Assembly: GCA_017524615.1 (NCBI GenBank)
Contig: JAFXVJ010000018.1
Span: forward strand, 1-64,000
Reading direction: 5' to 3'
DNA: 64,000 bases
Source: Clostridia bacterium
GTDB lineage: Bacteria; Bacillota; Clostridia; Christensenellales; Aristaeellaceae
Part shown: positions 1-64,000 of the stretch, piece by piece
Layout: every line of letters starts with the position of its first letter
How positions within the stretch are numbered: the stretch's first letter is position 1
Position numbers and translations under genes: made by a program
The notes under the pieces: generated by a model
Seen by the model: only the letters and a program-made list of their open reading frames with translations
Databases searched by the model: none
Told to the model about the DNA's origin: nothing

Positions 1-2066
1 AGCCAGCCGTCCTTGTCGATGGCCTCCTGGGTGGCCTTGGGCATTTTATAGTAGCCCTTCATGATGTTGTAACCCCGCGCCACAAACTCGCCGGTCACGT
101 TATCCGGCAGCTCCGCGCCTGTTTCCGGATCCACGATTTTGCATTCGATTTCCGGCATGGCGCGGCCCACGGTGGTCACCCGCACTTCCAACGGATCGTC
201 GGTGGAGCTCATGGTGCAGCCCGGGCTTGCCTCCGTTTGCCCGTAAACGATGGTGATTTCCGTCATGTGCATTTTTTCCACCACGTCCCGCATCACCGAA
301 ATGGGGCAGGGAGAACCGGCCATGATGCCGGTGCGCATGTGGGAAAAATCCGTTTTCGGGAAATCGGGATGCTCCAGCAGCGCGATAAACATGGTGGGCA
401 CGCCATGGAAGGCCGTGATCTTTTCCTGATGGATGCAGGCCAGGGCGGGCTTGGGGGAAAAGTAGGGGAGGGGGAACAGGCTGGCTCCGTGGGTCATGGA
501 GGCCGTCATGGCCAGCACCATGCCGAAGCAGTGGAACATGGGCACCTGGATCATCATCCGGTCGGCGGTGGACAGGTCCATCCGGTCGCCGATGCACTTG
601 CCGTCGTTGACGATATTCCGGTGGGTGAGCATGACGCCCTTGGGAAATCCGGTGGTGCCGGAGGTATACTGCATGTTGCATACGTCGTCAGGCTGCACCT
701 CGGCGGCGCGGCGCAGCAGCGCCTCCCGGGGCGTTTTGCCGCTGCGGGCCATGAATTCCTCCCAACTGAGGCATCCCCGCATGGCAAAGCCTACGGTGAT
801 GATATTGCGCAGGAAGGGCAGCCGCTGGATGTGCAGCGGCTCGCCGGGCACGGCGGCGGTCAGCTCGGGACACAGCTCCCGCATGATGCCGGCGTAATCG
901 CTGTCCCGCCAACCCTCCACCAGCACCAGCGTGTGGGTGTCGCTCTGGCGCAGCAGGTATTCCGCCTCATGGATCTTGTAGGCGGTGTTCACCGTCACCA
1001 GCACCGCGCCGATCTTGGTGGCCGCCCAGAAGGTGATGTACCAGGCGGGCACGTTGGTGGCCCACACGGCCACCTTGGCGCCTTTGCGTACGCCCATGGC
1101 CATCAGGGCCCGGGCGCATTGATCCACATCGTCCCGGAATTGGGCGTACGTGCGGGTATAATCCAGGGTGGTGTAGCGGAAAGCGTACTGATCGGGGAAT
1201 TCCTCTACCATCCGATCCAGCACCTTGGAAAAGGTGGCTTCAATGAGGGTGTCCTTCTTCCAGACGTACTTGCCGGTTTTCCGGTTGTTGTCGTACAGCT
1301 TATGGCGGGCGCGGCGGGGATCCTTGCCCAGATCGCGGGCTAGGGCCGCGTAATGGGACAGCACCACGTCGGCCTGGCCTAATGCTCCGCTGCCCGGCTG
1401 CCAATCAAAGGAGAAAAAGCCGTCATAGCTGATGGACCGCAGAGCCGCGAACACGTCCCGAAGGGGCAATTCGCCTTCGCCCAGCAGCTTCACGGTGGTT
1501 TGCCCGTTTTCAATGACGCCATCGCACAGATACACGTGACGGATGTACGCCCCCAGATCGGTGACGGTCTGCTCCGGCGTTTTTTTCGCCGCCGCGGCGG
1601 CCACGTCCCATACTGCCGCCACATAATCGGAGGCGAAGGAATCCAGCAGATTCTTCAGGACGCCCGTATCGGCGTACGGCCCGCGGCTGGGGATCAGCAG
1701 GGTCACGCCGGTGCGCTGGGCCTCTTTTTCCAGAAGAGCAATCTTTTCCCGCGCCGCGCCGCCCGTTTCGGATAGCGGAAGCACCAGGAAGGGAGCGCGC
1801 AGATCACGGGCCAGGGACAGCAGGGGCAGGGCGTCCTCCGCCGTCCAGCCGGGTGCGGCGGACAGGGCGGAAATGCACAGGGCATCTTCGTTCAGGCCCC
1901 GAACGGTGCCGTTCAGTCGCTCCGGGGCAAAGGGAGCGCCGCTCGCCTCAAACACAGGCAGGCTTTGAGCGGATATTTCCAGGCCCTCATAGCGCATTTC
2001 CCGGGCCAACGTCAGGCAGTCCGCCAGGGAAAAAGGCCAGCCGCCGGTGGTAAAGCTCAGCTTCAT
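1..2066 (-). CDS. TIM-barrel (sugar isomerase-like) / AMP-forming acyl-CoA synthetase fusion, C-terminus cut by window edge
   Basis: One uninterrupted reading frame of 688 codons runs from ATG at 2066 to the window edge. Residues 1 to about 245 read as a xylose-isomerase-like TIM barrel (starts MKLSFTTGGWPFSLADCLTL, later YDGFFSFDWQPGSG). After a linker, residues from about 280 form an ANL-superfamily adenylating domain: AMP-binding P-loop YTSGTTGFPKG at residues 467-477, then IVYGQTEASPG. The frame leaves the window at the GW of the motif that normally reads GWxxTGD, so roughly the last 100 residues are missing. Known activity of the family: ATP-dependent activation of a carboxylic acid and transfer to CoA. 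The acid cannot be read from sequence. The start ATG overlaps the stop of the LeuA-like gene (ATGA), so translation is probably coupled and both genes would share the leucine T-box. Fusion order is seen directly; function is inferred. Confidence 0.85.
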   Translation of the reverse strand, partial: MKLSFTTGGWPFSLADCLTLAREMRYEGLEISAQSLPVFEASGAPFAPERLNGTVRGLNEDALCISALSAAPGWTAEDALPLLSLARDLRAPFLVLPLSETGGAAREKIALLEKEAQRTGVTLLIPSRGPYADTGVLKNLLDSFASDYVAAVWDVAAAAAKKTPEQTVTDLGAYIRHVYLCDGVIENGQTTVKLLGEGELPLRDVFAALRSISYDGFFSFDWQPGSGALGQADVVLSHYAALARDLGKDPRRARHKLYDNNRKTGKYVWKKDTLIEATFSKVLDRMVEEFPDQYAFRYTTLDYTRTYAQFRDDVDQCARALMAMGVRKGAKVAVWATNVPAWYITFWAATKIGAVLVTVNTAYKIHEAEYLLRQSDTHTLVLVEGWRDSDYAGIMRELCPELTAAVPGEPLHIQRLPFLRNIITVGFAMRGCLSWEEFMARSGKTPREALLRRAAEVQPDDVCNMQYTSGTTGFPKGVMLTHRNIVNDGKCIGDRMDLSTADRMMIQVPMFHCFGMVLAMTASMTHGASLFPLPYFSPKPALACIHQEKITAFHGVPTMFIALLEHPDFPKTDFSHMRTGIMAGSPCPISVMRDVVEKMHMTEITIVYGQTEASPGCTMSSTDDPLEVRVTTVGRAMPEIECKIVDPETGAELPDNVTGEFVARGYNIMKGYYKMPKATQEAIDKDGW

Positions 2067-3460
2067 ACGGTTTTCTCCTCATAGGCGATTTTGTTCAGCG
2101 CGTTCAGATAGGCCCGGATGGCCGCGCCGTTGATGTCGGCGGAGATGCCCTTGCCGGCGTAAATCTTCCCCGCATGACGCAGTTTCACCAGCGCGTCGCC
2201 CATGGATTCCCGGTTTTGCGTGACGGCGGCGATCTGAAAATCATCCATTTCGTAATGCCGTCCGATGATCTGCTCCATGGCCAGGAAAGCGGCGTCGATG
2301 GGGCCGTCCCCGGCGCACAGGCCGGACAGGGTCTCGCCGTCTTTGTCCAGGAAAACATGGGCGGTCGGGGTGATGGCGTTTCCGGTGTGGATGAGGTAGC
2401 TCTTGAGGCGGTAGGTGGGGGGCACCTGCTGGGCGACGGAAAGGATCATGGCCTCCAATTCAGCCGGACTCAGCGCCCGGCCGCGGCCCTCACGTTCCAC
2501 GGCCTCCTTCACATGGGCGATATCCTCCTCGCTCAGCTCATAGCCCAGCGCGGCAATGGCCTGGGAGAGGGATTCATCCGCCGCATCGGCGGGCACCACG
2601 TCATCCGCCGCGGCGGGACGGCGGGAGACCACCGGCATCACCTTGCCGGAGCCGGCGGTGAGCAGCGCCTCCAATTCGCCCGCGGTACGGTCCACCCGGG
2701 TGATGTCCAGGCTGGCTTCGAAAGCCAGGTCGCTGCCCCGGGCCCGCAGCAGCCTGGCCATGGCGGCGGCGCTGAGGGCGGTGGGATCGATATAGGCGGT
2801 CTTGATTTCATCGGCGCCGGCCTGCAGAGCGGCCACGGCGCAGGAAACGGCCATGTCCAGATCGTTGCCGCAGCGCACGGCCAATTGCGCCTGCTGACCG
2901 ATTGCGGCGCGCACCTTCTGCACCAGGGCGGAGATTTCTTCCGGCAGGCTGAGCCCGGCGGCGTCATAGAGCGTGATCCTGCCGGCCCCCGCGCCGATGG
3001 CGGCGCTGATGGCCTGGAGGGCGTAGGGCAATTCGGCCCGGGTGACATCCTCGCACACAAATTCCACATCTTCGCACAGGCCCCGGGCGGCGGACACCAA
3101 TTCGGCGATGCGTTCCAGCGCCTTGGGGGGCTTCAGATGACAGATATACTCCAATTGCGCGCTGGTCAGGGGCATCGAAACCACCAGCCGGGGATGACGG
3201 GCGCCTTTGACCGCCTCCCACGCGCGGCTCACTTCCGCCGCTGTCCAGCCGGTCTGGCAGGCCAGGGCGCCGCGCTTGACCGTGCTGCACAGGCTGCGCA
3301 TCAGCAGCATATCCGCTTCGTCATCGGTCAATTTGGGGGTTTCCACCGCCGCCAAGCCCAGGTGATCCAGCATCCGTGCCGCTTCCAGCTTCTGGCGGAA
3401 GCCTGCCGCCCGCGCGGCGGGGGTCATCAGCGTCTGATCCGAAATACCGATGGAGCGCAT
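2063..3460 (-). CDS. LeuA-family protein without catalytic metal ligands, retaining the LeuA regulatory domain
   Basis: 465 residues. Start chosen at ATG 3460, preceded by AAGGAGG; an in-frame TTG two codons upstream is less likely. Residues 1-270 follow the HMGL-like TIM barrel of 2-isopropylmalate synthase in general outline. However, the usual DTTLRDGEQ motif reads DQTLMTPAA (residues 8-16), the HxH metal motif reads RCG (196-198, in VRCGNDLDMA), and no GIGERAGN motif is present. Residues about 346-456 match the LeuA allosteric/dimerisation domain well (CAGDGPIDAAF, AGKGISADINGAAIRAYLNA). Family knowledge says the Arg-Asp and His-x-His residues are needed for acetyl-CoA/2-oxoacid condensation, so this is probably a non-catalytic paralogue or one with altered chemistry. 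It lies directly behind a T-box with a CUC (Leu) specifier, which fits a role tied to leucine. Confidence 0.8.
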   Translation of the reverse strand: MRSIGISDQTLMTPAARAAGFRQKLEAARMLDHLGLAAVETPKLTDDEADMLLMRSLCSTVKRGALACQTGWTAAEVSRAWEAVKGARHPRLVVSMPLTSAQLEYICHLKPPKALERIAELVSAARGLCEDVEFVCEDVTRAELPYALQAISAAIGAGAGRITLYDAAGLSLPEEISALVQKVRAAIGQQAQLAVRCGNDLDMAVSCAVAALQAGADEIKTAYIDPTALSAAAMARLLRARGSDLAFEASLDITRVDRTAGELEALLTAGSGKVMPVVSRRPAAADDVVPADAADESLSQAIAALGYELSEEDIAHVKEAVEREGRGRALSPAELEAMILSVAQQVPPTYRLKSYLIHTGNAITPTAHVFLDKDGETLSGLCAGDGPIDAAFLAMEQIIGRHYEMDDFQIAAVTQNRESMGDALVKLRHAGKIYAGKGISADINGAAIRAYLNALNKIAYEEKTV

Positions 3461-3486
3461 AATCAAAATCCTCCTTGAAAAATAAA

Positions 3487-3745
3487 AGCCCCAAAGCGCT
3501 GAAACGCTTCAGGGACGATAAAGCAATTCTTTACCGCGGTACCACCCTTGTTACCGTTGCCGGTCACCTTCAGGCTCTCAAAAAGCCCTGCGCCATGATA
3601 ACGGGGCGATCCGGAGCGCCTTACTGGTCGTTCAGGCGTTCAGCTCGGGAGTGAGACAGCCATCCCGCGCAAGATTGGCTTGCACCGTCCGCCAACTCTC
3701 TACCATGCGTACCGGGATCGCTTAGCTCCGTCAAAGCGATTATCA
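3487..3745 (-). promoter_or_regulatory. T-box riboswitch, probable leucine specifier
   Basis: On the minus strand the leader carries the distal stem I motifs (AGAGAG, then GGTGCAAGCC), a specifier region CUC-A-CUCCCGAG, the T-box core GGGTGGTACCGCGG (around 3533-3548) and an intrinsic terminator (3505-3514 pairing with 3489-3498, ten pairs including G-U, then a T-rich tail). The bulge UGGU would pair with an ACCA tRNA end, as expected for tRNA-Leu. Known mechanism: uncharged tRNA stabilises the antiterminator. The CUC assignment is inferred from position relative to the CUCC-GAG strand and matches the layout of the thrS leader in this window. Confidence 0.9.
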
Positions 3746-3747
3746 AT

Positions 3748-3775
3748 ATTTTATCCCATTTGCATGATTTGTCAA
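3748..3775 (-). promoter_or_regulatory. Promoter of the leucine T-box operon
   Basis: Minus strand TTGACA (3775-3770), 16 bp spacer, TAAAAT (3753-3748). Transcription would start just upstream of the T-box stem I. Confidence 0.8.
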
Positions 3776-3884
3776 GAGGCGTCACAATATGGATTGTATT
3801 TCTATTGTTTTCCTGACATGCGGCAAGGCGGTTCAAAGAACGGGCTGCCCAAGAGCATCCTGCCGCGATTCCTGAAAAGAAGCA

Positions 3885-4457
3885 TCAATTCCACTGAATG
3901 GTTTTCAGCAGCGGTTCAATGCAGGCGTCTATGACGGCGGCGTCCGGGGAGACGCAGGCAAAGACATATACGCCGTCAGGAACGGGCACCACATAAGAAC
4001 GCTGACAGACGCTCCGGATGACGCCGGTGAATTCCGCGCCCATGGCGCTGTAATCCACCGTGGAGGAGATATCGAACCTCATGGCCTGTTTGCCGCCCAG
4101 CTGGGTCATCTCAATGGAGAGCAGACTGCAATCCACCACGGTGAGGCCGGCGGCTTCAAAGCCTTGCCTGAAGCTGTCCAGCATGCTGCTGCCATACATG
4201 GACAGGGACAGCCCGGTCATGGCGTCCAGATCCAGTGCCTGTCCGGTCCAGGTGACAGACAGGGAGGGCTGGTCATCGTCGGCGGCCTGCTGTGCGGGAA
4301 ACACCTGCAGCACCGTCGCGCCCTCCGCCTTTTCTCCGATTTGCCTGGACATGCCGGGATCGAGATCCATCGTGAAATCATCGCAACGGATCACCTGGGC
4401 CAGGGCGGCGCAGGGAAGCAGCAATGCCAGCATCAAAACGCACAGGGCTTTTTTCAT
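3885..4457 (-). CDS. Small exported protein of unknown function
   Basis: 190 residues with a clear signal peptide (MKKALCVLMLALLLPCAALA, cleavage probably after ALA). There is no lipobox and no later membrane segment, so it is probably released or wall-associated. The mature part is acidic and has no motif I recognise. It has a good ribosome binding site (GAAGGAG) and starts 40 bp after fakA on the same strand, so it is likely the third gene of the asp23-fakA transcript. The roughly 110 bp between its stop and the promoter of the neighbouring T-box operon hold no clear terminator. Confidence 0.75.
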   Translation of the reverse strand: MKKALCVLMLALLLPCAALAQVIRCDDFTMDLDPGMSRQIGEKAEGATVLQVFPAQQAADDDQPSLSVTWTGQALDLDAMTGLSLSMYGSSMLDSFRQGFEAAGLTVVDCSLLSIEMTQLGGKQAMRFDISSTVDYSAMGAEFTGVIRSVCQRSYVVPVPDGVYVFACVSPDAAVIDACIEPLLKTIQWN

Positions 4458-4497
4458 GGGTACGTCTCCTTCATTGGTTGGCAGGGCGCCGGCGGCC

Positions 4498-6150
4498 TTA
4501 TTCCACGGCGATCAGGTAGTAATACAGCGGCTGCCCGCCTTCGTGGACCTCCACGTCGCAGTCGGGGCACAGGTTCCCGATTTCTTCGCCCAAGGCCTGG
4601 GCGTCGGCTTCCTTGGTCTCCGCGCCGTAATAAATGGTGATCAGGCCGTCGTCTTCGGTCACGATGGCGTTCATCAGCGCGATGGCCACGTCGTGGACGT
4701 TGTCGGCCTTGAATTCCACCTTGCCGTTGTGCAGGCCGATGATGTCGCCCTCGGAGATGTGCATATCCTCAAATTCGCTGTCCCGGACGGCATAGGTGAT
4801 GGTGCCGGTGCGCACCCGCTGGGCGGCCTCTTCCATGCGCTGGGCGTTTTCTTCGGCGGAAAGGTCCGGCTGGAAGGCCACGGCGGCGGCGATGCCCATG
4901 GCCACGTTCTTCGTGGGGATCACCAGCACGTTTTTATCGCTGAGCTTGGCAGCCTGCTGGGCGGCCAGGATGATGTTGCCGTTGTTGGGGAACACGAAAA
5001 TGGTTTCGGCGTTGACGGATTTGATGGCTTTATCCAGATCCTCGATGGAGGGGTTCATGGTCTGGCCGCCTTCCACCACGGAATCCACCTGCAGATCCTT
5101 GAGGATGCGGGAGAAGCCCTCGCCCAGGGACACGCTGACCATGCCGTAGGGCTTGGGCGGCTCGGCGGCGTGGGCCGCGGCCTCCGCTTCCTCCCGGGCA
5201 CGGCGGATCAGCAGCAGGTTTTCGATGGTGACCTGGTCCAGTTCGCCCATTTCCGTGCCGTACTGCAGCACGCGGCCGGGATCGTTGGTGTGCACATGCA
5301 CGGTGAGGCCGTCGGCCAAATTGCCCGTCAGCTGCACCATATCGCCGATGCGGTTGAGACGGCGGCGGAAATGATCGATTTCGCCCTCTTCCACCGTGTC
5401 TTTGATATGATTCACCGTCAGCGCGGTGTGATAGGCAAAGGGGAAGTCCTCCAGGGCCTCATGATCGTCAACGAAGGCGGCCTCCTGATCGGCGCCTTCC
5501 TCAGCGGGCACGATGGAATCCAGCGATTCGCCCCGCAGCACCGCGGCATAGCCGGTATAAATCAGCAACAGCCCCCGGCCGCCGGCGTCCACCACCCCCG
5601 CCTGCTTGAGCACGGGCAGCATGTCCGGCGTGCGGCGCAGGATGGCCTCACCGCTTTGCAGGATCACATTAAACAGGGCGTCGTAATTATCCGGCTCCCG
5701 TTCGGCCTGCTTCACCGCCTCCTCGGCGATGGTGCGCGCCACGGTCAGGATGGTGCCCTCCTTGGGCTTCATCACGGCGTTATAGGCTTTTTCCGCGCCC
5801 TGCTGCAGGGCGGCGGCGAACTGGGGCGGGGTGATTTTTTCCACGCCCTTCAGGGCCTTGGCAAAGCCGCGGTAGAGCTGACTGGTGATGACGCCGCTGT
5901 TGCCGCGGGCGCCCCGCAGCGCGCCTTTTGACAGGGCTTCCGCCGCTTCGTCCGCGCGGGTGTATTCCCGGGCGTTGATTTCCCGGGTGGCGCTGGCCAT
6001 GGTCAGGCTCATGTTGGTGCCCGTATCGCCGTCCGGCACGGGGAACACGTTCAGCGCGTCCACCGCTTCCCGGTTTTTTTCCAGCAGAGCCGCTCCCGCC
6101 AGCACCATTTCCCGCAGCAGCAGCCCATCAATCGCTTGTATTTGAATCAA
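4498..6150 (-). CDS. fakA: Fatty acid kinase ATP-binding subunit FakA (DAK2/YloV family)
   Basis: 550 residues, the usual length for FakA/YloV. The DAK2 nucleotide-binding motif NVFPVPDGDTGTNMSLT lies near residues 34-50, and DAGGRGLLLIY follows further on. In the known system FakA phosphorylates fatty acids bound to a FakB protein, feeding exogenous fatty acids into phospholipid synthesis; no fakB is present in this window. The start is a TTG at 6150 with GGAGGG eight bases upstream. The gene follows the Asp23-family gene by 29 bp, the standard Bacillota order yloU-yloV, and precedes a small exported protein. Confidence 0.93.
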   Translation of the reverse strand: MIQIQAIDGLLLREMVLAGAALLEKNREAVDALNVFPVPDGDTGTNMSLTMASATREINAREYTRADEAAEALSKGALRGARGNSGVITSQLYRGFAKALKGVEKITPPQFAAALQQGAEKAYNAVMKPKEGTILTVARTIAEEAVKQAEREPDNYDALFNVILQSGEAILRRTPDMLPVLKQAGVVDAGGRGLLLIYTGYAAVLRGESLDSIVPAEEGADQEAAFVDDHEALEDFPFAYHTALTVNHIKDTVEEGEIDHFRRRLNRIGDMVQLTGNLADGLTVHVHTNDPGRVLQYGTEMGELDQVTIENLLLIRRAREEAEAAAHAAEPPKPYGMVSVSLGEGFSRILKDLQVDSVVEGGQTMNPSIEDLDKAIKSVNAETIFVFPNNGNIILAAQQAAKLSDKNVLVIPTKNVAMGIAAAVAFQPDLSAEENAQRMEEAAQRVRTGTITYAVRDSEFEDMHISEGDIIGLHNGKVEFKADNVHDVAIALMNAIVTEDDGLITIYYGAETKEADAQALGEEIGNLCPDCDVEVHEGGQPLYYYLIAVE

Positions 6151-6179
6151 GGAAATTTCCCTCCGTTCAATGTGGGGAA

Positions 6180-6530
6180 TCAGATGCGGATCCCTTCCAC
6201 CGATATATTGACGGAGTGAACCTTGACCCCCGTCATGCTTTCCAGCTTGTAACGCACGACCTCCACGATCGTTTTGCAGACCTCAGCCACGGAAATACCG
6301 TATTCCACGACGATAAACAGATCCACATCCACCTCGTCCCCAACCTGACGCAGCTGCACGCCCTTGCTGAGGTTTTCCCGGCCCAGCCATTCCACCAAGC
6401 CGTCCTTGGCGCGCTTGGAGGACATGGCCACAATGCCGTAGCATTCCAGCGCGGCATAACCAACGACCTTGAGCATCACATCTTCGGCAATAAAGATCGT
6501 ACCCATGTCATTTTTGATTTTGCATTCCAT
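6180..6530 (-). CDS. Asp23/Gls24 family envelope stress protein (YloU-like)
   Basis: 116 residues from ATG 6530 (MECKIKNDMGTIFIAEDVML), chosen because AAGGAGG lies at proper distance; in-frame residues further upstream lack a ribosome binding site. It shows the Asp23 pattern: alternating beta segments, a conserved VVGYAALECYGIVAMS stretch, then DVDLFIVVEYGISVAEV and VNISVEGIRI at the end. Family members act at the membrane in envelope homeostasis, but the molecular role is not settled. First gene of the transcript with fakA. Confidence 0.9.
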   Translation of the reverse strand: MECKIKNDMGTIFIAEDVMLKVVGYAALECYGIVAMSSKRAKDGLVEWLGRENLSKGVQLRQVGDEVDVDLFIVVEYGISVAEVCKTIVEVVRYKLESMTGVKVHSVNISVEGIRI

Positions 6531-6586
6531 TTTGACGAACCTCCTTGACCGGTTCTGATCCAAAGGGACGCTCTGGATCAATCTAT

Positions 6587-6615
6587 AGTATACTGTATTT
6601 TGGCCGTAGATGCAA
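6587..6615 (-). promoter_or_regulatory. Promoter of the asp23-fakA operon
   Basis: Minus strand TTGCAT (6615-6610), 17 bp spacer, TATACT (6592-6587), about 57 bp upstream of the Asp23 start codon. Confidence 0.7.
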
Positions 6616-6660
6616 GTGCGGAATTCATGATGCTATGGAAAAACCGGATAAGTGGGAAAA

Positions 6661-6693
6661 TAAAAAAGGAAGGGCGCAATGCGCCGCTTCCTT
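6661..6693 (-). terminator. Intrinsic terminator after rubredoxin
   Basis: Minus strand hairpin with arms GGAAG-c-GGCGC and GCGCC-CTTCC around ATT, followed by TTTTTTA. Confidence 0.8.
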
Positions 6694-6702
6694 CGTGGGA
6701 GA

Positions 6703-6858
6703 TCAGACTTCGGTGAAGGCGTCCTTGCCCAGGCCGCAGATGGGGCACACCCAATCCTCTGGGATGTCCTCAAAGGCGGTGCCGGGGGCGATGCCGGAAT
6801 CGGGATCGCCGGTTTCGGGATCGTAGACGTAACCGCAGGGGCATTCGTATTTTTTCAT
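6703..6858 (-). CDS. Rubredoxin
   Basis: 51 residues, the typical length of a free rubredoxin. Two knuckles bind one iron: CPCGY near the N-terminus and CPICG near residue 40. The family sequence [20 protein letters not shown] and the conserved Trp of EDWVCP lie between. It is a small cytosolic electron carrier; likely partners include rubrerythrin-type peroxidases such as the one at 13844-14386. Ribosome binding site GGAGGC lies just before the ATG. It starts 12 bp after the DUF4234 gene and is closed by a terminator, so it is the second gene of a two-gene transcript. Confidence 0.95.
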
Positions 6859-6870
6859 GGTGCCTCCTTC

Positions 6871-7596
6871 TCAGCCGCGCTCGTTGTAATCGGCGGCCAG
6901 GTAGTTCATGGTTTTGCAGTACTTATGCATGTAGATGAAGGGCCCGACGATGATCAGCGAGCCCAGCACGCTCCAGAGCCAGAAATCGCTGGCGCCAAAG
7001 GAATAGGGCTGATTGCGCCGCTGCAGTTCGTTGCCCATTCTTGCGGACACCTTGTGATACCACACGATGGCCCCAATGCCGAGGGTGAGCGGCGCGATGA
7101 CGAAAATCAGCAGGCAGAAGTGCATCGTACGCTTGCCGTCGTAGCGGGAGGCGATGATGTTCAGGTTGTCCACCATCTTGGTCATGATGACCAGGCCGTA
7201 GATGCCGAAGGTGATCATGCTCAGTAGCAAGATCTTCCACATGCTGCGGTTGGTGGGCAGCTGCAGCGCGGGACGCTGGCCGTAGCCCTGATAGCCGTTC
7301 GGAATATTGGGATTCCCGTTGATCGGCTGCTGGTTGGGATCGAAGCCGCGGGTCTGCTGGTATCCGTCCTGCTGATAGCCGTTCTGCTGGTATCCGCCCT
7401 GCTGCTGATAACCGTTCTGCTGGTATCCGCCCTGCTGCTGATAACCGTTCTGCTGGTATCCGCCCTGCTGATAACCATTCTGCTGATAGCCGCCCTGCTG
7501 ATAACCGTTCTGCTGGTATCCGCCCTGCTGCTGATAACCGTTCTGCTGATAGCCGCCCTGCTGGTTATTGTTCTGGTTGTAGCCGTTCTGGTCCAT
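6871..7596 (-). CDS. DUF4234-like membrane protein with Q/N/G/Y-rich repeat N-terminus
   Basis: 241 residues. The first ~100 are a low-complexity array of GGYQQNGYQQ-type units, with no signal peptide. A hydrophobic C-terminal part follows, starting near SMWKILLLSMITFGIYGLVI, with further membrane segments (FCLLIFVIAPLTLGIGAIVW and the LGSLIIVGPFIY region). The ITFGIYG motif is typical of DUF4234; the shorter protein at 9805-10146 has two such motifs. Function is unknown. The repeat tail is probably cytosolic and intrinsically disordered, with a composition resembling prion-like or phase-separating segments (inference). It has its own promoter and shares its transcript with rubredoxin. Confidence 0.8.
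   Translation of the reverse strand: MDQNGYNQNNNQQGGYQQNGYQQQGGYQQNGYQQGGYQQNGYQQGGYQQNGYQQQGGYQQNGYQQQGGYQQNGYQQDGYQQTRGFDPNQQPINGNPNIPNGYQGYGQRPALQLPTNRSMWKILLLSMITFGIYGLVIMTKMVDNLNIIASRYDGKRTMHFCLLIFVIAPLTLGIGAIVWYHKVSARMGNELQRRNQPYSFGASDFWLWSVLGSLIIVGPFIYMHKYCKTMNYLAADYNERG
7340..7583 (-). repeat. In-frame tandem repeat encoding GGYQQNGYQQ units
   Basis: About eleven alternating 15-18 bp units built on CTGCTGATAACCGTT / CTGCTGGTATCCGCC (plus-strand reading). Unit number is likely to vary between strains through slippage. Confidence 0.85.
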
Positions 7597-7663
7597 GTGT
7601 TTTTCTCCTTTTCATTTGCATACAGAGTCAATGGGAACGAGGCATCTGTCCATATTTTGGATG

Positions 7664-7693
7664 ATTATAACAGGCGGGATGGACTTATGTCAA
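7664..7693 (-). promoter_or_regulatory. Promoter of the DUF4234-rubredoxin transcript
   Basis: Minus strand TTGACA (7693-7688), 18 bp spacer, TATAAT (7669-7664): a near-consensus sigma-A promoter. Confidence 0.85.
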
Positions 7694-7769
7694 GGCGCAG
7701 GGCGGTTTCTTCATAAAATTATCAAAAAATGAAAAGAAATCGTAACGGAATCCGCGCTGCGGGGATAAG

Positions 7770-7810
7770 CAAAAGAAAACGGCGGCGGAAAAAGGCGTTT
7801 TCCGCTGCCG
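7770..7810 (-). terminator. Intrinsic terminator after the XRE gene
   Basis: Minus strand 13 bp stem (CGGCAGCGGAAAA with TTTTCCGCCGCCG, one G-U) around CGCCT, followed by TTTTCTTTTG. Confidence 0.8.
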
Positions 7811-7840
7811 AAGGGAGGATCCTGCGGTACCGTTCTGTGG

Positions 7841-8284
7841 TCAGGCCGGCTGCCAGTGACGCAGTTGCTTCAAATGATCGCGGTAATAGGTCCGGGCCTG
7901 GTCCGGGGGAAAGGCGCCGGAGGAAAAATGGTCGACCAGAAAATCCACCAGCGCGTCCAGGGTGGGGTAAGTGAATTTTCCGTCCGCGTAGCACCATTTG
8001 CAGTATTCCTCGTTGAAGGCGCCGTCCGTCTCCCGGCTGACGTTTTCATCCTCCAGGGGCATGCCGCAGCATTGGCAGAACAGCTGCTGCGGGCTGCCCA
8101 GCAGGGTGTTGATGGACACCTGAAAGAACTTGGACAGCAGCTTCAGCGTTTCAGCGTTGGGAATGGTTTCGCCGTTTTCCCAGCGGGACACGGCCTGGCG
8201 GGTCACATACAGCGCCTGGGCCAGTTCCTCCTGGGACAGGCCCTGTTTCGTGCGCAGGGACAGGATCACATCTTTCGTTTCCAT
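7841..8284 (-). CDS. XRE-family regulator with C-terminal zinc-ribbon domain
   Basis: 147 residues. Residues 1-62 form a Cro/C1-type helix-turn-helix (LSQEELAQALYVTRQAVSRW then NGETIPNAETLKLLSKFF). A CxxC pair follows (CQCCGMPL), with a second one (CKWCYADGKFTYP), giving a likely zinc-ribbon ligand-sensing or partner-binding part. It is probably a DNA-binding repressor; the target is unknown. It has its own promoter and terminator. It lies just beyond the last rubrerythrin-tail repeat and no such repeat follows it, so it may be the outermost member of the cassette array or its neighbour. Confidence 0.85.
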   Translation of the reverse strand: METKDVILSLRTKQGLSQEELAQALYVTRQAVSRWENGETIPNAETLKLLSKFFQVSINTLLGSPQQLFCQCCGMPLEDENVSRETDGAFNEEYCKWCYADGKFTYPTLDALVDFLVDHFSSGAFPPDQARTYYRDHLKQLRHWQPA

Positions 8285-8303
8285 ACTTCATCACCTCACC
8301 GGC

Positions 8304-8332
8304 AGTGTAGCACAGTCTATTTGGAAAAACAA
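8304..8332 (-). promoter_or_regulatory. Promoter of the XRE/zinc-ribbon gene
   Basis: Minus strand TTGTTT (8332-8327), 17 bp spacer, TACACT (8309-8304). The start codon is about 20 bp downstream, so the leader is very short. Confidence 0.65.
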
Positions 8333-8377
8333 GCAACGCTCTGTTGCCCCGGCGGGACGACAAAGCCGGCGCCCTAA

Positions 8378-8409
8378 CGCCGGACGACCGAATCAACAGT
8401 CATCCGGCG
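8378..8409 (-). terminator. Hairpin downstream of rbr-tail copy J
   Basis: Arms CGCCGGATGAC and GTCGTCCGGCG with one mismatch. There is no strong T-run, so it is a terminator candidate only. Its position directly behind a tail repeat matches copies A, B, C, E and H. Confidence 0.45.
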
Positions 8410-8420
8410 AGATCTTTTCT

Positions 8421-8472
8421 TCCTTCCCACACTGTCTTTTCCGCAGCTCCATGCATGCTTTGCCCGGCGTCT
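8421..8472 (-). repeat. rbr-tail repeat, copy J (most degenerate)
   Basis: On the minus strand it aligns to copy G at GCAAAGC, the GC-TGC-GGAAA block and the terminal GGAAG-AA. It starts 21 bp after the stop of the gene at 8494-8865. Confidence 0.5.
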
Positions 8473-8493
8473 CGGCTGACCTGAAACCGGCCG

Positions 8494-8865
8494 TTAAAAC
8501 GGCGCTGCGCCGCCCCATGCGGTAACGTCGTAAACCAGGGCGTGCGCTTTTCCGGGATGATCCGGAACGTAATACACATCCACCGTTTCTCCCAAATGCG
8601 ATTCCATCGCTGCCCGGCTCATGCCGGAATCCCCGGATTTAAGCGTGTAATGAGCGCCGCCCACCGTATAGCTTATCACCCAGTAATCGAAGCAATCGCA
8701 CTTCCTGTCGCCTTGACAGAATTTGACGTCACTGATTCTCCCTTTTGTGGTCTCTGTTGCATTGTCACGTATCTTTCGTTTTAACCGATGATTGATCACA
8801 TTCGATACGATAACGATGACAAGCAGCGCCACAAAGCATACGACCCCGAAAAGATCACTACGCAC
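8494..8865 (-). CDS. Small membrane protein with DUF3592-like domain
   Basis: 123 residues, GTG start at 8865 preceded by AGGAGG. One N-terminal membrane helix (LFGVVCFVALLVIVIVSNVI) is followed by a soluble part with the pattern of DUF3592: ISYTVGGAHYTLKSGDSGMS, then GETVDVYYVPDHPGKAHAL. That domain is widespread, of unknown role, and usually sits outside or at the membrane face. The protein is similar in design to the one at 10585-11034 in the same array. Single gene, followed by rbr-tail copy J. Confidence 0.7.
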   Translation of the reverse strand: MRSDLFGVVCFVALLVIVIVSNVINHRLKRKIRDNATETTKGRISDVKFCQGDRKCDCFDYWVISYTVGGAHYTLKSGDSGMSRAAMESHLGETVDVYYVPDHPGKAHALVYDVTAWGGAAPF

Positions 8866-8983
8866 TTCTCTGTGCCTCCTCTGTCAAGAAATGAGTTAAG
8901 TGCGAAGACGCATCATTGAATCGGCCCCATAACAGAAAAGGGTGAGGCCTGGCAGCATTGCCCTTCCACATGAGAAACCTGAA

Positions 8984-9028
8984 GCATTTCCCAAAACACC
9001 CATCCGGCAGCCCCATGCGTGCGGGGCT
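8984..9028 (-). repeat. rbr-tail repeat, copy I (internally deleted)
   Basis: Minus strand GCCCCGCACG…GGGGCTGCCGG…TTTTGGGAAATG. It begins on the base directly after the stop codon of the XRE gene 9029-9562. Shorter than the other copies. Confidence 0.6.
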
Positions 9029-9562
9029 TCAGCGTATCCCGTGCTCCTGCATGGATTTCAAAAGATAATCCCTTGCCTTGCTGGGTGGAAGATGGGATTC
9101 CACATCCCGCGGATCAACATAATCGCCGTTTCCTATGCACGCCAGCAGAAATTCGATGGTGAACACATCGAAAATGTGAGGATCGGAAAAGGACGCTTCG
9201 ATGGCGGTATTCATGCGCGCGTTCAGCGCATCGATGACGCATTGGTAGATAAAATGATCCCGGCCCAGAAGCTCGCCGATGCGATCCAGCGAAGACAGCG
9301 CTTCCTGCATCTGGGCGACCGTGATATGCCTGCGGAAGCCGCCGCACCCCGCGCCGCCGGACAGGATGGTGTCGACGGAGCAGTGCAGTGCGTCGGCAAG
9401 ATCCAGCAGGATCGAAACGTCGGGAATCGTTTCGCCCCGTTCCCAGTTGGATACGGCCTGCGGGCTGACGTTCAGCTTTTCGGACAGCTCAGACTGCGTC
9501 ATTCCCATTTTCTTGCGTTCCGTCTGCAAAAATGATCCCATTCGTTTTGCATTCAGATTCAT
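9029..9562 (-). CDS. XRE-family transcriptional regulator
   Basis: 177 residues from ATG 9562, chosen for its GGGAGGGATTC ribosome binding site. Residues 8-70 are a Cro/C1 helix-turn-helix (MTQSELSEKLNVSPQAVSNW, then ERGETIPDVSILLDLADAL). The remaining ~100 residues form an unrecognised helical C-terminal domain that could sense a ligand or multimerise. A TATAAT (minus strand, about 25 bp upstream of the ATG) is a plausible -10. Sits as a single gene between rbr-tail copies H and I. Confidence 0.85.
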   Translation of the reverse strand: MNLNAKRMGSFLQTERKKMGMTQSELSEKLNVSPQAVSNWERGETIPDVSILLDLADALHCSVDTILSGGAGCGGFRRHITVAQMQEALSSLDRIGELLGRDHFIYQCVIDALNARMNTAIEASFSDPHIFDVFTIEFLLACIGNGDYVDPRDVESHLPPSKARDYLLKSMQEHGIR

Positions 9563-9655
9563 TTTGAATCCCTCCCTTTTGACATCATTATATCTGGACG
9601 TGGAACAAATGAAAAGGGATGGATGCTTGATTATTCGGAGAAAAAAACAAGCGGC

Positions 9656-9692
9656 AATTAAAAACGAAGCGGCCGGCCACACAGCCGCTTCG
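9656..9692 (-). terminator. Terminator behind rbr-tail copy H
   Basis: Minus strand GAAGCGGC / GCCGCTTC stem with a ten-base loop, followed by GTTTTTAATT. Confidence 0.75.
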
Positions 9693-9703
9693 CATAAACG
9701 CAT

Positions 9704-9750
9704 TGCTTCCCGATGCGCCTTTCCGGCAGGGCAGGCTTTGCCGCGGCGGG
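9704..9750 (-). repeat. rbr-tail repeat, copy H
   Basis: Minus strand CCCGCCGCGGCAAAGCC, CTGCCGGAAAGG, CATCGGGAAGCAA. It contains a CGGCA/TGCCG hairpin. It lies 54 bp after the DUF4234 gene stop and is followed by a terminator. Confidence 0.7.
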
Positions 9751-9804
9751 ATTCTCATGGTGATTTCCGTTCACGGATTGCCCTTGTAGTACGCTGCCTG
9801 ATCC

Positions 9805-10146
9805 TCAGGCGTTGGCATGCTTGTTGATTTCGCTTTGTGCAAGACAGCTGTTGATAATGCTGAAGCCGATCAGCGCGATAATGAGGTACAGGAGCCCCGT
9901 GTTTCCGTTTTCGGTGCCCTTCATTTCATCAACCTTGGCGCCCAATTTGTAATTCCAGTAGATGGAATAAATGCCGAAGGTGATCAGGGTGAACAGAAAA
10001 GCCTTTCCTCCGCTTGCGGTGGCGTTTTTCGGCGCCAGCGCGTTGGATTCGTTCGTCATGACTACAAACCAGTAGATGCCATAAATGCCGAGGGTAACGA
10101 TGGACAGGATCACACAAACGGGGATGCTGCGGTTTTTGATTGTCAT
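9805..10146 (-). CDS. DUF4234 family membrane protein
   Basis: 113 residues with three predicted membrane helices: VCVILSIVTLGIYGIYWFVV, then AFLFTLITFGIYSIYWNYKL and LLYLIIALIGFSIINSCL. The twice-repeated LGIYGIYW / FGIYSIYW motif is the DUF4234 hallmark. Cytoplasmic membrane protein of unknown function. Ribosome binding site GGAGG lies before the ATG. Related to the C-terminal half of the protein at 6871-7596, suggesting the family was acquired or duplicated more than once here. Single gene between tail copies G and H. Confidence 0.8.
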   Translation of the reverse strand: MTIKNRSIPVCVILSIVTLGIYGIYWFVVMTNESNALAPKNATASGGKAFLFTLITFGIYSIYWNYKLGAKVDEMKGTENGNTGLLYLIIALIGFSIINSCLAQSEINKHANA

Positions 10147-10221
10147 TTCAACTGACCTCCTGTTTATTCTTTTGAATTCTTGTTAGGTTTGTTTCCGTAC
10201 TGTGACGGTATTTGACCGTTC

Positions 10222-10274
10222 TTACTTCCTGAAATGCCTTTCCGGCAGGCTCTTGAAAGCTTTGCCATGCCGGG
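10222..10274 (-). repeat. rbr-tail repeat, copy G
   Basis: Minus strand CCCGGCATGGCAAAGC…GCCTGCCGGAAAGGCATTTC, ending GGAAGTAA. It contains a perfect CCGGCA/TGCCGG plus GGC/GCC hairpin. Starts 19 bp after the stop of 10294-10518. Confidence 0.8.
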
Positions 10275-10293
10275 ATTTGCCGGGTGAAACAGA

Positions 10294-10518
10294 TTAGTCT
10301 GGTTTGTATGTTCCCTCGAAACCGCATTGATCGCAATGGTATTTCAGCTTTTTTCCTTTATGCATGGATTTGGCGATTGCCAGGCCAATTAGACCGAAAG
10401 CTCCCTGAATAACTGCCTGTTTACCGCGGCTCATCTCATTGTCGGAAGGATCGTTCAGGCAGCGCCAGCCTTTTTCTTCCCCGCATTTTGGACAGGCAAA
10501 CGGAGCGTTTTTCATCAT
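10294..10518 (-). CDS. Small zinc-ribbon protein with hydrophobic centre
   Basis: 74 residues with two CxxC pairs, CPKCG near the start and CDQCG near the end, expected to form one zinc ribbon. They bracket a short hydrophobic stretch (AVIQGAFGLIGLAIAKSM) that may be a membrane segment or a core helix. No known function. Two adjacent ATG codons follow GGAGG, and this ribosome binding site lies against the end of rbr-tail copy F, so the repeat boundary and the gene start abut. Confidence 0.65.
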   Translation of the reverse strand: MMKNAPFACPKCGEEKGWRCLNDPSDNEMSRGKQAVIQGAFGLIGLAIAKSMHKGKKLKYHCDQCGFEGTYKPD

Positions 10519-10527
10519 AAACCACCT

Positions 10528-10575
10528 CCAGAAATATCTTTCCGGCAGGCCCTTGAACGCCTTGCCGTGCTGCTT
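10528..10575 (-). repeat. rbr-tail repeat, copy F
   Basis: Minus strand AAGCAGCACGGCAAGGCGTT, GGGCCTGCCGG, GATATTTC. It contains a CGGCA-GGC / GCC-TGCCG hairpin. Starts about 9 bp after the stop of 10585-11034; its end overlaps the next gene's ribosome binding site. Confidence 0.8.
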
Positions 10576-10584
10576 TGTGTACTG

Positions 10585-11034
10585 TCATTTGCTTTGTTCC
10601 CAGGGGAATTCTGCCCAGGCGGTTTTCGGATCATTCGGGTCATAGTGAACGGTCACGGATCTGTTGACATACTGTTTTGCATTCGTCCCGAACTTGAGGC
10701 GTATATACTTGGTGATCTGGTATTCCTGCTGGTCTACACGATAACTGATTCTGAGCCGCCAGCCGTTGTCTGTGTCATACTCATCCCCGGCGAGCTGCTT
10801 TTTGGCGCGAGTAATGATACCGGATGTCTGAGCAGTAGCCTTCTGCCTGATATGTGCCGTGTGCTTTATACCATATATGGCCAAAGAAGCAAATAAGGCA
10901 AGCACCCCAACCGCTATCAGCATGGCAGATCTTTCATCTTTATACATGATACCGCGGACAATCGGCACGACGAAAACAGATACCAATAAAAGCCCGCTCA
11001 AGACAGTAAATACCGTCGTCAATACTTTTTTCAT
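10585..11034 (-). CDS. Membrane protein with DUF3592-like domain
   Basis: 149 residues with two N-terminal helices (VLTTVFTVLSGLLLVSVFVV and SAMLIAVGVLALFASLAIYG). A soluble part follows with the DUF3592 pattern: LRISYRVDQQEYQITKYIRL, then VNRSVTVHYDPNDPKTAWAE. Probably membrane-anchored; no known activity. No good ribosome binding site is visible before the ATG. Same architecture as 8494-8865 with an extra helix. Single gene between tail copies E and F. Confidence 0.7.
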   Translation of the reverse strand: MKKVLTTVFTVLSGLLLVSVFVVPIVRGIMYKDERSAMLIAVGVLALFASLAIYGIKHTAHIRQKATAQTSGIITRAKKQLAGDEYDTDNGWRLRISYRVDQQEYQITKYIRLKFGTNAKQYVNRSVTVHYDPNDPKTAWAEFPWEQSK

Positions 11035-11136
11035 AGCAGAACCGGCGTTCGTATGAAATCATGGAATTCAGAATTCCACAATCTGTCAACAGATTGAAAG
11101 CTCGCTGCCTTTCCTATTCTCGCCTGGGATAGGAAA

Positions 11137-11157
11137 TGTGACGGGAAATCCCGTCGC
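11137..11157 (-). terminator. Hairpin behind rbr-tail copy E
   Basis: Minus strand GACGGG-ATTT-CCCGTC followed by ACATTTCC. Short stem; possible terminator. Confidence 0.45.
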
Positions 11158-11168
11158 ATGCTTGAGGA

Positions 11169-11221
11169 TTACTTCCCGAAATACCGCTCCAGCAGACCTC
11201 TGAAGGTTTTTCTGCCGGACG
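11169..11221 (-). repeat. rbr-tail repeat, copy E
   Basis: Minus strand GTCCGGCAGA…CTTCAGAGGTCTGCTGG, then AGCGGTATTTCGGGAAGTAA, which is nearly identical to the end of the rubrerythrin gene. Hairpin arms here are GCAGA…ACCT and AGGT…CTGC. Confidence 0.85.
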
Positions 11222-11232
11222 ATGTTTGATGT

Positions 11233-11394
11233 TTATTGTTTCTTTTTATCTGTCCGAATGAAAGCAATGATTCCGGCTGCTCCTATGAGCGCACAGGCAA
11301 TAGCTCCTGCGACTGTTCCGCTGATGATACATACGACTACGCCTGCCAAAAAAAGAACCACGATTGCCCAGAACCCAACAGATAGGTTTTTCAT
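11233..11394 (-). CDS. Very small two-helix membrane protein
   Basis: 53 residues: MKNLSVGFWAIVVLFLAGVV, a short turn (SGTVAG), a second hydrophobic helix (AIACALIGAAGIIAFI) and a basic end RTDKKKQ. AAAGGA lies upstream of the ATG. It is the smallest gene of the array and sits alone between tail copies D and E (a unit of only about 250 bp). No recognisable family. Small double-helix proteins of this sort can be toxins, regulators of larger membrane proteins, or neutral; sequence alone does not decide. Confidence 0.6.
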   Translation of the reverse strand: MKNLSVGFWAIVVLFLAGVVVCIISGTVAGAIACALIGAAGIIAFIRTDKKKQ

Positions 11395-11415
11395 CGATGG
11401 AAATCCTTTCAGCTT

Positions 11416-11525
11416 TTACTTCCCGAAGTACCTCTCCAGCAGGCCCTTGAAGGCTTTGCCGTGCCTGGCTTCGTCCCTGGCCATTTGTGGGGCTACGCCC
11501 CACAAGGGCATGCACGGTGTCATGG
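11416..11525 (-). repeat. rbr-tail repeat, copy D (longest, with small insertion)
   Basis: About 110 bp of rubrerythrin 3' sequence. In the rbr frame it reads IHDTVHA, then [21 protein letters not shown] split by a short insertion, and ends in TAA. A 22 bp palindromic segment (GTGGGGCGTAGCCCCAC core) interrupts it where rbr has GTGCATGAAATGG. It looks like the remnant of a longer rbr copy. Confidence 0.85.
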
Positions 11526-11674
11526 ATGGTAGGCGGGCAGAAAACCTTCCACATCAACTATTTTAAGGCTTGCGGCACTTCCTGTCAAGATTGATTGTTT
11601 GTTCATTCTCAGCCGAAAATTCACTTCTTCAAAAGCCTTTTGACAGAATAATTGTCAGAAGGGATTTGGAAAGT

Positions 11675-12142
11675 ATGGCTAACACACCAAGTTCGCAGGT
11701 CTACCAACTGAAAAATGGACGATGGGCTTTCAGATTCAGCATCAGCGTGAATGGGAAACAGATTTCCAAACGCGGTAAAACTGATCTGGACGGCAACCCT
11801 CTCTTGTCAAGAGCAGACGCTACCAAGGCGCGGAAGAAGGCAATCAAGATGGCGCAGCTTGCGCCGCTGCTGCCAGAGAAGAAGCCTGAACCCATCAAGA
11901 GAACCGTGCGTGACGTGTTCAAGGAATACCGTGAAAAAGGATGCAGTGACCGCGCCTACGCCACCATCCGTAAGCAGGATTCTCTCTGGAAGAATCATCT
12001 GGATGCTGCCTTCGGGGACAGAATCATTGATGAAATCCCAACAGCAGACGTTGTTGACTACCTTGCCAAGCTGTACTACGATGACGGCTTCGCTTTTCGG
12101 TATTTCGAGAGCTTCATCAAGGTTAGCAAGAGATACGAATGA
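11675..12142 (+). pseudogene. Tyrosine recombinase (phage-type integrase), N-terminal fragment
   Basis: 155 residues from ATG 11675. Residues 1-65 resemble the arm-binding domain of conjugative-transposon/phage integrases (YQLKNGRWAFRFSISVNGKQ, ISKRGKTD). Residues 72-150 resemble the SAM-like core-binding domain (TVRDVFKEYREKGCSDRAYA, RIIDEIPTADVVDYLAKLYY). The catalytic domain with its R…HxxR…Y residues is absent: the frame stops about 230 residues short of usual integrase length and is followed at once by a terminator. It is the only plus-strand gene in the array and lies between rbr-tail copies D and C. Probably an inactivated integrase of an element that once inserted here. A deliberately short DNA-binding protein is less likely. 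Confidence 0.75.
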
Positions 12143-12146
12143 CAAA

Positions 12147-12180
12147 AGCCTGCGGTTACAAGCGCCGCAGGCTATTTTGT
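12147..12180 (+). terminator. Terminator after the recombinase fragment
   Basis: AGCCTGCGG / CCGCAGGCT stem (12147-12155 with 12164-12172), then ATTTTGT. Confidence 0.75.
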
Positions 12181-12227
12181 AAAGGAAAGGTGATTGACAG
12201 AAAATTTCGCTACACCTACAATATTTT

Positions 12228-12300
12228 TTGTCAGAGGTTTTTGTCAGAAGCACTTTGGCAAAAGATGCGAAAATTCATGATTGTCAGAAGAATTGTCAGA
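12228..12300. repeat. TTGTCAGA direct repeats, possible integrase arm sites
   Basis: Four copies of TTGTCAGA at 12228, 12241, 12281 and 12293, with a fifth at 11652 just before the integrase start and a TTGACAGAA variant near 12194. Clustered short direct repeats flanking an integrase gene are typical of arm-type attP sites; the role here is inferred. Confidence 0.55.
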
Positions 12301-12310
12301 GCCCGAGGGA

Positions 12311-12346
12311 TAAAAAGAGGAGTGACACCCATCACAGGTCACTCCC
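12311..12346 (-). terminator. Terminator behind rbr-tail copy C
   Basis: Minus strand GGAGTGAC / GTCACTCC stem followed by TCTTTTTAT. A second small hairpin (CCCCGCGCAGCGGGG, 12354-12368) lies between it and the repeat. Confidence 0.7.
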
Positions 12347-12371
12347 CAGAAAGCCCCGCGCAGCGGGGATT

Positions 12372-12425
12372 TCATTTCCCGAAATACCGCTTGAGCAGCC
12401 CAGCGAACGCATTGCTGCGCCGGGC
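12372..12425 (-). repeat. rbr-tail repeat, copy C
   Basis: Minus strand GCCCGGCGCAGC…TTCGCTGGGCTGC, then TCAAGCGGTATTTCGGGAAA, identical there to rbr; it ends in TGA instead of TAA. Begins on the base directly after the stop codon of 12426-12917. Contains a GCAGC/GCTGC hairpin. Confidence 0.9.
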
Positions 12426-12917
12426 TTACGCCTTAATCCCGCGCGATCGCAAAACATACCAGGCAGGGCAGCGGAAAGCGTCCCATTCGATCGTCACTTG
12501 ACCGAAGGAAAACCTGACCTCAAAGTAGGGCTCTTCTCCGCAGCCGGACAGAACCCATTCGCCGGAATCGGCTTGCGCTAAGGCGTAGACCCAGATTTCA
12601 TACTTGGCCTCGCGCAGAAACAGCGCAATGGCTTCGTCGCCTGTATACGTCTTGATCGGCTCTGTGGGGCAGGAGTTCCCCGAAGCATCGGTCGTCCAGG
12701 CCATATCCGGTTCATAAGCAGCCAGTCGGAACCCCGTGAAGGAGACGCGCGCGGTTTCAATTTCCATGTCGCAGCTTTCAGGATTCTGCGGCGCGTGCTG
12801 AAGCAGATTCAGCGCTTTTACTTCAAATGAAACGGTCGCGGAACTGTGGTCCGCCAACCTCCACATGGAATCGTGATACTCAAAATCCCGCAAACTGTCA
12901 ATGGAACGAAAGCGCAC
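12426..12917 (-). CDS. Hypothetical soluble protein
   Basis: 163 residues from GTG 12917 (VRFRSIDSLRDFEYHDSMWR), chosen for the AAAGGAG seven bases upstream; an in-frame ATG further upstream falls inside the preceding terminator and repeat. No signal peptide or membrane segment. The protein is rich in beta-strand patterns (SATVSFEVKALNLLQHAP, VSFTGFRLAAYEPDMAW, EPYFEVRFSFGQVTIEWDAF). No family recognised. Single gene between tail copies B and C with zero spacing from its stop codon to the repeat. Confidence 0.65.
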   Translation of the reverse strand: MRFRSIDSLRDFEYHDSMWRLADHSSATVSFEVKALNLLQHAPQNPESCDMEIETARVSFTGFRLAAYEPDMAWTTDASGNSCPTEPIKTYTGDEAIALFLREAKYEIWVYALAQADSGEWVLSGCGEEPYFEVRFSFGQVTIEWDAFRCPAWYVLRSRGIKA

Positions 12918-12944
12918 TGCGTCGTCTCCTTTCGCCGGGATTGT

Positions 12945-12971
12945 CAAATGTGGCGGGAAGCCCCGCCACAC
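12945..12971 (-). terminator. Hairpin behind rbr-tail copy B
   Basis: Minus strand TGTGGCGGG-GCTT-CCCGCCACA followed by TTTGAC. Strong stem, weak T-run. Confidence 0.6.
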
Positions 12972-12980
12972 GATGGATGA

Positions 12981-13034
12981 TTATTTCCCGAAATACCGCT
13001 TGAGCAGTCCGGCAAACGCCATGCTGTGCCGGGA
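12981..13034 (-). repeat. rbr-tail repeat, copy B
   Basis: Minus strand TCCCGGCACAGCATGGCGTT, TGCCGGACTGC, then TCAAGCGGTATTTCGGGAAA and TAA. The last 27 bp equal the rbr end exactly. Begins directly after the stop codon of 13035-13691. Confidence 0.92.
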
Positions 13035-13691
13035 TTAGTGAACATTGATCAATGCTTTTATCATATCAGCCCGTTCCTGCGTGCTGTAAATCATCATCAC
13101 TATCTGATCCAATTCATGGGAGATAACATACAGCCGATTCGGGCAGCCTTCCTTTTCCAACACTTCATTCATGAAATCCAGAATGTTCATGTTGATCCAA
13201 TCACCCCAGCTTTCCAATTCAATGGAATAAGGATGATTGTTGCATACAAAAGATACGGATCGTTTTCCATCGGTCTGCATCCATTCCCAGGTTTCGGAAG
13301 GAATCATTTCATCCGTCAGCTGAGACAGATCTTCCTGAATATCTGATATGACCACATCAGGCACAATGGACTGAACGCCCTGCAAAAACAGCGTATACAT
13401 GCGCGCGATATCGAAAACCTCGGCGTCAAACGCATAAACCTGGCTGGACTTGGGCGTCCATTCTCCTGTATCATAATCGTAATCACCCATGCCAAGATTC
13501 AGCAGAATATCAAACATCGTTTGATTATCGCTTTCATATTTACTTTGGAACATCTGCTTGATCTGGTCTGGGATGCTTGGATTGGCGGCTGTCTCAGACA
13601 TAAAAGCAGTGGTTTGATTTTTGATCTCCAGAAGGATCTGATCGTCTACGTCAAATCCTAACTGGCGAAGTTTTTCGATGGCTGAACTCAT
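13035..13691 (-). CDS. Hypothetical protein
   Basis: 218 residues from ATG 13691 with AGGAGATTAATGGG upstream. Acidic and soluble, no signal peptide. Begins MSSAIEKLRQLGFDVDDQIL and contains a long acidic middle (YDTGEWTPKSSQVYAFDAEV). No family recognised. It reads lower in GC than the housekeeping genes and has more AT-rich codons, which fits recent acquisition. It lies between the intact rubrerythrin gene and tail copy B, so in an insertion-at-rbr model it would be the youngest cassette. Confidence 0.7.
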   Translation of the reverse strand: MSSAIEKLRQLGFDVDDQILLEIKNQTTAFMSETAANPSIPDQIKQMFQSKYESDNQTMFDILLNLGMGDYDYDTGEWTPKSSQVYAFDAEVFDIARMYTLFLQGVQSIVPDVVISDIQEDLSQLTDEMIPSETWEWMQTDGKRSVSFVCNNHPYSIELESWGDWINMNILDFMNEVLEKEGCPNRLYVISHELDQIVMMIYSTQERADMIKALINVH

Positions 13692-13800
13692 CCCATTAAT
13701 CTCCTAAATCAACATTTGCCGTGATACAGTAAGTGTTCGTGACGCACAGAATCAACAGAAAGATTATCATACTTTTTAACCGCATACTGAACCGAACGAA

Positions 13801-13838
13801 ACTGGGCACGATGATATTTCGCAATCATCGTGCCCAGT
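13801..13838 (-). terminator. Terminator of the rubrerythrin gene
   Basis: Perfect 15 bp stem ACTGGGCACGATGAT / ATCATCGTGCCCAGT with an eight-base loop, five bases after the stop codon, then TTTCGTT. Confidence 0.85.
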
Positions 13839-13843
13839 GTTGC

Positions 13844-14386
13844 TTATTTCCCGAAATACCGCTTGAGCAGGCCAGCGAAGGCCTTGCCGTGACGGGCTTC
13901 GTCTCTTGCCATTTCATGCACGGTGTCGTGGATGGCGTCCAGGTTCAGGGCTTTCGCTCTCTTGGCCAGATCGGTCTTGCCGGCGGTGGCGCCATTCTCG
14001 GCTTCCACGCGCATTTTCAGGTTCTTTTCGGTTGAGTCGGTCAGCACTTCGCCCAGCAGCTCCGCGAATTTCGCGGCATGCTCGGCCTCTTCAAACGCTG
14101 CGGTCTTCCAATATTCGGCGATTTCGGGATAACCTTCCCGGGCAGCCACGCGGCCCATGGCCAGGTACATGCCCACTTCACTGCATTCACCCTGGAAATT
14201 GGCCCGCAGATCGGCCAGAATATCCTCCGGCACGCCCTGTGCCACGCCCACCACGTGCTCCGCCGCCCAGGTCATTTCCGCGTCCTGCTTGGTGAACTTG
14301 CTGGCCGGCGCCTTGCAAACCGGGCACCTTTCCGGGGGCTGCTCACCTTCATATACGTAACCGCAAACCTGACATACCCACTTCAT
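13844..14386 (-). CDS. rbr: Rubrerythrin with N-terminal rubredoxin domain (reverse rubrerythrin type)
   Basis: 180 residues from ATG 14386 (AGGAGG upstream). The rubredoxin-like iron site comes first (CQVCG at 5-9, CPVCK at 21-25) and a ferritin-like diiron domain second, with carboxylate/His ligands in GECSE (67-70), EEAEH (99-103), AEN (129-131) and DEARH (162-166). This domain order is that of the clostridial reverse rubrerythrins, which reduce hydrogen peroxide and oxygen with NADH-derived electrons. Cytosolic oxygen defence. Monocistronic by its terminator. Its last 53 bp (residues 164-180 plus stop) are the parent of the tail repeats found after eight further genes downstream. Confidence 0.93.
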
Positions 14387-14467
14387 GGAAAAAACCTCCT
14401 TTTCAAAATAGATCAAGTATTGCTCACGCCGCGGTATGGCGGCGTCAGGAACGTGAGAGAGGGAGAA

Positions 14468-14806
14468 TCAGCGCCCGTAGCCGTCCAATTGCCGGACGAA
14501 TTTATCCAGAAACGCTTCTTCCCCAAAGGTGTTGATTTTGAAAAACATGGCTTGGCTGCCGCCTGCCGTGACGGCTGAAAGGCTCACATCCCCATCGCGG
14601 CCAAACAGCGTGACGCTGAGACTGAGCCGGTTACCGCCCAGATAGCTGTACCGCTCGTAGACTCGGGTAGCGCAGCGGACGTCACCGCAGGTGAAATCGG
14701 TTCCGCCCTCCCGGCTGGCGGACAGGCTGCCTTGCATGACCGATTGGTCGATGTAGGAAAGCAGGGCGGAAAAACCTGTGTTGAAATGCTGCGTATGCTG
14801 TGCCAT
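14468..14806 (-). CDS. DUF6054 family protein
   Basis: 112 residues, good GAAGGAGG ribosome binding site. Conserved pattern recalled for DUF6054: N-terminal FNTGFSALLSYIDQSVMQGS, then CATRVYERYSYLGGNRLSLS and GGSQAMFFKINTFGEEAFLD. Small soluble protein, function unknown. It follows thrC by 100 bp on the same strand. Family name is from memory and moderately certain. Confidence 0.65.
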   Translation of the reverse strand: MAQHTQHFNTGFSALLSYIDQSVMQGSLSASREGGTDFTCGDVRCATRVYERYSYLGGNRLSLSVTLFGRDGDVSLSAVTAGGSQAMFFKINTFGEEAFLDKFVRQLDGYGR

Positions 14807-14906
14807 AAGAAACCCTCCTTCCGCTCTCTGGCGGCCTCATGATCGCCGGCTCTTCCAGGCCGCGCAGGGAACAGGCGCCGCCGTGCCGCGCAAGAAGGCC
14901 GATGCG

Positions 14907-16388
14907 TCACTCCGTAAACCCGGCCAGCACCGCTTCGCCCATCCGATCCTTTTCGCAGATCCGGGTGTGCAGCACGGGCAGGGAACGCAATTGCGCCACC
15001 TGATCGGGGGCGGGAACGCGCGTGACCGCTTCCAGTGCCTCCGCGGCGGCGAAAGCGTCGTCCGTCACCGGCACCTGAATGGCGGCGGCCACATCGGCGG
15101 CGAATTTATAGGGGCTGGCGGTGGATACCACCAGCATCGGCGCTTCGTCCCCGGTTTCCTTCCGGTAATCCTCCGCCACGCTGAAAGCCACGGCGGTATG
15201 GGGATCGGTGAGGCAGCCCTCCTCCCGCCACAGGCGGGCGATGGCGACGGCGGTGCGCGCGTCGTCGGCACAGCCGCCATAGAAAACGTCTTTCAGCATG
15301 GCTTTCTGCTGATCGGTGATTTCATATCGGCCGTCCCGTTTCAGGCTGTCCATCCAGGCGGTTACCTGGGCGGTGTCGCCCTGCGCCAGCTCCCACAGGA
15401 AGCGCTCCAGATTGGAAGAAATCAGGATGTCCATGGAAGGGGACATGGTTTTATGGAAAGGCCGGCGGCGGTCATACACGCCGGTGCGGATGAAATCGGT
15501 GAGCACGTCGTTTTGGTTGCTGGCGCAGATCAGGCGGCGGATGGGCGCGCCCATGCGGCGGGCGTACCAGGCGGCCAGGATGTTGCCGAAGTTGCCCGTG
15601 GGCACGCAGACGTTGACGCCCTCCTCCCAGGTGATTTCGCCCCGGGAAAGCAGATCCGCGCAGGCGGAGAGATAATACGCCACCTGCGGCGCCAGCCGGC
15701 CCAGATTGATGGAATTGGCGGAGGACAGGGTTTTGCCCATTCTGTTCATTTCCGCAATGAAATCCGGGTCGCCAAACAGGGCCTTCACGCCGGTCTGGGC
15801 GTCGTCGAAGTTGCCCTTCACCGCGGTGACGTGCACGTTGCGGCCCTGGGAAGTGACCATCTGCCTTTCCTGTACGGCGCTGACGCCGCCCAGGGGATAG
15901 AACACGTTGACCGATGTGCCCGGCACGTCCCGGAACCCCTCCAGGGCGGCCTTGCCGGTGTCGCCCGAGGTGGCGGTCAGGATGGCGATTTCCCGGGTTT
16001 CGCCCTGCTTGCGGGCGGAGGCGGTCATCAGCCGGGGCAGAAACTGCAGCGCCATATCCTTGAAGGCCATGGTGGGCCCGTGGAACAATTCCAGCACGAA
16101 ACGGCGGCCCGCCAGCTTTTTGACCGGGGCGACCGCCGGATCGGCGAACCGGGAATAGGCCGCCCGGGCCATGGGCAGCAATTCTTCTTCCGTGAAGCCG
16201 TCCAGCATGAGGCCCAGCACGCGGGCCGCCCGGGCGGGGTACGCCATCGCGGCCAGCGCGTCAAAATCCGCCCGGGCCAGGCCGGGAAGCGAAACAGGAA
16301 TATAAAGCCCGCCGTCGGGGGCGATGCCGCGCACGATGGCTTCAGGCGCGGATACAGGCCCGCCGCCCCGGGTGCTGATAAAAGCCAT
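14907..16388 (-). CDS. thrC: Threonine synthase
   Basis: 493 residues, normal length for the fold-type II threonine synthase of Bacillota and proteobacteria. PLP lysine is K110 in HGPTMAFKDMALQ, preceded by the N-terminal ISTRGGGP motif. Phosphate-binding and cofactor regions ATSGDTGKAALEGF and VPTGNFGNILAAWYA are intact. Converts O-phospho-homoserine to threonine in the cytosol. No other threonine-pathway genes (hom, thrB) are adjacent. Start ATG with GGAAGGAG upstream; 21 bp separate it from the upstream P-loop gene. Confidence 0.95.
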   Translation of the reverse strand: MAFISTRGGGPVSAPEAIVRGIAPDGGLYIPVSLPGLARADFDALAAMAYPARAARVLGLMLDGFTEEELLPMARAAYSRFADPAVAPVKKLAGRRFVLELFHGPTMAFKDMALQFLPRLMTASARKQGETREIAILTATSGDTGKAALEGFRDVPGTSVNVFYPLGGVSAVQERQMVTSQGRNVHVTAVKGNFDDAQTGVKALFGDPDFIAEMNRMGKTLSSANSINLGRLAPQVAYYLSACADLLSRGEITWEEGVNVCVPTGNFGNILAAWYARRMGAPIRRLICASNQNDVLTDFIRTGVYDRRRPFHKTMSPSMDILISSNLERFLWELAQGDTAQVTAWMDSLKRDGRYEITDQQKAMLKDVFYGGCADDARTAVAIARLWREEGCLTDPHTAVAFSVAEDYRKETGDEAPMLVVSTASPYKFAADVAAAIQVPVTDDAFAAAEALEAVTRVPAPDQVAQLRSLPVLHTRICEKDRMGEAVLAGFTE

Positions 16389-16409
16389 GGGATGCTCCTT
16401 CCTGATGAA

Positions 16410-16820
16410 TCAGATGAAATACTTTTTGATGAACTCGGGGGCCACGGCGTCATCCACGTTGACGGACAGGATGAACTGCACGTTGTGGCGGTCGCTGAGC
16501 GCCTCCAGGCGGCGGAAGAATTCCTCGGTCTTTTCAATGTCCGTCTTGACCAGCTTCATGAACGCGTCCACAAAGATGACGCTGATATCGAAATTCTGGG
16601 CCAGCATGCCGCACAGGAAGCCGAAAAACATTTCCGGGCTGTCGGAGCCGTATTCTCCGGCGTTCACGAAGCGTATCTCGTGGCGCAGATCAAACATGTA
16701 CCGTGTGTCGTCATCCACAAAAATGACGTCGCCCTTGTGCTCCTTGATGGCCTCGTTGGCCATGTCCAGGATGCGCTTGGTTTTGCCGGAGCCTTTTTTG
16801 CCGTGAATGATCTGTATCAT
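16410..16820 (-). CDS. Small P-loop ATP-binding protein
   Basis: 136 residues from ATG 16820 (AAGGGGGG upstream). Walker A is IHGKKGSGKTKRI near residues 5-17, and a Walker-B-like FDISVIFVDAF lies near the middle. It resembles the compact nucleotide-binding proteins of Clostridia that are often mislabelled as PilT. No transmembrane or DNA-binding motif. It probably shares a transcript with thrC. Role unknown. Confidence 0.7.
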   Translation of the reverse strand: MIQIIHGKKGSGKTKRILDMANEAIKEHKGDVIFVDDDTRYMFDLRHEIRFVNAGEYGSDSPEMFFGFLCGMLAQNFDISVIFVDAFMKLVKTDIEKTEEFFRRLEALSDRHNVQFILSVNVDDAVAPEFIKKYFI

Positions 16821-16911
16821 GGGTAAAACCCCCCTTACGCTTTTGATGCTTTCATTATACCTGATTTCTTCCGGGATTTCAAGGTGTGGCGGCACGGAAA
16901 TGCGATCTTCC

Positions 16912-16940
16912 TTGACAAAGGCTGCGGGATCCGATACAAT
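16912..16940 (+). promoter_or_regulatory. Promoter of the CNNM/CorC gene
   Basis: TTGACA (16912-16917), 17 bp spacer, TACAAT (16935-16940), about 100 bp upstream of the start codon. Confidence 0.85.
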
Positions 16941-17043
16941 GAGTGCGTCGGCGGCATGGCGGCTTTGGCCTGGGCCAGGGTGAGCATGCCTTTTTATTTT
17001 CACGGGCCGACGCGACGGAATCGTTCCAAGGAGAAGGATCAAT

Positions 17044-18312
17044 TTGAACGGCAATGTGATTTATATATTGGTAATCCTGCTCATGATTTTGCTTTCCGCG
17101 GCGTTTTCCGCCATGGAAACGGCGTTTTCCTCCCTGAATAAAACCCGGATCAGGACTCTGGCGGAAAAAGGGAAAAAGCGGGCGGAACTGGTGTGCCGCC
17201 TGACGGAGCAGTATGATCAGCTGATATCCACCATCCTGATCGGCAACAACATCGTCAATATCGTGGCGGCGTCCCTGGGCACGGTGCTGTTCGTGCGCCT
17301 GTGCGGGGGCGCGGGGGTCACCGTCTCCACGGTGGTGATCACCTTAGCGGTGCTGGTGTTCAGCGAAATCACCCCCAAGAGCATCGCCAAAGATTGTCCG
17401 GAACGGGCGGCCATGTTTTTTGCGCCTTTCATCCGCACCCTGATCTGGTTTATGACGCCGGTCAATTATGTGTTTTCGCATTGGAAAAAATGGGTGTCCA
17501 GCTCGCTGAACCTGCGGGCGGATGACAAGGTGTCCCAGGATGAACTGCTGATGCTGGTGGACGAGGTGGAGGAATCGGGCAGCATTGACCAGAATGAAGG
17601 GGAACTGCTGCGCAACGCCATCGAATTCACCGATCAGGACGCGGAAAGCATCCTGACCCATCGCATCGATCTGGTGGCGGTGCCCCGGGACGCCACCAAG
17701 CAGGAAATCGCCCGGAAGTTTTCTGAGTCCAAGGTGTCCCGCATCCTGGTCTACGGCAGGAACATCGACAATATCCTGGGGGTTATCCACCAAAAGGATT
17801 TTTACGATGGCGACGGCATCACCGGAAAGCCCATCCGCGATATCATCTCGCCTGTGATTTTCGTGCTCAAGAGCGAAAAAGTCAGCGATCTGCTGCGTAC
17901 CCTGCAAAAAAATAAAACCCACATGGCTGTGGTGCTGGACGAGTACGGCGGCACCTACGGCATCGTCACCATGGAGGATATCCTGGAGGAACTGGTGGGC
18001 GAAATCTGGGACGAGCATGACGAGGTGGAGGAAACCTTCCGTAAGGTGAACGATGATACCTGGCTGGTGGACGGCGCGGCCAACCTGGATGATTTCTGCG
18101 AATATTTTCAGCTGGAGATCGATTCCGAGGTGGTGTCCGTCTCCGGCTGGGTGACGGAGCAGTTCGGCAAAATCCCCTCCGTGGGGGAGGGTTTCTCCTT
18201 CGGCCCCTATCATATCACTGTCACGGCTGTGAATAACCACCGGGTGGAACAATTGGAAATCCGTAAAACGGAGGCCCTGCCGGAAGAGCCGGAGGAAGGG
18301 CCGGCGGAGTGA
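17044..18312 (+). CDS. CNNM/CorC (hemolysin C-like) family transport protein
   Basis: 422 residues, TTG start at 17044 with AAGGAGAAGG upstream. Residues 1-~140 are the DUF21/CNNM membrane domain with about three or four helices (VIYILVILLMILLSAAFSAM at the start; FSEITPKSIAK is the conserved helix-cap motif). Two CBS domains (~190-310) and a C-terminal CorC_HlyC domain (~330-410, WLVDGAANLDDFCEYF) follow. Homologues export Mg2+ with Na+ exchange, with ATP/Mg sensing by the CBS pair; haemolytic activity is not implied. Single gene with its own promoter. Confidence 0.9.
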   Translation: MNGNVIYILVILLMILLSAAFSAMETAFSSLNKTRIRTLAEKGKKRAELVCRLTEQYDQLISTILIGNNIVNIVAASLGTVLFVRLCGGAGVTVSTVVITLAVLVFSEITPKSIAKDCPERAAMFFAPFIRTLIWFMTPVNYVFSHWKKWVSSSLNLRADDKVSQDELLMLVDEVEESGSIDQNEGELLRNAIEFTDQDAESILTHRIDLVAVPRDATKQEIARKFSESKVSRILVYGRNIDNILGVIHQKDFYDGDGITGKPIRDIISPVIFVLKSEKVSDLLRTLQKNKTHMAVVLDEYGGTYGIVTMEDILEELVGEIWDEHDEVEETFRKVNDDTWLVDGAANLDDFCEYFQLEIDSEVVSVSGWVTEQFGKIPSVGEGFSFGPYHITVTAVNNHRVEQLEIRKTEALPEEPEEGPAE

Positions 18313-18439
18313 GCAAGGAATGCCAGAGCCTACTTTGCCATGCGCCACGGGTTTCGAACGGCGATGCGGCATGGCGCGTCCTCATACTCTTCTTCTAAAA
18401 TCTTGCATCTTTGGGCGTCTTATTCGTTCTGGTAGCGCG

Positions 18440-18480
18440 TCACTGCGGTGAACGCAGCGCTGCTGCGCCTCCCTTCGTTC
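18440..18480. repeat. Dispersed repeat R1, copy 1
   Basis: About 41 bp centred on GAACGCAGCGCTGCTG, matching 45459-45499 at roughly 33 positions. It contains the palindrome GCAGCGCTGC. Lies in non-coding DNA. Confidence 0.65.
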
Positions 18481-18540
18481 CGCTATCTGTTAAGATTATA
18501 AAACACAATTCGCAAAGAGCGAGATAATCAGGAGGACGAG

Positions 18541-18591
18541 GCAGGGGCCTACGCGGCCCCTGAACCCCGCGCCAGGGGATGATCCCCTGGA
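18541..18591. repeat. Paired GC-rich hairpins
   Basis: CAGGGGCC-tacgc-GGCCCCTG (18542-18562) and CCAGGGGATGATCCCCTGG (18572-18590), both perfect, separated by AACCCCGCG. This arrangement resembles the short palindromic repeats common in intergenic DNA of gut Bacillota. Confidence 0.7.
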
Positions 18592-18669
18592 CCCGCTCCT
18601 CGCGAAGTTGCTTGATCGATAGGCCCAAGAAATCATCGCGTGTTACGCTGGGATTACGGAAAGCTTGAG

Positions 18670-18798
18670 AGCTTCTGGCCCAGAGAAAGCCGGGGAAATC
18701 CCAAGGGAAAAGCTCGCTTTTCCCTGAGGATGATCCCCCGGCTTTCCCCGGATGCTTTGCATCCGGGATGGCCGCTTTCAGCGGCCGGGCCAGAAGCT
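18670..18798. other. Nested perfect inverted repeats, candidate structured RNA or palindromic element
   Basis: Five perfect stems nest in 129 bp. P1 is 18670-18681 with 18787-18798 (12 bp). P2 is 18685-18695 with 18736-18746 (11 bp) and encloses P3, 18704-18713 with 18716-18725 (10 bp). P4 is 18747-18755 with 18759-18767 (9 bp). P5 is 18770-18775 with 18781-18786 (6 bp). The fold would be a closed four-way junction. It has no coding potential. Confidence 0.75.
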
Positions 18799-18833
18799 AT
18801 ACGATGATCACCGCTGTTATGGTGCCCTTTCTG

Positions 18834-18860
18834 GTTCTCTTTCGGGCTCCGAAAGAGAAC
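18834..18860 (+). repeat. 12 bp perfect hairpin
   Basis: GTTCTCTTTCGG-GCT-CCGAAAGAGAAC. Sits 35 bp after the nested structure; a run GCTCTTTTTTC lies about 20 bp further on. Confidence 0.65.
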
Positions 18861-18989
18861 GCCCCGTCGTCCCTTTGCTCTTTTTTCATTCTTGCCAATT
18901 TGGATCTTAGAACGCGAATAGTATCAGGTTCGCCGCGTCCCCGGTCTATCGAACCGGACGGACAGCCTACCGAACTTTATCAAACGATG

Positions 18990-19032
18990 GCCCATGGAAA
19001 AGCGAGAGCTTTCCCATGGGCTGTTTGTTTTT
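18990..19032 (+). terminator. Plus-strand terminator-like hairpin
   Basis: GCCCATGGAAAAGC / GCTTTCCCATGGGC with one mismatch, followed by TGTTTGTTTTTATT. It is far from any plus-strand gene end (the CNNM gene ends at 18312), so it may end a transcript of the palindromic island. The remainder of 18313-19206 holds only small hairpins such as CGCGGCATAGCCGCG and no credible gene. Confidence 0.55.
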
Positions 19033-19206
19033 ATTGGCTCTTTACGGCAAGTTAGGGGATTCGGTTAAGAAACCAGGCATGCGCAGCCTGCTTGCATGGC
19101 AGAAATCCCGTCACTGCAAGCATGTCGCGGCATAGCCGCGAGCAATGCGTATGCGTACGGGATTCCATCCCCTCATAAAACGTGAAAGACCTTTTATTCT
19201 CAATGT

Positions 19207-22200
19207 TTATAGCCGCTCCTTCTCCTGCACCTTTTCCAGCAGCGTGGGGAAATCCATATCAGGCAGGGTGCGGACGCTGTCGCTTTGGGTGGGATCCCGC
19301 CGGCAGATCGCGGCGTATTCGCAATTGGCGCAGGGGCCAATCCCGTTTTTATCGCACAGCGGCGCTGCGGCGATTTCCCCGGCGCGCATGCGTTCGGCCC
19401 ACAGGCGGGCTTTTTCCTCGGCATGGCCGATCAGGGCGCGCAGATCCTGGAGGGTGGCCAGCATGGCGCGCTTGTCAAAACCGTCGTCCTTGGTGAGCAT
19501 TTTGGGCAGGGTCAGGGGCGGGTCGCCGTCGTCCATTCTGCGCAGGATGGCCGCGTCCTTGAGGGCGATGCCCCGCAGCTTCAGCTCCCGGGCCAGGGCG
19601 TCCTCCACGTCCTGAAGGGCGGGGGAACCGGCCAGCAGGGGATCGGCCACGTGCATGTAGAAGGCCCCGGCGGGCTGGGCGTCATCCTCCATGGAAAGAG
19701 CAGCCTTCAAATACAGCAGCAATTGCAGCTGCGCGCCCCAGAAGATGCGGGCGGGATCCAGCTTCGTGCCGCCGGATTTGTAATCCACCACCCGCAGGTA
19801 CACGCCCTCGTCCCCGGCGTAGCGGTCAATGCGGTCAATGATGCCCCGGACGGAAACATGGCTGCCGTCCCGAAGCGTCAGCTCAATCGGCGGGATGCCG
19901 CCGGGATAGCCGAAGCGGATTTCCGCGGCCTGCGGCATGAAGGCGCTCTGTTTGGCGCCCTTGGTAAAGGTCCATGCCACGCGCTTGAGCACCCGGCGGT
20001 ATTTTTCGCCCAGGACGCGCATGCGGGCGCTGTCACCCATAACGCCGGACAGCATTTGATCAAACAGGGGCTGGGCGGCACAGTCCATGGCCGCGTCACA
20101 GGCGGATTTGTCGATTCTGGGCCAGTTGGGGATGGAGGGCAGCAGACGGGTAAAGCCCTCCAGGGCGCTGTGGTAAAAATTCCCCGCGTCGATGGGCGTC
20201 AGCGTCCATTCCTTTCGGGGCTGAGGGGATAAGCCCTGCTCCACGAAATGGCGGTAAGGGCACACGGCAAATTTCTCCAGCCGGCTCACCGACATGACCC
20301 TTTCCATGAACAGGGACCGGGTGATCTCCCGGGGCAGGGGCCGGGCATCCTCGTCGGGATCAAAGGCCCGGCGCAGGGCCAGCACCCGCGGCCGGGTATC
20401 AGGGGAAGCGGACAGGTATCGCCAGGCATCCAGCCATTCGCCTGTCAGGGGGCCCTCCCGCATCTTTGTGCCCAGGGCGTCAAGGGCCGGGCCGGGGGAA
20501 AAGGGCGTCTGGGATGCGCATTTCTGGCTGATGCCGCCTTCCTCCACCAGGCCGGGCAGCAGCCGGCGGATGTGGCCAAGCTGCTGGAAGGGACGCAGGG
20601 CAGCGCCCTCCTGGGTGGCCTGCGCGCGGGTCAGGTACAGGTATTCCCGAGGACTGGACAGGGCCTTCCACACGTCCAGCCGGGCGAGGGCGTCCTGGCC
20701 GTCCTCACTGAGGGACAGATACACGTTCAGCGCCTGCTGGGCGTCCTCCTGCTCCTGAGGGGTCAGCAGGGCGCCGGGAGCGGCGGATAAAAGCCCATCG
20801 GTCAGATTCATCATAAACAGCGCCCGGGGCCGGGACAGGGGCAGGCTGCCGATGGCGCCGCACATGACGGCGTCCGCCGTGGGCGGCAGGGAGGATAATT
20901 CGCACCCCTCCAGCCCCGCTTCCAGCCAGCTGCTCAGCTGCCGGGCGGTGACCCGTGCGTCGGATAAAAGCGCGTGCGCCTGGGTCAAAAGCTGCACGAT
21001 GGTGTCCCACACCTGGCCGGCCTGCACCGCCTCGGCGGCCATGCCCCGCTGCAGCAGCGCGTCCTGCGCGGCCAGCAGCCGGTCATAAACCTGGACCCCG
21101 GTCAGATAATCGTACACCGCGCGGAGGGAAGCATCGGCGTTTTCCGCCGCCCGCAAAGCCTGGCGCAGTGTTTCCAGGGGCGTGATCAGCGAAAGCCTCG
21201 CCTGCTCCACCTGCGCGCATTCCAGGGCGCTGCCCCGCTGGAAGGGGGACAGCCACAGCTTCCCCCGGATGCCATAGGACAGGATATAGTTTTCCAGCCG
21301 CCAGGCATCCTCCTGTGTCACGGGAGCGTAGCCCGATTTGATCAGGGCGAGCATGGCATCGGCGGGATAGGCCTCGCCAACGGCCCGGAGAGAGGACAGC
21401 AAAAAACGGGACGCGCCGTGCCCTGCGGCGGGCAGCTTGCGGGTCACATAAGCGGGAATGCGGTAGGATGCCAGCACTGTGGCCAGCGTTCCGGCGAAAC
21501 CGGCGTCGCCCATGGCCACGGCCATTTCCCCGAAGGCTACGCCCTTTTCGTGCAGCAGCAGCATTTCCTGCGCGGCAAAATGCGCCTCAAAATAGGGATT
21601 GGGCGCGGCATACAGCCGCACTGCGGCGCAGACGCCTCCATAGGGCGCGCCGGGGGACAGCAGGTATTCCCGGGCCAGATGGGCGATTTCCGGGGCCTGG
21701 CCGGCTTCCTCCGGCGGCAGCAGGCGGAATTGACAGGGCACCGCCGCCTCCCTGGCCGCTTTTTCCAGACGGCGGGCGCTTTCCAGCACGGGGGAGAAGG
21801 CTTCCTCCCGACCAAGCACGATCAGGGCCCGCACATCGCCGCTCTGCCCGGCCAGGGTGACGAGCAGCCGGTTCATCTGCCCGGTGAACACATCAAAGCC
21901 GTACACGGCAATCCGGGCGTCCCGCGCCACCTGGCTGTCCGGCAGGCGCAGCAGCATGGCTTCCTGCACGTCTTCCCCGTCCACAAACTGGCCAGAAAGC
22001 TGAGCGGCGTAAGCGGAATAAATCAGGGCCAAATCGTGAAATTTATCCCGGACCGCGCCCTCGGGCAGGCTGTCGGCATGGGTGGAGAGCGCTTCCGGCG
22101 CGACGCCGGCCCGCTTGAATTCGGCGATCAGCGTACCGATCCGCTGGATGAAGCCCTGACGTTCGGCGGCGCTTTCGTAGTATTTCAGCTGTTTCCTGCA

Positions 22201-22479
22201 TTGCAGCAGGGCGCGGGCCAGGGCGAATTGCTTGCCCTGGGCGTCGATGCGGGTGCGGCCGTCGGCCCCGGCCTGGGCAAATACCCGCTCCGTGAGCCGG
22301 GAGGGAGACAGCACCTCCAGGTCAAAAAAGCCCGGAGCGTTCAGGCCGTCCATCAATTCCCGCTCTGTCTGCAGGGTGTACTGCTCCGGCACGATCACGA
22401 TCATCCGGCCGCCCAGCCCCGCCATGGCGATCAACTGCCGCCGCAGGGCTTCCTGGGTGCCGCCGAGGATTTGCAGCAT
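19207..22479 (-). CDS. addB: ATP-dependent nuclease subunit B (AddB)
   Basis: 1090 residues from ATG 22479 (AAAGGAG upstream; in-frame residues further upstream lack a site). The N-terminal helicase-like region (LGGTQEALRRQLI, VIVPEQYTLQTERELM) is degenerate, as in AddB. A C-terminal RecB-type nuclease domain carries GIIDRIDRY and LRVVDYKSGGTKLD. The AddB iron-sulphur Cys set is visible as CDKNGIGPCANCEYAAIC near the end. With AddA it forms the Bacillota counterpart of RecBCD, resecting double-strand breaks. addA is not adjacent: the upstream gene is recG, so the two subunits are encoded apart or addA was rearranged. Confidence 0.92.
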   Translation of the reverse strand: MLQILGGTQEALRRQLIAMAGLGGRMIVIVPEQYTLQTERELMDGLNAPGFFDLEVLSPSRLTERVFAQAGADGRTRIDAQGKQFALARALLQCRKQLKYYESAAERQGFIQRIGTLIAEFKRAGVAPEALSTHADSLPEGAVRDKFHDLALIYSAYAAQLSGQFVDGEDVQEAMLLRLPDSQVARDARIAVYGFDVFTGQMNRLLVTLAGQSGDVRALIVLGREEAFSPVLESARRLEKAAREAAVPCQFRLLPPEEAGQAPEIAHLAREYLLSPGAPYGGVCAAVRLYAAPNPYFEAHFAAQEMLLLHEKGVAFGEMAVAMGDAGFAGTLATVLASYRIPAYVTRKLPAAGHGASRFLLSSLRAVGEAYPADAMLALIKSGYAPVTQEDAWRLENYILSYGIRGKLWLSPFQRGSALECAQVEQARLSLITPLETLRQALRAAENADASLRAVYDYLTGVQVYDRLLAAQDALLQRGMAAEAVQAGQVWDTIVQLLTQAHALLSDARVTARQLSSWLEAGLEGCELSSLPPTADAVMCGAIGSLPLSRPRALFMMNLTDGLLSAAPGALLTPQEQEDAQQALNVYLSLSEDGQDALARLDVWKALSSPREYLYLTRAQATQEGAALRPFQQLGHIRRLLPGLVEEGGISQKCASQTPFSPGPALDALGTKMREGPLTGEWLDAWRYLSASPDTRPRVLALRRAFDPDEDARPLPREITRSLFMERVMSVSRLEKFAVCPYRHFVEQGLSPQPRKEWTLTPIDAGNFYHSALEGFTRLLPSIPNWPRIDKSACDAAMDCAAQPLFDQMLSGVMGDSARMRVLGEKYRRVLKRVAWTFTKGAKQSAFMPQAAEIRFGYPGGIPPIELTLRDGSHVSVRGIIDRIDRYAGDEGVYLRVVDYKSGGTKLDPARIFWGAQLQLLLYLKAALSMEDDAQPAGAFYMHVADPLLAGSPALQDVEDALARELKLRGIALKDAAILRRMDDGDPPLTLPKMLTKDDGFDKRAMLATLQDLRALIGHAEEKARLWAERMRAGEIAAAPLCDKNGIGPCANCEYAAICRRDPTQSDSVRTLPDMDFPTLLEKVQEKERL

Positions 22480-22545
22480 GGGAACTCCTTTGTTATTTGG
22501 GGTGGAAGGTGAAATGTGCAAATGGGAAAGCGCGGAAGAAGCGGG

Positions 22546-24558
22546 TCAGTTCATGGCGATGTCGTCCATGACCCGGGCGAAGGCGGCATGGGCGCTTTCC
22601 CTGACCTGGGCCCATTCCTGCTCATAGCCGGGGGAGCGGAGCCACTTGAGGCAGGCGCTGGTTTCTTCCAGCATCTGCACGTCGGCCCCCAAGGCCATAC
22701 CGGGAATGAGGGTATCGCCGTGCTGACGGGTGCCCAGGAAATCCCCGGGTCCCCGCAGTTCCAGATCCTTCTGGGCGATTTTGAATCCGTCGTTGGTTTC
22801 ACACAGGGTTTTGAGCCGCTCATTCGGCGCGGCCATCAGGAAGCACCAGCTTTCCCGGGCCCCGCGGCCCACCCGGCCCCGCAGCTGATGCAGCTGGCTC
22901 AGGCCGAAGCGATCGGCGTTTTCGATGACCATCACCGTGGCGCTGGGCACGTTGACCCCCACCTCGATCACGGTGGTGGACACCAGCACATCCAATTCGC
23001 CCGTGGAGAACTTCCGGATGGTAGCTTCCTTTTCAGCGGGATCCTGCTCCCCGTAGGTGAGGCCCAATCGCAGCCGGGACAGGGGCCCGGTGGACAATTC
23101 GGCGTAGGTGTCCTGGGCGCTTCGGGCGTCGATCTGCTCGCTTTCCTCCACCAGGGGACAGACGATGTAGGTCTGCCGCCCTTGAGCGGCTTCCCGGATG
23201 ATAAAATCGTACAGCCCGTCCCGCTTTTCTTCCGGCACGATCCGGGTTTTCACCGGCGTGCGGCCCGGGGGCAATTCATCCACGATGGACAGATCCAGAT
23301 CGCCGTACAATACCAGCGCCAGGGTGCGGGGAATGGGGGTGGCGGACAGCACCAGTTCGTTGGGGGCGGCGTCCCCGTCGCCCGCCTTTTTGCTCAGCAG
23401 TCTGCGCTGGCGCACGCCGAAACGGTGCTGCTCGTCTGTGACCACCAGCCCCAGGCGCTGATACCGCACGTCTTCCGAAATCAGGGCGTGGGTGCCGATG
23501 ACGCACTGCCAGTCGCCGGACGCGATGCTTTCCAGCGCATGCCGGCGCTCCTTCGCCTTCATGCCGCCGAGGAGCAATCCGCAGGAAACGCCCAAGGGCT
23601 CCAGCGTTTTTTTCGCGCTTTCCAGGTGCTGCCGGGCCAGGATCTCCGTGGGGGCCATCAGGGCGCTTTGATATCCCGCCCGGGCGGAGAGCGCCATGGC
23701 CCCGAAGGCCAGGGCCGTTTTGCCGCAGCCCACGTCCCCCTGCACCATACGGCCCATGGCATGCGGGGCTTCCAGGTCCTGCGCGATTTCATCCAGCACC
23801 CGCCTTTGCGCGCCGGTGGGCGGGAAGGGCAGGGAGGCCCAATAGGCGTTCGCCGCGCCCGCCTCTACGGGGATGCGGAGGCCCTGGGCCCTTTCTCCCC
23901 GCAGGGATGCGGCGGCGGCCTGATACAAAAGCATCCCTTCAAAGTATACCCGCCGCAGGGCGATGGCCAGGTTTTCTTTCGTTTCCGGGAAATGGGCCTG
24001 GCGCAGGGCAAAATTGCGTTCGCACAGGTGATATCTGATCCGCAGGATGTCCGGCAGGGTTTCGGGGCAGCAATCCTCCAACTGGGTCAGGGCCTGACGG
24101 ATCAGATCCCGCATGGTCTTGGGCGGCAGGCCCGCCAGCGCCCGGTATACCGGCAGGATGCCGCGTTCCTTCACCAGAATGGGGCTGGCCAGACGAATCC
24201 GGCCCTGCTTGTCCCGGTCCACCCGGCCATAGAGGGTCAGCGGCGTATCCTTTTTAATCTGCTTTTCCAGCCAAGGCTGGTTGAACCACACCACCGGTAT
24301 GCTGCCCGTTTCGTCGGTCAGCCGAAGCGTCACCGAGGTCAGCCCCCGGAACTGGCTCAGCCGCGGGGCGGCCTTGGGATAACCGCTGACGCACACTTCC
24401 GTGCCGGGGGAGATTTCGCCGAGCGGCGTCACGGTGGAGGTGTCCTGATAGCGAACGGGCAGGGTGAGCAAAAGGTCGGCCATTGTGTGGATGCCCGCCT
24501 TTTCCAGCGTATCCAGCCGGGCCTTGCCCAGCCCCTTCAGCTCGCTCAGCGTCTTCAT
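22546..24558 (-). CDS. recG: ATP-dependent DNA helicase RecG
   Basis: 670 residues, full length. N-terminal wedge/OB region (YQDTSTVTPLGEI), then helicase motifs I (GDVGCGKTALA), Ia (MAPTEILARQH), II as DEQH (VVTDEQHRFGVRQRR), III (VLSATPIPRTLAL) and VI (QLRGRVGRG). Remodels stalled forks and Holliday junctions in the cytosol. Lies 12 bp after the GH13 gene and 66 bp before addB on the same strand, giving a recG-addB repair pair likely transcribed together. Confidence 0.96.
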   Translation of the reverse strand: MKTLSELKGLGKARLDTLEKAGIHTMADLLLTLPVRYQDTSTVTPLGEISPGTEVCVSGYPKAAPRLSQFRGLTSVTLRLTDETGSIPVVWFNQPWLEKQIKKDTPLTLYGRVDRDKQGRIRLASPILVKERGILPVYRALAGLPPKTMRDLIRQALTQLEDCCPETLPDILRIRYHLCERNFALRQAHFPETKENLAIALRRVYFEGMLLYQAAAASLRGERAQGLRIPVEAGAANAYWASLPFPPTGAQRRVLDEIAQDLEAPHAMGRMVQGDVGCGKTALAFGAMALSARAGYQSALMAPTEILARQHLESAKKTLEPLGVSCGLLLGGMKAKERRHALESIASGDWQCVIGTHALISEDVRYQRLGLVVTDEQHRFGVRQRRLLSKKAGDGDAAPNELVLSATPIPRTLALVLYGDLDLSIVDELPPGRTPVKTRIVPEEKRDGLYDFIIREAAQGRQTYIVCPLVEESEQIDARSAQDTYAELSTGPLSRLRLGLTYGEQDPAEKEATIRKFSTGELDVLVSTTVIEVGVNVPSATVMVIENADRFGLSQLHQLRGRVGRGARESWCFLMAAPNERLKTLCETNDGFKIAQKDLELRGPGDFLGTRQHGDTLIPGMALGADVQMLEETSACLKWLRSPGYEQEWAQVRESAHAAFARVMDDIAMN

Positions 24559-24570
24559 GATCGTTTTTCC

Positions 24571-26325
24571 TTATGCGCGTCGAACGGTGACAGTCACCCG
24601 CTCGTCCTGCGCGGGCTGGCCGAACACATCCCGGCCGCCGGTGATTTCCCGGGTGATCACCAGGGTATCGCCGTCGGGAGCGTCCACGGAAAGGGTGCCG
24701 GTTTGCAGGGCGGGGCTGTTGCGCCGCTGCCACAGCAGGGCCTTGATTGTTTTCTCTAATTCCCGGTTGCCGCCCTCCCAGGGGAAGGTGCCCCGGCAGT
24801 AGGGATCGGCGGAGCCCTGCATGCCCCGCTCGTCCCCGTAATACACGCAGGGGATGCCGGGCAGGGCGCAGAGCAGGCGCATCATTTCAACGTAACGCCG
24901 GACGCCCAGCCGGTAATCCTCCTCCGACAGCCGCTTTTTGCCCCGGTGTGCGGGGGGATACGCCTCCCACGTGTGGCCGCACAGGGCGTTGATGGCCCGG
25001 GGCCGGTCATGGCTGCCGGCCAGGTTCATCAGGGAATAATAGAAGGGCGCGGGATAGTTTTCCTGCTGGCTCAGGATCAGCCTGCGCAGGGCGCGGGCGT
25101 CGGTATGGCCGGTCAGGAAGGCCAGGGCCGCGTCCCGCAGCGGATAATTCATGACGCTGTCCAGGGTGTCGCCCTGGCAATAGCAGCGCATTTCGCCGTA
25201 GGCTTCCTTGTGGCTGGCGTCTTCCCATACCTCGCCCAGCACCACGGCGTCGGCGCTTTGCGCCTTCGCCGCGCGGCGCAGCCGGCGCAGGAAATCCATG
25301 GGCAATTCGTCCGCCACGTCCAGCCGCCAGCCGGCCGAGCCCTTTTCGATCCAGCCCCGCACCACGCCGTGCTCCCGGAACATGAAATCCTGATAGGAGG
25401 GGTCGTACTTTTCCACCTCGGGCAGGGTGTGGAAGCCCCACCAGGCTTTGTACTGGTCCGGGTAGCGGGTAAATTTGTACCAGGGATAATAGGGCGACTG
25501 ATGGGACTGACACGCGCCCACGGAGGGGAAACGGCCGAAGCGGTTGAAATAGACGCTGTCCTCGCCGGTGTGGCTGAACACGCCGTCCAGCACGACGCGG
25601 ATGCCCATGGCCCTGGCGGCGGCGCACAGGGACACGAAATCCTCGTTCGTGCCCAGCAGCGGGTCGATCCTTTCATAATCGGCGGTGTCGTAGCGGTGAT
25701 TGGACCGGGCCTGGAAAATAGGGTTCAGATACAGTACCGTCACGCCCAGGGATTGCAGATAGGGCAGCTTTTCCTCAATGCCTTTCAAGTCTCCGCCAAA
25801 GAAATCCCGGGCGCAGTTGTCGTCCCCGCCCTCGGGCATCAGGAGGGGCGTTTCATCCCAATGCGCGTGATAATAGCATTCCTCCCGATGGGGGTGCGGC
25901 AGGCCGCTGGCATAGAAACGGTCCGGAAAAATCTGGTACATGACGCCGTTCCGAAGCCAATGGGGCGTATCGTAGGCGGGATCGTACACCGTGATTTGCC
26001 AGGCCCGGGGATGATCGGTCAGAATGCCTTCGCCGCCCATGCCGTCCTCAGGGCAGCCGCAGGCGGCCAGCGTGCCATCCGCCTTTTCGCCCCTGAAATC
26101 ATACCAGCAAAGTATGGGGATATCGGGCATGGATACGGTGGCCGCGTACAATCCGTCCTCCTCCCGTGTCATGGGGATCCATTTTTCGCTGCCGTCGTAT
26201 AAGCGCAGGTAGACGGCGCGGATGGAGGGATCGGCCTGCACGTGGAAGGTCACGGGGGCTTTGCAGGGCGCGGCGCCCAGGGGGCTGCGGTAGCGGCTCA
26301 TTTGGGAATGATGATAAAGCAGCAT
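24571..26325 (-). CDS. Glycoside hydrolase family 13 (neopullulanase/maltogenic-type)
   Basis: 584 residues from ATG 26325 (AAAGGAG upstream). An N-terminal CBM34-like beta domain (1-~120) is followed by the GH13 barrel. Catalytic residues visible: nucleophile D336 in WRLDVADE, acid/base E365 in VLGEVWED, and D440 in AGSHDRPR; the first GH13 motif reads LDGVFSHTG (246-254). No signal peptide, so it is cytosolic and probably hydrolyses imported maltodextrins, pullulan fragments or cyclodextrins. It is the first gene of a run with recG and addB, an arrangement without an obvious functional link. Confidence 0.92.
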   Translation of the reverse strand: MLLYHHSQMSRYRSPLGAAPCKAPVTFHVQADPSIRAVYLRLYDGSEKWIPMTREEDGLYAATVSMPDIPILCWYDFRGEKADGTLAACGCPEDGMGGEGILTDHPRAWQITVYDPAYDTPHWLRNGVMYQIFPDRFYASGLPHPHREECYYHAHWDETPLLMPEGGDDNCARDFFGGDLKGIEEKLPYLQSLGVTVLYLNPIFQARSNHRYDTADYERIDPLLGTNEDFVSLCAAARAMGIRVVLDGVFSHTGEDSVYFNRFGRFPSVGACQSHQSPYYPWYKFTRYPDQYKAWWGFHTLPEVEKYDPSYQDFMFREHGVVRGWIEKGSAGWRLDVADELPMDFLRRLRRAAKAQSADAVVLGEVWEDASHKEAYGEMRCYCQGDTLDSVMNYPLRDAALAFLTGHTDARALRRLILSQQENYPAPFYYSLMNLAGSHDRPRAINALCGHTWEAYPPAHRGKKRLSEEDYRLGVRRYVEMMRLLCALPGIPCVYYGDERGMQGSADPYCRGTFPWEGGNRELEKTIKALLWQRRNSPALQTGTLSVDAPDGDTLVITREITGGRDVFGQPAQDERVTVTVRRA

Positions 26326-26442
26326 CTTTGTTCCGTCTCCTTTGAAAAGAGAATCCTGATCCAAAATATCATATCACAGCACAGGGCAAAAAATCAATCG
26401 CCGATGGCCGGGAGACGGAAAAAATGCGGATCGGAAAAGCGG

Positions 26443-26471
26443 TTGCAAGATCACGGGGAATTTGGTATACT
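26443..26471 (+). promoter_or_regulatory. Promoter of the coiled-coil SH3 protein gene
   Basis: TTGCAA (26443-26448), 17 bp spacer, TATACT (26466-26471). Confidence 0.75.
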
Positions 26472-26567
26472 GATCCGTGAAAACAGGACGCTCCGGGAGG
26501 AACGATGCCCGGAATAAACACCGCGCGGCAGGGCTGTGCCGTACGGCGTACAAAGGAAGGATGCACC

Positions 26568-28175
26568 GTGAAAAAACTCATCGCCGCGCTGGCCGTGGCG
26601 GCGCTGGCCGCCGGTATTCTCGCCGGGATTCTCGCGGTGGGGAACCATGGGCTGCGCATCCGCACAGAGGATTTGGCCGGCCAGGCGGATCAGCTGGATG
26701 GACAATTGGCGGCGGCGTCGGGGAATCTGGAAAAAGTCCGGGAGTTCCTGGCGGAGACGTTGGCGGCAAAGGAAAAACTGACAGCGCAGCTGGACGCGAC
26801 GATGGTAGAAAGGGACACCGCCTTGGCCGCCCAGGCGGCGCAGGTCCGGCGCAATGCCGAGCTGGAGGCGCTCAACGGCGAACTGACCGCGCAGATGGAG
26901 CTTCTGGCCGCCGGATCGGCAGAAGAAAAAGCGGCTCTGGAGGCAAGCGTCGCCCAGCTGACCGGGGAGCGGGAGGATTATAAATCCCAGGCAGAAGCAG
27001 CCCGGCAGGCGCTTTCCTCCCTGACAGGAGAATGGAATCAGGCGCAGGCGGAACTGACCGCCGCATCCGCCCGAAACGAGGCGCTGGACCGGCAGCGCCG
27101 GGATCTGGAGGATCAGTTATCAGCCGCGCAGGCGGAAATCGCTGCCCTGACCGCACGGGCCGGAGGCCAGGCGGAGGCCATCACGTCGCTGAATATCATA
27201 AAGGATCAGCATGCGGCGGAATTGGCCGAAAAAGAGGAACTGATTTCCGAACTGACAGCAGCGCGGGATCAGGCGCAGGTCGAACTGACAGAAAAGGAAA
27301 ACCAAATCACGGCGTTGACGGCAGCGCAGGAACAGGCGCAGGCAGAACTGAAAGATAAATCAAAACAAATTGATACTCTGACAGCAGCGCGGGATCAAGT
27401 GCAAGTGGAACTGACGGAGAAGGAAAACCAAATCGCGGCGTTGACGGCAGCGCAGGATCAAGCACAGGCGGAACTGACGGAAAAGGAAAATCAAATCACG
27501 GCTTTGATAGCCGCGCAGGAACAGGCACAGGCGGAACTGACGGAAAAGGAGAATCAAATCACAGCCTTGACAGCCGCGCAGGATCAGGCGCAATCGGAAC
27601 TGACGGAAAAGGAAAACCAAATCGCGGCTTTGACGGCGGCGCAGGAACAGGCGCAGGCCGAGATGGCGGAAAAGGATCGCCGGATCGCAGCGCTGACCGA
27701 GGCGGCGGAATCCGCCGGGGATACGGGAAAAGCCTGGGTGGTGGTGCGCTCCTGCGATGAATATGGCGTGGCGATCGCCCCGGACCAGTCTATGGCGCTG
27801 GAGGAGGGGGTCCATCGGGTGTATCCCCAGGATCATCCCGATTTGGCGGGATACACGCTGATGAGCAGCCCCTATCAGGAAGTGACGGTGGCGGGGGGCG
27901 CTGCGTCCCCCGCGGTGATCACGTTCCTTTATTGCCCCGCCGCGGCCCCATCGGAAGCGGCCATGGGCTGGGGTACGGTGATCAGCGACGGTGGCCGGGT
28001 CAATCTGCGCTCCGGCCCCGGCACCGGATACACTCGTCTGGCACTGCTGCCGGCAGGAACCAACGTGGAAATCCTGGGCCGGATCACCAACGGGGAAGGG
28101 CAGTGGTACTATGTGACCTGGAACGGCACGCGGGGCTACATTTTAGGGACATTTTTAACAGTAAGCATGGATTGA
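26568..28175 (+). CDS. Exported coiled-coil protein with C-terminal SH3 domain
   Basis: 535 residues, GTG start at 26568 with AAAGGAAGG upstream. A signal-anchor (LIAALAVAALAAGILAGILA) is followed by a ~340-residue coiled coil that includes about seven near-identical 21-residue units (ELTEKENQITALTAAQEQAQ). A MucBP-like segment comes next (VVVRSCDEYGVAIAPDQSMA, then VITFLYCPA). The last part is a bacterial SH3 domain with the diagnostic VNLRSGPGTGYTRLALLPAG and YVTWNGTRGYILG. It probably sits on the outer membrane face with the SH3 domain on peptidoglycan and the coil as spacer. Monocistronic. No enzymatic domain, so it is likely structural or a scaffold. Confidence 0.85.
   Translation: MKKLIAALAVAALAAGILAGILAVGNHGLRIRTEDLAGQADQLDGQLAAASGNLEKVREFLAETLAAKEKLTAQLDATMVERDTALAAQAAQVRRNAELEALNGELTAQMELLAAGSAEEKAALEASVAQLTGEREDYKSQAEAARQALSSLTGEWNQAQAELTAASARNEALDRQRRDLEDQLSAAQAEIAALTARAGGQAEAITSLNIIKDQHAAELAEKEELISELTAARDQAQVELTEKENQITALTAAQEQAQAELKDKSKQIDTLTAARDQVQVELTEKENQIAALTAAQDQAQAELTEKENQITALIAAQEQAQAELTEKENQITALTAAQDQAQSELTEKENQIAALTAAQEQAQAEMAEKDRRIAALTEAAESAGDTGKAWVVVRSCDEYGVAIAPDQSMALEEGVHRVYPQDHPDLAGYTLMSSPYQEVTVAGGAASPAVITFLYCPAAAPSEAAMGWGTVISDGGRVNLRSGPGTGYTRLALLPAGTNVEILGRITNGEGQWYYVTWNGTRGYILGTFLTVSMD
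27220..27690 (+). repeat. 63 bp tandem repeats encoding coiled-coil units
   Basis: About seven units of 63 bp with the pattern GCGGAACTGACGGAAAAGGA, AATCAAATC. Units differ mostly at silent positions, indicating recent expansion or gene conversion. Confidence 0.85.
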
Positions 28176-28254
28176 ATTCGTGCAAAAACGATAAAAACAA
28201 GGGAAATGCAAGGGAAGAAACACAGGATTGCAACAAAAATGTAAACATTTGCGG

Positions 28255-28283
28255 TTGCATTTTCCGTATGGTTTTGATATAAT
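28255..28283 (+). promoter_or_regulatory. Promoter of the alanine-rich small protein gene
   Basis: TTGCAT (28255-28260), 17 bp spacer, TATAAT (28278-28283). Confidence 0.8.
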
Positions 28284-28354
28284 ATCTTCCGGTTCGCCAA
28301 AGAACGCCATTTGCGTCCCGGCAGAACCGCAATCAATGAAGGAGGACAATCATT

Positions 28355-28738
28355 ATGAAGAACATCAAGAAGTCTACCCTGCTGCTGGCCGTTATCGCCA
28401 TTGCCGCTCTGATCTTCGGCGGTGTGGAACTGGGCAATGTGAACAGCCTGAAGGACAAGATTGCCAACATCGGCGAAACCCTGGGCATTGACAACCTGGG
28501 CGAACTGGCCGGTGATAAGCTGACCGAAGCCCTGAATTCCGTCAAGGGCGCCGTGAACGATGCCGCTGACGCTGCCAAGGATGCCGCTGATGCTGCTAAG
28601 GATGCCGCTGAGGAAGCCAAGGATGCCGCTGCCGATGCCGCGCAGGGTGCTGCCGACGCCGCGCAGGAAGCCGTTGAAGATGTCGTGGATGCCGTGAACG
28701 ACACCGTTGAAAACGCTGTTGGCGGGGAAAACAAATAA
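28355..28738 (+). CDS. Alanine-rich amphipathic repeat protein, membrane-anchored
   Basis: 127 residues. An N-terminal hydrophobic segment (STLLLAVIAIAALIFGGVEL) is followed by a highly charged helix with AADAAKDAADAAKDAAEEAK-type repeats. The pattern recalls LEA-type or apolipoprotein-like amphipathic helices. Ribosome binding site GAAGGAGGACA is strong, the promoter is near consensus, and codon use is biased (GCC, GCT, AAG, CTG), suggesting high expression. The signal segment could be cleaved or retained. Function unknown; an envelope-associated surface helix is a reasonable guess. Confidence 0.75.
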   Translation: MKNIKKSTLLLAVIAIAALIFGGVELGNVNSLKDKIANIGETLGIDNLGELAGDKLTEALNSVKGAVNDAADAAKDAADAAKDAAEEAKDAAADAAQGAADAAQEAVEDVVDAVNDTVENAVGGENK

Positions 28739-28753
28739 TTATTTGTTCCAAAG

Positions 28754-28782
28754 AGGCAGGCCGCGATGCCTGCCTTTTTTTC
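28754..28782 (+). terminator. Terminator of the alanine-rich protein gene
   Basis: AGGCAGGC / GCCTGCCT stem followed by TTTTTTTC. Confidence 0.9.
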
Positions 28783-28868
28783 ATGGGGCGCCGGCGAAGA
28801 AGGGCGCCTCTCCGTGACACGGGAGAAATATTTACAATCTTTGGCTGTGCTTCCGCCCGCGCAGCCCT

Positions 28869-28896
28869 TTTCATTTTTCCGGATATGCAGTATAAT
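28869..28896 (+). promoter_or_regulatory. Promoter of the secreted-protein gene pair 29025-32037
   Basis: TTTCAT (28869-28874), 16 bp spacer, TATAAT (28891-28896). The -35 is weak. A leader of about 120 bp follows. Confidence 0.6.
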
Positions 28897-29024
28897 AGGG
28901 CTGTCTGAGATGGATGCGCGATAAGCCGGGCAGGAAAGAAAATTTCCTTATTTGTGGAACAAAACCGCGCGGCGTTCCGTCCTATTATCAGGAGCCAAGG
29001 AAAAAGCGAAGGGGAGGGAACGCC

Positions 29025-30488
29025 TTGAGAAGGAAAGCGAAGCGTTTGGGCGCGTGGATCTGCGCCTGGACGGTTTTCCTCAGCGGCTTCGTAAGCGCGC
29101 GGGCAGAATTCTCTCCCGGCTGGGATGCCCTGTCGGCCGCCGACGCCGTGACGCTGGAGATGGACGGGCATATGGATGCCCTGGACGGCCTGGCCGATTC
29201 ATCGCTGGACGCTGTCAACAGCTTTCTTTCCCGCATGCATGCGGAAATGACCCTGAACGAAGGGGACGGGGGATACCATCTCCAGGTGTGCGTGGATGGA
29301 CAGCCGGCCTTCGCTGTGTCCTCCGGCACGGGGCCGGAAGGCGTGATCACCGCCTTTTTCCCTTCCGGCGGGGTGTACCGCACGGAAAAGGACGCGCCGG
29401 ACGCCCTGGCGCTTCTGACGGGCGTGGAAAGCGCGGACATCCGGCCGCTTCGCCTGGCGGAAGCGTACCGGCAGGCGGCGCCCGCCCTGTTCGCGGCGCT
29501 GGCGGAATATGCCGAAGCCAGGCCGATGAAGGAAAAAACCAGCATCAAATACGCCGTATCACCGCCAATGTACGAGCTGTATACTTTCAAGGACGGCGCT
29601 TTGAACGAAGCGTGGCCCCATGTGGCGGCACAGCTGATCGCCGCGCTGCCGTCCGTGCTGGAAAACCGGGCGGAGGATCAGGCCCGGGCGGAGGAATTGC
29701 TGCGGAGCCTGACTTTTTCTGGCGATTGCCGCGTCAGGCGGTATCTGGACGCCGACGGACAGGACATGGGCCTCCAATTCAACGGACGGGCCGGCCCGGA
29801 GGGAGACATGCGCAAGGCGTCCCTGGTCCTGGGCTTCACCCCAAATACGGGCGGCTCGCTGGAACTGTCGCTGCCGGCAGTGACGGGAAAGAATAACCTG
29901 AAAATCACTCTGGCCGGACGGGTGACGGAAAAGAACGGGGAAAGGACCCTGACGCTGTCGGCCTCCCGCGTCCGGAAAACGCGGGACAGCCACGAATCCG
30001 CCAGCCTGGATATGACGCTGAAGAATGCCATGCAGGATGGGCGGGAGCACTGGAGCGGCAAGGGGACGCTGACCCTTGACGCGGGGACAAAGAAAATGGT
30101 GTGGACGTGGACCCCCACCCTGATCTATGCCGATGACGCCCTGTCAGGGGACGTGGCCATTCAGCGGAAAGAGGGAGGAAAAATCACCCTCCGGGGCACG
30201 GTCCGGGTGCGTTTGGCAAAAGCTGACCCGGTGGCTGTGCCTCATGCAGAGGGCGATAAAGTAGATCTGAGGGGGAAGGACCCCGAGCGGGCGCGGGCGG
30301 CGGTGATGGCCGAGTGGCCTGTTCTGGCCGGGCTGGCGGCGCGGCTGATGGCCACGCTGCCCCCGGACCTGCGGACGCGCCTGACCCACGACCTGCGTAC
30401 GGACAGCTGGATGACGGGGCCCAGCGTGGCCCCCTTGGAGGAGGATCCATTCCAGGAGGATTCCTGGGTTGTAGAGGAGGAAGAATAG
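29025..30488 (+). CDS. Secreted protein of unknown function (first of a pair)
   Basis: 487 residues from TTG 29025, chosen because GGAGGG lies seven bases upstream and it places a signal peptide at the N-terminus (AKRLGAWICAWTVFLSGFVS, cleavage near ARA-EF). Long beta-rich mature region with repeated strand patterns (LRSLTFSGDCRVRRYLDADG, LELSLPAVTGKNNLKITLAG) and a very acidic C-terminus. No catalytic motif or wall anchor recognised. The stop is one base before the next gene's ATG. It shares general design (alternating beta strands, helical C-terminus) with that next protein, and the two probably act together. Confidence 0.75.
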   Translation: MRRKAKRLGAWICAWTVFLSGFVSARAEFSPGWDALSAADAVTLEMDGHMDALDGLADSSLDAVNSFLSRMHAEMTLNEGDGGYHLQVCVDGQPAFAVSSGTGPEGVITAFFPSGGVYRTEKDAPDALALLTGVESADIRPLRLAEAYRQAAPALFAALAEYAEARPMKEKTSIKYAVSPPMYELYTFKDGALNEAWPHVAAQLIAALPSVLENRAEDQARAEELLRSLTFSGDCRVRRYLDADGQDMGLQFNGRAGPEGDMRKASLVLGFTPNTGGSLELSLPAVTGKNNLKITLAGRVTEKNGERTLTLSASRVRKTRDSHESASLDMTLKNAMQDGREHWSGKGTLTLDAGTKKMVWTWTPTLIYADDALSGDVAIQRKEGGKITLRGTVRVRLAKADPVAVPHAEGDKVDLRGKDPERARAAVMAEWPVLAGLAARLMATLPPDLRTRLTHDLRTDSWMTGPSVAPLEEDPFQEDSWVVEEEE

Positions 30489-30489
30489 A

Positions 30490-32037
30490 ATGAAACGGCT
30501 GATTGCTCTGATGCTGCTGTGTGCGATGGCGCTGGCGGCGGTGCCCGGCCTGGCAGCGGATGACTACACCATCGAGGAAAAGTTCTACCGGCAGGCGATG
30601 CTGGAGTCCGCCTACAAGGGCACGCTCACCCTGAGCGTGACGGGAAACGGCACCGCGCTGATTTCTCCGGCGCTCTGGTCGGCGCTGAAGGCGGCCGCGC
30701 CCCGGCTGTCGGTGGAGATCGACCACAGCTATGCATCCCGGCAGCGGGAAGGCCAGGCGACGGCCACGCTGCTGCTGGACGGACAGAACGCAGGGAAAAC
30801 GACGTTCCTGTACAATGACCGGCTCATCGGCCTGAGCAGTGACCTGCTGGCGGGTGGGAACACCTACTATACCGCCGATCGGGAGTGGGATCCGCGGGAT
30901 CTGCTGTATCCCATCGCGCTGGGGGACAACGCCTGGCCGCCCATGCTGGGGGTCCTGTACGCGGTGGTGACGGCTCCTCAGGAATGGCAGGACCGGGCGG
31001 CGCCCTACCTGACGCCGTATGAAACCAAGCTGAGCATCTGGCTCAACGGCTTTTCTTCCTTCAGCACCGGCACCGATGAGGACGGCGTAGCCTACACGGA
31101 AATGCATTTCTCCATTCCCGCGCTGGCGATAAAATCCGAGCTCAAGCAGCTGCTGGTGGATCTTTACGGCAATACCGCGCTGCTGACGCTGCTCAGGGAA
31201 GCGATCCCCGCCCGGGAGGCCGCCGCGTACCTGGACGCGTCCATGCTCAACGGGTTCCTGATGTCGGTGGACGGGCTGCAGCTGTCCGGCGACATGGACA
31301 TCATCCGCCGTTACGACAGCCAGGGACACTCCCTGCTGGACCGGATTCAGCTGCCCTTTACGGAAGATCAGTATCTGACGGCCCTGAGCATTGCCGTACG
31401 CCACACCGGCGAGGGCGCGGACTGGCGCGTGACGGGGAAAACCCGGGAGGGCGCGGATTTTGATTTCCAATGCCTGGCGGGGGAGGACATGATCTACACC
31501 GGCGCCGCGGAAATCACGCTGCCCCCGGAAGAAGAAGCGGGCTTTGTGGTGGACGACGGAAACGGGCAGGAGGGCGTCCGACGCACCATTGCCTTTGACT
31601 ACAACCTGATCTGGGAGCCGGGGGAGGAAACCTATGACCTGGCCACCGATAAATTCCAGCACACCTATAAAGCGTCCCTGCTGATCAAGCCCAAAGGGGA
31701 GGATGCCGGCCCCAGCCAGTCCCTGGCCCTGGAAGCCACCTTTTCCTCCGGCAGCTCCAAGCGCTCCGCCACCCGGCTGGACGCCACCCTGGAGTGGCGG
31801 GATCTGGATTCGGAAGCGTCCATCCTGCTCAGGCTGGACAGCCGCACCGTGGCGCCCTTCACCGTTGCCAGCCTGAATCAGGTGACAGGCGCGGTGCGGG
31901 TGGATCAGATGAACGGACAGAACCGGGAAGCGCTGCTGAACCGCTGGACGCAGACCTGCCAGGCCTGGATCACCACCCTGGCGGCCAGGCTGACCCTGCC
32001 CGGGCTGCCCGCAGCGGCCCTGGAACAGCGCCGCTGA
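30490..32037 (+). CDS. Secreted protein of unknown function (second of a pair)
   Basis: 515 residues with a signal peptide (IALMLLCAMALAAVPGLAAD). Beta-rich mature part with strand patterns such as GTLTLSVTGNGTALISPALW and DYNLIWEPGEETYDLATDKF, then a helical end (TCQAWITTLAARLTLPGLPA). In the preceding protein the order of beta sheet then LAARLMATLPP helix is the same, suggesting distant paralogy. No membrane anchor after the signal peptide and no enzyme motif. Expressed from the same promoter as its neighbour, translationally adjacent (one-base gap). Confidence 0.78.
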   Translation: MKRLIALMLLCAMALAAVPGLAADDYTIEEKFYRQAMLESAYKGTLTLSVTGNGTALISPALWSALKAAAPRLSVEIDHSYASRQREGQATATLLLDGQNAGKTTFLYNDRLIGLSSDLLAGGNTYYTADREWDPRDLLYPIALGDNAWPPMLGVLYAVVTAPQEWQDRAAPYLTPYETKLSIWLNGFSSFSTGTDEDGVAYTEMHFSIPALAIKSELKQLLVDLYGNTALLTLLREAIPAREAAAYLDASMLNGFLMSVDGLQLSGDMDIIRRYDSQGHSLLDRIQLPFTEDQYLTALSIAVRHTGEGADWRVTGKTREGADFDFQCLAGEDMIYTGAAEITLPPEEEAGFVVDDGNGQEGVRRTIAFDYNLIWEPGEETYDLATDKFQHTYKASLLIKPKGEDAGPSQSLALEATFSSGSSKRSATRLDATLEWRDLDSEASILLRLDSRTVAPFTVASLNQVTGAVRVDQMNGQNREALLNRWTQTCQAWITTLAARLTLPGLPAAALEQRR

Positions 32038-32101
32038 CCCCAATGGCGGCTCAATTGTCACTTTTCACGTACAAAACCTGTTTTTTTCATGCCGTGGTGC
32101 A

Positions 32102-32130
32102 TTGCGAAAAAGCAAAAGTCATGGTATGAT
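32102..32130 (+). promoter_or_regulatory. Promoter of the secreted protein gene at 32178
   Basis: TTGCGA (32102-32107), 17 bp spacer, TATGAT (32125-32130). Confidence 0.7.
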
Positions 32131-32177
32131 AAATAAGGTCAAGTGAATTCATCAATAATTCAAAGGAGGATACCTCA

Positions 32178-33488
32178 ATGAAAAAACTCTTGGCTCTGGC
32201 CCTGGCACTGGCGATGATGCTGTGCTGTGTGAACGCGCTGGCCCTGGATCTGGGCAGCGATGGCGCTACCATTCTCGTGGAAGGCAATGTGGACGAGAAC
32301 TTTTTCAACCAGATCGTCGCGTCCCAGATGGGATCCAGCATGGATGAGCAGACCAAGGCTGCTGTCAGCAGCGCGATCAAGCTGCTCAACAAGATGGGCC
32401 TGCAGGTAAGCATTGGCAACAACGGCGCCGAGGCCGACGTGCTGCTCAACGGCACCGCCCTGGCCGCTGTCGGCCTGGCTGCCACCAGCGAAGGCGGCCT
32501 GATGCTCGTCAGCGACCTGATCCCCACCTATGCCGTGACCGTGGCCCCCGAAACCCTGCAGCAGCTGATAAACGCTATTGAGCAGCAGTTTGGCGGCCTG
32601 TCCGGGATGAGCCTGGACCCCAATGAACTGATAAACGCCGTGTTGCCCCATGTGGAAACCTTGCTGCAAACCATTTCCGCCAACGTCGGCGAGCCCGAGA
32701 GCGGGATGTTCACCGTGGACGGCTATATGTTCAACACCAAGGTGCCCGTGAACATGACCAGCAAGGAACTGGCCACCGCCGCGGTGGAGTGCGTGAAGGG
32801 CATTGCCAGCGAGCCTGTTGTGCAGAGCCTGCTGCAGCAGTTCGCTTCCTTGGCCGGCAGCTCCAGCCCGAATCTGGATCTGAACACCCTGGACAATGCG
32901 CTGGAAAGCATTGCGAATACCCCCGACGAAAATTCTCCCGACCTGGAGCTGGCCATGTACAGCAATAATGACGGCACTTACTTTGTCATGGACATGAGCC
33001 AGAACAACGAAACCCTGAGCCTCCACGCCGGTGCGATCGGCAACAGCTTTGTGCTCAACGTTGATGCGCTGGGTCAGGCCACCATTGCCGCCGTCATCAC
33101 CGTGGATGAAAAGGCCAGCCTTGTGGACGCCCGTATTGATATCGAAGCCCAGGGCCAGTACGTGGGCCTGACCGCCCAGGCCAGCCAGCAGATGAACGCC
33201 TTCGTGGCGCAGCTGAACCTGTTCTACATGAGCAAGGCTGCTCCGATCATTTCTTTGCGGGTTTCTGCGATGTCCGGCGCCAGCTTCACGCTCGATTTGA
33301 CCGGCGCGGGCAAGACGGCACTGGCCGCGGAAGACCTGATCAACGGCGACAGCACCGCCACGAACAACCTGATGATGGATCTGCAGGTTTACGGCCTGCC
33401 CCTCGTGCTGCAGAAGGCCACCCAGGCGATGCCTGAAGAAGTGGGCGCCCTGCTGCAGATGGTCATGGGCCAGCAGAACGCTTACTGA
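32178..33488 (+). CDS. Abundant secreted protein of unknown function
   Basis: 436 residues, signal peptide (LLALALALAMMLCCVNALAL). The mature protein is acidic, alternates helical (DEQTKAAVSSAIKLLNKMGL) and beta segments, and has no recognised catalytic motif or wall-sorting signal. Codon use is strongly biased (CTG, AAC, ATC, GCC, GGC), the ribosome binding site is AAAGGAGG, and it has its own promoter and a strong terminator, all consistent with high expression. Its third-position bias differs from the preceding secreted pair. It may belong to the same broad group of exported beta-rich proteins, but no alignment was run. Confidence 0.78.
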   Translation: MKKLLALALALAMMLCCVNALALDLGSDGATILVEGNVDENFFNQIVASQMGSSMDEQTKAAVSSAIKLLNKMGLQVSIGNNGAEADVLLNGTALAAVGLAATSEGGLMLVSDLIPTYAVTVAPETLQQLINAIEQQFGGLSGMSLDPNELINAVLPHVETLLQTISANVGEPESGMFTVDGYMFNTKVPVNMTSKELATAAVECVKGIASEPVVQSLLQQFASLAGSSSPNLDLNTLDNALESIANTPDENSPDLELAMYSNNDGTYFVMDMSQNNETLSLHAGAIGNSFVLNVDALGQATIAAVITVDEKASLVDARIDIEAQGQYVGLTAQASQQMNAFVAQLNLFYMSKAAPIISLRVSAMSGASFTLDLTGAGKTALAAEDLINGDSTATNNLMMDLQVYGLPLVLQKATQAMPEEVGALLQMVMGQQNAY

Positions 33489-33504
33489 TTCATTCCGAGT
33501 CATG

Positions 33505-33538
33505 GCGCCGTCCGGCTTTCCGGACGGCGCTTTTTCTG
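33505..33538 (+). terminator. Terminator of the 32178-33488 gene
   Basis: GCGCCGTCCGG-CTTT-CCGGACGGCGC (11 bp perfect) followed by TTTTTCTG. Confidence 0.93.
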
Positions 33539-33561
33539 TCATCCCATGCGCGGCGGCATCG

Positions 33562-33590
33562 TTGCATTCCTGCTGGCCTTGTGGTATCAT
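33562..33590 (+). promoter_or_regulatory. Promoter of the alpha/beta hydrolase gene
   Basis: TTGCAT (33562-33567), 17 bp spacer, TATCAT (33585-33590). Confidence 0.7.
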
Positions 33591-33656
33591 GGAAGGTGGG
33601 CGGAACGCGGATGTTTCATGTGTTCCGGCAAATGCGCGATTGGAAAGGATCAAGCC

Positions 33657-34523
33657 ATGGCAGCTGTTCAGTCACGGAATCAGGAAGCGGGGCGAAACGC
33701 GCTTGCGGAGGTCACGCGGGAAGAAGGCAATGCCCTCCCGCGCGTCTCTGTTCAGTCCTCGGCTGAACAGAGGCAAACCGCGCAGGGGTTTTTATCGCCT
33801 CTGGCGCGGCCTTTTGATTTCCCGGAGGGACGGCACGGGGTGCTGCTGATACATGGCTTTACGGGCAGCCCGGCCCATATGCGGCTGATCGGAGAGGGAC
33901 TGAAGGAGCGGGGCTTTGCCGTCCGGGGCATTCTGCTGCCCGGGCACGGAACCGATCCCCGGGATATGGAAAGGGTGACCTGGCAGGATTGGTGGCGGGC
34001 CGCTGTGGAAGCGGCGGAGGAGATGCGCGAAAAGTATGCGTATTTCACCGTGGCGGGCCTGTCGATGGGCGGGCTGATGGCGTTGATGCTGGCGGCGGAA
34101 ATGCCGGTGACGGCCTGCGTATCCATCGCCGCCCCGGTGAAAACGGTGAACAGACTGCGCGGCCTGGCCCCGCTGCTGGCGCCTGTGCATCCGGTGATCC
34201 GCAAGCAGGGGGAGCGGACGGGCCTGATCCCGGCGTATGATGTGGGATATGACGAATACCCCACCTGCCGGGTCCAGGATCTGAATGTCCTGATCGGCAA
34301 ATGCAGGCAGTGCCTGCCCCGGGTGCGCTGCCCTCTGCTGGTGATCCAGTCCCACGGGGACCGCACCGTAGCCCCGGACAGTCCGGAAATCATCCTGTCG
34401 CGAACGGCCAGCCCGGTCACCTCCCGGCTGTGGCTGCAGGAAGCGCCCCACGCTTGCACCGCCTCTCCCGAGTACCCCAAAATCGTGGAGGCCATGGCGG
34501 ATTTTCTGCAGCGATGCGAATAG
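33657..34523 (+). CDS. Alpha/beta hydrolase (carboxylesterase/monoacylglycerol lipase type)
   Basis: 288 residues from ATG 33657 (GGAAAGGATCAAGCC upstream). Catalytic triad visible: nucleophile S136 in GLSMGG, acid D235 in HGDRTV, His265 in APHACT; oxyanion region LLIHGFTGSP at 63-72. Resembles Est30-type esterases, cytosolic. The first ~50 residues are not part of the fold. They are encoded by palindromic DNA including dispersed repeat R2 (33661-33706) and a perfect 10 bp inverted repeat CTCTGTTCAG / CTGAACAGAG. So the native N-terminus may have been extended by a repeat element. No other in-frame ATG lies between residue 1 and the fold. Confidence 0.88.
   Translation: MAAVQSRNQEAGRNALAEVTREEGNALPRVSVQSSAEQRQTAQGFLSPLARPFDFPEGRHGVLLIHGFTGSPAHMRLIGEGLKERGFAVRGILLPGHGTDPRDMERVTWQDWWRAAVEAAEEMREKYAYFTVAGLSMGGLMALMLAAEMPVTACVSIAAPVKTVNRLRGLAPLLAPVHPVIRKQGERTGLIPAYDVGYDEYPTCRVQDLNVLIGKCRQCLPRVRCPLLVIQSHGDRTVAPDSPEIILSRTASPVTSRLWLQEAPHACTASPEYPKIVEAMADFLQRCE
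33661..33706 (-). repeat. Dispersed repeat R2, copy 1 (inside coding sequence)
   Basis: Its reverse complement matches 40413-40458 at about 34 of 46 positions, with the blocks GCGCGTTTCGCCC, GCTTC, TTCC and GAACAG conserved in order. Confidence 0.7.
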
Positions 34524-34553
34524 GATAAGTTGCGATTTTTCTTTGGAAAACGC

Positions 34554-34582
34554 TTGTATTTCCAAGGACGCTATGGTATAAT
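34554..34582 (+). promoter_or_regulatory. Promoter of the rimP-nusA-infB operon
   Basis: TTGTAT (34554-34559), 17 bp spacer, TATAAT (34577-34582). Confidence 0.8.
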
Positions 34583-34854
34583 AACGAAGAAAGCGAAGCT
34601 TTCAGTCTCGGCGGTTCCCGAAGGGACGCACGCCGGGCGTGATGATACCAACTACCGCGGGATTTGTTTTTTTGTTTGCCTGCCGTGGGCGAAAAAATGG
34701 CCCTCGGGATGCGCTGAAGGAAAGAAGGGTTTAACGAAGAGTGGGAACTGCATGGAAGAAAGCGCCCGGGGAAGGTGTATTCCGTGTCCCTGCGTTTTCT
34801 GGCCGTGCGGTATGATCCCGCTCTTTCTGTATTTTCGGGAGAAGGAGCCGGAGC
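34583..34854 (+). other. Long leader of the rimP-nusA operon
   Basis: About 270 nt between the promoter and rimP with several short complementary segments (for example CGGCGGTTCCCG…CGGGCGTGATG) and a CCGCGGGATTTGTTTTTTTG stretch that could act as an attenuator. No known riboswitch was recognised. nusA operons are often autoregulated through leader attenuation, so this is a candidate site; the assignment is inference. Confidence 0.35.
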
Positions 34855-35328
34855 ATGCCAAAGAACGCCAACATGCAAAAGATTGCGGCCATTTGCGAAA
34901 GGACGGCGGCCAGGCTGGGATATGAGCTGTGCGACGCCGCCATCGAAAAGGAGCCTGCCGGCCGATATCTGCGCATTTATATCGATGTGGACGGCGGGAT
35001 CACCCTGGACGACTGCGAGAAATTCCACCGCGCCGTGCAGCCTGCTTTGGAGGATTTCGATTACGATTTCCTGGAGGTGTGCTCCCCCGGCATCGACCGT
35101 CCCCTGAAATCCAGGCGGGACATTGAAAAATCCTTGGGAATGCTGGTGGAGGCGCGGCTGTACAAGCCGGTGGACGGCCGCAAGAGCGTGCAGGGCCTGC
35201 TCCGGGCCATGGATGACGAACAGGTCGTCCTGGAGGCGGAGGGCCAAGCGGTGGTTTTGCCGCGGAAGGCGGTATCCCAGGTGCGCCTGGTGCCCGATCT
35301 GAGCGCCCTGGACGAAGAAGAGCAATAA
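34855..35328 (+). CDS. rimP: Ribosome maturation factor RimP
   Basis: 157 residues. Typical RimP pattern: N-terminal helix-strand domain (LGYELCDAAIEKEPAGRYLR, IYIDVDGGITLDDCEKFHRA), the conserved LEVCSPGIDRPLKSRRD, and a C-terminal SH3-like domain (QVVLEAEGQAVVLPRKAVSQ VRLVP). Assists 30S subunit assembly. First gene of the operon, followed 46 bp later by nusA; ribosome binding site AAGGAG. Confidence 0.96.
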   Translation: MPKNANMQKIAAICERTAARLGYELCDAAIEKEPAGRYLRIYIDVDGGITLDDCEKFHRAVQPALEDFDYDFLEVCSPGIDRPLKSRRDIEKSLGMLVEARLYKPVDGRKSVQGLLRAMDDEQVVLEAEGQAVVLPRKAVSQVRLVPDLSALDEEEQ

Positions 35329-35374
35329 CGGGACGGATCGGCGGATCCGCCCAGGAACCAAACAGGAGGACAGT

Positions 35375-36541
35375 ATGGCACACAAATCAGAAATGATGGA
35401 CGCGATTGAGGCCCTGGCCAAGGCCAAAGACATCAGCGTGGACCAGATTATTGAAACATTGGAGGACAGCCTGAAGGCTGCCTACCGCCGGGAAATCAAA
35501 AAGAGCAGCAATGCTCCCTTGAACCTCTCTGTGGTCATCTCCCGGGATCATGACGCGCAGATTTTCGCCCGCAAGGTCGTGGTGGAGGAAGTGGAGGATG
35601 ACACCCAGCAGATTGCGCTGGAACAGGCCCGGCAGCTTCGCCCCAATTATGAATTGGGCGACATCGTGGAAATCGATGTGACCCCCGCCAATTTCGGCCG
35701 GGTGGCCGCCCAGACCGCCAAGCAGGTGATGCTGCAAAAGCTGCGCGAGGTGGAGCGGGGCAAAATCTACGATGAGTTTATCGAGAAGGAAAACGAGATC
35801 CTCACCGGCATCGTGGAGCGGGTGGAGCCCAAAGCCGTGTATGTGGAATTGGGCCGCACCGAGGGCGTGCTGGAAAGCAGCGAATTCATGCCCGGCGAGG
35901 AATACCGTCCCGGCGACCACATCAAGGTCTACGTTTTGCAGGTGTACCGCAACAACCGGGACGCCAGCCGCACCCCGCAGGTGGCGGTGAGCCGCATTCA
36001 CACGGGCCTGGTGAAGCGCCTGTTTGAAATGGAAGTGCCGGAAATCGCCACCGGCGTGGTGCAGATCAAGTCCATCGCCCGGGAGGCGGGCAGCCGCACC
36101 AAGATGGCCGTGGCTTCCATGGACGCCATGATCGATCCGGTCGGCGCATGCGTGGGGCCGCGGGGAAGCCGCGTGGACAAGGTGGTCAGCGAGCTCAAGA
36201 ACGAAAAGATCGACATCATCAAGTGGTCCCAGGATCCGGCGGAATTTGTGGCCAACGCCCTGAATCCAGCGCACGTGGTCAGCGTGTTCGTGTCCGATAA
36301 GGAAAAAATCTGCCGTGTGGTGGTGCCGGATAATCAGCTGTCCCTGGCTATCGGCAAGGAGGGGCAGAACGCCCGCCTGGCCGCCAAGCTGACCGGCTGG
36401 AAGATCGACATCAAGAGCCAGACCCAGGTGGCGGAGCTGCTGCGGCAGGAGATGCCCCAGGTGCCCGAGGGAACGGGCCAGGTGATCGCCGATGAGTACG
36501 ACGATTATGTGCCGCCCATGGACGATGACGACATCGAGTAA
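35375..36541 (+). CDS. nusA: Transcription termination/antitermination factor NusA
   Basis: 388 residues, the shorter Gram-positive form. N-terminal RNAP-binding domain (1-~130), S1 domain (about 135-200, with [20 protein letters not shown]), then KH1 and KH2 (conserved [20 protein letters not shown] and [20 protein letters not shown]). The C-terminal acidic repeats of E. coli NusA are absent, as normal in Bacillota. Binds RNA polymerase and nascent RNA to tune pausing and termination. Ribosome binding site AGGAGG. Confidence 0.97.
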
Positions 36542-36566
36542 AATCGAGTAAATCAGAGGATCGGCT

Positions 36567-36851
36567 ATGCCCATGAAGGAAAAGAAGGTGCCCATGCGGA
36601 TGTGCGTGGGCTGCCGGGAAATGAAGCCCAAAAAAGAATTGCTGCGGGTGGTGCGCTCGCCGGAGGGCGCGGTCAGCATCGACGTGACGGGCAGGAAACC
36701 GGGCCGCGGCGCCTATGTGTGCCATTCGGCGGACTGCCTCAAACGGGCCATCAGGCAAAAGCAGCTGGAGCGGGCCTTTGAATGCGCTTTGGGTGAAGAA
36801 ACCCACCAATCCCTGCTGCAGGAATTGGAAAAGCTGGAGGGTCAGGCATGA
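36567..36851 (+). CDS. ylxR: YlxR family RNA-binding protein
   Basis: 94 residues with the family signature CVGCREMKPKKELLRVVRSP and GRGAYVC near residue 50. YlxR (RnpM) binds RNA and in Bacillus modulates RNase P; the DUF448 fold is compact and basic. Standard position between nusA and the L7Ae gene. Its stop overlaps the next start by four bases (ATGA). Confidence 0.93.
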   Translation: MPMKEKKVPMRMCVGCREMKPKKELLRVVRSPEGAVSIDVTGRKPGRGAYVCHSADCLKRAIRQKQLERAFECALGEETHQSLLQELEKLEGQA

Positions 36852-37141
36852 CGCCGATCTTCGGATTGCTGGGCCTGGCATGCCGCGCCGGGCAAATCAC
36901 GCTGGGCGCAGAAATGGCGCTGGCGGAAATCAAAGGTGGCCGGGCCGGGCTGGTGCTGCTGGACGCGGATGCGTCGGATGGAACAAAAAAGAAAATTACC
37001 GACGCGTGCGCGTATCGCGGGGTGCCGCTGCATATGCTGCCAGCGGAGGAATTATCCCGGGCAACCGGCAGGGAGGGCCGAATGGCCGCCGCGGTGAAGC
37101 CGGGGAAAATGTGCCAGCGGATGCTGGAATTACTGGCCTGA
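36848..37141 (+). CDS. ylxQ: L7Ae-family ribosomal protein-like YlxQ
   Basis: 97 residues with the L7Ae/L30e pattern: LLGLACRAGQITLGAEMALA near the N-terminus, then RAGLVLLDADASDGTKKKIT. Family members bind kink-turn RNAs. Overlaps ylxR by four bases and precedes infB by about 100 bp; canonical operon position. Confidence 0.92.
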   Translation: MTPIFGLLGLACRAGQITLGAEMALAEIKGGRAGLVLLDADASDGTKKKITDACAYRGVPLHMLPAEELSRATGREGRMAAAVKPGKMCQRMLELLA

Positions 37142-37240
37142 CGGGATCGGGCCCGGGAAAACCAAAGATGGAATCGACCGGATATGTCCGATCCGTCGGC
37201 AGCCGGTTTACATGCAATAATGCGGGGGTGCAAGCATCGA

Positions 37241-40200
37241 ATGACCAAGGTAAAGCTGGCGGAAGCCACGAAGGAAATCAATCAGCAGGCAGGCGTGGTC
37301 CTGGAGGACGCGGCGCGTATCCGGCGCAGTCTGGAAAGCGTGCTGCAGGCGCTGCGCAAGCAGGAGGCCAAATTCCAGCGGGAAGAGGAAGAGGAACGCG
37401 CCCGGAAGCGCCAGGAGGAACAGCAGGAACTGGCCAAGCAGCATACCAAGGCCTGGACGATGCCAGATGAGGACGAGGCCGTGGAAGCCGCGCCGCAAGC
37501 CCCCAAAAACGAAGAAAAAACCGAGGAAAAGAAGCAGGAAGCCAAGGAAGCCCCGGCACAGGCAGCTGCGGAACAGGCTCCCGCCAAGGCGGAAAAGCCC
37601 GCGGACGCGCAGCAGCCCACCGCGCAGGAAGCGGAAAAAGCAGCGCCGGCGGTACCCGCGGAAAAAACCGTGGAAAAAACCGTAGAAAAACCCGCGGAAA
37701 AACCTGCCGCGCAGGAAGCCCCGGCCAAGGAACCGGAGAAAGTCGCGCCCGCCGCTGCTTCCCGGACGGAGAAGCCTGCGGCGCCTGCGGCCAAACCCGC
37801 CGCGGATAAGCCCGCGGCTCCGGCTGCGTCCCGTCAGCCCGGCGCCAAGCCCGCTGCCGCTCCGGCGGCCGGCCGGCCCGCGGCGGCCAACCGTCCTGCC
37901 GGTGCCCCCGGCCAGGGCGCGCCCCGTCCCCAGGGGCCGTATGGCCGTCCGGCGAATCCGCAGGGCCCCTATGGCCGTCCCGCCAACCCGCAGCAGGGCC
38001 AGCCGTATGGCCGTCCGGCGAACCCGCAAGGCCCCTATGGCCGTCCCGCGAATCCGCAGCAGGGCCAGCCGTATGGCCGTCCGGCGAACCCGCAAGGCCC
38101 CTATGGCCGTCCCGCCAATCCCCAGGGAGGCCAGCAATTTGGCCGTCCCGCCAATGCGGCGCAGGGCGGACAGGGATTTGGCCGTCCCGCTGCCGGTGGG
38201 CAGGGGGGCAGCCGTCCTGCCGCGGCCGGCGCTGGCCGTTCCCAGGGGGGCAATCGTCCAATGGGCGGCGGCCGCAGCCGCGGGCCTGAATTGACGCCGG
38301 TGGTGGAGAAGGAACGGGTCAGCAATTACGATCCCAACAAGAAGCAGTATATCCGCCAGCATGATCCGGAGCATGTGGCCAAAAACCGGAAGCAGTTGCA
38401 GAAGGAAACCTTCAACGGTTACGACGATGAAACCGTCCGTGGCGGCAAGAAGGCCCGCTCCACCAAAAAGGCCCCTTCCGCTCAGCAGATGATGGCCCCC
38501 ATCAAGATCGAAAAAGCCTTTATGACGGCGGAAACCATCACCGTGAAGGACCTGACCGAGCGCATCGGCAAGCCCGCCGGCGAGATCCTCAAAAAGCTGC
38601 TGATGCTCGGCATCATGAGCAATATCAACTCTGAACTGGATTACGATACGGCTTCCCTGGTCTGCTCCGAATTCGGGGTGGAACTGGAAATGAAGCTGGA
38701 TAAAACGGCGGAGGACGCCCTGTCCGAAGCGGACGTGGAGGACGCCGAAGAGGATTTGCAGCCCCGTCCTCCGGTCATTACCATCATGGGCCACGTGGAC
38801 CACGGCAAAACATCCCTGCTGGACTATATCCGCAAGGCCCACGTCACCGCCACCGAGGCGGGCGGCATCACCCAGCATATCGGCGCCTATACGGTGAAGC
38901 TGGACGGCCGCCAAATCACCTTCCTGGATACCCCCGGCCATGAGGCCTTTACCGCGATGCGCATGCGCGGCGCCCAGGCCACGGACATCGCCGTGCTGGT
39001 GGTGGCCGCGGATGACGGCGTCATGCCTCAGACCGTCGAGGCCATCAACCATGCCAAGGCCGCCAATGTGCCCATCGTGGTGGCCATCAACAAGATGGAT
39101 AAGGTGGGGGCGAACCCCGACCGCATCATGCAGGATCTGACCAAGTACGATCTGGTGCCGGAGGACTGGGGCGGCGAAACCATCATGGTGCCCGTCAGCG
39201 CCGTGACCGGCCAGGGCGTGGATGAATTGCTGGAAATGATCCTGCTCCAGGCCGACACCATGGAACTGCGCGCCAATCCCAACCGCATGGCCAAAGGCGT
39301 GATCATCGAGGCCAAGCTGGATAAGGCCCGGGGCCCGCTGGCGACCGTGCTGCTGCAGAACGGCACCCTGCGTGTGGGCGACAACATCGTGGCGGGCATG
39401 GCTTCCGGCCGCGTCCGCGCCATGGTCAACGACCGGGGCGAGCGGGTGCAGAGCGCCGGGCCCTCCACGCCGGTGGAGATTTCCGGCTTCAATGAGGTTC
39501 CCTCGGCCGGTGATGAAATGTTCGCCGTGGCGGACGATCACCTGAGCCGTCAGGTGGCGCAGGAACGCCGCGACAAGCTGAAGGCGGCCCGGGCCAACAC
39601 CACCAAGGTGAGCCTGGATAACCTGTTCGCCGGTATCACGGAGGGCAAGGTACAGAACCTGAACATCATCATCAAGGCCGACGTGCAGGGCAGCGTGGAG
39701 GCTGTGAAGCAGGCGCTGGAGAAACTCTCCAACGACGAGGTAAAGGTGCGCGTGCTGCACAGTGCCGTTGGCGCCGTGACGCAGGACGACGTGAACCTGG
39801 CCTCCGCCTTCAACGCCATCATCATCGGCTTCAACATCCGACCTGATTCCACCGCCCGGGACGCCGCTGAAAAGGAAGGCGTGGATATCCGGCTGTACCG
39901 GATCATCTACCAGGCCATCGAGGACATCGAAAAGGCCATGAAGGGCCTGCTGGCGCCGGAATTCAAGGAAAGCCTGCTGGGCCACGCCCAGGTGCGCTCC
40001 ACGTTCCGGATCACGGGCGCGGGCACCATCGCCGGCTGCTATGTCACCGACGGAAAGGTGCAGCGCAACGCTTCCGTGCGTCTGCTGCGGGATAACGTGG
40101 TGGTGTTCGAGGGCAAGCTCTCCTCCCTCCGCCGCTTCAAGGACGACGTGCGCGAGGTGGCCCAGGGCTACGAATGCGGCATCGGCCTGGAGAACTACAA

Positions 40201-40258
40201 CGACGTCAAGGAAGGCGACGTGATCGAGTGCTTCGTGATGGAAGAAATTGAGCGCTGA
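37241..40258 (+). CDS. infB: Translation initiation factor IF-2 with expanded low-complexity N-terminus
   Basis: 1005 residues from ATG 37241 ([13 protein letters not shown] matches the usual IF-2 start); two earlier in-frame Met lack support. Residues ~40-370 are disordered: a Lys/Glu/Ala/Pro stretch, then tandem [10 protein letters not shown] units, then Gly/Arg. An IF2_N domain sits near 430-480, and the GTPase domain begins near 517 ([23 protein letters not shown]), followed by domains II, III and the C-terminal fMet-tRNA-binding domain. Delivers initiator tRNA to the 30S subunit. The repeat-rich N-terminus is unusual in composition, although N-terminal length varies widely in IF-2. Confidence 0.96.
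37920..38200 (+). repeat. In-frame tandem repeat encoding [10 protein letters not shown] units
   Basis: About seven PYGRPANPQ units, alternating 30 bp ([10 protein letters not shown]) and 36 bp ([12 protein letters not shown]) spacing, with near-identical codons (TATGGCCGTCC in every unit). Grades into degenerate FGRPAN units. Confidence 0.85.
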
Positions 40259-40485
40259 GGATTCACCGATGAAAGCCCACGCAAGTGGGCTTTCGTCAGG
40301 ATTGCGGGCGTTGCCGCGGATTCTTACGCCGCGGGAAGCTCTCAGGCCTGAAAACAAATCATCTTTATTAAGCGTATTCGCACTGGCGTTGCTTCAAACG
40401 CCCCGTGCCCCGGCAGGCGCGTTTCGCCCTGCTTCTCTGTTCCATAACGGAACAGTGACCCAAAACATATGAAAGAGGAAATCGA
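40259..40485 (+). other. infB-rbfA intergenic region with hairpin and repeat R2
   Basis: A perfect stem GAAAGCCCAC-GCAA-GTGGGCTTTC (40270-40293) follows 10 bases after infB and is succeeded by GTCAGG rather than a T-run, so it may be a processing or attenuating hairpin. Dispersed repeat R2 copy 2 lies at 40413-40458. No gene seen. A 227 bp gap is unusual between infB and rbfA. Confidence 0.6.
40413..40458 (+). repeat. Dispersed repeat R2, copy 2
   Basis: Matches the reverse complement of 33661-33706; here in non-coding DNA upstream of rbfA. Confidence 0.7.
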
Positions 40486-40854
40486 GTGAGCAGCTTTCGC
40501 ATTGACAGAATATCGGAAGAGGTGCGCCATGCCATTGACGCCATCATCCGAGGCATGAACGACCCCCGCGTCACCGGCACCTACGCCGTGACCCGCGCGG
40601 ATGTGACCAGGGATCTTCGGTACGCCAAGGTGTACGTCAGCGTGCTGGAGGATGACAAGGCGGATGAAATGATCAAGGCGCTGAAAAAGGCCGCGGGGTA
40701 TATCCGCCACGAATTGGGCCTGCGGGTAGACCTGCGCTATACACCGGAAATCCTGTTTGAGCGGGACCGCAACATCGCCTACGGCGTGCACATCGCCCAG
40801 GTGCTGAAGGAAGTGGCCCCCAAGGAGGAAGAGAATGCCGATGAAGCAGAATGA
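40486..40854 (+). CDS. rbfA: Ribosome-binding factor A
   Basis: 122 residues, GTG start with AAGAGGAAATCGA upstream. Typical KH-like RbfA: RIDRISEEVRHAIDAIIRGM, then DVTRDLRYAKVYVSVLEDD and LGLRVDLRYTPEILFERD. Needed for 30S maturation and cold growth. Overlaps nrnA by 20 bases. Confidence 0.95.
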   Translation: MSSFRIDRISEEVRHAIDAIIRGMNDPRVTGTYAVTRADVTRDLRYAKVYVSVLEDDKADEMIKALKKAAGYIRHELGLRVDLRYTPEILFERDRNIAYGVHIAQVLKEVAPKEEENADEAE

Positions 40855-41830
40855 TTTCTGCCCCGAAATGCTGTCCGCATTGCAAAATGCGAACAGCATC
40901 TTGTTATGCACCCATATCGCCCCGGATGGGGACGCCATCGGCTCCCTGCTGGCCATGGGCCTGACGCTGCGGAGGATGAGCAAGCAGGTGACCATGGCCT
41001 GCGCCGATCCGGTGCCCGGGCAGTTTTTGTTTTTGCCGGCCGCTCAGGACGTGGTGGGGGCTGATGCGCTGAAGGACAGACGCTTTGACGTGGCTATGGC
41101 CCTGGATGCCGCCAGCCTGAGCCGGATCGGGGATTGCCAGACGGCCTTCCTGGCCGCCCCCGTGCGGCTGCAATTGGATCATCACCCGGACAATCCCCTG
41201 TATGCCGATTATAACTGGGTGGATGGGACGGCTTCCGCCGCCGGCTGCGTGGTGCGCCGGATGATGCGGAAAATGGGCATGCCGCTGACCCTGGAAATCG
41301 CGGAGTGCCTGTACTGCGCCATCAGCACCGACACCGGCAATTTCCGATTCCAGAACACATCCGCCGAGGCCTTTGCCATTCAGGCGGAGCTGATGGAAGC
41401 GGGGCTGGACCTGCCCCGGGTGGCCCGCCCGCTGCATCAATTGCGGGAAGCGCCCCATGTGCGGCTGCTGGGCCGGGCGCTGAACAGCCTGCGTTTCTTT
41501 GCCGACGGCAAATGCGCCGGCATGCTGCTCACCCCGGCGGATTATCACGCCGCAATGGCGCTGCCGGAGCACAACACCGGCATCATCAATTATGCCCTGG
41601 ATATTCCCGGGGTGGAAATGGCATACCTGGCGGAGGAAAGGGAGGACGGGCAGGTGAAGGCCAGCCTGCGGTCCCTGCCGCCGTGGAATGTGGCGTCCAT
41701 TGCCCGGAAATACGGCGGCGGCGGACATGCCTGCGCCGCGGGGCTCCGGTATGAAGGGACACTGGAGGAATTGCGCCGCTTGCTGGAAACGGACATGCTG
41801 GCGATGCTGGAGAAAGAAACGAAACAATGA
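40835..41830 (+). CDS. nrnA: DHH-family oligoribonuclease / pAp phosphatase NrnA
   Basis: 331 residues. DHH motifs: CTHIAPDGDAIGS (residues ~27-40), the DHH core in QLDHHPDN, and the C-terminal DHHA1 nucleic-acid-binding motif KYGGGGHACAAG. Degrades nano-RNA and pAp using Mn2+. Usual place between rbfA and truB; the stop overlaps the truB start (ATGA). A second ATG two codons downstream of the annotated start is also possible. Confidence 0.93.
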   Translation: MPMKQNDFCPEMLSALQNANSILLCTHIAPDGDAIGSLLAMGLTLRRMSKQVTMACADPVPGQFLFLPAAQDVVGADALKDRRFDVAMALDAASLSRIGDCQTAFLAAPVRLQLDHHPDNPLYADYNWVDGTASAAGCVVRRMMRKMGMPLTLEIAECLYCAISTDTGNFRFQNTSAEAFAIQAELMEAGLDLPRVARPLHQLREAPHVRLLGRALNSLRFFADGKCAGMLLTPADYHAAMALPEHNTGIINYALDIPGVEMAYLAEEREDGQVKASLRSLPPWNVASIARKYGGGGHACAAGLRYEGTLEELRRLLETDMLAMLEKETKQ

Positions 41831-42705
41831 ACGGTTTTTTGAATCTGCTCAAGCCGCCGGGCATGTCTTCCGGCGCTGCGGTGGCGGTGATCAAACGGCT
41901 GGCCGGGGCAAGGGTGGGCCATGCCGGCACCCTTGATCCGGAGGCGGCGGGGGTGCTGCCCATCATGATCGGCCGCGCCACCCGGCTGCTTGACTATTTC
42001 ACGGATAAAAGCAAGAGCTATGTGGCCGAAATCTCCTTCTCCGGCGCCACCGATACCCAGGACGCCCAGGGCATGATCCGGACGCCGGGGACGCGGATAC
42101 CGGATCGCACGGAAATCGAACGCGCGCTTTCCGCTTTTCGGGGCACGATCCTGCAGCGTCCCCCCGCCTATTCGGCGCTGAAAAAAAACGGCGTTCCCCT
42201 CTATGCCTTGGCCCGGAAGGGGCAGGAGGTGGAAACCGAGGCCAGGGAAACGGAGATCCGCAGCCTGACCCTGGGGGAAAGAACGGGCGCGGACGGCTAC
42301 ATGCTGCATGTGGACTGCGGCGGCGGCACCTATATCCGCACCCTGTGCCACGATATCGGCGCGGCGCTGGGCGCTCCGGCCCACATGCGTTTTTTGCTGC
42401 GCACCCGGGCGGGCGTGTTTTCCATAGAGAATGCCGTCACCCTGGAGGAAGTCCAGGAGGCCGCTGCTCAGGGCGGGTTCGAAAAACTGCTGCTGCCCCT
42501 GGACGCGCCTCTGCTGACGCTGCCGCGGGTCGATTTGCCTGAAAAGTATTGGAAGCTGGGCCGGAATGGCGGAAAGTTGCCATCGGAGACAGCGCAGCTT
42601 CAGCAGAATGAACAGTGCCGCATCTATGCCGGGGAGGAGCTGCTGGGCGTGGGGCACCGGGATGGCACGGTGATCCGCTTTGACGTGGGACTGACGGGAG
42701 GATAA
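41827..42705 (+). CDS. truB: tRNA pseudouridine(55) synthase TruB
   Basis: 292 residues. Catalytic Asp lies in GHAGTLDPEAAGVLP (about residue 38), with the family motifs SKSYVAEISFSGATDTQDAQ and GGGTYIRTLCHDIGAALGAP. Makes the universal T-loop pseudouridine. Coupled to nrnA by a four-base overlap. The gene that often follows, ribF, is absent here; a HAD phosphatase gene begins after 3 bp. Confidence 0.96.
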   Translation: MNGFLNLLKPPGMSSGAAVAVIKRLAGARVGHAGTLDPEAAGVLPIMIGRATRLLDYFTDKSKSYVAEISFSGATDTQDAQGMIRTPGTRIPDRTEIERALSAFRGTILQRPPAYSALKKNGVPLYALARKGQEVETEARETEIRSLTLGERTGADGYMLHVDCGGGTYIRTLCHDIGAALGAPAHMRFLLRTRAGVFSIENAVTLEEVQEAAAQGGFEKLLLPLDAPLLTLPRVDLPEKYWKLGRNGGKLPSETAQLQQNEQCRIYAGEELLGVGHRDGTVIRFDVGLTGG

Positions 42706-42708
42706 CGC

Positions 42709-43500
42709 ATGGACATACGGGAAAGACTGGCGGACATTCGCTGCTTTCTGCTGGATATGGACGGCACCTTTTATCTGGGCAATCGACTGATCGAAGGATC
42801 GCTGGATTTTTTAGCGGCGCTGGAGCGCACCGGACGCCAGTGCCTGTTTTTGACCAACAATTCCTCCAAATCAGCGGCGTTTTATGAAAAAAAGCTGGAA
42901 AAAATGGGGGTGCCAACGCCGTTCCGTCGCGTGCTCACCAGCGGTCAGGCGGCTGCCCGATATGTCACCGGGCGTTTTCCCGGCCAAAAAGCCTTCCTGC
43001 TGGCCAATGAAATAGAAACGGAGGAAATGAGGACGCTGGGGGTGAACATCGATCAGGCGCACCCGGAATATGTGCTCATCGCCTTCGATACGGAACTGAA
43101 TTACGAAAAAATGACCATGCTGTGCGATCACGTGCGCGCGGGATTGCCCTATATCGCCACGCATCCTGATTTCAACTGCCCCACAGAAACGGGCTTCATT
43201 CCCGATATCGGGGCCACCATCGCCTATGTGAAGGCCAGCACAGGCCGGGAACCCGACGTGATCATCGGCAAGCCTTATGCCGGGATCGTGGATGAAGCCC
43301 TGAGGGTGACCGGCCTGAAAAAAGAAGAGATGGCCATGGTGGGAGATCGACTGTACACCGACATCGCCACCGGCAGAAACTTTGGCATGCTGAGCATCCT
43401 GGTGCTGAGCGGCGAAACTACCCGGGAGATGGCCGGCGCATCGCCCATTCAGCCGGATCTGACCTTTGGCCGGCTTTCGGATATGATTCCTTTTCTGTGA
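42709..43500 (+). CDS. HAD-IIA family phosphatase (NagD-like)
   Basis: 263 residues. HAD motif I LLDMDGTFYLG (D16, D18), motif II FLTNNSSKSA, and the motif III/IV region GKPYAGIVDEA and VGDRLYTDIATG. A C2-type cap between motifs II and III places it in subclass IIA with NagD, AraL and p-nitrophenylphosphatases. Probably dephosphorylates small sugar phosphates or nucleotides. Starts 3 bp after truB and is likely co-transcribed. Confidence 0.92.
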   Translation: MDIRERLADIRCFLLDMDGTFYLGNRLIEGSLDFLAALERTGRQCLFLTNNSSKSAAFYEKKLEKMGVPTPFRRVLTSGQAAARYVTGRFPGQKAFLLANEIETEEMRTLGVNIDQAHPEYVLIAFDTELNYEKMTMLCDHVRAGLPYIATHPDFNCPTETGFIPDIGATIAYVKASTGREPDVIIGKPYAGIVDEALRVTGLKKEEMAMVGDRLYTDIATGRNFGMLSILVLSGETTREMAGASPIQPDLTFGRLSDMIPFL

Positions 43501-43509
43501 GGAGACGCC

Positions 43510-44250
43510 ATGAAGAAGCAAGTATCCCGCCTGCTGGTCCTGCTTTTGTGGATCGGTATATGGTGGATCGCCGCGGGGATCGTTCATCTGCCGCTGCTGC
43601 TGCCGGGGCCCTTGGAAACGGGAGAAGCATGGATACGCCTGGCGCAGACCGGCGATTTTTGGCGTTCCGCCGGCACGACCCTGCTGCGGGTGGCGACGGG
43701 GTATGGCTGCGCCGTCCTGGCGGGCGTTTTGCTGGCGGTGCTGTGCCACGCGGTGGGGGCGGCCAACGCGTTTTTATCGCCCCTCCGGTCTGTCATCCGG
43801 GCCACGCCGGTCTCCTCCTTCATCATCCTGGTGCTGCTGTGGCTGAGCAGGCAGGCGGTGCCCGCGTTCATTTCTTTTTTGATGGTGCTGCCCATCGTGT
43901 GGATGGGGCTGCAGGAGGCGCTGGACAGCCTGGACGCCGGTCTTTTGGAAATGACGAAGATGTACCGCTTTTCCCGTTGGAAACGGCTGCGGTATTTTTA
44001 TTATCCCTCCGTGCGGCCCGCCCTGCTGGCCGCCTGCGTGACGGGGCTGGGCTTCGCGTGGAAATCGGGCATTGCGGCGGAGGTAATCGCCCTGCCGCAG
44101 TTTTCCATTGGCGGAAAACTGTATGACGCGAAAATCTATCTGGAATCGGCGGATCTGTTCGCCTGGACGCTGACGGTGATCGCGCTGTCCATGGCGCTGG
44201 AGGCGGCGCTGAAGCGGGCGCTGCGAAAGGGAGGCGAAAAAAAGAAATGA
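43510..44250 (+). CDS. ABC transporter permease (SsuC/TauC family)
   Basis: 246 residues, about six helices (LVLLLWIGIWWIAAGIVHLP at the start). The permease EAA-type loop is recognisable as EALDSLDAGLLEMTKMYRFS followed by YPSVRPALLAACVTGLGFAW. Family members import sulfonates, taurine, nitrate, thiamine precursors or similar small anions. The stop overlaps the ATPase start (ATGA). No substrate-binding gene is adjacent, so the substrate cannot be predicted. Confidence 0.88.
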   Translation: MKKQVSRLLVLLLWIGIWWIAAGIVHLPLLLPGPLETGEAWIRLAQTGDFWRSAGTTLLRVATGYGCAVLAGVLLAVLCHAVGAANAFLSPLRSVIRATPVSSFIILVLLWLSRQAVPAFISFLMVLPIVWMGLQEALDSLDAGLLEMTKMYRFSRWKRLRYFYYPSVRPALLAACVTGLGFAWKSGIAAEVIALPQFSIGGKLYDAKIYLESADLFAWTLTVIALSMALEAALKRALRKGGEKKK

Positions 44251-44819
44251 TTCGTCTGTCCCATGTGACGGCGGGGTATCCGGGCAAACGGGTGCTGTCG
44301 GACCTGAATCTGGAGCTTCCCGACCGCGGCGCTGTGGCGCTGATGGCCCCTTCTGGCTTTGGCAAGACCACGCTGCTGAGGCTGCTGGCCGGATTGCTTG
44401 GGCCGGAAAGCGGAAGCATCGCCGGGCTGGCGGGGAAAAGGACCGCGTTTATGTTTCAGGAAGACAGGCTGCTGCCTTGGCTGACGGCGGAAAAAAACGT
44501 GGAAATCGTGTGTGACGATCCGGAAAAGGCCCGGTATTGGCTGGAACAAATGGAAATACTCGATGGCGGCCAGTATCCGGACGCCCTGAGCGGCGGCATG
44601 CAGCGGCGGGTGGCCTTGGCGCGCTGCATGGCCTTTGGCGGGGATATGCTGCTGCTGGACGAGCCTTTCAAGGGGCTGGATGCAGACCTGCGGAAAAGGA
44701 TCGCGGAGCGCATCAAAGAAAAAGCACCGCTCATGATTCTGGCGGTGCACGATGCGGAAGAAGCGGCGCTGATGGGCGCGCAGATCATCCGGCTGGATGA
44801 ACAGATGACGGGGCCGTGA
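44247..44819 (+). CDS. ABC transporter ATP-binding protein, short form
   Basis: 190 residues. Walker A APSGFGKTT (34-42), Q-loop MFQEDRLLPW, signature LSGGMQ (114-119), Walker B MLLLDEP (134-140) and H-loop VHDAEEA are all present. It is about 50-60 residues shorter than typical SsuB/TauB proteins: linker segments around residues 85-105 are reduced and the C-terminal extension is missing. All catalytic motifs are intact, so it is probably active with the overlapping permease. Confidence 0.9.
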   Translation: MIRLSHVTAGYPGKRVLSDLNLELPDRGAVALMAPSGFGKTTLLRLLAGLLGPESGSIAGLAGKRTAFMFQEDRLLPWLTAEKNVEIVCDDPEKARYWLEQMEILDGGQYPDALSGGMQRRVALARCMAFGGDMLLLDEPFKGLDADLRKRIAERIKEKAPLMILAVHDAEEAALMGAQIIRLDEQMTGP

Positions 44820-44837
44820 ATCCTCCTGCGGCCGGAA

Positions 44838-45386
44838 TCATGCAGTGCATGCGGCGGCAATGTGGACAAAGGCAGGGGCATGGCCGGTGGCAGGCAAATA
44901 GACGTGGAGAAAATCCTCCATCTTCATGCGGATGGAAGCGGTGTTGACACAGGGATGGCAGCCCAGGAATTCCCCTGCGGGCAGATCGTCATCCAGCACC
45001 AAATGCACGTCCCGGGCGCTGGGAAACAGCAGGCCCATGGGGCTCACCGCCCCCGGGGCAATGTGCAGCAGCTGCATCATGTGCTCGGGCGTGCCGAAGG
45101 ACAGGCGGCTGACGCCCAGCTGCTTGGACACATCCTTGGTTTTGAACTGCTTGTCTTCCCGGATCATCAGCAGATAAAAGACGGTCTTTTGCTGGTTGCA
45201 CAGAAAGAGGTTTTTGCAAATGATCCCGCCCAGCACCTGATCCGCCGCCCGGCAATCCTCCATGGTGTGCACCGGGCCGTGATCGATGCGGTCGAAAGGA
45301 ATGGCCAGACGGTCCAAATAACGGTACACCGCGCCTTCCGGATCCGGACGGACATCCGCAGGCGCGCCGTGGCAGAGGGTATACAT
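44838..45386 (-). CDS. YbaK/ProX-type aminoacyl-tRNA deacylase
   Basis: 182 residues from ATG 45386 (AAGGAG eight bases upstream; the in-frame GTG three codons earlier is too close to that site). Shows the PrdX/ProX pattern with HGPVHTMEDCRAADQVLGGI, KNLFLCNQQKTVFYLLMIRE and PGAVSPMGLLFP. The domain hydrolyses mischarged Ala- or Cys-tRNA(Pro) in trans. Convergent with the ABC ATPase gene, 18 bp between stops. Confidence 0.85.
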   Translation of the reverse strand: MYTLCHGAPADVRPDPEGAVYRYLDRLAIPFDRIDHGPVHTMEDCRAADQVLGGIICKNLFLCNQQKTVFYLLMIREDKQFKTKDVSKQLGVSRLSFGTPEHMMQLLHIAPGAVSPMGLLFPSARDVHLVLDDDLPAGEFLGCHPCVNTASIRMKMEDFLHVYLPATGHAPAFVHIAAACTA

Positions 45387-45458
45387 GCTTTTCACTCCTT
45401 ATACAGAATTCTGATGAAAAGGAGCCATCTTTTCGGCCCTTTTTCGCCTGGCTGCGCT

Positions 45459-45499
45459 TCATTCCGGTCAACGCAGCGCTGCTGTGCCTCCCTCCATTC
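45459..45499. repeat. Dispersed repeat R1, copy 2
   Basis: Matches 18440-18480 around AACGCAGCGCTGCTG. Lies between the deacylase and radical SAM genes. Confidence 0.65.
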
Positions 45500-45559
45500 A
45501 GCTTTGCCAGAACAAAAAACGGCTCGAAAATCTTATCTCCTTTTCATCGGAGTTTCGTA

Positions 45560-46684
45560 TTACAGCACGATATCGCCCACGCCGAACCCGCGGGGCATGG
45601 GCTCTTCCCGGAGAAAAGTAAAACTCTCATCCCGCAGAAGCGGCAAGAAATAAGCAAAGGGCAGACGGGTGAATTCGCAGCCATAGCTGCTTTGACCGAA
45701 CCAGCCGCCTTCCACGGCCTTCAAATGCAGATCCCGGGCGAACTTGGTGCGATTGGAGCAATCATGCACCAGGAGGGGCCATTTTTCCTCATCGGCCTGC
45801 TTCATCAGCGTCAGGGTCAGATCCTGGCTCCAGATCGGGGAAATGTAGCCCTGCCGGCACATATACAGGTTTTCCCCGGCATAATTGTCGATGTTGTTTT
45901 CGTTCAGATGCAGCTCGGCGCAGTTGATGAAATCAATGCCGGTTTTGAAAATCTGCGCCTTCTTTTGCAGAAACAGATCATAAAACTCCGGCGTCATGGG
46001 GGTTTCGATGCCCACCTGGGGGAAGTATTCCCGGGCGATGGCCATTTTCTCGATCACCCGGTCCGCGCAGTGGGAAGCGCCCAGATTGAAGCGGATTTCG
46101 TCCAGGCCTGCCTCCGCCAGCGCCTTCAGATTCTCCCGGCTGGCGTTCAGGCCGTTGGTGTACAGGTGCTGATGGACGCCCGCCTCATGGAAGATCCGCA
46201 CTGCGCCGTAGTACTTTTCGATCTCCATGAAGGGCTCCAGGTACACATAGGAAATGCCGGTGGGCTTTTTGTGAATGGACAATAACAGCGGCAGATCCTC
46301 CTCGTAAAACTTGGTGCCGCCGATTTCCCACATGCCATCGCCCACTGGAGGCTGGGCGTCCAGGCAGCCGTAATCATAGCAGAAAGGACAGTTCGCGTTG
46401 CAGCGGTTTGTCTTTCGCACGGCGCTCAGGCCCGTGCCCAGCAGGCAGGATTTGCACCCGCCGGGAAAGCGGGAAAAATCGCCCACGTAATAGGTGCGAT
46501 CCTGAAGGGATTGCAGGCCGGGGATTGCGCGCATCATCCGCTCCCGCCGGGCGTTCACCGCGCGCTCGATCTGGGCAAAAACGGACAGGGCGATTTCCAT
46601 CTGCTGCGGCATCAGATCCTCATCCTCCGGCAGCTGGGCAAAGAATTCAAACCAGGTCAGGGCGTCCTTCTTGGAAATGTTCAT
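45560..46684 (-). CDS. Radical SAM protein
   Basis: 374 residues from ATG 46684 (GGAGGAG upstream). The SAM-cluster motif is CNANCPFC (C95, C99, C102). A preceding pair C77/C80 (GGCKSC) and C107 give extra cysteines just around the cluster. Middle part follows the SPASM-less TIM-barrel plan (LYTNGLNASRENLKALAEAG, LDEIRFNLGAS). The C-terminal ~90 residues contain further conserved Cys (NLYMCRQGY, VHDCSN, YGCEF) that could bind another cluster. Product unknown. Monocistronic, with an unusual dyad at the transcription start. Confidence 0.85.
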   Translation of the reverse strand: MNISKKDALTWFEFFAQLPEDEDLMPQQMEIALSVFAQIERAVNARRERMMRAIPGLQSLQDRTYYVGDFSRFPGGCKSCLLGTGLSAVRKTNRCNANCPFCYDYGCLDAQPPVGDGMWEIGGTKFYEEDLPLLLSIHKKPTGISYVYLEPFMEIEKYYGAVRIFHEAGVHQHLYTNGLNASRENLKALAEAGLDEIRFNLGASHCADRVIEKMAIAREYFPQVGIETPMTPEFYDLFLQKKAQIFKTGIDFINCAELHLNENNIDNYAGENLYMCRQGYISPIWSQDLTLTLMKQADEEKWPLLVHDCSNRTKFARDLHLKAVEGGWFGQSSYGCEFTRLPFAYFLPLLRDESFTFLREEPMPRGFGVGDIVL

Positions 46685-46701
46685 GGGCTCCTCCGCATAC
46701 A

Positions 46702-46729
46702 AGCATGGTTATATCACCATGCTATTATA
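46702..46729 (-). promoter_or_regulatory. -10 element with adjacent operator-like dyad
   Basis: Minus strand TATAAT (46729-46724) is followed directly by the perfect dyad AGCATGGT-gatata-ACCATGCT (46723-46702), which ends 17 bp before the start codon. No convincing -35. The position suits a repressor operator. Confidence 0.55.
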
Positions 46730-46734
46730 ACAAA

Positions 46735-46772
46735 AATCCGCCGCCGGGAAAAGCCCCAGGCGGCGGTTTTCT
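46735..46772 (-). terminator. Terminator of the kinase-phosphatase cluster
   Basis: Minus strand CCGCCGCC / GGCGGCGG stem with a 14-base loop, then ATTTTTGTT. It also sits directly upstream of the radical SAM -10. About 106 bp separate it from the kinase stop codon. Confidence 0.7.
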
Positions 46773-46878
46773 GCCGATCCGGATATGCTTGATGGCTCGG
46801 AACTGCCTCCGGCCTCACGAAAGCATGCATGGAAAGGGGACAGCGCGCCTTGATTTCTGGTGCGGGGATTGCCCGCCT

Positions 46879-49035
46879 TTACTCTATGCCGAGGAATTCC
46901 TGGCTCCCGGCATCGTAGGTATAGTATCCGCTGCTGACCGATCCCGTGGAAAACACATGGATTTTCTCGGTTTGATTGGTGTAGCGCCAGGTGAGCGAAG
47001 CGCCGTTCTTACTCACCGTCACGGCGTTGCCGCTCACGGAGCGGAGGCCCCCTTCATCGCTGCCCACGCGCATGCACCGCACGGTCAATCCATCCTGCGG
47101 TTCCGCGCTGGCGGCGGTATCCACCGCGTAGTATGTGATCGCATCCAGCACATCCCCCGTGAACGCTATGCTGCCCGGCTGTTCCCCGCGGGGAGGGGTG
47201 ATGAGCGCTTCCGCGTCTGGATCCAGGCTGCTGACTGTGCATGGGATCCCGTTCTTCATGCCCTGTACCGTCGCGCTTTGCATGGAGAAATCCGAATACG
47301 TGCCGGGAGTATAGGTAACGGTATACCGCGCCTTGCCGTTTTCCGAAGTAGGCGTCTGCGTGAGGCTGCCTCCTAAGCCCTCCGTCAGGTCCACCGTGGG
47401 CAGCAGCGGGAAATCCTTGAGCGTCTGGGGGATCTGGCCGGGCTGAATGAGGGAATCCCAGCCTTTCTCGTTCAAATCATCCATCCTTTGGCTCAGCTCC
47501 TGCTCCGTCAGGCTGAAGCCAGGAGCATGTGCCTGCCCGCCCAGTCCCAGCAAGCCGGATAGTTGTGGCCAGAGCAGGAAGGCCGCCGCGCCCACGGCGA
47601 TGAGCGCGCCTAACAGGATCCACAGCCATGCCTTTCCCTTTTTCTTTTCTTTGGGCATGGGCGCCGGCATGGGATCAAAGGCATCCCGCTGCTGTGGCTG
47701 ATTCTTTTTGCTTTTCCTGCCCCTGGCGGGCTGCTCTGTGCGCTGATTCGTCTGCACCGGCTGATCCCAGGGGGCAAAATCATTCTGCTGCGCTGTGAAA
47801 GCGGGCTGCATCCAGCTTTCCTGCGGCGCCGCTGTGCCCGGGTTCATCCAGCTTTCCTGCTGGACGGGAGCGGGGGCCTGACCCCGGGGCTGCTTGGGCT
47901 GCCTGGGGGGCTTGGGTTCCTTGGGCGGCTTTTGCTTTTTTTCCCGCTGAGGCGGCATGGGGGGAACGGGCTGCTGCGGGCTGGGCATGGGAGGAACAGG
48001 CTGCTGCTGGACGGGCATGGGCGGCATCTGCTGCCGGATGGGCTGCTGCATTTGAATGGGCCGGGCTGCTTCCTGATCGGCCGGATAAGGCCCTGCGCCG
48101 CCCTGCTGGGCCCACAAAAGCGCCTCGCGCATTTGAGCGGCGCTGGCAAAGCGGCGCTCCGGCTGATACGCGCAAGCCTGCAGGATCACTTTTGCCAACG
48201 CCGGCGACACCCGGTGGGGCGGGGGCAGCGGCTCGCCGTTGATGCGGCGGCTGAAAGCGGCTTTGCGCTGTTCCGCGGAAGGCACTGTGCCATCATCCGG
48301 CAGGAAGGGCAGGCGGCTGCCGTTGCCCAGCCAATAGAGCACCATGCCCAAGGAATAAATGTCGACCCGGGCGGCGGCGTCCATATCCGCCTCCTTGAGC
48401 ACAGAGGTGTATACCTCCGGCGCCATATAGTTGGGCGTTCCCTTGCGGGACATCCCATTGGTCACGCGATCCAGGTTCCGGGCCACGCCGAAATCGCCCA
48501 ATTTGAAAACGCCGTTTTCGTTGACGAAAATATTCTCCGGCTTCACGTCCCGATGTACGATATTCTTTTTGCGGCAGATATCCAGCGCCGTGCACACATC
48601 CACCCCCAGCCTGATGATGGCCTGCTCGTCCATGGGGGCGGCAGCCATATGCTTCATCAGCGGGGTGAGCAGTTCCATGCGGATCAGGATGCGCCAGGCC
48701 TGCTCCTCCTTGTTGTAAAGGATCTTGTAATCGTCAATGGCCACGATGTTGGTGTATCCTTTGACGGAATCCATCATTTTGATTTCGGAGGAGTAATCAC
48801 GCACCACTTCTTTATAATAATCAAAGGTCTGCTCCGGGGTCATGCCCTCGGCCCGCAGCTCCTCCATTTCGCTTTCGTCCCGGGGGATCTGGGTGATTTT
48901 GATGGCAGCATAGGAAGTGCCGGCCAGATCCTGGCGGCGTGCCTTATACACCGTGCCGAACGCGCCGCCGCCCAGCTTGTCCGTGATCTCCCAATCGGGC
49001 CAGACCTGACGCACGATCCATTGTTCCTTTTCCAT
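46879..49035 (-). CDS. Membrane Ser/Thr protein kinase (Hanks type)
   Basis: 718 residues. Active kinase domain 1-~325: glycine loop LGGGAFGTV (21-29), AIK lysine K46, C-helix E84, HRDVKPEN (161-168), DFG (181-183) and APE. A ~140-residue Pro/Gln/Lys-rich linker follows, then one membrane helix (KAWLWILLGALIAVGAAAFL, about 468-488) and a ~230-residue extracellular domain unlike PASTA repeats (CTVSSLDPDAEALITPPRGE). So it is a receptor-like kinase with a novel sensor. It is the last gene of a cluster with PP2C and a pseudokinase, all on one strand with short gaps. Confidence 0.93.
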   Translation of the reverse strand: MEKEQWIVRQVWPDWEITDKLGGGAFGTVYKARRQDLAGTSYAAIKITQIPRDESEMEELRAEGMTPEQTFDYYKEVVRDYSSEIKMMDSVKGYTNIVAIDDYKILYNKEEQAWRILIRMELLTPLMKHMAAAPMDEQAIIRLGVDVCTALDICRKKNIVHRDVKPENIFVNENGVFKLGDFGVARNLDRVTNGMSRKGTPNYMAPEVYTSVLKEADMDAAARVDIYSLGMVLYWLGNGSRLPFLPDDGTVPSAEQRKAAFSRRINGEPLPPPHRVSPALAKVILQACAYQPERRFASAAQMREALLWAQQGGAGPYPADQEAARPIQMQQPIRQQMPPMPVQQQPVPPMPSPQQPVPPMPPQREKKQKPPKEPKPPRQPKQPRGQAPAPVQQESWMNPGTAAPQESWMQPAFTAQQNDFAPWDQPVQTNQRTEQPARGRKSKKNQPQQRDAFDPMPAPMPKEKKKGKAWLWILLGALIAVGAAAFLLWPQLSGLLGLGGQAHAPGFSLTEQELSQRMDDLNEKGWDSLIQPGQIPQTLKDFPLLPTVDLTEGLGGSLTQTPTSENGKARYTVTYTPGTYSDFSMQSATVQGMKNGIPCTVSSLDPDAEALITPPRGEQPGSIAFTGDVLDAITYYAVDTAASAEPQDGLTVRCMRVGSDEGGLRSVSGNAVTVSKNGASLTWRYTNQTEKIHVFSTGSVSSGYYTYDAGSQEFLGIE

Positions 49036-49104
49036 CGCAAGGTTCCTCCCTCATTCGTGTATCCCGTTTCCCACCGCATCCGGCAGGGAGAGGCCGGCTG
49101 ATCT

Positions 49105-49872
49105 CTATGAAGAGAAGAACCGGAATAACCGTTTTCTGTCAGGCGACGCCGCCTGCACGTAAATTGCCGTCACATTGTCCCGCCCGCCGTTTTCCAGCGC
49201 CCGGGCCATCAGCTGCCGCACGGCTTCCCGTGGCGGCATGGAGGATAGGACAGCCTGAATCCCGCCCGCCTCCACCATATCCGTCAGCCCGTCGGAGCAC
49301 AGCAGATATCCATCCCCCGGCAGCACTTCCGTTTCTGTGATCTGGGGTTCCAGCCGCATTTCCGTTTCCGGTATGCCCAGAAACTGAAACAGCGGCGGCT
49401 TCATGCCGGGATATCCCGGCATCACGTGATCCACGGACAACTGCGTCATGCTGCCCTGGCGCAGGCGATAAATGCGGCTGTCGCCCACATTGCACAGCCA
49501 GGCCCGTCCGGCGCGGAACAGCGCCATGGCCGCGGTGGTGCCGCAGATCTTCAAGCCGTTTTCCGCCGTAAAGGCGCAGATGGCCCGATTGGCTTCCAAA
49601 CAGCACTGCAGCAGGGCCTGCCCTTTCCCGCCGGGATCCGTTACCGACGCATGCTGCGCCGCGAGAAAGGAGGCAGCCTCTCCCCGCTGTTCGCCGCCCA
49701 TGCCGTCAAAAACGCCGAATAGCGCGCCTGCCTGATCCTGAACGGCGCCGCTGATCACGTCCTCCGTGCCCATGGAGCCCATGGGCAGATAATGACCCAG
49801 GCAGATCAAATTGTCCTGATTCATCCGCCGCACGTTTCCCTGATGGCTGGCATACGCATAGCTCAGCTCCAT
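49105..49872 (-). CDS. PP2C-family protein phosphatase
   Basis: 255 residues from ATG 49872 (MELSYAYASHQGNVRRMNQD); longer in-frame versions would run into the upstream gene. Metal-binding PP2C motifs: RRMNQDN, GVFDGMGG, CGTTAAMALF, LLCSDGLTDM and GGRDNVTAI. The usual partner that reverses Hanks-kinase phosphorylation. It lies between a true kinase and a pseudokinase, 69 bp before the kinase start. The AGGAGG site lies about 14 bases from the ATG, a little far. Confidence 0.93.
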   Translation of the reverse strand: MELSYAYASHQGNVRRMNQDNLICLGHYLPMGSMGTEDVISGAVQDQAGALFGVFDGMGGEQRGEAASFLAAQHASVTDPGGKGQALLQCCLEANRAICAFTAENGLKICGTTAAMALFRAGRAWLCNVGDSRIYRLRQGSMTQLSVDHVMPGYPGMKPPLFQFLGIPETEMRLEPQITETEVLPGDGYLLCSDGLTDMVEAGGIQAVLSSMPPREAVRQLMARALENGGRDNVTAIYVQAASPDRKRLFRFFSS

Positions 49873-49915
49873 CCGCTTGTCCGCCGCCTCCTGTTTGCTT
49901 TCCGCGTTCGCCGCT

Positions 49916-51208
49916 TCATTTGATCGTTTTGTCCAGATCGTCGATTTCCGGCCACTCATCCACGGGCCGGGCCTGAAAGGAGGCCAAGGGCTCCGCGGGC
50001 ATCGCCGGGGGCGGCGCGGGCGTCACCGGATCCTGCCCGTCATCGCCAGCGTCCGGCGCGGCTGATTCTTGTTCTGGAAGCGATGTATCTTCCGCTGGTA
50101 TATCCGGCTCCGGCGCGGGTTCATCCGGGACGGACTGGCCGCACGGCGCGTCCATCGGGGGGCATTCCATGGGCGCACTGACCGCGGGAGCATCCGCTTC
50201 CGTGCTGTCATGCGGCAGGGCAGGAATATCCTCCTCACTCGGCTGAGGCGCAGGCACTGCCGGAACGGACGGCGCAGGCGCCTCCGGCCTGGCGGGTTCT
50301 TTTTCGGGCTGGGGGACAGGCTGAACCGGCGGCATGGGAGCGGCGGGCCGTTCCCGCATCGCCGCGTCTTGCATCGCCCGCAGCATCGCGCCCGCCCCGG
50401 CATACCGGTCTCCCGGACGGAAGGCGCAGGCGGGACGCAGCAGCGCCGCCAGCGCGTCCGAGGCCAGCATGGGACGGGGCAATATGCAGTTGCGCAAATC
50501 CCGCGGCCGCTGATCGGGCTGCGGATGCATCAGGATGCCCGCCTCCGGCGGCAGGAAACCGTTGTTCATGATCTGATACGCCGTCATGCCCCATAGGAAC
50601 ACATCCGCCTTTTGCAGCGCTTCCGCGTCATTGGGCCGAAGGGCGCTCTGCTCGGGCGCGGCAAGACTTCTCTTGTCCGCGGGGTCGGGGATCACCTCGC
50701 CCAGACTGTCCCGCACGGGGAAACCGCCCAAACGGTATTCACCCCAGCGGCCCATAAAAATCCGCTCCGGGCTGATGGCGCCGTGGAACAGGCGGTTTTC
50801 ATGGCAATAGGAAAGCCCCGCCGTAATGTCGCGCAACAGACGGCGCATTTCGCTTTCCCCGTGCGGCAGCCGGCCCCACTGGGAAATCAGGCTGGGCAGC
50901 AGCGCGGTGCGGACAAAAATCACCGATCCCCGGCCCTCCGGATCCTGCCACACGGTCACATCCTCGGGCAGCAGCAGATACGGACATGCGCCCAGACGCA
51001 TTTGCGCCCGGATGGCCTGTACATAACGATTCACGGCGGCATCCGCCTGTTCGTTCCGGCCCGAGATCACCACCGCGCGAATGGCCGCTTCGCTGCCGGC
51101 CTGTTTATTCTTTTCTGCCCGGAACACCGTGGAATACGCGGTGCGGCCGATCGTTTCCATCAGCCGCCATTCCGGCCACTGCGCCTGCAGCATGCTTTGA
51201 AAATCCAT
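49916..51208 (-). CDS. Pseudokinase with Pro/Glu-rich tail
   Basis: 430 residues. The kinase fold is recognisable, but key residues are replaced. The glycine loop reads IGRTAYSTV (20-28), the AIK lysine is Arg (R44 in AAIR), HRDVKPEN reads HGAISPER (142-149) and DFG reads GFP (162-164). It cannot be a conventional kinase. Residues ~285-400 are Pro/Glu/Ala-rich and the last 25 are acidic (DEWPEIDDLDKTIK). No membrane helix, so it is cytosolic. It is first in the cluster, before PP2C and the membrane kinase, and likely scaffolds or regulates them. The ending DDLDKTI could be a phospho-Thr site or FHA-ligand-like segment (inference). Confidence 0.88.
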   Translation of the reverse strand: MDFQSMLQAQWPEWRLMETIGRTAYSTVFRAEKNKQAGSEAAIRAVVISGRNEQADAAVNRYVQAIRAQMRLGACPYLLLPEDVTVWQDPEGRGSVIFVRTALLPSLISQWGRLPHGESEMRRLLRDITAGLSYCHENRLFHGAISPERIFMGRWGEYRLGGFPVRDSLGEVIPDPADKRSLAAPEQSALRPNDAEALQKADVFLWGMTAYQIMNNGFLPPEAGILMHPQPDQRPRDLRNCILPRPMLASDALAALLRPACAFRPGDRYAGAGAMLRAMQDAAMRERPAAPMPPVQPVPQPEKEPARPEAPAPSVPAVPAPQPSEEDIPALPHDSTEADAPAVSAPMECPPMDAPCGQSVPDEPAPEPDIPAEDTSLPEQESAAPDAGDDGQDPVTPAPPPAMPAEPLASFQARPVDEWPEIDDLDKTIK

Positions 51209-51548
51209 GATCCCGCCTCCTTTTCCGCTTCCCCTGCCTTTGAGCAGCCGGAGTTTCTGCGGTGTCAGCCTGTATGTATATCCATTCAGCCTATTTTACC
51301 ATATACCGCGCCCAAAATCCACCGTTTCTATCCGGATCGGCCGGTGAATCGGCAGCGGATTTTATCACAAATCCATCAATTTTCTATTGCGTTTTTAAGA
51401 GGACGGATGCAAGGTGGCGTTTCCGGGCAGTCCGCCGACGGCTGGGGCTATCCGCCGGCCTTCCCGGAAAGAAATCTGGGGGAAAGCGCGTTTGGCCTTC
51501 CCCCCATACGGTTTTCCCCGAAATGCGCTGCCTGATCAGGGGATGCGC
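51209..51548. other. Intergenic region between the pseudokinase and zinc-binding lipoprotein genes
   Basis: Holds a possible minus-strand -10 TAAAAT (51298-51293) for the signalling cluster, without a good -35. A short GC-rich inverted segment near 51478-51507 (GGGGGGAAGG / GCTTTCCCCC) could terminate the lipoprotein gene. No gene seen. Confidence 0.4.
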
Positions 51549-52442
51549 TTACTGCCCCAGGGCTTCCTGCAGCACGGCCAGATTGGCGCGCATCACGTCT
51601 TCATAGGCGGTCAGCGCGCCGTCGCCGGTCACCAGGGGATCCAGTTCATACACTTTGGCGCCCGTGGAGCGGGCGACGGTACGCACGGCCGTGTCGCCAT
51701 ACAGCGGCTCAGAGAACAGGGGCGGATTACCCGCTTCCTTCACCGCCGCGATCACGTCGGACAGCATGCGGGAGGATAGGGGCGTGTCCGGATCGGAGGT
51801 GACCACGGCGACCACATCCAGGCCGTAAGCCCGGGCGAAGTAAGGGAACGCCTCATGGAAAGTGACGATTTTTTTATTGGGCAGGGCGGAAATGGCCGCT
51901 GCCAGCTCCGCATCCAGGTCGGTCAGCCGCCGGGTGTACTGGGCGGCGTTTGCGTTGATCCTGTCCGCCTGGCCGGGCAGCAATTCCACCATGGCGCTCC
52001 GGATGTTTTCCACCATCTGCATGGCGTTGTGGGGATCCAGCCAGATATGGGCATTGTATTCCCCATGGTCTTCGTCAGCGTGTTCATCGGCGGACAGCAG
52101 GGGTACGCCCTGGGCGCAGTCCACCAGCGTCAGGCCGGCGAAACGGCTTTTGATGACGGGCAGGAAGCTGTCCTCCATGCCGGCGCCATTGATGATCAGG
52201 GCGCGGGCCGTGCTGAGGGTGCGCATGTCGCCGGTGAGCAGCTGATAATCGTGGAGGCAGCCGGTGGAGGGAGGGGTCATGGAGGTGAGGCTGACGCCAC
52301 TGACGCCGTCCAGCACGTTTTTCGCCAGAATATAGACGGGATAGAACGTGGCCACCACGGTGATTTCTTCTGTTTCCGCGCCGCAGCCGCCCAAGGGCAG
52401 CGCCAGCAGGACGATCAGCAGCAAAGCAAGCAGTTTTTTCAT
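51549..52442 (-). CDS. Zinc/manganese-type ABC substrate-binding lipoprotein (ZnuA/AdcA family)
   Basis: 297 residues. Lipoprotein signal LLIVLLALPLGGCG with Cys anchor. Cluster A-I solute-binding fold: VVATFYPVYILAKNVLDGVS, metal ligands expected at H64 in CLHDYQLL, in the His/Asp-rich loop DEHADEDHGEYNAHIWLDP, at TFHEAF and at TSDPDTPLS. Delivers Zn2+ (or Mn2+) to a ZnuBC-type permease. The permease and ATPase genes are not adjacent, so it is an orphan component here. Own promoter. Confidence 0.9.
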   Translation of the reverse strand: MKKLLALLLIVLLALPLGGCGAETEEITVVATFYPVYILAKNVLDGVSGVSLTSMTPPSTGCLHDYQLLTGDMRTLSTARALIINGAGMEDSFLPVIKSRFAGLTLVDCAQGVPLLSADEHADEDHGEYNAHIWLDPHNAMQMVENIRSAMVELLPGQADRINANAAQYTRRLTDLDAELAAAISALPNKKIVTFHEAFPYFARAYGLDVVAVVTSDPDTPLSSRMLSDVIAAVKEAGNPPLFSEPLYGDTAVRTVARSTGAKVYELDPLVTGDGALTAYEDVMRANLAVLQEALGQ

Positions 52443-52498
52443 GGGTTCCAGCGGTTTCCTTTCTGGGATGGATTGCGGGGACAGCCCCGCCAGGGTTC

Positions 52499-52526
52499 AG
52501 TATACCGGTTTTGGGCCGATTGTAAA
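52499..52526 (-). promoter_or_regulatory. Promoter of the zinc-binding lipoprotein gene
   Basis: Minus strand TTTACA (52526-52521), 16 bp spacer, TATACT (52504-52499). No clear Zur-type palindrome overlaps it. Confidence 0.65.
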
Positions 52527-52653
52527 GAGAAAATGAAGAATTTTGTTTCTGTTCGATGTCCGGCCGGACAGATGCGGATTTTCAATGCTTTCATTCTGCC
52601 GCCATAAAAAGCGGGAAGGCGCAACGGCCCTCCCGCTTGGCGGTTTGGAGCGA

Positions 52654-54438
52654 TTATTTCCGTTCCTTGATTTCCTGCGCCAGCTTGGCGGCGAAATCGG
52701 CGATGGAATACACGGTGGTCTGGTCGGTCTCCCGGTCGCGGACGGAGATGTTGCCCTCGGCGATTTCCTTTTCGCCGATGATGATCATGTAGGGCACCTT
52801 GTCCTCCTGGCGGGCATAGCGGATCTTGTAGCCGATCTTTTCGTTGCGGTCATCCAATTCCACCCGGAAGCGCATTTCCTTGAGCTGCTGATACACCTTT
52901 TCTGCGTAATCCATGCTCTTGTCGGAAACGGGCAGCACCTTGGCCTGCACGGGCGCCAGCCACACGGGGAAGATGCCCTTGGTTTCTTCGATCAGGTAGG
53001 CCATGAACCGATCCAGGGAGCCCAGGATGGCGCGGTGCAGCACCACGGGGGTCTTTTCGACGCCGTCCTTGTCGATGTATTTGAGGTTGAATTTGGCGGG
53101 GAGGCAGAAATCCAGCTGGCAGGTGGACAGGGTGTATTCCGCGCCGACGGCGGGCTTCACGTTCACGTCCAGCTTGGGGCCGTAGAAGGCAGCCTCGCCG
53201 ATTTCCTCGGTGAAGTGGATGCCCAGCTCGGTGAGCACTTCCCTCAGGGCGCTTTCGGCCTTTTCCCACATTTCATCGTCCTGGTGGTATTTCACCTTGT
53301 CTTCAGGATCCCGCAGGCTCAGCACGCAGCGGTAATCGGTGATGTGGAAATCCTTGTAGGTGGAGAAGATCAGGTCGCACACGGCGCTTACCTCGTCCTT
53401 GATCTGCTCGGGGGTGACGAACAGGTGGGCGTCATTCTGGCAGAAGTGACGGCCGCGCTCGATGCCCTTCAGGGTGCCGCTGGCCTCAAAGCGGAAATCG
53501 TGGGCGATTTCGCCGATGCGGATGGGCAGATCCCGGTAGGAATGGGGGCGATTGGCGAAAATGCGCATATGGTGGGGGCAGTTCATGGGACGCAGCACGA
53601 AGGCTTCGCCCTCCACCTCCATGGCGGGGAACATGTTGTCCTTGTAATGATCCCAGTGGCCGCTGGTCTTGTACAGATCGACGGTGCCCACGCAGGGAGT
53701 CAGCACGTGCTGATAGCCCAGCATGACTTCCTTGTCCCGGATATAATTCTCCAACTGCTGCCACAGGGTATAGCCCTTGGGCAGGAACATGGGCAGGCCG
53801 CGGCCCACCAGGTCGTCGGTCATGAACAATTGCATATCCTTGCCAATGCGGCGGTGATCCCGGGCCTTGGCCTCCTCTACTTCCTTGAGGTAGGCGGCCA
53901 ATTCGTCCTGGTTGCGGAAGGCGGTACCGTTCAGGCGGGTGAGCATCTTGTTCTTCTGGTCGTTTTTCCAGTACGCGCCGGACAGGCTCATGAGCTTGAA
54001 GGCCTTGAGCGCCTTGGTGTAGCACAGATGCGGGCCCACGCACATGTCGATGTATTCACCCTGCTGATAGAAGGTGATCACGGCGTCGGCAGGCAGGTCG
54101 GCGATGTGCTCCACCTTGTAGATTTCGCCCCGCTCCTGCATCAGCTTTACCGCCTCATCCCGGGGAAGGGGATAGACCTTGAAGGGCAGGTTTTCCTTCA
54201 CGATCTTCTGCATTTCCTTCTCGATGGCGGGCAGGTCCTCATCGCTGAGCTTCACGTCGCCCAGGTCGATGTCATAGTGGAAGCCCTTCTCGGTGGCGGG
54301 CCCGTAGGCGAAGTGGGCGTTGGGATACAGGCGTTTCACGGCCTGCGCCATGATGTGGGCGGTGCTGTGGCGCAGCACTTCCAGTTCCAGTTCCTCGGGG
54401 CATTCGGCCACGTGGCCGTCGTTGTAGATGATTTTCAT
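52654..54438 (-). CDS. thrS: Threonyl-tRNA synthetase lacking the TGS domain
   Basis: 594 residues from ATG 54438 (AGGAGGAACACC upstream); in-frame sequence further upstream is T-box leader. Only ~20 residues precede the editing domain (HSTAHIMAQAVKRLYP holds HxxxH), so the usual ~60-residue N-terminal TGS domain is missing. Editing site Cys is in DMCVGPHL. The class II catalytic core has motif 2 (FRFEASGTLKGIERGRHF), zinc Cys/His in MNCPHHM, and motif 3 (VVLHRAILGSLDRFMAYLIE). The C-terminal anticodon-binding domain is intact. Charges tRNA-Thr. Shorter ThrRS forms of this kind are known in Clostridia. Confidence 0.94.
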   Translation of the reverse strand: MKIIYNDGHVAECPEELELEVLRHSTAHIMAQAVKRLYPNAHFAYGPATEKGFHYDIDLGDVKLSDEDLPAIEKEMQKIVKENLPFKVYPLPRDEAVKLMQERGEIYKVEHIADLPADAVITFYQQGEYIDMCVGPHLCYTKALKAFKLMSLSGAYWKNDQKNKMLTRLNGTAFRNQDELAAYLKEVEEAKARDHRRIGKDMQLFMTDDLVGRGLPMFLPKGYTLWQQLENYIRDKEVMLGYQHVLTPCVGTVDLYKTSGHWDHYKDNMFPAMEVEGEAFVLRPMNCPHHMRIFANRPHSYRDLPIRIGEIAHDFRFEASGTLKGIERGRHFCQNDAHLFVTPEQIKDEVSAVCDLIFSTYKDFHITDYRCVLSLRDPEDKVKYHQDDEMWEKAESALREVLTELGIHFTEEIGEAAFYGPKLDVNVKPAVGAEYTLSTCQLDFCLPAKFNLKYIDKDGVEKTPVVLHRAILGSLDRFMAYLIEETKGIFPVWLAPVQAKVLPVSDKSMDYAEKVYQQLKEMRFRVELDDRNEKIGYKIRYARQEDKVPYMIIIGEKEIAEGNISVRDRETDQTTVYSIADFAAKLAQEIKERK

Positions 54439-54594
54439 GGTGTTCCTCCTCTGTTGTGTGATGGCACGGCGACGCGTGCTGTGTGCTGAGGGTGGAGGGG
54501 GGATAGGCAGAGGGCGGCGCGGCATGCCGAAATTGTCCGGCAGGCAATCCCCTTGCCTTCTGCTTCCTGTCTCCATCCTCCTTACGGGGAGGGC

Positions 54595-54845
54595 AATCAA
54601 AAACGCCCGTCCCCTCATTATGAAATGAAGGGACGAGCGTGAAATGCGTTTCTTCGCCCGCGGTTCCACCCTTTTTGCCCGTTTACGCAAAACGGACCGC
54701 TTGATGACGCGCTGTATCGGGCGCGACGCGCCGCCGGTCAGGAGGCGGTATTTCCTTGGCGTCCTTGCGCGCTTGCACCGTCCGCGCGCTCTCTGAAAGG
54801 ACGGGAGAAAGGAAACGTGTTCTCCGTCATTCCGGGGATTGGATG
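54595..54845 (-). promoter_or_regulatory. T-box riboswitch, threonine specifier
   Basis: On the minus strand: stem I distal motifs AGAGAG and GGTGCAAGC, specifier ACC-G-CCTCCTGA (Thr codon ACC), T-box core GGGTGGAACCGCGG (54658-54671) and a 16 bp terminator (54624-54639 with 54604-54619) followed by TTTTTGATT. The UGGA bulge matches a UCCA tRNA end. Confidence 0.95.
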
Positions 54846-54846
54846 T

Positions 54847-54875
54847 ATTATACGCCCGGAGGATGGCCGTGTCAA
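54847..54875 (-). promoter_or_regulatory. Promoter of thrS
   Basis: Minus strand TTGACA (54875-54870), 17 bp spacer, TATAAT (54852-54847): consensus sigma-A promoter. Confidence 0.92.
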
Positions 54876-55055
54876 GCCTTTCCTGAGCGAAGATGAGAGT
54901 TTTTCGCGGGTTTTTCCGTCATCCACGCAATCCGGTCCATCAGGAGGAAAAGGCTGGACATTCCCTGAAGAATGAGCGATAATAAGCGATGGATCATGGC
55001 ACGGCATCCGGCGCGCCGCGGCGGCAGGCCGGCAGATGAGGGATGGAGAAACGCG

Positions 55056-55922
55056 ATGCACGAGGTGGAAGCAAAAGCTCTGTTGAACAGGTGGCAGGGG
55101 ATGAACCTGTACCGGGGGTGCACCCACGGCTGTGTCTACTGCGACAGCCGCAGTGCCTGCTACCAGTTTACCCATGATTTTGAGGATGTGGAGGTCAAAC
55201 GGAATGCGCCGGAGCTGCTGGAGGAGATCCTGCGGAAAAAACGCAGCAAATTCGTGATTTCCACCGGCTCCATGAGCGATCCGTACCAGCCCTGCGAAAA
55301 GAAGCTGGGCCTGACGCGCCGCTGCCTGGAGCTGATCGACCGATATGGGTTCGGCGCGTCGGTGATCACCAAATCGGATCTGGCGCTGCGGGATATCGAC
55401 CTGTTTGCCAGCATCCATGACAAGGCCAAGAGCGTGCTGCAGATGACCCTGACGGTGTCGGACGACGCGCTGAGCCGGATCCTGGAGCCCAACGTGTGTA
55501 CCACCTCCAGGCGCTATCAGGTGCTCAAGGCATTTCAGCGGCGGGGCATCCCGGCCGTGGTGTGGATGACGCCGCTGCTGCCCTTCCTGACCGATAGAGA
55601 GGATAATCTCCGACGCATTCTGGCCTATTGCTTTGACGCCGGGGTGAAGGGCATTATTTGTTTCAACGCCGGCATGACGCTGCGGGAGGGCAACCGTGAG
55701 TATTATTATCGTGCCCTGGACCGTCATTTTCCCGGGCTCAGCGATATGTACCGCAAACGGTACGGCGGCGCGTACGAGGTGCCCAGCCCCCATTGCGCCG
55801 CCCTGATGCGCATATTCCGGGATGAGTGCGAAAAATACGGGGTGCTGCACGATCCGGACGCATGTTTTGCCTATATCGCTGCGTTTCCGGAGCGGCAGAA
55901 GCAATTATCCATGTTTGACTGA
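55056..55922 (+). CDS. SPL-family radical SAM protein
   Basis: 288 residues from ATG 55056 (GGATGGAGAAACGCG upstream), since the family starts close to the cluster. Motif GCTHGCVYCDSRS gives C22, C26 and C29. TGSMSDPYQPCEKKLGLTRR and VWMTPLLPFLTDREDNLRRI are typical of the spore-photoproduct-lyase-like group often annotated as DNA repair photolyase. True SPL has an extra conserved Cys and spore context not evident here. Likely a DNA or small-molecule modifying enzyme of uncertain substrate. Divergent from thrS. Confidence 0.88.
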   Translation: MHEVEAKALLNRWQGMNLYRGCTHGCVYCDSRSACYQFTHDFEDVEVKRNAPELLEEILRKKRSKFVISTGSMSDPYQPCEKKLGLTRRCLELIDRYGFGASVITKSDLALRDIDLFASIHDKAKSVLQMTLTVSDDALSRILEPNVCTTSRRYQVLKAFQRRGIPAVVWMTPLLPFLTDREDNLRRILAYCFDAGVKGIICFNAGMTLREGNREYYYRALDRHFPGLSDMYRKRYGGAYEVPSPHCAALMRIFRDECEKYGVLHDPDACFAYIAAFPERQKQLSMFD

Positions 55923-56465
55923 ATGGGAGGAAGGCATGGAGGACGATTTTGTTCGCGCGGCTGGCCGCAACGATCCGGCAGTCTGTCCGGAATTGGTATC
56001 AGCGTGATAGAATCCGGTCGGAAATCGGTACAGATACCCGGGCGCACCGTGCCGGATGGGGGAGGGAACGGAAGCGGGACCCTCCTGGGCCGCGCAGGCA
56101 GGGCGTCATCCGCGCCGATGATCCGGACCATCCGACGGGAATCGCCCGTCCTCCCTGCCGCCTCCAAGCACTCTTTGTCCGGCTTCTCTGTGTACATTCC
56201 GTGACGAAACATTCGCGCATTTTCTTTCATATTATAAAATACGGGATGCAAATGGGTCGCGCGCGGCCGCTCTCCCGGCTTCTCATCGGCAGAAGACAGG
56301 AGGGAGCGGCTGCGTGCTTTATGCCGTGCATGACTATATATAATATAATAAGGAAGAAAACCAAAAAATGAAGGGCGTGAACCGATCAAAACGAACAAAC
56401 TATGGTTTGTATGATCATAAAGAATGGAAGATGAAGAAAATTTTTCGAAAAAGTAAAAAAAAAGG
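55923..56465. other. Intergenic region after the SPL gene
   Basis: No convincing gene. A 23-codon frame (ATG at 55936, GGGAGGAAGGC upstream, product MEDDFVRAAGRNDPAVCPEL plus three residues) directly follows the SPL stop. Longer frames have compositions typical of non-coding GC-rich DNA. The last ~130 bp become strongly AT-rich before the promoter at 56466. Confidence 0.4.
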
Positions 56466-56494
56466 TTGAAAAAAACAGGCTGTTGGTTTATAAT
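56466..56494 (+). promoter_or_regulatory. Promoter of the large secreted Cys-module protein
   Basis: TTGAAA (56466-56471), 17 bp spacer, TATAAT (56489-56494), preceded by an AT-rich tract that may act as an UP element. Confidence 0.85.
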
Positions 56495-56717
56495 GGCATT
56501 GTCATTCCGTGTGGGTTTCTCAACCGACGCTTAATGGCGTTATAAAGGTAACCCCGGATACGCCCGATTTGAGCGAATGATTGCAAGGAAATGCCAAATC
56601 GGAGGTGCGTCCCCGGCGATCCCCGGCGATGTGCTTTCCGGTGGCGGCATGATGATGTCTCAGAATCCCGGCAAGGGATTCGCATAGAGAATGAGTTGGG
56701 GAAAGGAGGATGCTTCC
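56495..56717 (+). promoter_or_regulatory. Structured 5' leader of unknown class
   Basis: About 220 nt with compensated stems: CCGATTTG / CAAATCGG (perfect 8 bp), enclosed by GGA-ta-CGC / GCG-TCC, and a separate GAATCCC-GGCAA-GGGATTC hairpin. It does not match T-box, c-di-GMP, lysine, cobalamin or SAM motifs that I can recognise. It ends at a strong Shine-Dalgarno (AAAGGAGG) for a 32-codon ORF. Candidate riboregulator. Confidence 0.45.
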
Positions 56718-56816
56718 ATGACTCATAAGCATTTTCGTTCGCGAGACCCGACTGTGTGCCTGACGCACGGTGATCAGGGTTTTACGATAAACAAAAAAGT
56801 ATTTGGGAGGAATTGA
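56718..56816 (+). CDS. 32-residue upstream ORF / leader peptide
   Basis: ATG at 56718 with AAAGGAGG eight bases upstream, a stronger site than most genes here. Product begins MTHKHFRSRDPTVCLTHGDQ and ends GRN; basic, with no signal peptide. Its stop (TGA 56814-56816) is two bases before the GTG of the following gene, and its end overlaps that gene's ribosome binding site. It may serve translational coupling or ribosome-based regulation rather than encode a functional peptide. Confidence 0.5.
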   Translation: MTHKHFRSRDPTVCLTHGDQGFTINKKVFGRN

Positions 56817-56818
56817 TT

Positions 56819-59287
56819 GTGAAGAAGTTGCTTGCGATCTTGGCCTTGTTGCTCGCACTGTGTATGCTGTGTGGCGTAGCGATGGCTGACACGGACTCTG
56901 AAGACGGCGGCGAGAGCTATTTCGACCCGACCCGTATTCACGAAGTGGATGGACACGAAGTTAACACTGATAGCGCGAGAGAAATGCGGAAAGCCACCTG
57001 CACCCAAAAGGGCCTCTGGCGCTATGACTGCGAAGACGATCCCACTCATTTCCATGAAGTGTATTCTCCTGCTCTTGGTCATGATTGGGACGACGGCAAA
57101 GTCACCAAGGAACCCACCTGCACCGAAGCTGGCGTTCTGACCAAAACCTGCAAACGCTGCGGCGATACCAAGACTGAGCCCATCAAGGCGCTGGGCCATC
57201 TGTGGTCTTCTGATGAAGACGGCACCCAGTGGGGCAAAGTGGTCAAGGAACCCACCTGCACCGAAAAGGGCGAAGCGCTGGACTACTGCAAGCGCTGCGA
57301 CGTGATCAGGGAACTGCATGATCCCCGCATCATTGATGAAGTCCCCCATTTCTTTATTGCTGTGATTGACGCATATCCCACTTGCAAAGACGAAGGCTGG
57401 GGCCACTTCGAGTGCGTGTGGTGCGGCTTCATCCCCGAGCAGGCGGATGTTGACAATGGCACTTACGATCTGAGCAATGGCGATGATGGCGAACTCACCA
57501 TCACACTCCCGACCGGCATGAGCGTTACGGTTGGGTATGACAGTGTTTACTTCACGCTTCCCGCTGATCCCGATGGTCATGATTGGGACAATTGGGTGCT
57601 GATCGACGAGGCGACCTGCTACCAGCCCATGAGCTATGTGCGTTGGTGCAAGATCTGCGGCGACAAGCAGGAAGAAGTTCTGGATGATTATGACAAGCTG
57701 TGGGCCTTCGGCTATGACATCGAAGATTTCATGGATGATGGACGGCTCGCTCCCGTGTATGTTTCCACTTCCCGCCTGGTGGATTGCTTCACCGAAGAAG
57801 TGACCCTCACCTGCAAGAATTGCTACAAGCTCAACGCTGATGGCACCGAAGAATTTGCGCCTGGCCATGATCCCGTTGTTTTCCAGCGTGATGTGACTTC
57901 CCATATCTACGATCACAGCGACAAACTGTATAAGAGCGAAGCGGCTGCCAAGAAGGCTGAGCCCACCTTTGCCGAATACAAGGCCGCTACCTGTGAAGAA
58001 GACGGCTACATCGCTTACAAGTGCATTTATGACGACTCCCTCGCCGCTATCCCCACCGGCGAAAACGCCATCAATGCCACTCCTCATGACGAAGACACCT
58101 ACGATTACGTGGTGATCCCCGCCCTGGGCCATGACTGGTCTGCCTGGGAAGAGCGCTATGCCCCCGGCGCCGGCGATAACGAATATGGCTATTGGCTCCG
58201 TGAGTGCGAGCGCTGCCATAAGACCGAGGAAAAGATTGCCAAGCAGCAGCCTGCCGAAATGTGCGGCGACAATCACGATTTCCTGGAAACCGAAATCGTT
58301 GACGCCACCTGCACCGAAGCTGGCAGCATCACCTACACCTGCTCCAAGTGCGGCACCGAAAAGACCGAAGAAATCCCCGCTCTCGGACACAACTACGAAG
58401 TTGAAGTCGTGGCCGAGCCCACCTGCTCCAAGGCCGGAAAGCAGCTGCTGACCTGCGCGAACTGCGGTGATGAATACACCGAAGTGCTGCCGAAGCTGGC
58501 TCATACTCCTGAAGTGGTGCCTGCTGTTCCCGTCACCTGCACCGAAGATGGCCTGACCGAAGGCTCTGTGTGCGCTGTGTGCGGCGAAGTCCTGGTTGAG
58601 CAGGAAGTCATCAAGGCTGTTGGCGCTCATGACTACAAGAAGGTCGAAGCTGTTGCTCCCACCTGCACCGCTGCCGGTAACACCGAAGGCGTCGTCTGCT
58701 CCGTGTGCGGCGATGTGCTGGTTGAGGCCAAGGAAGTTCCCGCTCTGGGCCACACTCCCAAGGCTGTGGAAGGCAAAGCTGCCACCTGCACCGTGGCTGG
58801 TCTGACCGAAGGTTCTGTCTGCTCCGTGTGCGGCGAAGTCCTGGTTGCCCAGGAAGAAATCCCCGCTCTGGGCCATGATTGGGACGAAGGCGAAATCACC
58901 AAGGAAGCCACTCCCGAAGCCGATGGCGAAAAGACCTTCACCTGCAAGGCCTGTGGCGAAACCAAGACCGAACCCGTTGCTTTCGAATTCAACGAGAATC
59001 CCGCTTACGAACTGAAAGACATGGCCTACGGCAACAACATGATCACCGGTACCGTGGCTCATGATCCCACCACCGTGGAAGCTTCCAAGCTGTATGCTCG
59101 CGTCACCGTGTTCTTCGTGGGCGGCACCTACGCTGTGTTCGCTGACTACATCGAGGACGACGTGATCAGCATCGAAGTGCATGGCACCGTTCTGGCTGTG
59201 TCTGTTGAACTGACCGCCACCAAGAACGTTGTTCCCGGCGATGACCTCGTGGTGTTCGATTCCTGGGGCGAGTACTACAAGGACTAA
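56819..59287 (+). CDS. Large secreted protein with repeated Cys-pair modules
   Basis: 822 residues from GTG 56819 (GGGAGG eight bases upstream; TTG at 56813 is too close to that site). Signal peptide LLAILALLLALCMLCGVAMA. The rest is about ten modules of ~35-45 residues with the pattern PTCTxxGxxxxxCxxCGxxxxxxIPALGH, for instance CTEAGSITYTCSKCGTEKTE and CTAAGNTEGVVCSVCGDVLV, ending in a non-Cys domain (~700-822). Each module holds a single Cys before a CxxC pair, suiting disulfide or metal binding. No LPXTG or membrane anchor. Strong codon bias indicates high expression. Known in many gut Bacillota surface proteins; function unclear. Confidence 0.85.
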   Translation: MKKLLAILALLLALCMLCGVAMADTDSEDGGESYFDPTRIHEVDGHEVNTDSAREMRKATCTQKGLWRYDCEDDPTHFHEVYSPALGHDWDDGKVTKEPTCTEAGVLTKTCKRCGDTKTEPIKALGHLWSSDEDGTQWGKVVKEPTCTEKGEALDYCKRCDVIRELHDPRIIDEVPHFFIAVIDAYPTCKDEGWGHFECVWCGFIPEQADVDNGTYDLSNGDDGELTITLPTGMSVTVGYDSVYFTLPADPDGHDWDNWVLIDEATCYQPMSYVRWCKICGDKQEEVLDDYDKLWAFGYDIEDFMDDGRLAPVYVSTSRLVDCFTEEVTLTCKNCYKLNADGTEEFAPGHDPVVFQRDVTSHIYDHSDKLYKSEAAAKKAEPTFAEYKAATCEEDGYIAYKCIYDDSLAAIPTGENAINATPHDEDTYDYVVIPALGHDWSAWEERYAPGAGDNEYGYWLRECERCHKTEEKIAKQQPAEMCGDNHDFLETEIVDATCTEAGSITYTCSKCGTEKTEEIPALGHNYEVEVVAEPTCSKAGKQLLTCANCGDEYTEVLPKLAHTPEVVPAVPVTCTEDGLTEGSVCAVCGEVLVEQEVIKAVGAHDYKKVEAVAPTCTAAGNTEGVVCSVCGDVLVEAKEVPALGHTPKAVEGKAATCTVAGLTEGSVCSVCGEVLVAQEEIPALGHDWDEGEITKEATPEADGEKTFTCKACGETKTEPVAFEFNENPAYELKDMAYGNNMITGTVAHDPTTVEASKLYARVTVFFVGGTYAVFADYIEDDVISIEVHGTVLAVSVELTATKNVVPGDDLVVFDSWGEYYKD

Positions 59288-59332
59288 GAAAACCTATAAC
59301 TGCTTACGATAAGTAAGAAAAGTCAAGTCTTA

Positions 59333-59402
59333 GGGTAGCAGTTTGTGGACAGGCAAATGAGCAGCCGATGCAAAGCTTACGTGCTAACCACAGCTGCTAC
59401 CC
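59333..59402 (+). other. Long-range inverted repeat between the two Cys-module genes
   Basis: GGGTAGCAG (59333-59341) pairs with CTGCTACCC (59394-59402), and GTGG (59344-59347) with CCAC (59388-59391). Only TTTG follows, so it may be a weak terminator or a leader structure for the next gene. Confidence 0.5.
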
Positions 59403-59446
59403 TTTGACGTTCAGGGGCTGCTTGAGAGAAATTTGGAGGAGAATAA

Positions 59447-61396
59447 ATGAAGAAATTGATTTGCCTTCTGATTTCGATCGTGATGCTGTTGATGGCGTGT
59501 TCTGCACTGGCTGAAATTTCAGTTTCATGGTCGGATGGAAAACTCACTGTATCTACCACGGATACAGAGGGTATGAATATGATCCTGATTGATGGTCAAG
59601 ATACCGGGAAATTTGTTGGCGATACCAGCCCTTCCCAGGTCTTTTCCGTTCCCGAGGATGGGCAGCGTCACACTGTGACCACCATTGCCTACTTCGGTGC
59701 TACTGGCGGCAGCGCTTCTTTCGTGGCCGGTGTTGCTCCTACGGATGCCCCCACTGAAGAACCCACCGAAGCTCCCACCGCTGAACCCACGGTGGAACCC
59801 ACGGAAGAGCCCACGATTGCTCCCACCGTGGAACCCACTGAGGAACCCACCGAAGAACCCACTCCTGCTCCCACCGACGTTCCTACGCCTGGCCCCAAGG
59901 ACGGCCCTCTGGCTGTGTCCGTAATCGGCTATGAAGCCTCCAAGCTCACCTTCTCGGTCAGCAATCTGGCTCCCATGCCCGGCGAAGCCTGGATCGATGG
60001 CGTCAGCACCGGCATCACCGTGTACAACGGTGTGAACACCATCACCGTTTTCCTGAAGGAAGGCACCTACACCCTGACCATTCACGGCAACGGCGAAACC
60101 GCTTCTGACATCATCGTGGTGAAGGCTCCCGAAAACCCGGTGATTTCCAATGTCAGCTATGCCAACGGCACCCTGAGCTTCGACCTGGATAAGCTGAACG
60201 GCCTGGGCGAGATCTGGGTATCCGATCAGAATGCCGGCACCGCGTCTGCCAATGGCCGTGTCAGCGTCCGGTACGCGCTGGTTCCCGGTGATTATACCGT
60301 GATGGTATACGATTCCATGTATGCTCTGCGGAGCAACACCCTGACCTTCCATGTGCACCGTCTGGTGGCTGCCGGCGAAGCCAAAGCGCCCACCTGCACC
60401 GAGGAAGGTCTCACCGCCGGCATCAAGTGCAGCCTGTGCAACGAGATCATCGAAGCGCAGCAGGCCATTCCCGCTCTGGGCCATGACTGGGGCGAATGGA
60501 AAGTCACCAAGGAACCCGGCGTTGGCGTCAAGGGTGAAGAAACCCGCGTTTGCAAGAACGACGAATCCCATATCGAGACCCGCGAAATCGACGCGCTGGG
60601 CGAAGATTGGGACGACGGCGTTGTGACCAAGGAACCCACCTGCGAGGAAGAAGGCATTCGGACCTATACCAGCAAGAATGATCCCAACCTGACCAAGGAT
60701 GTGGCGATCCCCGCGCTGGGCCATACGCCTGAAGTCATCCCCGCTGTAGAGCCCACCTGCACCACGACCGGTCTGACCGAAGGCGAGCAGTGCTCCGTCT
60801 GCGGCAAGATCACCAAGGAACAGGAAGAAATCCCCGCGCTGGGCCATATGTATATTTCTCAGCGGGCTGAATCCCTGACCCGCAAGAAGTACATCTGCGC
60901 TCGCTGCGGCGACGTCATGTACATGGATGCGAATGTGGCCATCGAAAACCTGTACGGCAGCATCCTGCGCAACGCTCTGGGCGAAGATGTGAATTATGTC
61001 GCTCAGATGGATGCGGCTGACAACAAAGTGCTGGTTATCACCGCCACGATCGATCAGAACAATCCTGAATGGGTGTCCGAAATCGGCATGTATCTGACCA
61101 AGCAAATCATCGCTGATATGCGCAGCGAAGGTTTCGAGTATGTCAAGTATGTGAATGAAGGCGCTTCCCTGGTCTTCGCGCTGGACGATCTGAAGGACGA
61201 GCTGTATCCGACCAACGATGTGATCAATGAGTATGTGATTACGCTTGATCCTCGGGTCGAGGGCGGCTGCCTGGTCAGCATGGACGCCACGATTGGCGAC
61301 AATCAAAAGATTCCTGCCCAGACCTTCATCCCGATGAAGTTGAACTGGAACAACCATGACATCGAAGTAACGGCTCAGGGCATTTATAACGAATGA
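59447..61396 (+). CDS. Secreted protein with Pro-Thr-Glu linker and Cys-pair modules
   Basis: 649 residues, ribosome binding site TTTGGAGG. Signal peptide LICLLISIVMLLMACSALAE. An N-terminal beta domain (SVSWSDGKLTVSTTDTEGMN), a ~50-residue PTEEPTEAPT spacer, two Ig-like beta repeats (VIGYEASKLTFSVSNLAPMP and NVSYANGTLSFDLDKLNGLG), then three or four Cys modules of the same type as the preceding protein (CTEEGLTAGIKCSLCNEIIE) and a C-terminal domain (ITATIDQNNPEWVSEIGMYL). No anchor motif. A tandem pair with the previous gene, probably working at the same surface structure. High-expression codon bias. Confidence 0.85.
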   Translation: MKKLICLLISIVMLLMACSALAEISVSWSDGKLTVSTTDTEGMNMILIDGQDTGKFVGDTSPSQVFSVPEDGQRHTVTTIAYFGATGGSASFVAGVAPTDAPTEEPTEAPTAEPTVEPTEEPTIAPTVEPTEEPTEEPTPAPTDVPTPGPKDGPLAVSVIGYEASKLTFSVSNLAPMPGEAWIDGVSTGITVYNGVNTITVFLKEGTYTLTIHGNGETASDIIVVKAPENPVISNVSYANGTLSFDLDKLNGLGEIWVSDQNAGTASANGRVSVRYALVPGDYTVMVYDSMYALRSNTLTFHVHRLVAAGEAKAPTCTEEGLTAGIKCSLCNEIIEAQQAIPALGHDWGEWKVTKEPGVGVKGEETRVCKNDESHIETREIDALGEDWDDGVVTKEPTCEEEGIRTYTSKNDPNLTKDVAIPALGHTPEVIPAVEPTCTTTGLTEGEQCSVCGKITKEQEEIPALGHMYISQRAESLTRKKYICARCGDVMYMDANVAIENLYGSILRNALGEDVNYVAQMDAADNKVLVITATIDQNNPEWVSEIGMYLTKQIIADMRSEGFEYVKYVNEGASLVFALDDLKDELYPTNDVINEYVITLDPRVEGGCLVSMDATIGDNQKIPAQTFIPMKLNWNNHDIEVTAQGIYNE

Positions 61397-61413
61397 TTTC
61401 GCTCAATCAACAA

Positions 61414-61445
61414 GGGGCTGCCGCGAAAGCGGCAGTCCTTTTTTT
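61414..61445 (+). terminator. Terminator after the second Cys-module gene
   Basis: GGGGCTGCCGC-GAAA-GCGGCAGTCC followed by TTTTTTTG. Confidence 0.93.
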
Positions 61446-61446
61446 G

Positions 61447-61698
61447 CGCGCTGATGCCCCTGGGAACGGATCGCAGCAGGCGGCGTTGGGCGCGACAGAT
61501 GGCGGAAATTTGGTTTCACAATGCGTCAGCTTCTCTGGTGCCTCTATCCTCCCGACGGACATATGCCGTCCGTCCGGCGTAGACGCAGCCTGTGCTGAAC
61601 GATCATGGGGAGCGTCGCCTGATATTTGCCATCACAAGTGCGTTTTGCCAGGCTTCTCCGGGCAGTTACGAATATTCTGTGAATTCGAGGATTTTTGC
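61447..61698. other. Intergenic DNA upstream of the sugar ABC operon
   Basis: No gene, repeat or clear operator recognised. It contains a short inverted segment ACGGACATATGCCGTCCGT near 61555. Turns AT-rich toward the promoter at 61699. Confidence 0.4.
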
Positions 61699-61727
61699 TT
61701 GACAGGTATTTATCTCCGTGGTAAAAA
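61699..61727 (+). promoter_or_regulatory. Promoter of the sugar ABC operon
   Basis: TTGACA (61699-61704), 17 bp spacer, TAAAAA (61722-61727). Confidence 0.7.
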
Positions 61728-61783
61728 ACATGTAAATAGTGGGTGAAAAAAGCCCACAAAAATAAAAAAGGGAGTGTACTTGT

Positions 61784-62827
61784 ATGAAGAAGATTCTCGC
61801 GATCCTGCTGTGCGTACTGATGGTATGCGGCTGTGCCAGCGTGATGGCCGAAGGCCAGAAGGTCGGCATTTCGATGCCCACCAAGGACCTGCAGCGCTGG
61901 AACCAGGACGGCGCGAACATGCAGAAGATGTTCGAAGAAGCCGGTTTTGTGGTGGATCTGCAGTATGCCGCCAACGACGAGCAGATTCAGTTGAACCAGG
62001 TGACCAGCATGATTAACAACGGCTGTGATGTCGTCATCATCGCCGCGATCACCAGCACCTCCCTGGGCTCCGCCCTGGATCTGGCCAAAGAAAAGGGCAT
62101 CCCGGTCATCGCGTATGACCGTCTGCTGATGGCCCATGACTGGGTCAGCTACTATGCCACCTTCAACAACTACGCCGTCGGCACCATCCAGGGCTCCTAC
62201 ATCAAGGACCAGCTGGATCTTGATAATGCGGAAGGCCCCTTCAACCTGGAGATCACCGCTGGCGATCCCGGCGACAACAATGCGGGCTATTTCTATAATG
62301 GCGCCATCGACGTGCTGAAGCCCTACATCGAGTCCGGCAAGCTGGTTGTGAAGTCCGGCCAGATCGAGTTCTCCGAAGTTGCGACTCCCGCCTGGAAGAC
62401 CGAGACTTCCATGAACCGCGCCAACAGCATCATCGCCTTCTATGACGACGGCTCCAACATCGATGCCTGGCTGTGCTCCAACGACTCCACCGCTCTGGGC
62501 GTTATCAACGCGCTGGAAGACAACTATGACGGCGAATGGCCCATCATCACCGGCCAGGACTGCGACATCGCCAACACCAAGAAGATGATCGCCGGCGAGC
62601 AGAGCATGTCCGTGTTCAAGGATACCCGGACCCTGGCTGCTCAGGTTGTCAAGATGGTTACCCAGCTCCTCAACGGCGAGGAAGTGGAAGTGAACGATAC
62701 CGAGACCTACAACAACGGCGTCATCACCGTTCCGTCCTTCCTGTGCGTGCCCGTGTTCGCTGATGTGAACAACTACACCGAGCTGCTGATCGATTCTGGT
62801 TACTACACCCCTGAGCAGCTGCAGTAA
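61784..62827 (+). CDS. ChvE-type sugar ABC transporter substrate-binding protein
   Basis: 347 residues. Signal with a possible lipobox (VLMVCGCASVMAE). Type 1 periplasmic-binding fold: VGISMPTKDLQRWNQDGANM at the start, NGCDVVIIAAITSTSLGSAL, DRLLMAHDWVSYYATFNNY, ITGQDCDIANTKKMIAGEQS. These match the ChvE/xylose/galactose-type binders that feed MglA-like ATPases. Binds a monosaccharide outside the membrane; the sugar cannot be fixed from sequence. First gene of the operon; strong codon bias fits the high stoichiometry of binding proteins. Confidence 0.93.
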   Translation: MKKILAILLCVLMVCGCASVMAEGQKVGISMPTKDLQRWNQDGANMQKMFEEAGFVVDLQYAANDEQIQLNQVTSMINNGCDVVIIAAITSTSLGSALDLAKEKGIPVIAYDRLLMAHDWVSYYATFNNYAVGTIQGSYIKDQLDLDNAEGPFNLEITAGDPGDNNAGYFYNGAIDVLKPYIESGKLVVKSGQIEFSEVATPAWKTETSMNRANSIIAFYDDGSNIDAWLCSNDSTALGVINALEDNYDGEWPIITGQDCDIANTKKMIAGEQSMSVFKDTRTLAAQVVKMVTQLLNGEEVEVNDTETYNNGVITVPSFLCVPVFADVNNYTELLIDSGYYTPEQLQ

Positions 62828-62837
62828 TCATTCAAAC

Positions 62838-62898
62838 GCCGGTCTTTGACCGGCACCATTGAGGCGATGCAGGTGGGCCATGCTCACCTGCATCGTTT
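62838..62898 (+). other. Two hairpins between binding-protein and ATPase genes
   Basis: GCCGGTC-TTT-GACCGGC (62838-62854) and CGATGCAGGTG / CACCTGCATCG (62865-62875 with 62885-62895) followed by TTTCAG. Hairpins at this position often stabilise or partly terminate the upstream message, so the binding protein is made in excess. Confidence 0.65.
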
Positions 62899-62946
62899 CA
62901 GAAGAGGACATTGGTTCCCATCTTTAAGGAAAGTGGGAGGAACGCC

Positions 62947-64000
62947 ATGGGCAAGATTCTGCTTGAGATGAGAAACATCACCAAGACTTTTCCGGGTGTC
63001 AAAGCGCTTGACAACGTGAATCTGCAGGTGGAGGAAGGCGAGATCCACGCGCTGGTCGGTGAGAACGGCGCGGGAAAGTCTACCCTGATGAACGTGCTGA
63101 GCGGGATCTATCCCCATGGGACGTATGAGGGAGACATCGTTTACGACGGAGAAGTCTGTAAGTTTTCGAAGATCAAGGATTCCGAGAAAAAAGGCATCGT
63201 CATCATTCACCAGGAATTGGCCCTGGTGCCGGAGATGACCATCGGCGAAAACATGTTCCTCGGCAATGAGCAGGGGCACAAGTTCGCCATCAACTGGAAC
63301 AAAACCTATGCGGAGGCCGACAAGTACCTCAAAATGGTAGGCCTCACAGAGAGCTCCAAGGAGCAGATCAAGACGATCGGCACCGGCAAACAGCAGCTGG
63401 TCGAAATCGCGAAGGCGCTGGCCAAGAAGGCCAGGCTGCTGATTCTGGACGAGCCGACCTCGTCTCTGAACGAAGAAGACTCCCGCGCACTGCTGGACCT
63501 TATGCTCAGCTTCAAGAAGCAGGGAATGACCATGATCATCATTACCCATAAGCTGAACGAAGTGTCCTATGTGGCGGATAAGATTACGGTTATTCGCGAC
63601 GGCGCCACCATCGAGACCATCGACAATCATGGTGCGGAGCCGGTCAGCGAAGAGCGGATCATCAAGGGCATGGTTGGCCGCGAGATCACCAACCGTTTCC
63701 CCAAGCGCCCCCACGTTGTTCCCGGGGACGTCAAGATGTCGGTCCGCCACTGGACCGTGCGCCATCCGCTTTACCCGGAGCGCAAGGTGGTGGATGACGT
63801 ATCGGTATATGTCCGCGAGGGCGAGGTCATCGGCATTTACGGCCTGATGGGTGCCGGGCGGACGGAGCTGGCCATGAGTATTTTCGGCCAGAGCTATGGC
63901 GTTGGCTTCTCCGGCGAGCTGGAGCTTGACGGAAAGCCCGTCAAGATACGCAAGAGCGTCGCGGACGCCATCAAGCACAAGATTGCCTACGTTACCGAGG
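62947..64000 (+). CDS. Sugar ABC transporter ATP-binding protein (MglA/XylG family), C-terminus cut by window edge
   Basis: 351 codons visible from ATG 62947 (GGGAGG upstream). First ABC domain: Walker [10 protein letters not shown] (about 38-46), Q-loop [12 protein letters not shown], a signature region degenerate as [17 protein letters not shown], Walker B LLILDEPT and H-loop IITHKLNEV. The second domain starts near 265 with its own Walker [10 protein letters not shown], the degenerate form usual in this two-domain family. Energises import of the sugar bound by the preceding ChvE-type protein. Permease expected just beyond the window. Confidence 0.95.

Follow-up and report, generated by a model that had tools for sequence, protein, structure and literature searches.

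An array of small gene units behind the rubrerythrin gene of a Clostridia bacterium, each closed by a copy of the gene's 3′ end

Nine copies of the last ~50 bp of the rubrerythrin gene (rbr), hereafter called "tails", lie downstream of rbr in the window (the whole 64,000-nucleotide stretch of DNA analysed, from genome G000), all on the minus strand like rbr itself. As judged by comparing related genomes, units of one or two genes, each closed by a copy of the site, have been inserted between rbr and its native flank, and the last tail of an array is the displaced native end of rbr. The same comparisons indicate that exchange between species and genera involves single units, which stack mostly in the direction of rbr. 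On balance, we think that gut Clostridia of one order possess a natural gene-cassette system that would be the third, after integrons and dif modules. Mobile units of one gene would both dock at the coding 3′ end of rbr and be expressed from it, a phage-type integrase or another enzyme would act in trans on their core-only sites, and the units would be traded between genera and, judging by a cassette family, between families.

The tails were scored with an ungapped matrix made from rbr and its six best copies; these seven sources, which score high partly by construction, reach 55.6–70.5 bits, and the best background score among 113,898 positions (both strands of the window outside 8001–15000) is 13.7 bits. 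By plain identity to rbr, the six strong tails match at 37–50 of 62 bases, and sites elsewhere at no more than 33 of 62. The nine same-strand copies reported in an earlier note on this DNA are thus confirmed, six as strong tails and three as weak ones. The unit length of ~250–950 bp given there is borne out by a tail-to-tail spacing of 247–956 bp (six spacings measured, three by subtraction), as is the statement that eight copies trail one small ORF: in eight units, the distance between stop codon and tail is −7 to 50 nt. The ninth unit (12372 to 11416) holds an opposite-strand integrase fragment in place of an rbr-strand ORF. The terminator-like hairpin placed behind most copies fared worse: the scan finds one on the array strand close behind two of the ten tails (9703 and 8420), the hairpins behind rbr and the 12372 tail have their T-run on the other strand, and the region holds 13 hairpins vs 6.6 expected. 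The cargo names proposed earlier—DUF3592 twice, DUF4234, an XRE-type HTH regulator and, through weak matches, a zinc ribbon—are upheld.

The array runs leftward from the platform gene rbr (13844..14386; 180 aa; Pfam RUBY_RBDX 1.8e-15, Rubrerythrin 1e-13), whose last ~28–52 nt (13844–13895) form the insertion site according to the empty-site comparison below; every feature is on the minus strand, except the integrase remnant. The 218-aa product of cassette 1 (13035..13691) has no match in Pfam or NCBIfam, and its relatives come from other genera and from another family (80% identity in L212, 49% in L194, 43% in L182, and 46.5% in L225, where it is bounded by tails). After tail B (12981..13032; 65.4 bits) comes cassette 2 (12426..12971; 163–181 aa, without family match), which shares 82.4% of 551 aligned nt with unit 2 of L181, from another genus. 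Tail C (12372..12423; 66.9 bits), also the left end of the integrase unit, is followed by a hairpin and arm-like repeats (12228–12300). The N-terminal part of a tyrosine integrase lies within this unit on the plus strand (11570..12142), with a further arm-like repeat at 11652, and the right end of the unit is tail D (11416–11467; 69.9 bits), whose rbr-like extension (11416..11535 with the tail) is broken by a ~20-nt palindrome. Cassette 4 is a unit of 196 nt with a 53-aa ORF (11233..11394), and 184 nt of it align at 83.2% nucleotide identity with the DNA that follows the second tail of L014; tail E (11169..11220; 55.6 bits) closes it. Cassette 5 encodes a DUF3592 protein (10585..11034; 1.6e-7) and ends in tail F (10522..10573; 59.3 bits). 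The zinc-ribbon-like protein of cassette 6 (10294..10518; 74 aa, weak matches) has a 76% identical relative directly behind rbr in L012, and tail G (10222..10273; 62.2 bits) follows.

The three distal tails score weakly by the matrix. Tail H (9703..9754; 12.1 bits ungapped, alignable only with a gap) follows the DUF4234 gene of cassette 7 (9805..10146; 1.2e-36), whose product is 83% identical to that of L205, from another genus. Tail I (8984..9035; 13.8 bits) closes cassette 8, an XRE-type regulator (9029..9562; HTH_3 2.3e-17) with 89–90% identical proteins directly behind rbr in two other genera (L191 and L183). Tails H and I are both backed by the three-way alignment with these two loci, in which the XRE cassette has clear tails on both sides. 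Behind cassette 9, a second DUF3592 gene (8494..8865; 8e-7), tail J (8420..8471; 22.2 bits) is the last recognised tail, and score and position are what identify it.

Where is the original end of rbr? The flank behind rbr in the cassette-free locus L131 corresponds to the flank behind the last tail of the two-cassette locus L130 (87.9%, 281 nt). Likewise, the flank of cassette-free L121 matches the last-tail flanks of L185 (80.1% over 1,496 nt) and L117 (82.6% over 92 nt). The pair L139/L190 also fits the pattern (75 nt), and L139 is not counted as cassette-free because its contig stops 181 nt behind rbr. Moreover, rbr ends in GGC-TAA in L130, L182 and L198, and their last tails retain GGC-AAG-TAA. 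The smallest displaced tail measures 28 nt and has a partial dyad. Upstream of rbr, many relatives have a conserved thrC and a 112-aa gene. These empty-site pairs and the near-identical unit described next are direct comparative evidence, and they support the two central suggestions of the earlier note: insertion takes place at the 3′ end of rbr, and the tail comes in, or is made anew, with every cassette.

A 313-nt unit is 99.4% identical at the nucleotide level in L007 and L179, which belong to different genera and whose rbr genes are 71.8% identical. The tails upstream of this unit differ at seven positions up to position 35 and are identical from position 36, and the downstream tails are one base apart up to the stop codon and unrelated beyond. 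The crossover position comes mainly from this one near-identical pair. Other shared units also exceed their rbr genes in nucleotide identity: 95.6% vs 84.1% in L183/L191, 94.0% vs 71.2% in L119/L184 (partly mosaic inside the gene), 90.3% vs 77.8% in L178/L185, and 82.4% vs 75.1% between the window and L181. The shared units recur in other orders and with other neighbours, so the fixed gene order that would have spoken against mobility is not seen. Re-pairing tests on 23 pairs, which are not independent, gave 0.08 and 0.02 where linkage is expected and 0.31 and 0.51 where it is not, in weak agreement with the predicted crossover. In L180/L188, the tail behind the shared cassette appears local rather than cassette-linked, which suggests gene conversion or another junction. 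Because most of the genomes are draft MAGs, some repeats may be misassembled.

Unit statistics were taken over 40 loci, a non-random sample picked for having several tails, from which the multi-tail loci L129, L174, L175, L176, L177 and L187 were excluded. The short units measure 181–1009 nt and carry one or two genes, and arrays reach nine units. The best ORF lies on the rbr strand in 65 of the 74 short units, and 61 of these 65 stop within 60 nt of the tail. The remaining nine have no better rbr-strand ORF by a scorer built on codon use and ribosome-site heuristics, which misses cassette genes with unusual codons. Elsewhere, the cargo includes toxin-antitoxin-like pairs, a glyoxalase-like protein and a NUDIX protein, and a Pfam scan of 27 cassette proteins (E ≤ 0.001) gave no match to families of recombinases or of transfer proteins. 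Three cases were not counted as cassettes: a fused second rbr in L040, which is a plain tandem duplication, parts of L177, also an rbr tandem duplication, and a 30-bp tandem copy in L043. In L176, 9 kb with transporter and metabolic genes separate two tails, with no match to the array-associated integrase.

How widely do tails occur? At least two matches to the tail model are present in 62 of 200 genomes of the same family (E ≤ 0.001 with Infernal's stricter filters; E ≤ 0.0001 for the order-level count), and these family and order counts may include second rbr genes. An ordinary dispersed repeat, expected to place tails genome-wide in sites unrelated to rbr, is rejected: all seven matches in G000 (81.6% complete) fall inside the array, and in the genus 51 of 58 matches lie, by our own sorting, on contigs that carry rbr or a displaced tail, with seven elsewhere, two of them above 30 bits. 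Outside the family, eight genomes have two hits; among the four inspected, a cassette was recognised in L225 only, L226 and L228 have rbr and a second tail, and in L227 the fetched stretch includes two tails but not the rest of rbr. Among 80 named rbr loci (the best 80 of at least 592, four with less than 200 nt downstream of rbr), cassettes were recognised in L007, L008, L012 and L014, of which the downstream screen overlooked L008. Searches of viral_contigs and plasmids found no circle, phage or plasmid bearing a cassette: the integrase search of viral_contigs gave three pattern stretches, none a relative, one tail pattern had no exact match there (variants are missed by exact matching), and the plasmid search gave one record, under a feature annotated as NADH peroxidase.

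The integrase remnant of the window, overlooked in the first reading, lacks the catalytic domain and lies opposite to rbr between the tails at 11416 and 12372. Its Phage_int_SAM_3 match (2.7e-4) is just short of the Pfam cut-off, and it is 49% identical to residues 2–147 of a 404-aa integrase in G005. Good matches to this integrase (E ≤ 1e-20) occur in eight of the 200 genomes, far more rarely than arrays, and of ten integrase loci from the 200 genomes, eight have a tail alongside in the fetched flanks; the flanks of G099:C13, ~1.5 kb to either side, show none. Whole elements of 10.5 and 18.8 kb with an intact integrase occupy L174 and L175, where the integrase gene adjoins one end and attachment-site copies stand at both ends, which is not so for the single-gene cassettes. 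These layouts indicate that the intact-integrase elements share the rbr-end site, with the integrase gene beside the displaced rbr end. The 9-mers common to both ends number 17 in L174, 16 in L175, 11 in unit 3 of the window and 4 in unit 2 of L183, vs 0.6–0.9 in shuffles, and we infer that these repeats are probable arm sites. The repeat motif of the remnant, TTGTCAGA, occurs five times in the 64 kb, always inside the integrase unit. Arm-like repeats are absent from the cassettes, and the window motif from the other window units; arm-binding integrases normally require arm sites.

We propose the following scheme, which we regard as likely to be the overall explanation: the rbr end is an attachment site, cassettes enter by single-unit insertions, and the integrase family acts on them, including in trans. 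The chromosomal attachment site would be the last ~28 nt of rbr, of which up to ~52 nt or more may be kept. A circle with one site would recombine with the rbr site by conservative strand exchange near positions 35–40 of the 52-nt tail. The newest cassette would then adjoin rbr, supply its last codons and be readable from the rbr promoter. The array-associated integrase family most likely turned the rbr site into a cassette dock. In the weakest step, we infer that integrases of the element family move core-only cassettes in trans. The window array would have arisen by repeated insertions, one of them an integrase element since shrunken to two ends and an integrase stub.

There is a small but real chance that another recombinase acts at the core-only site, for example host XerC/XerD or another tyrosine recombinase, as in the Acinetobacter dif modules. 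It would account for cassettes that lack arm-like repeats, for a smallest displaced tail of 28 nt with a partial dyad and for arrays (62 of 200 genomes, ≥2 tail matches) far commoner than the integrase (8 of 200); G000 also has two further tyrosine-recombinase genes elsewhere, and the genus many weak matches. However, the only recombinase seen repeatedly beside tails is of the arm-binding type. In a scan of 29 genomes with a Firmicutes dif pattern (≤3 mismatches), no host dif was recognised: the two matches equal the number for the reversed control.

Ordinary accretion and decay would make the single genes immobile left-overs of repeated, eroded integrase elements. The remnants with both ends inside the arrays of the window and L183 point that way, as does the L129 element, which has genes in common with the large elements and no integrase seen. 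Yet this account is strained by single-unit exchange (the 99.4% identical unit in hosts with 71.8% identical rbr; units recurring with other neighbours in other order), by the 61 of 65 rbr-strand units that stop within 60 nt of a tail and by the 0 of 27 Pfam matches to recombinase or transfer families, and we consider it unlikely. We consider it very unlikely that the rbr tails recombine through RecA-dependent homology and without a site-specific enzyme. That reading draws on tails that are sometimes more alike within the L180 and L188 arrays than cassette age suggests, on the mosaic inside the L119/L184 gene and on a slight preference of tails for their own rbr (mean rank 0.58–0.67, where 0.5 means none). 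However, the homology spans only ~50 nt, often just ~80% identical, integrase elements occupy the same rbr-end site, and rbr identity between hosts that share cassettes stays at ~72% right up to the tail, although homologous exchange is expected to enter rbr. That the tails are functional 3′ elements (for RNA stability or termination) copied behind small genes fits their place directly behind ORFs and deserves almost no credence, since the tails have no consensus fold, border integrase elements and, in the empty-site pairs, leave the native flank displaced behind the last tail.

If the cassette scheme is right, cassette collecting was built a second time, independently, in gut anaerobes, and may arise from an ordinary integrase site at a gene end. 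As the same site houses whole elements, elements that have shrunk and units of one gene, it might even be possible to catch a larger element in the act of giving rise to a cassette. The arrays would also amount to a catalogue of the small mobile genes of uncultured Clostridia, which range from toxin-antitoxin-like pairs and regulators to membrane proteins and unknowns.

Searches of open-access PMC listed no publication that describes rbr as an insertion site or an array like this one. Integrons are the textbook way for bacteria to gather single genes. Like integron cassettes, the units here are small, mostly single-gene and mostly same-strand, each closed by a site and exchanged singly, and their cargo likewise has toxin-antitoxin-like pairs and glyoxalase-like and NUDIX proteins. 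The earlier note's likeness to integrons stands in these respects; a hairpin attC and an attI beside an integrase gene are not seen. Unlike in integrons, the coding 3′ end of rbr provides the platform, and the recombinase seen there, an integrase of the arm-binding phage type, belongs to separate elements. An integron proper is rejected, since RNAalifold finds no pairs and no consensus fold in 43 tails and the 404-aa integrase, with 18.3 bits against a cut-off of 265 for TIGR02249, is not an IntI; that model is positive in none of the 200 family genomes, and the 14 control genomes are also without a positive. A hand-placed dyad of 7 pairs is matched in 79.9% of cells, compared with 61.9% at best after sliding, and has four pairs changed on both sides vs 1.7 in shuffles (6 of 500 reach four), but its pairing and covariation score is no better than shuffles.

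SCC elements at rlmH and tycheposons at tRNA genes are also stacked and marked by repeated gene ends, with much larger units; the rbr arrays differ in target gene and have far smaller units. By their target, rbr, they fall outside SCC, which uses the rlmH 3′ end with Ccr serine recombinases. In Acinetobacter, small gene modules are described that lie between short dif recombination sites and are shuffled between replicons (PMC6449649, PMC13141974). The rbr cassettes resemble these in having no recombinase of their own and differ in that their site ends a chromosomal protein gene and the tails all point one way. The whole elements are comparable to islands and IMEs at gene 3′ ends, such as SGI1 at trmE (PMC8409611, PMC2297512) and streptococcal ICE/IME accretion (PMC7168690). 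Shared features are integrase elements that restore the gene, leave direct repeats and stack in tandem, and L174 and L175 are such elements. The rbr units, in contrast, measure 181–1009 nt, with little room for a recombinase or arm sites, form arrays of up to nine and are traded singly between genera.

In the window, rbr (rubrerythrin; 14386-13844, minus strand) is followed downstream, on the same strand, by nine more copies of its last ~50 nt, as the earlier note had claimed. These tails, which begin at 12981, 12372, 11416, 11169, 10522, 10222, 9703, 8984, and 8420 on the minus strand, were assigned by matrix score, alignment, and position. The matrix was derived from rbr plus its six strongest copies and gives these seven 55.6-70.5 bits, as compared to 13.7 bits for the top background position among the 113,898 scored. 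The last three tails are weak, with 12.1, 13.8, and 22.2 bits at 9703, 8984, and 8420, respectively. Acceptance of those at 9703 and 8984 depends entirely on two other genera, in which this XRE cassette has clear tails at the corresponding places, and the tail at 8420 is supported by its score and position. Seven matches to the tail model occur in the assembly as a whole (2.55 Mb, 81.6% complete), every one within the array. As had been described, a single ORF precedes the tail in every unit but one; it runs in the rbr direction and ends at -7 to 50 nt relative to the tail. The exception, the 12372-11416 unit (unit 3), carries an N-terminal part of a tyrosine integrase on the opposite strand (Phage_int_SAM_3, 2.7e-4, just under the Pfam cut-off). 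The terminator-like hairpins assigned to most copies were not borne out, as the array-strand scan detects them at 2 of the 10 tails. Downstream of the array, a DUF4234-like gene (6871-7596, minus strand) starts with short in-frame repeats (7402-7596) rich in glutamine, glycine, tyrosine, and asparagine.

The proposal that the rbr 3′ end is the insertion site is supported by relatives, in which the native flank follows the last tail of cassette-bearing loci. In locus L131, rbr has no other tail within 2.2 kb downstream, and the sequence directly after its stop codon matches that after the final tail of the two-cassette locus L130 (87.9% over 281 nt). The flank of the cassette-free L121 reappears after the last tails of L185, from another genus (80.1% over 1,496 nt), and L117 (82.6% over 92 nt), and in L182, L198, and L203, the last tail is followed by the terminator known from L131 (92-98% over 61-63 nt). 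The pair L139/L190 is not counted in this empty-site evidence. Therefore, the inserted units separate rbr from its native flank, and the native gene end, which they displaced, forms the last tail; in L130, it is only 28 nt long. In L130, L182, and L198, rbr ends in GGC-TAA, while the last tails still end in GGC-AAG-TAA, indicating that the terminal codons of the host rbr were replaced upon insertion.

Tail matches, with that of rbr itself counted, occur in 24 of the 29 genomes of the genus; by our own sorting, neither rbr nor a displaced tail is present on the contigs of 7 of the 58 matches. Of 200 family genomes, 141 have matches, and 62 have two or more. The order sample of 248 genomes yielded 110 matching genomes outside Aristaeellaceae, eight with two matches. 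One of these eight, from another family, has a contig (L225) that starts with a tail and continues with a relative (46.5%) of cassette 1 of the window and then another tail; in three more two-match loci inspected outside the family, the second tail is present and no cassette was recognised. As anticipated, the contents after rbr vary among related genomes, and the upstream thrC and 112-aa genes are kept in many of them.

A few tails have other surroundings. Far from rbr in L199 (1520-1830, G022:C32), a tail precedes a transglycosylase-associated-like cassette gene, apparently through insertion at a different site; L179 and L014 contain related units. Isolated tails away from rbr occur in L224 (471-522, G013:C88) and in L201 (4612-4663, G211:C10), where thrC, a gene that usually neighbours rbr, is close by. 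The tails of L176 (1540-10617) are 9 kb apart and enclose transporter and metabolic genes, with no match to the 404-aa-type integrase described below. A candidate cassette in a Pseudoflavonifractor isolate (L040, 10001-11380) was rejected as a tandem rbr duplication, in which a part judged by eye to be flavin-reductase-like and rubredoxin-like is fused to, and precedes, another rbr core of nearly identical sequence.

Of the 79 bounded units collected, 74 are 181-1009 nt long, with a median of 443.5 nt. In 65 of these 74 short units, the rbr strand carries the best ORF, and its stop codon is within 60 nt of the tail in 61 of the 65. The 27 cassette proteins covered by the Pfam scan include nucleotidyltransferase/HepT, nucleotidyltransferase/HEPN, and DUF4160/DUF2442 pairs, as well as glyoxalase-like, NUDIX, and transglycosylase-associated membrane proteins, and several have no Pfam match. 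Units that combine a nucleotidyltransferase gene with a HepT/HEPN gene are found repeatedly, in varying order, in L185, L178, and L179. Toxin-antitoxin cassettes recur similarly in integrons.

The all-against-all unit comparison revealed the same cassette in different hosts, often aligning end to end, with other neighbours and in another order. In the clearest pair, unit 1 of L007 and unit 1 of L179 are 99.4% identical over 313 nt, while the rbr genes of their hosts, compared with the final 60 nt excluded, have 71.8% identity. The upstream tails of this pair have seven differences up to position 35 and none from position 36 on; the downstream tails differ by one base through the end of the stop codon and are unrelated beyond it. 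Units also exceed rbr in identity in L183/L191 (95.6% vs 84.1%; downstream sequence also in common), L119/L184 (94.0% vs 71.2%; mosaic inside the gene), L178/L185 (90.3% vs 77.8%), window/L181 (82.4% vs 75.1%), and window/L183 (82.6% vs 73.5%).

Larger elements occupy the same site. An intact integrase of 404 aa, with a Phage_integrase match at 2.8e-16, adjoins a displaced rbr tail in L136 (G005), where the fetched stretch is without rbr; the solved structures closest to this integrase by sequence are entries named Int protein (6en0, 6emz, and 6emy). The family search (E <= 1e-20) gave 10 matches in 8 of 200 genomes, so this integrase type is far rarer than the arrays. A tail lies near the integrase in 8 of the 10 fetched loci and was not found near it in L220 (G099:C13) or L221; the latter apparently contains the remaining half of a gene that is divided between two G079 contigs. 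Whole elements separate rbr from its displaced tail in L174 (~18.8 kb) and L175 (~10.5 kb), and the integrase adjoins that tail; the genes of these elements include what we take, by sequence, to be type I restriction-modification-like and ArdC-like genes. L129 has genes in common with these elements, with no integrase seen. Unit 3 of the window and unit 2 of L183 are shrunken versions, retaining both ends and an integrase stub. The two ends share 17 9-mers in L174, 16 in L175, and 11 in unit 3, far beyond the 0.7-0.9 of shuffles, as would be expected of arm-type sites; in the 64 kb of the window, all five copies of the motif TTGTCAGA lie inside unit 3. Arm-binding integrases are described as the usual type on mobile elements in PMC8138268. 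The cassettes are without arm-like repeats. Two other tyrosine-recombinase genes lie elsewhere in the window's genome. Three integrase-side ends from different genomes (window ~11485-11510, L174, and L188) have a palindrome of ~20 nt, of the GTGGGGC...GCCCCAC type, within or beside the rbr-like sequence that directly precedes the displaced tail.

How might a unit enter? As judged from sequence comparison, the site, the direction, the empty sites, the exchange of single units, and the integrase elements in the same site are established. We propose that entry is by recombination between the tail in rbr and a circle that bears a single tail, so that the newest unit would adjoin rbr. The exchange point probably lies near positions 35-40 of the 52-nt tail, at a partial dyad in which 79.9% of cells pair, as compared to at most 61.9% for slid versions, with little covariation support. 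In a re-pairing test of 23 shared-unit pairs, the right part of the upstream tail gave a fraction of 0.08 and the left part of the downstream tail 0.02, versus 0.31 and 0.51 for the other halves. The direction is that predicted, with the former two parts linked to the cassette and the other halves unlinked; the indication is weak, and the pairs are non-independent. The picture is not wholly clean, as the tail after the common cassette of L180 and L188 looks local, and tails slightly prefer their own rbr, which points to gene conversion on top of exchange.

The rbr array would work like an integron. Its tails, however, have no common fold, its platform is a protein gene, and the 404-aa integrase at the site is not IntI. 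The arrays also resemble dif modules (PMC6449649), but no host dif was recognised in the 29 genomes scanned. The large elements are ordinary examples of integrase elements at a gene 3′ end. In the open-access literature, we found neither such a cassette system nor insertion at rbr described. What is new lies in the one-gene units, in how many of them there are, and in their exchange from genus to genus.
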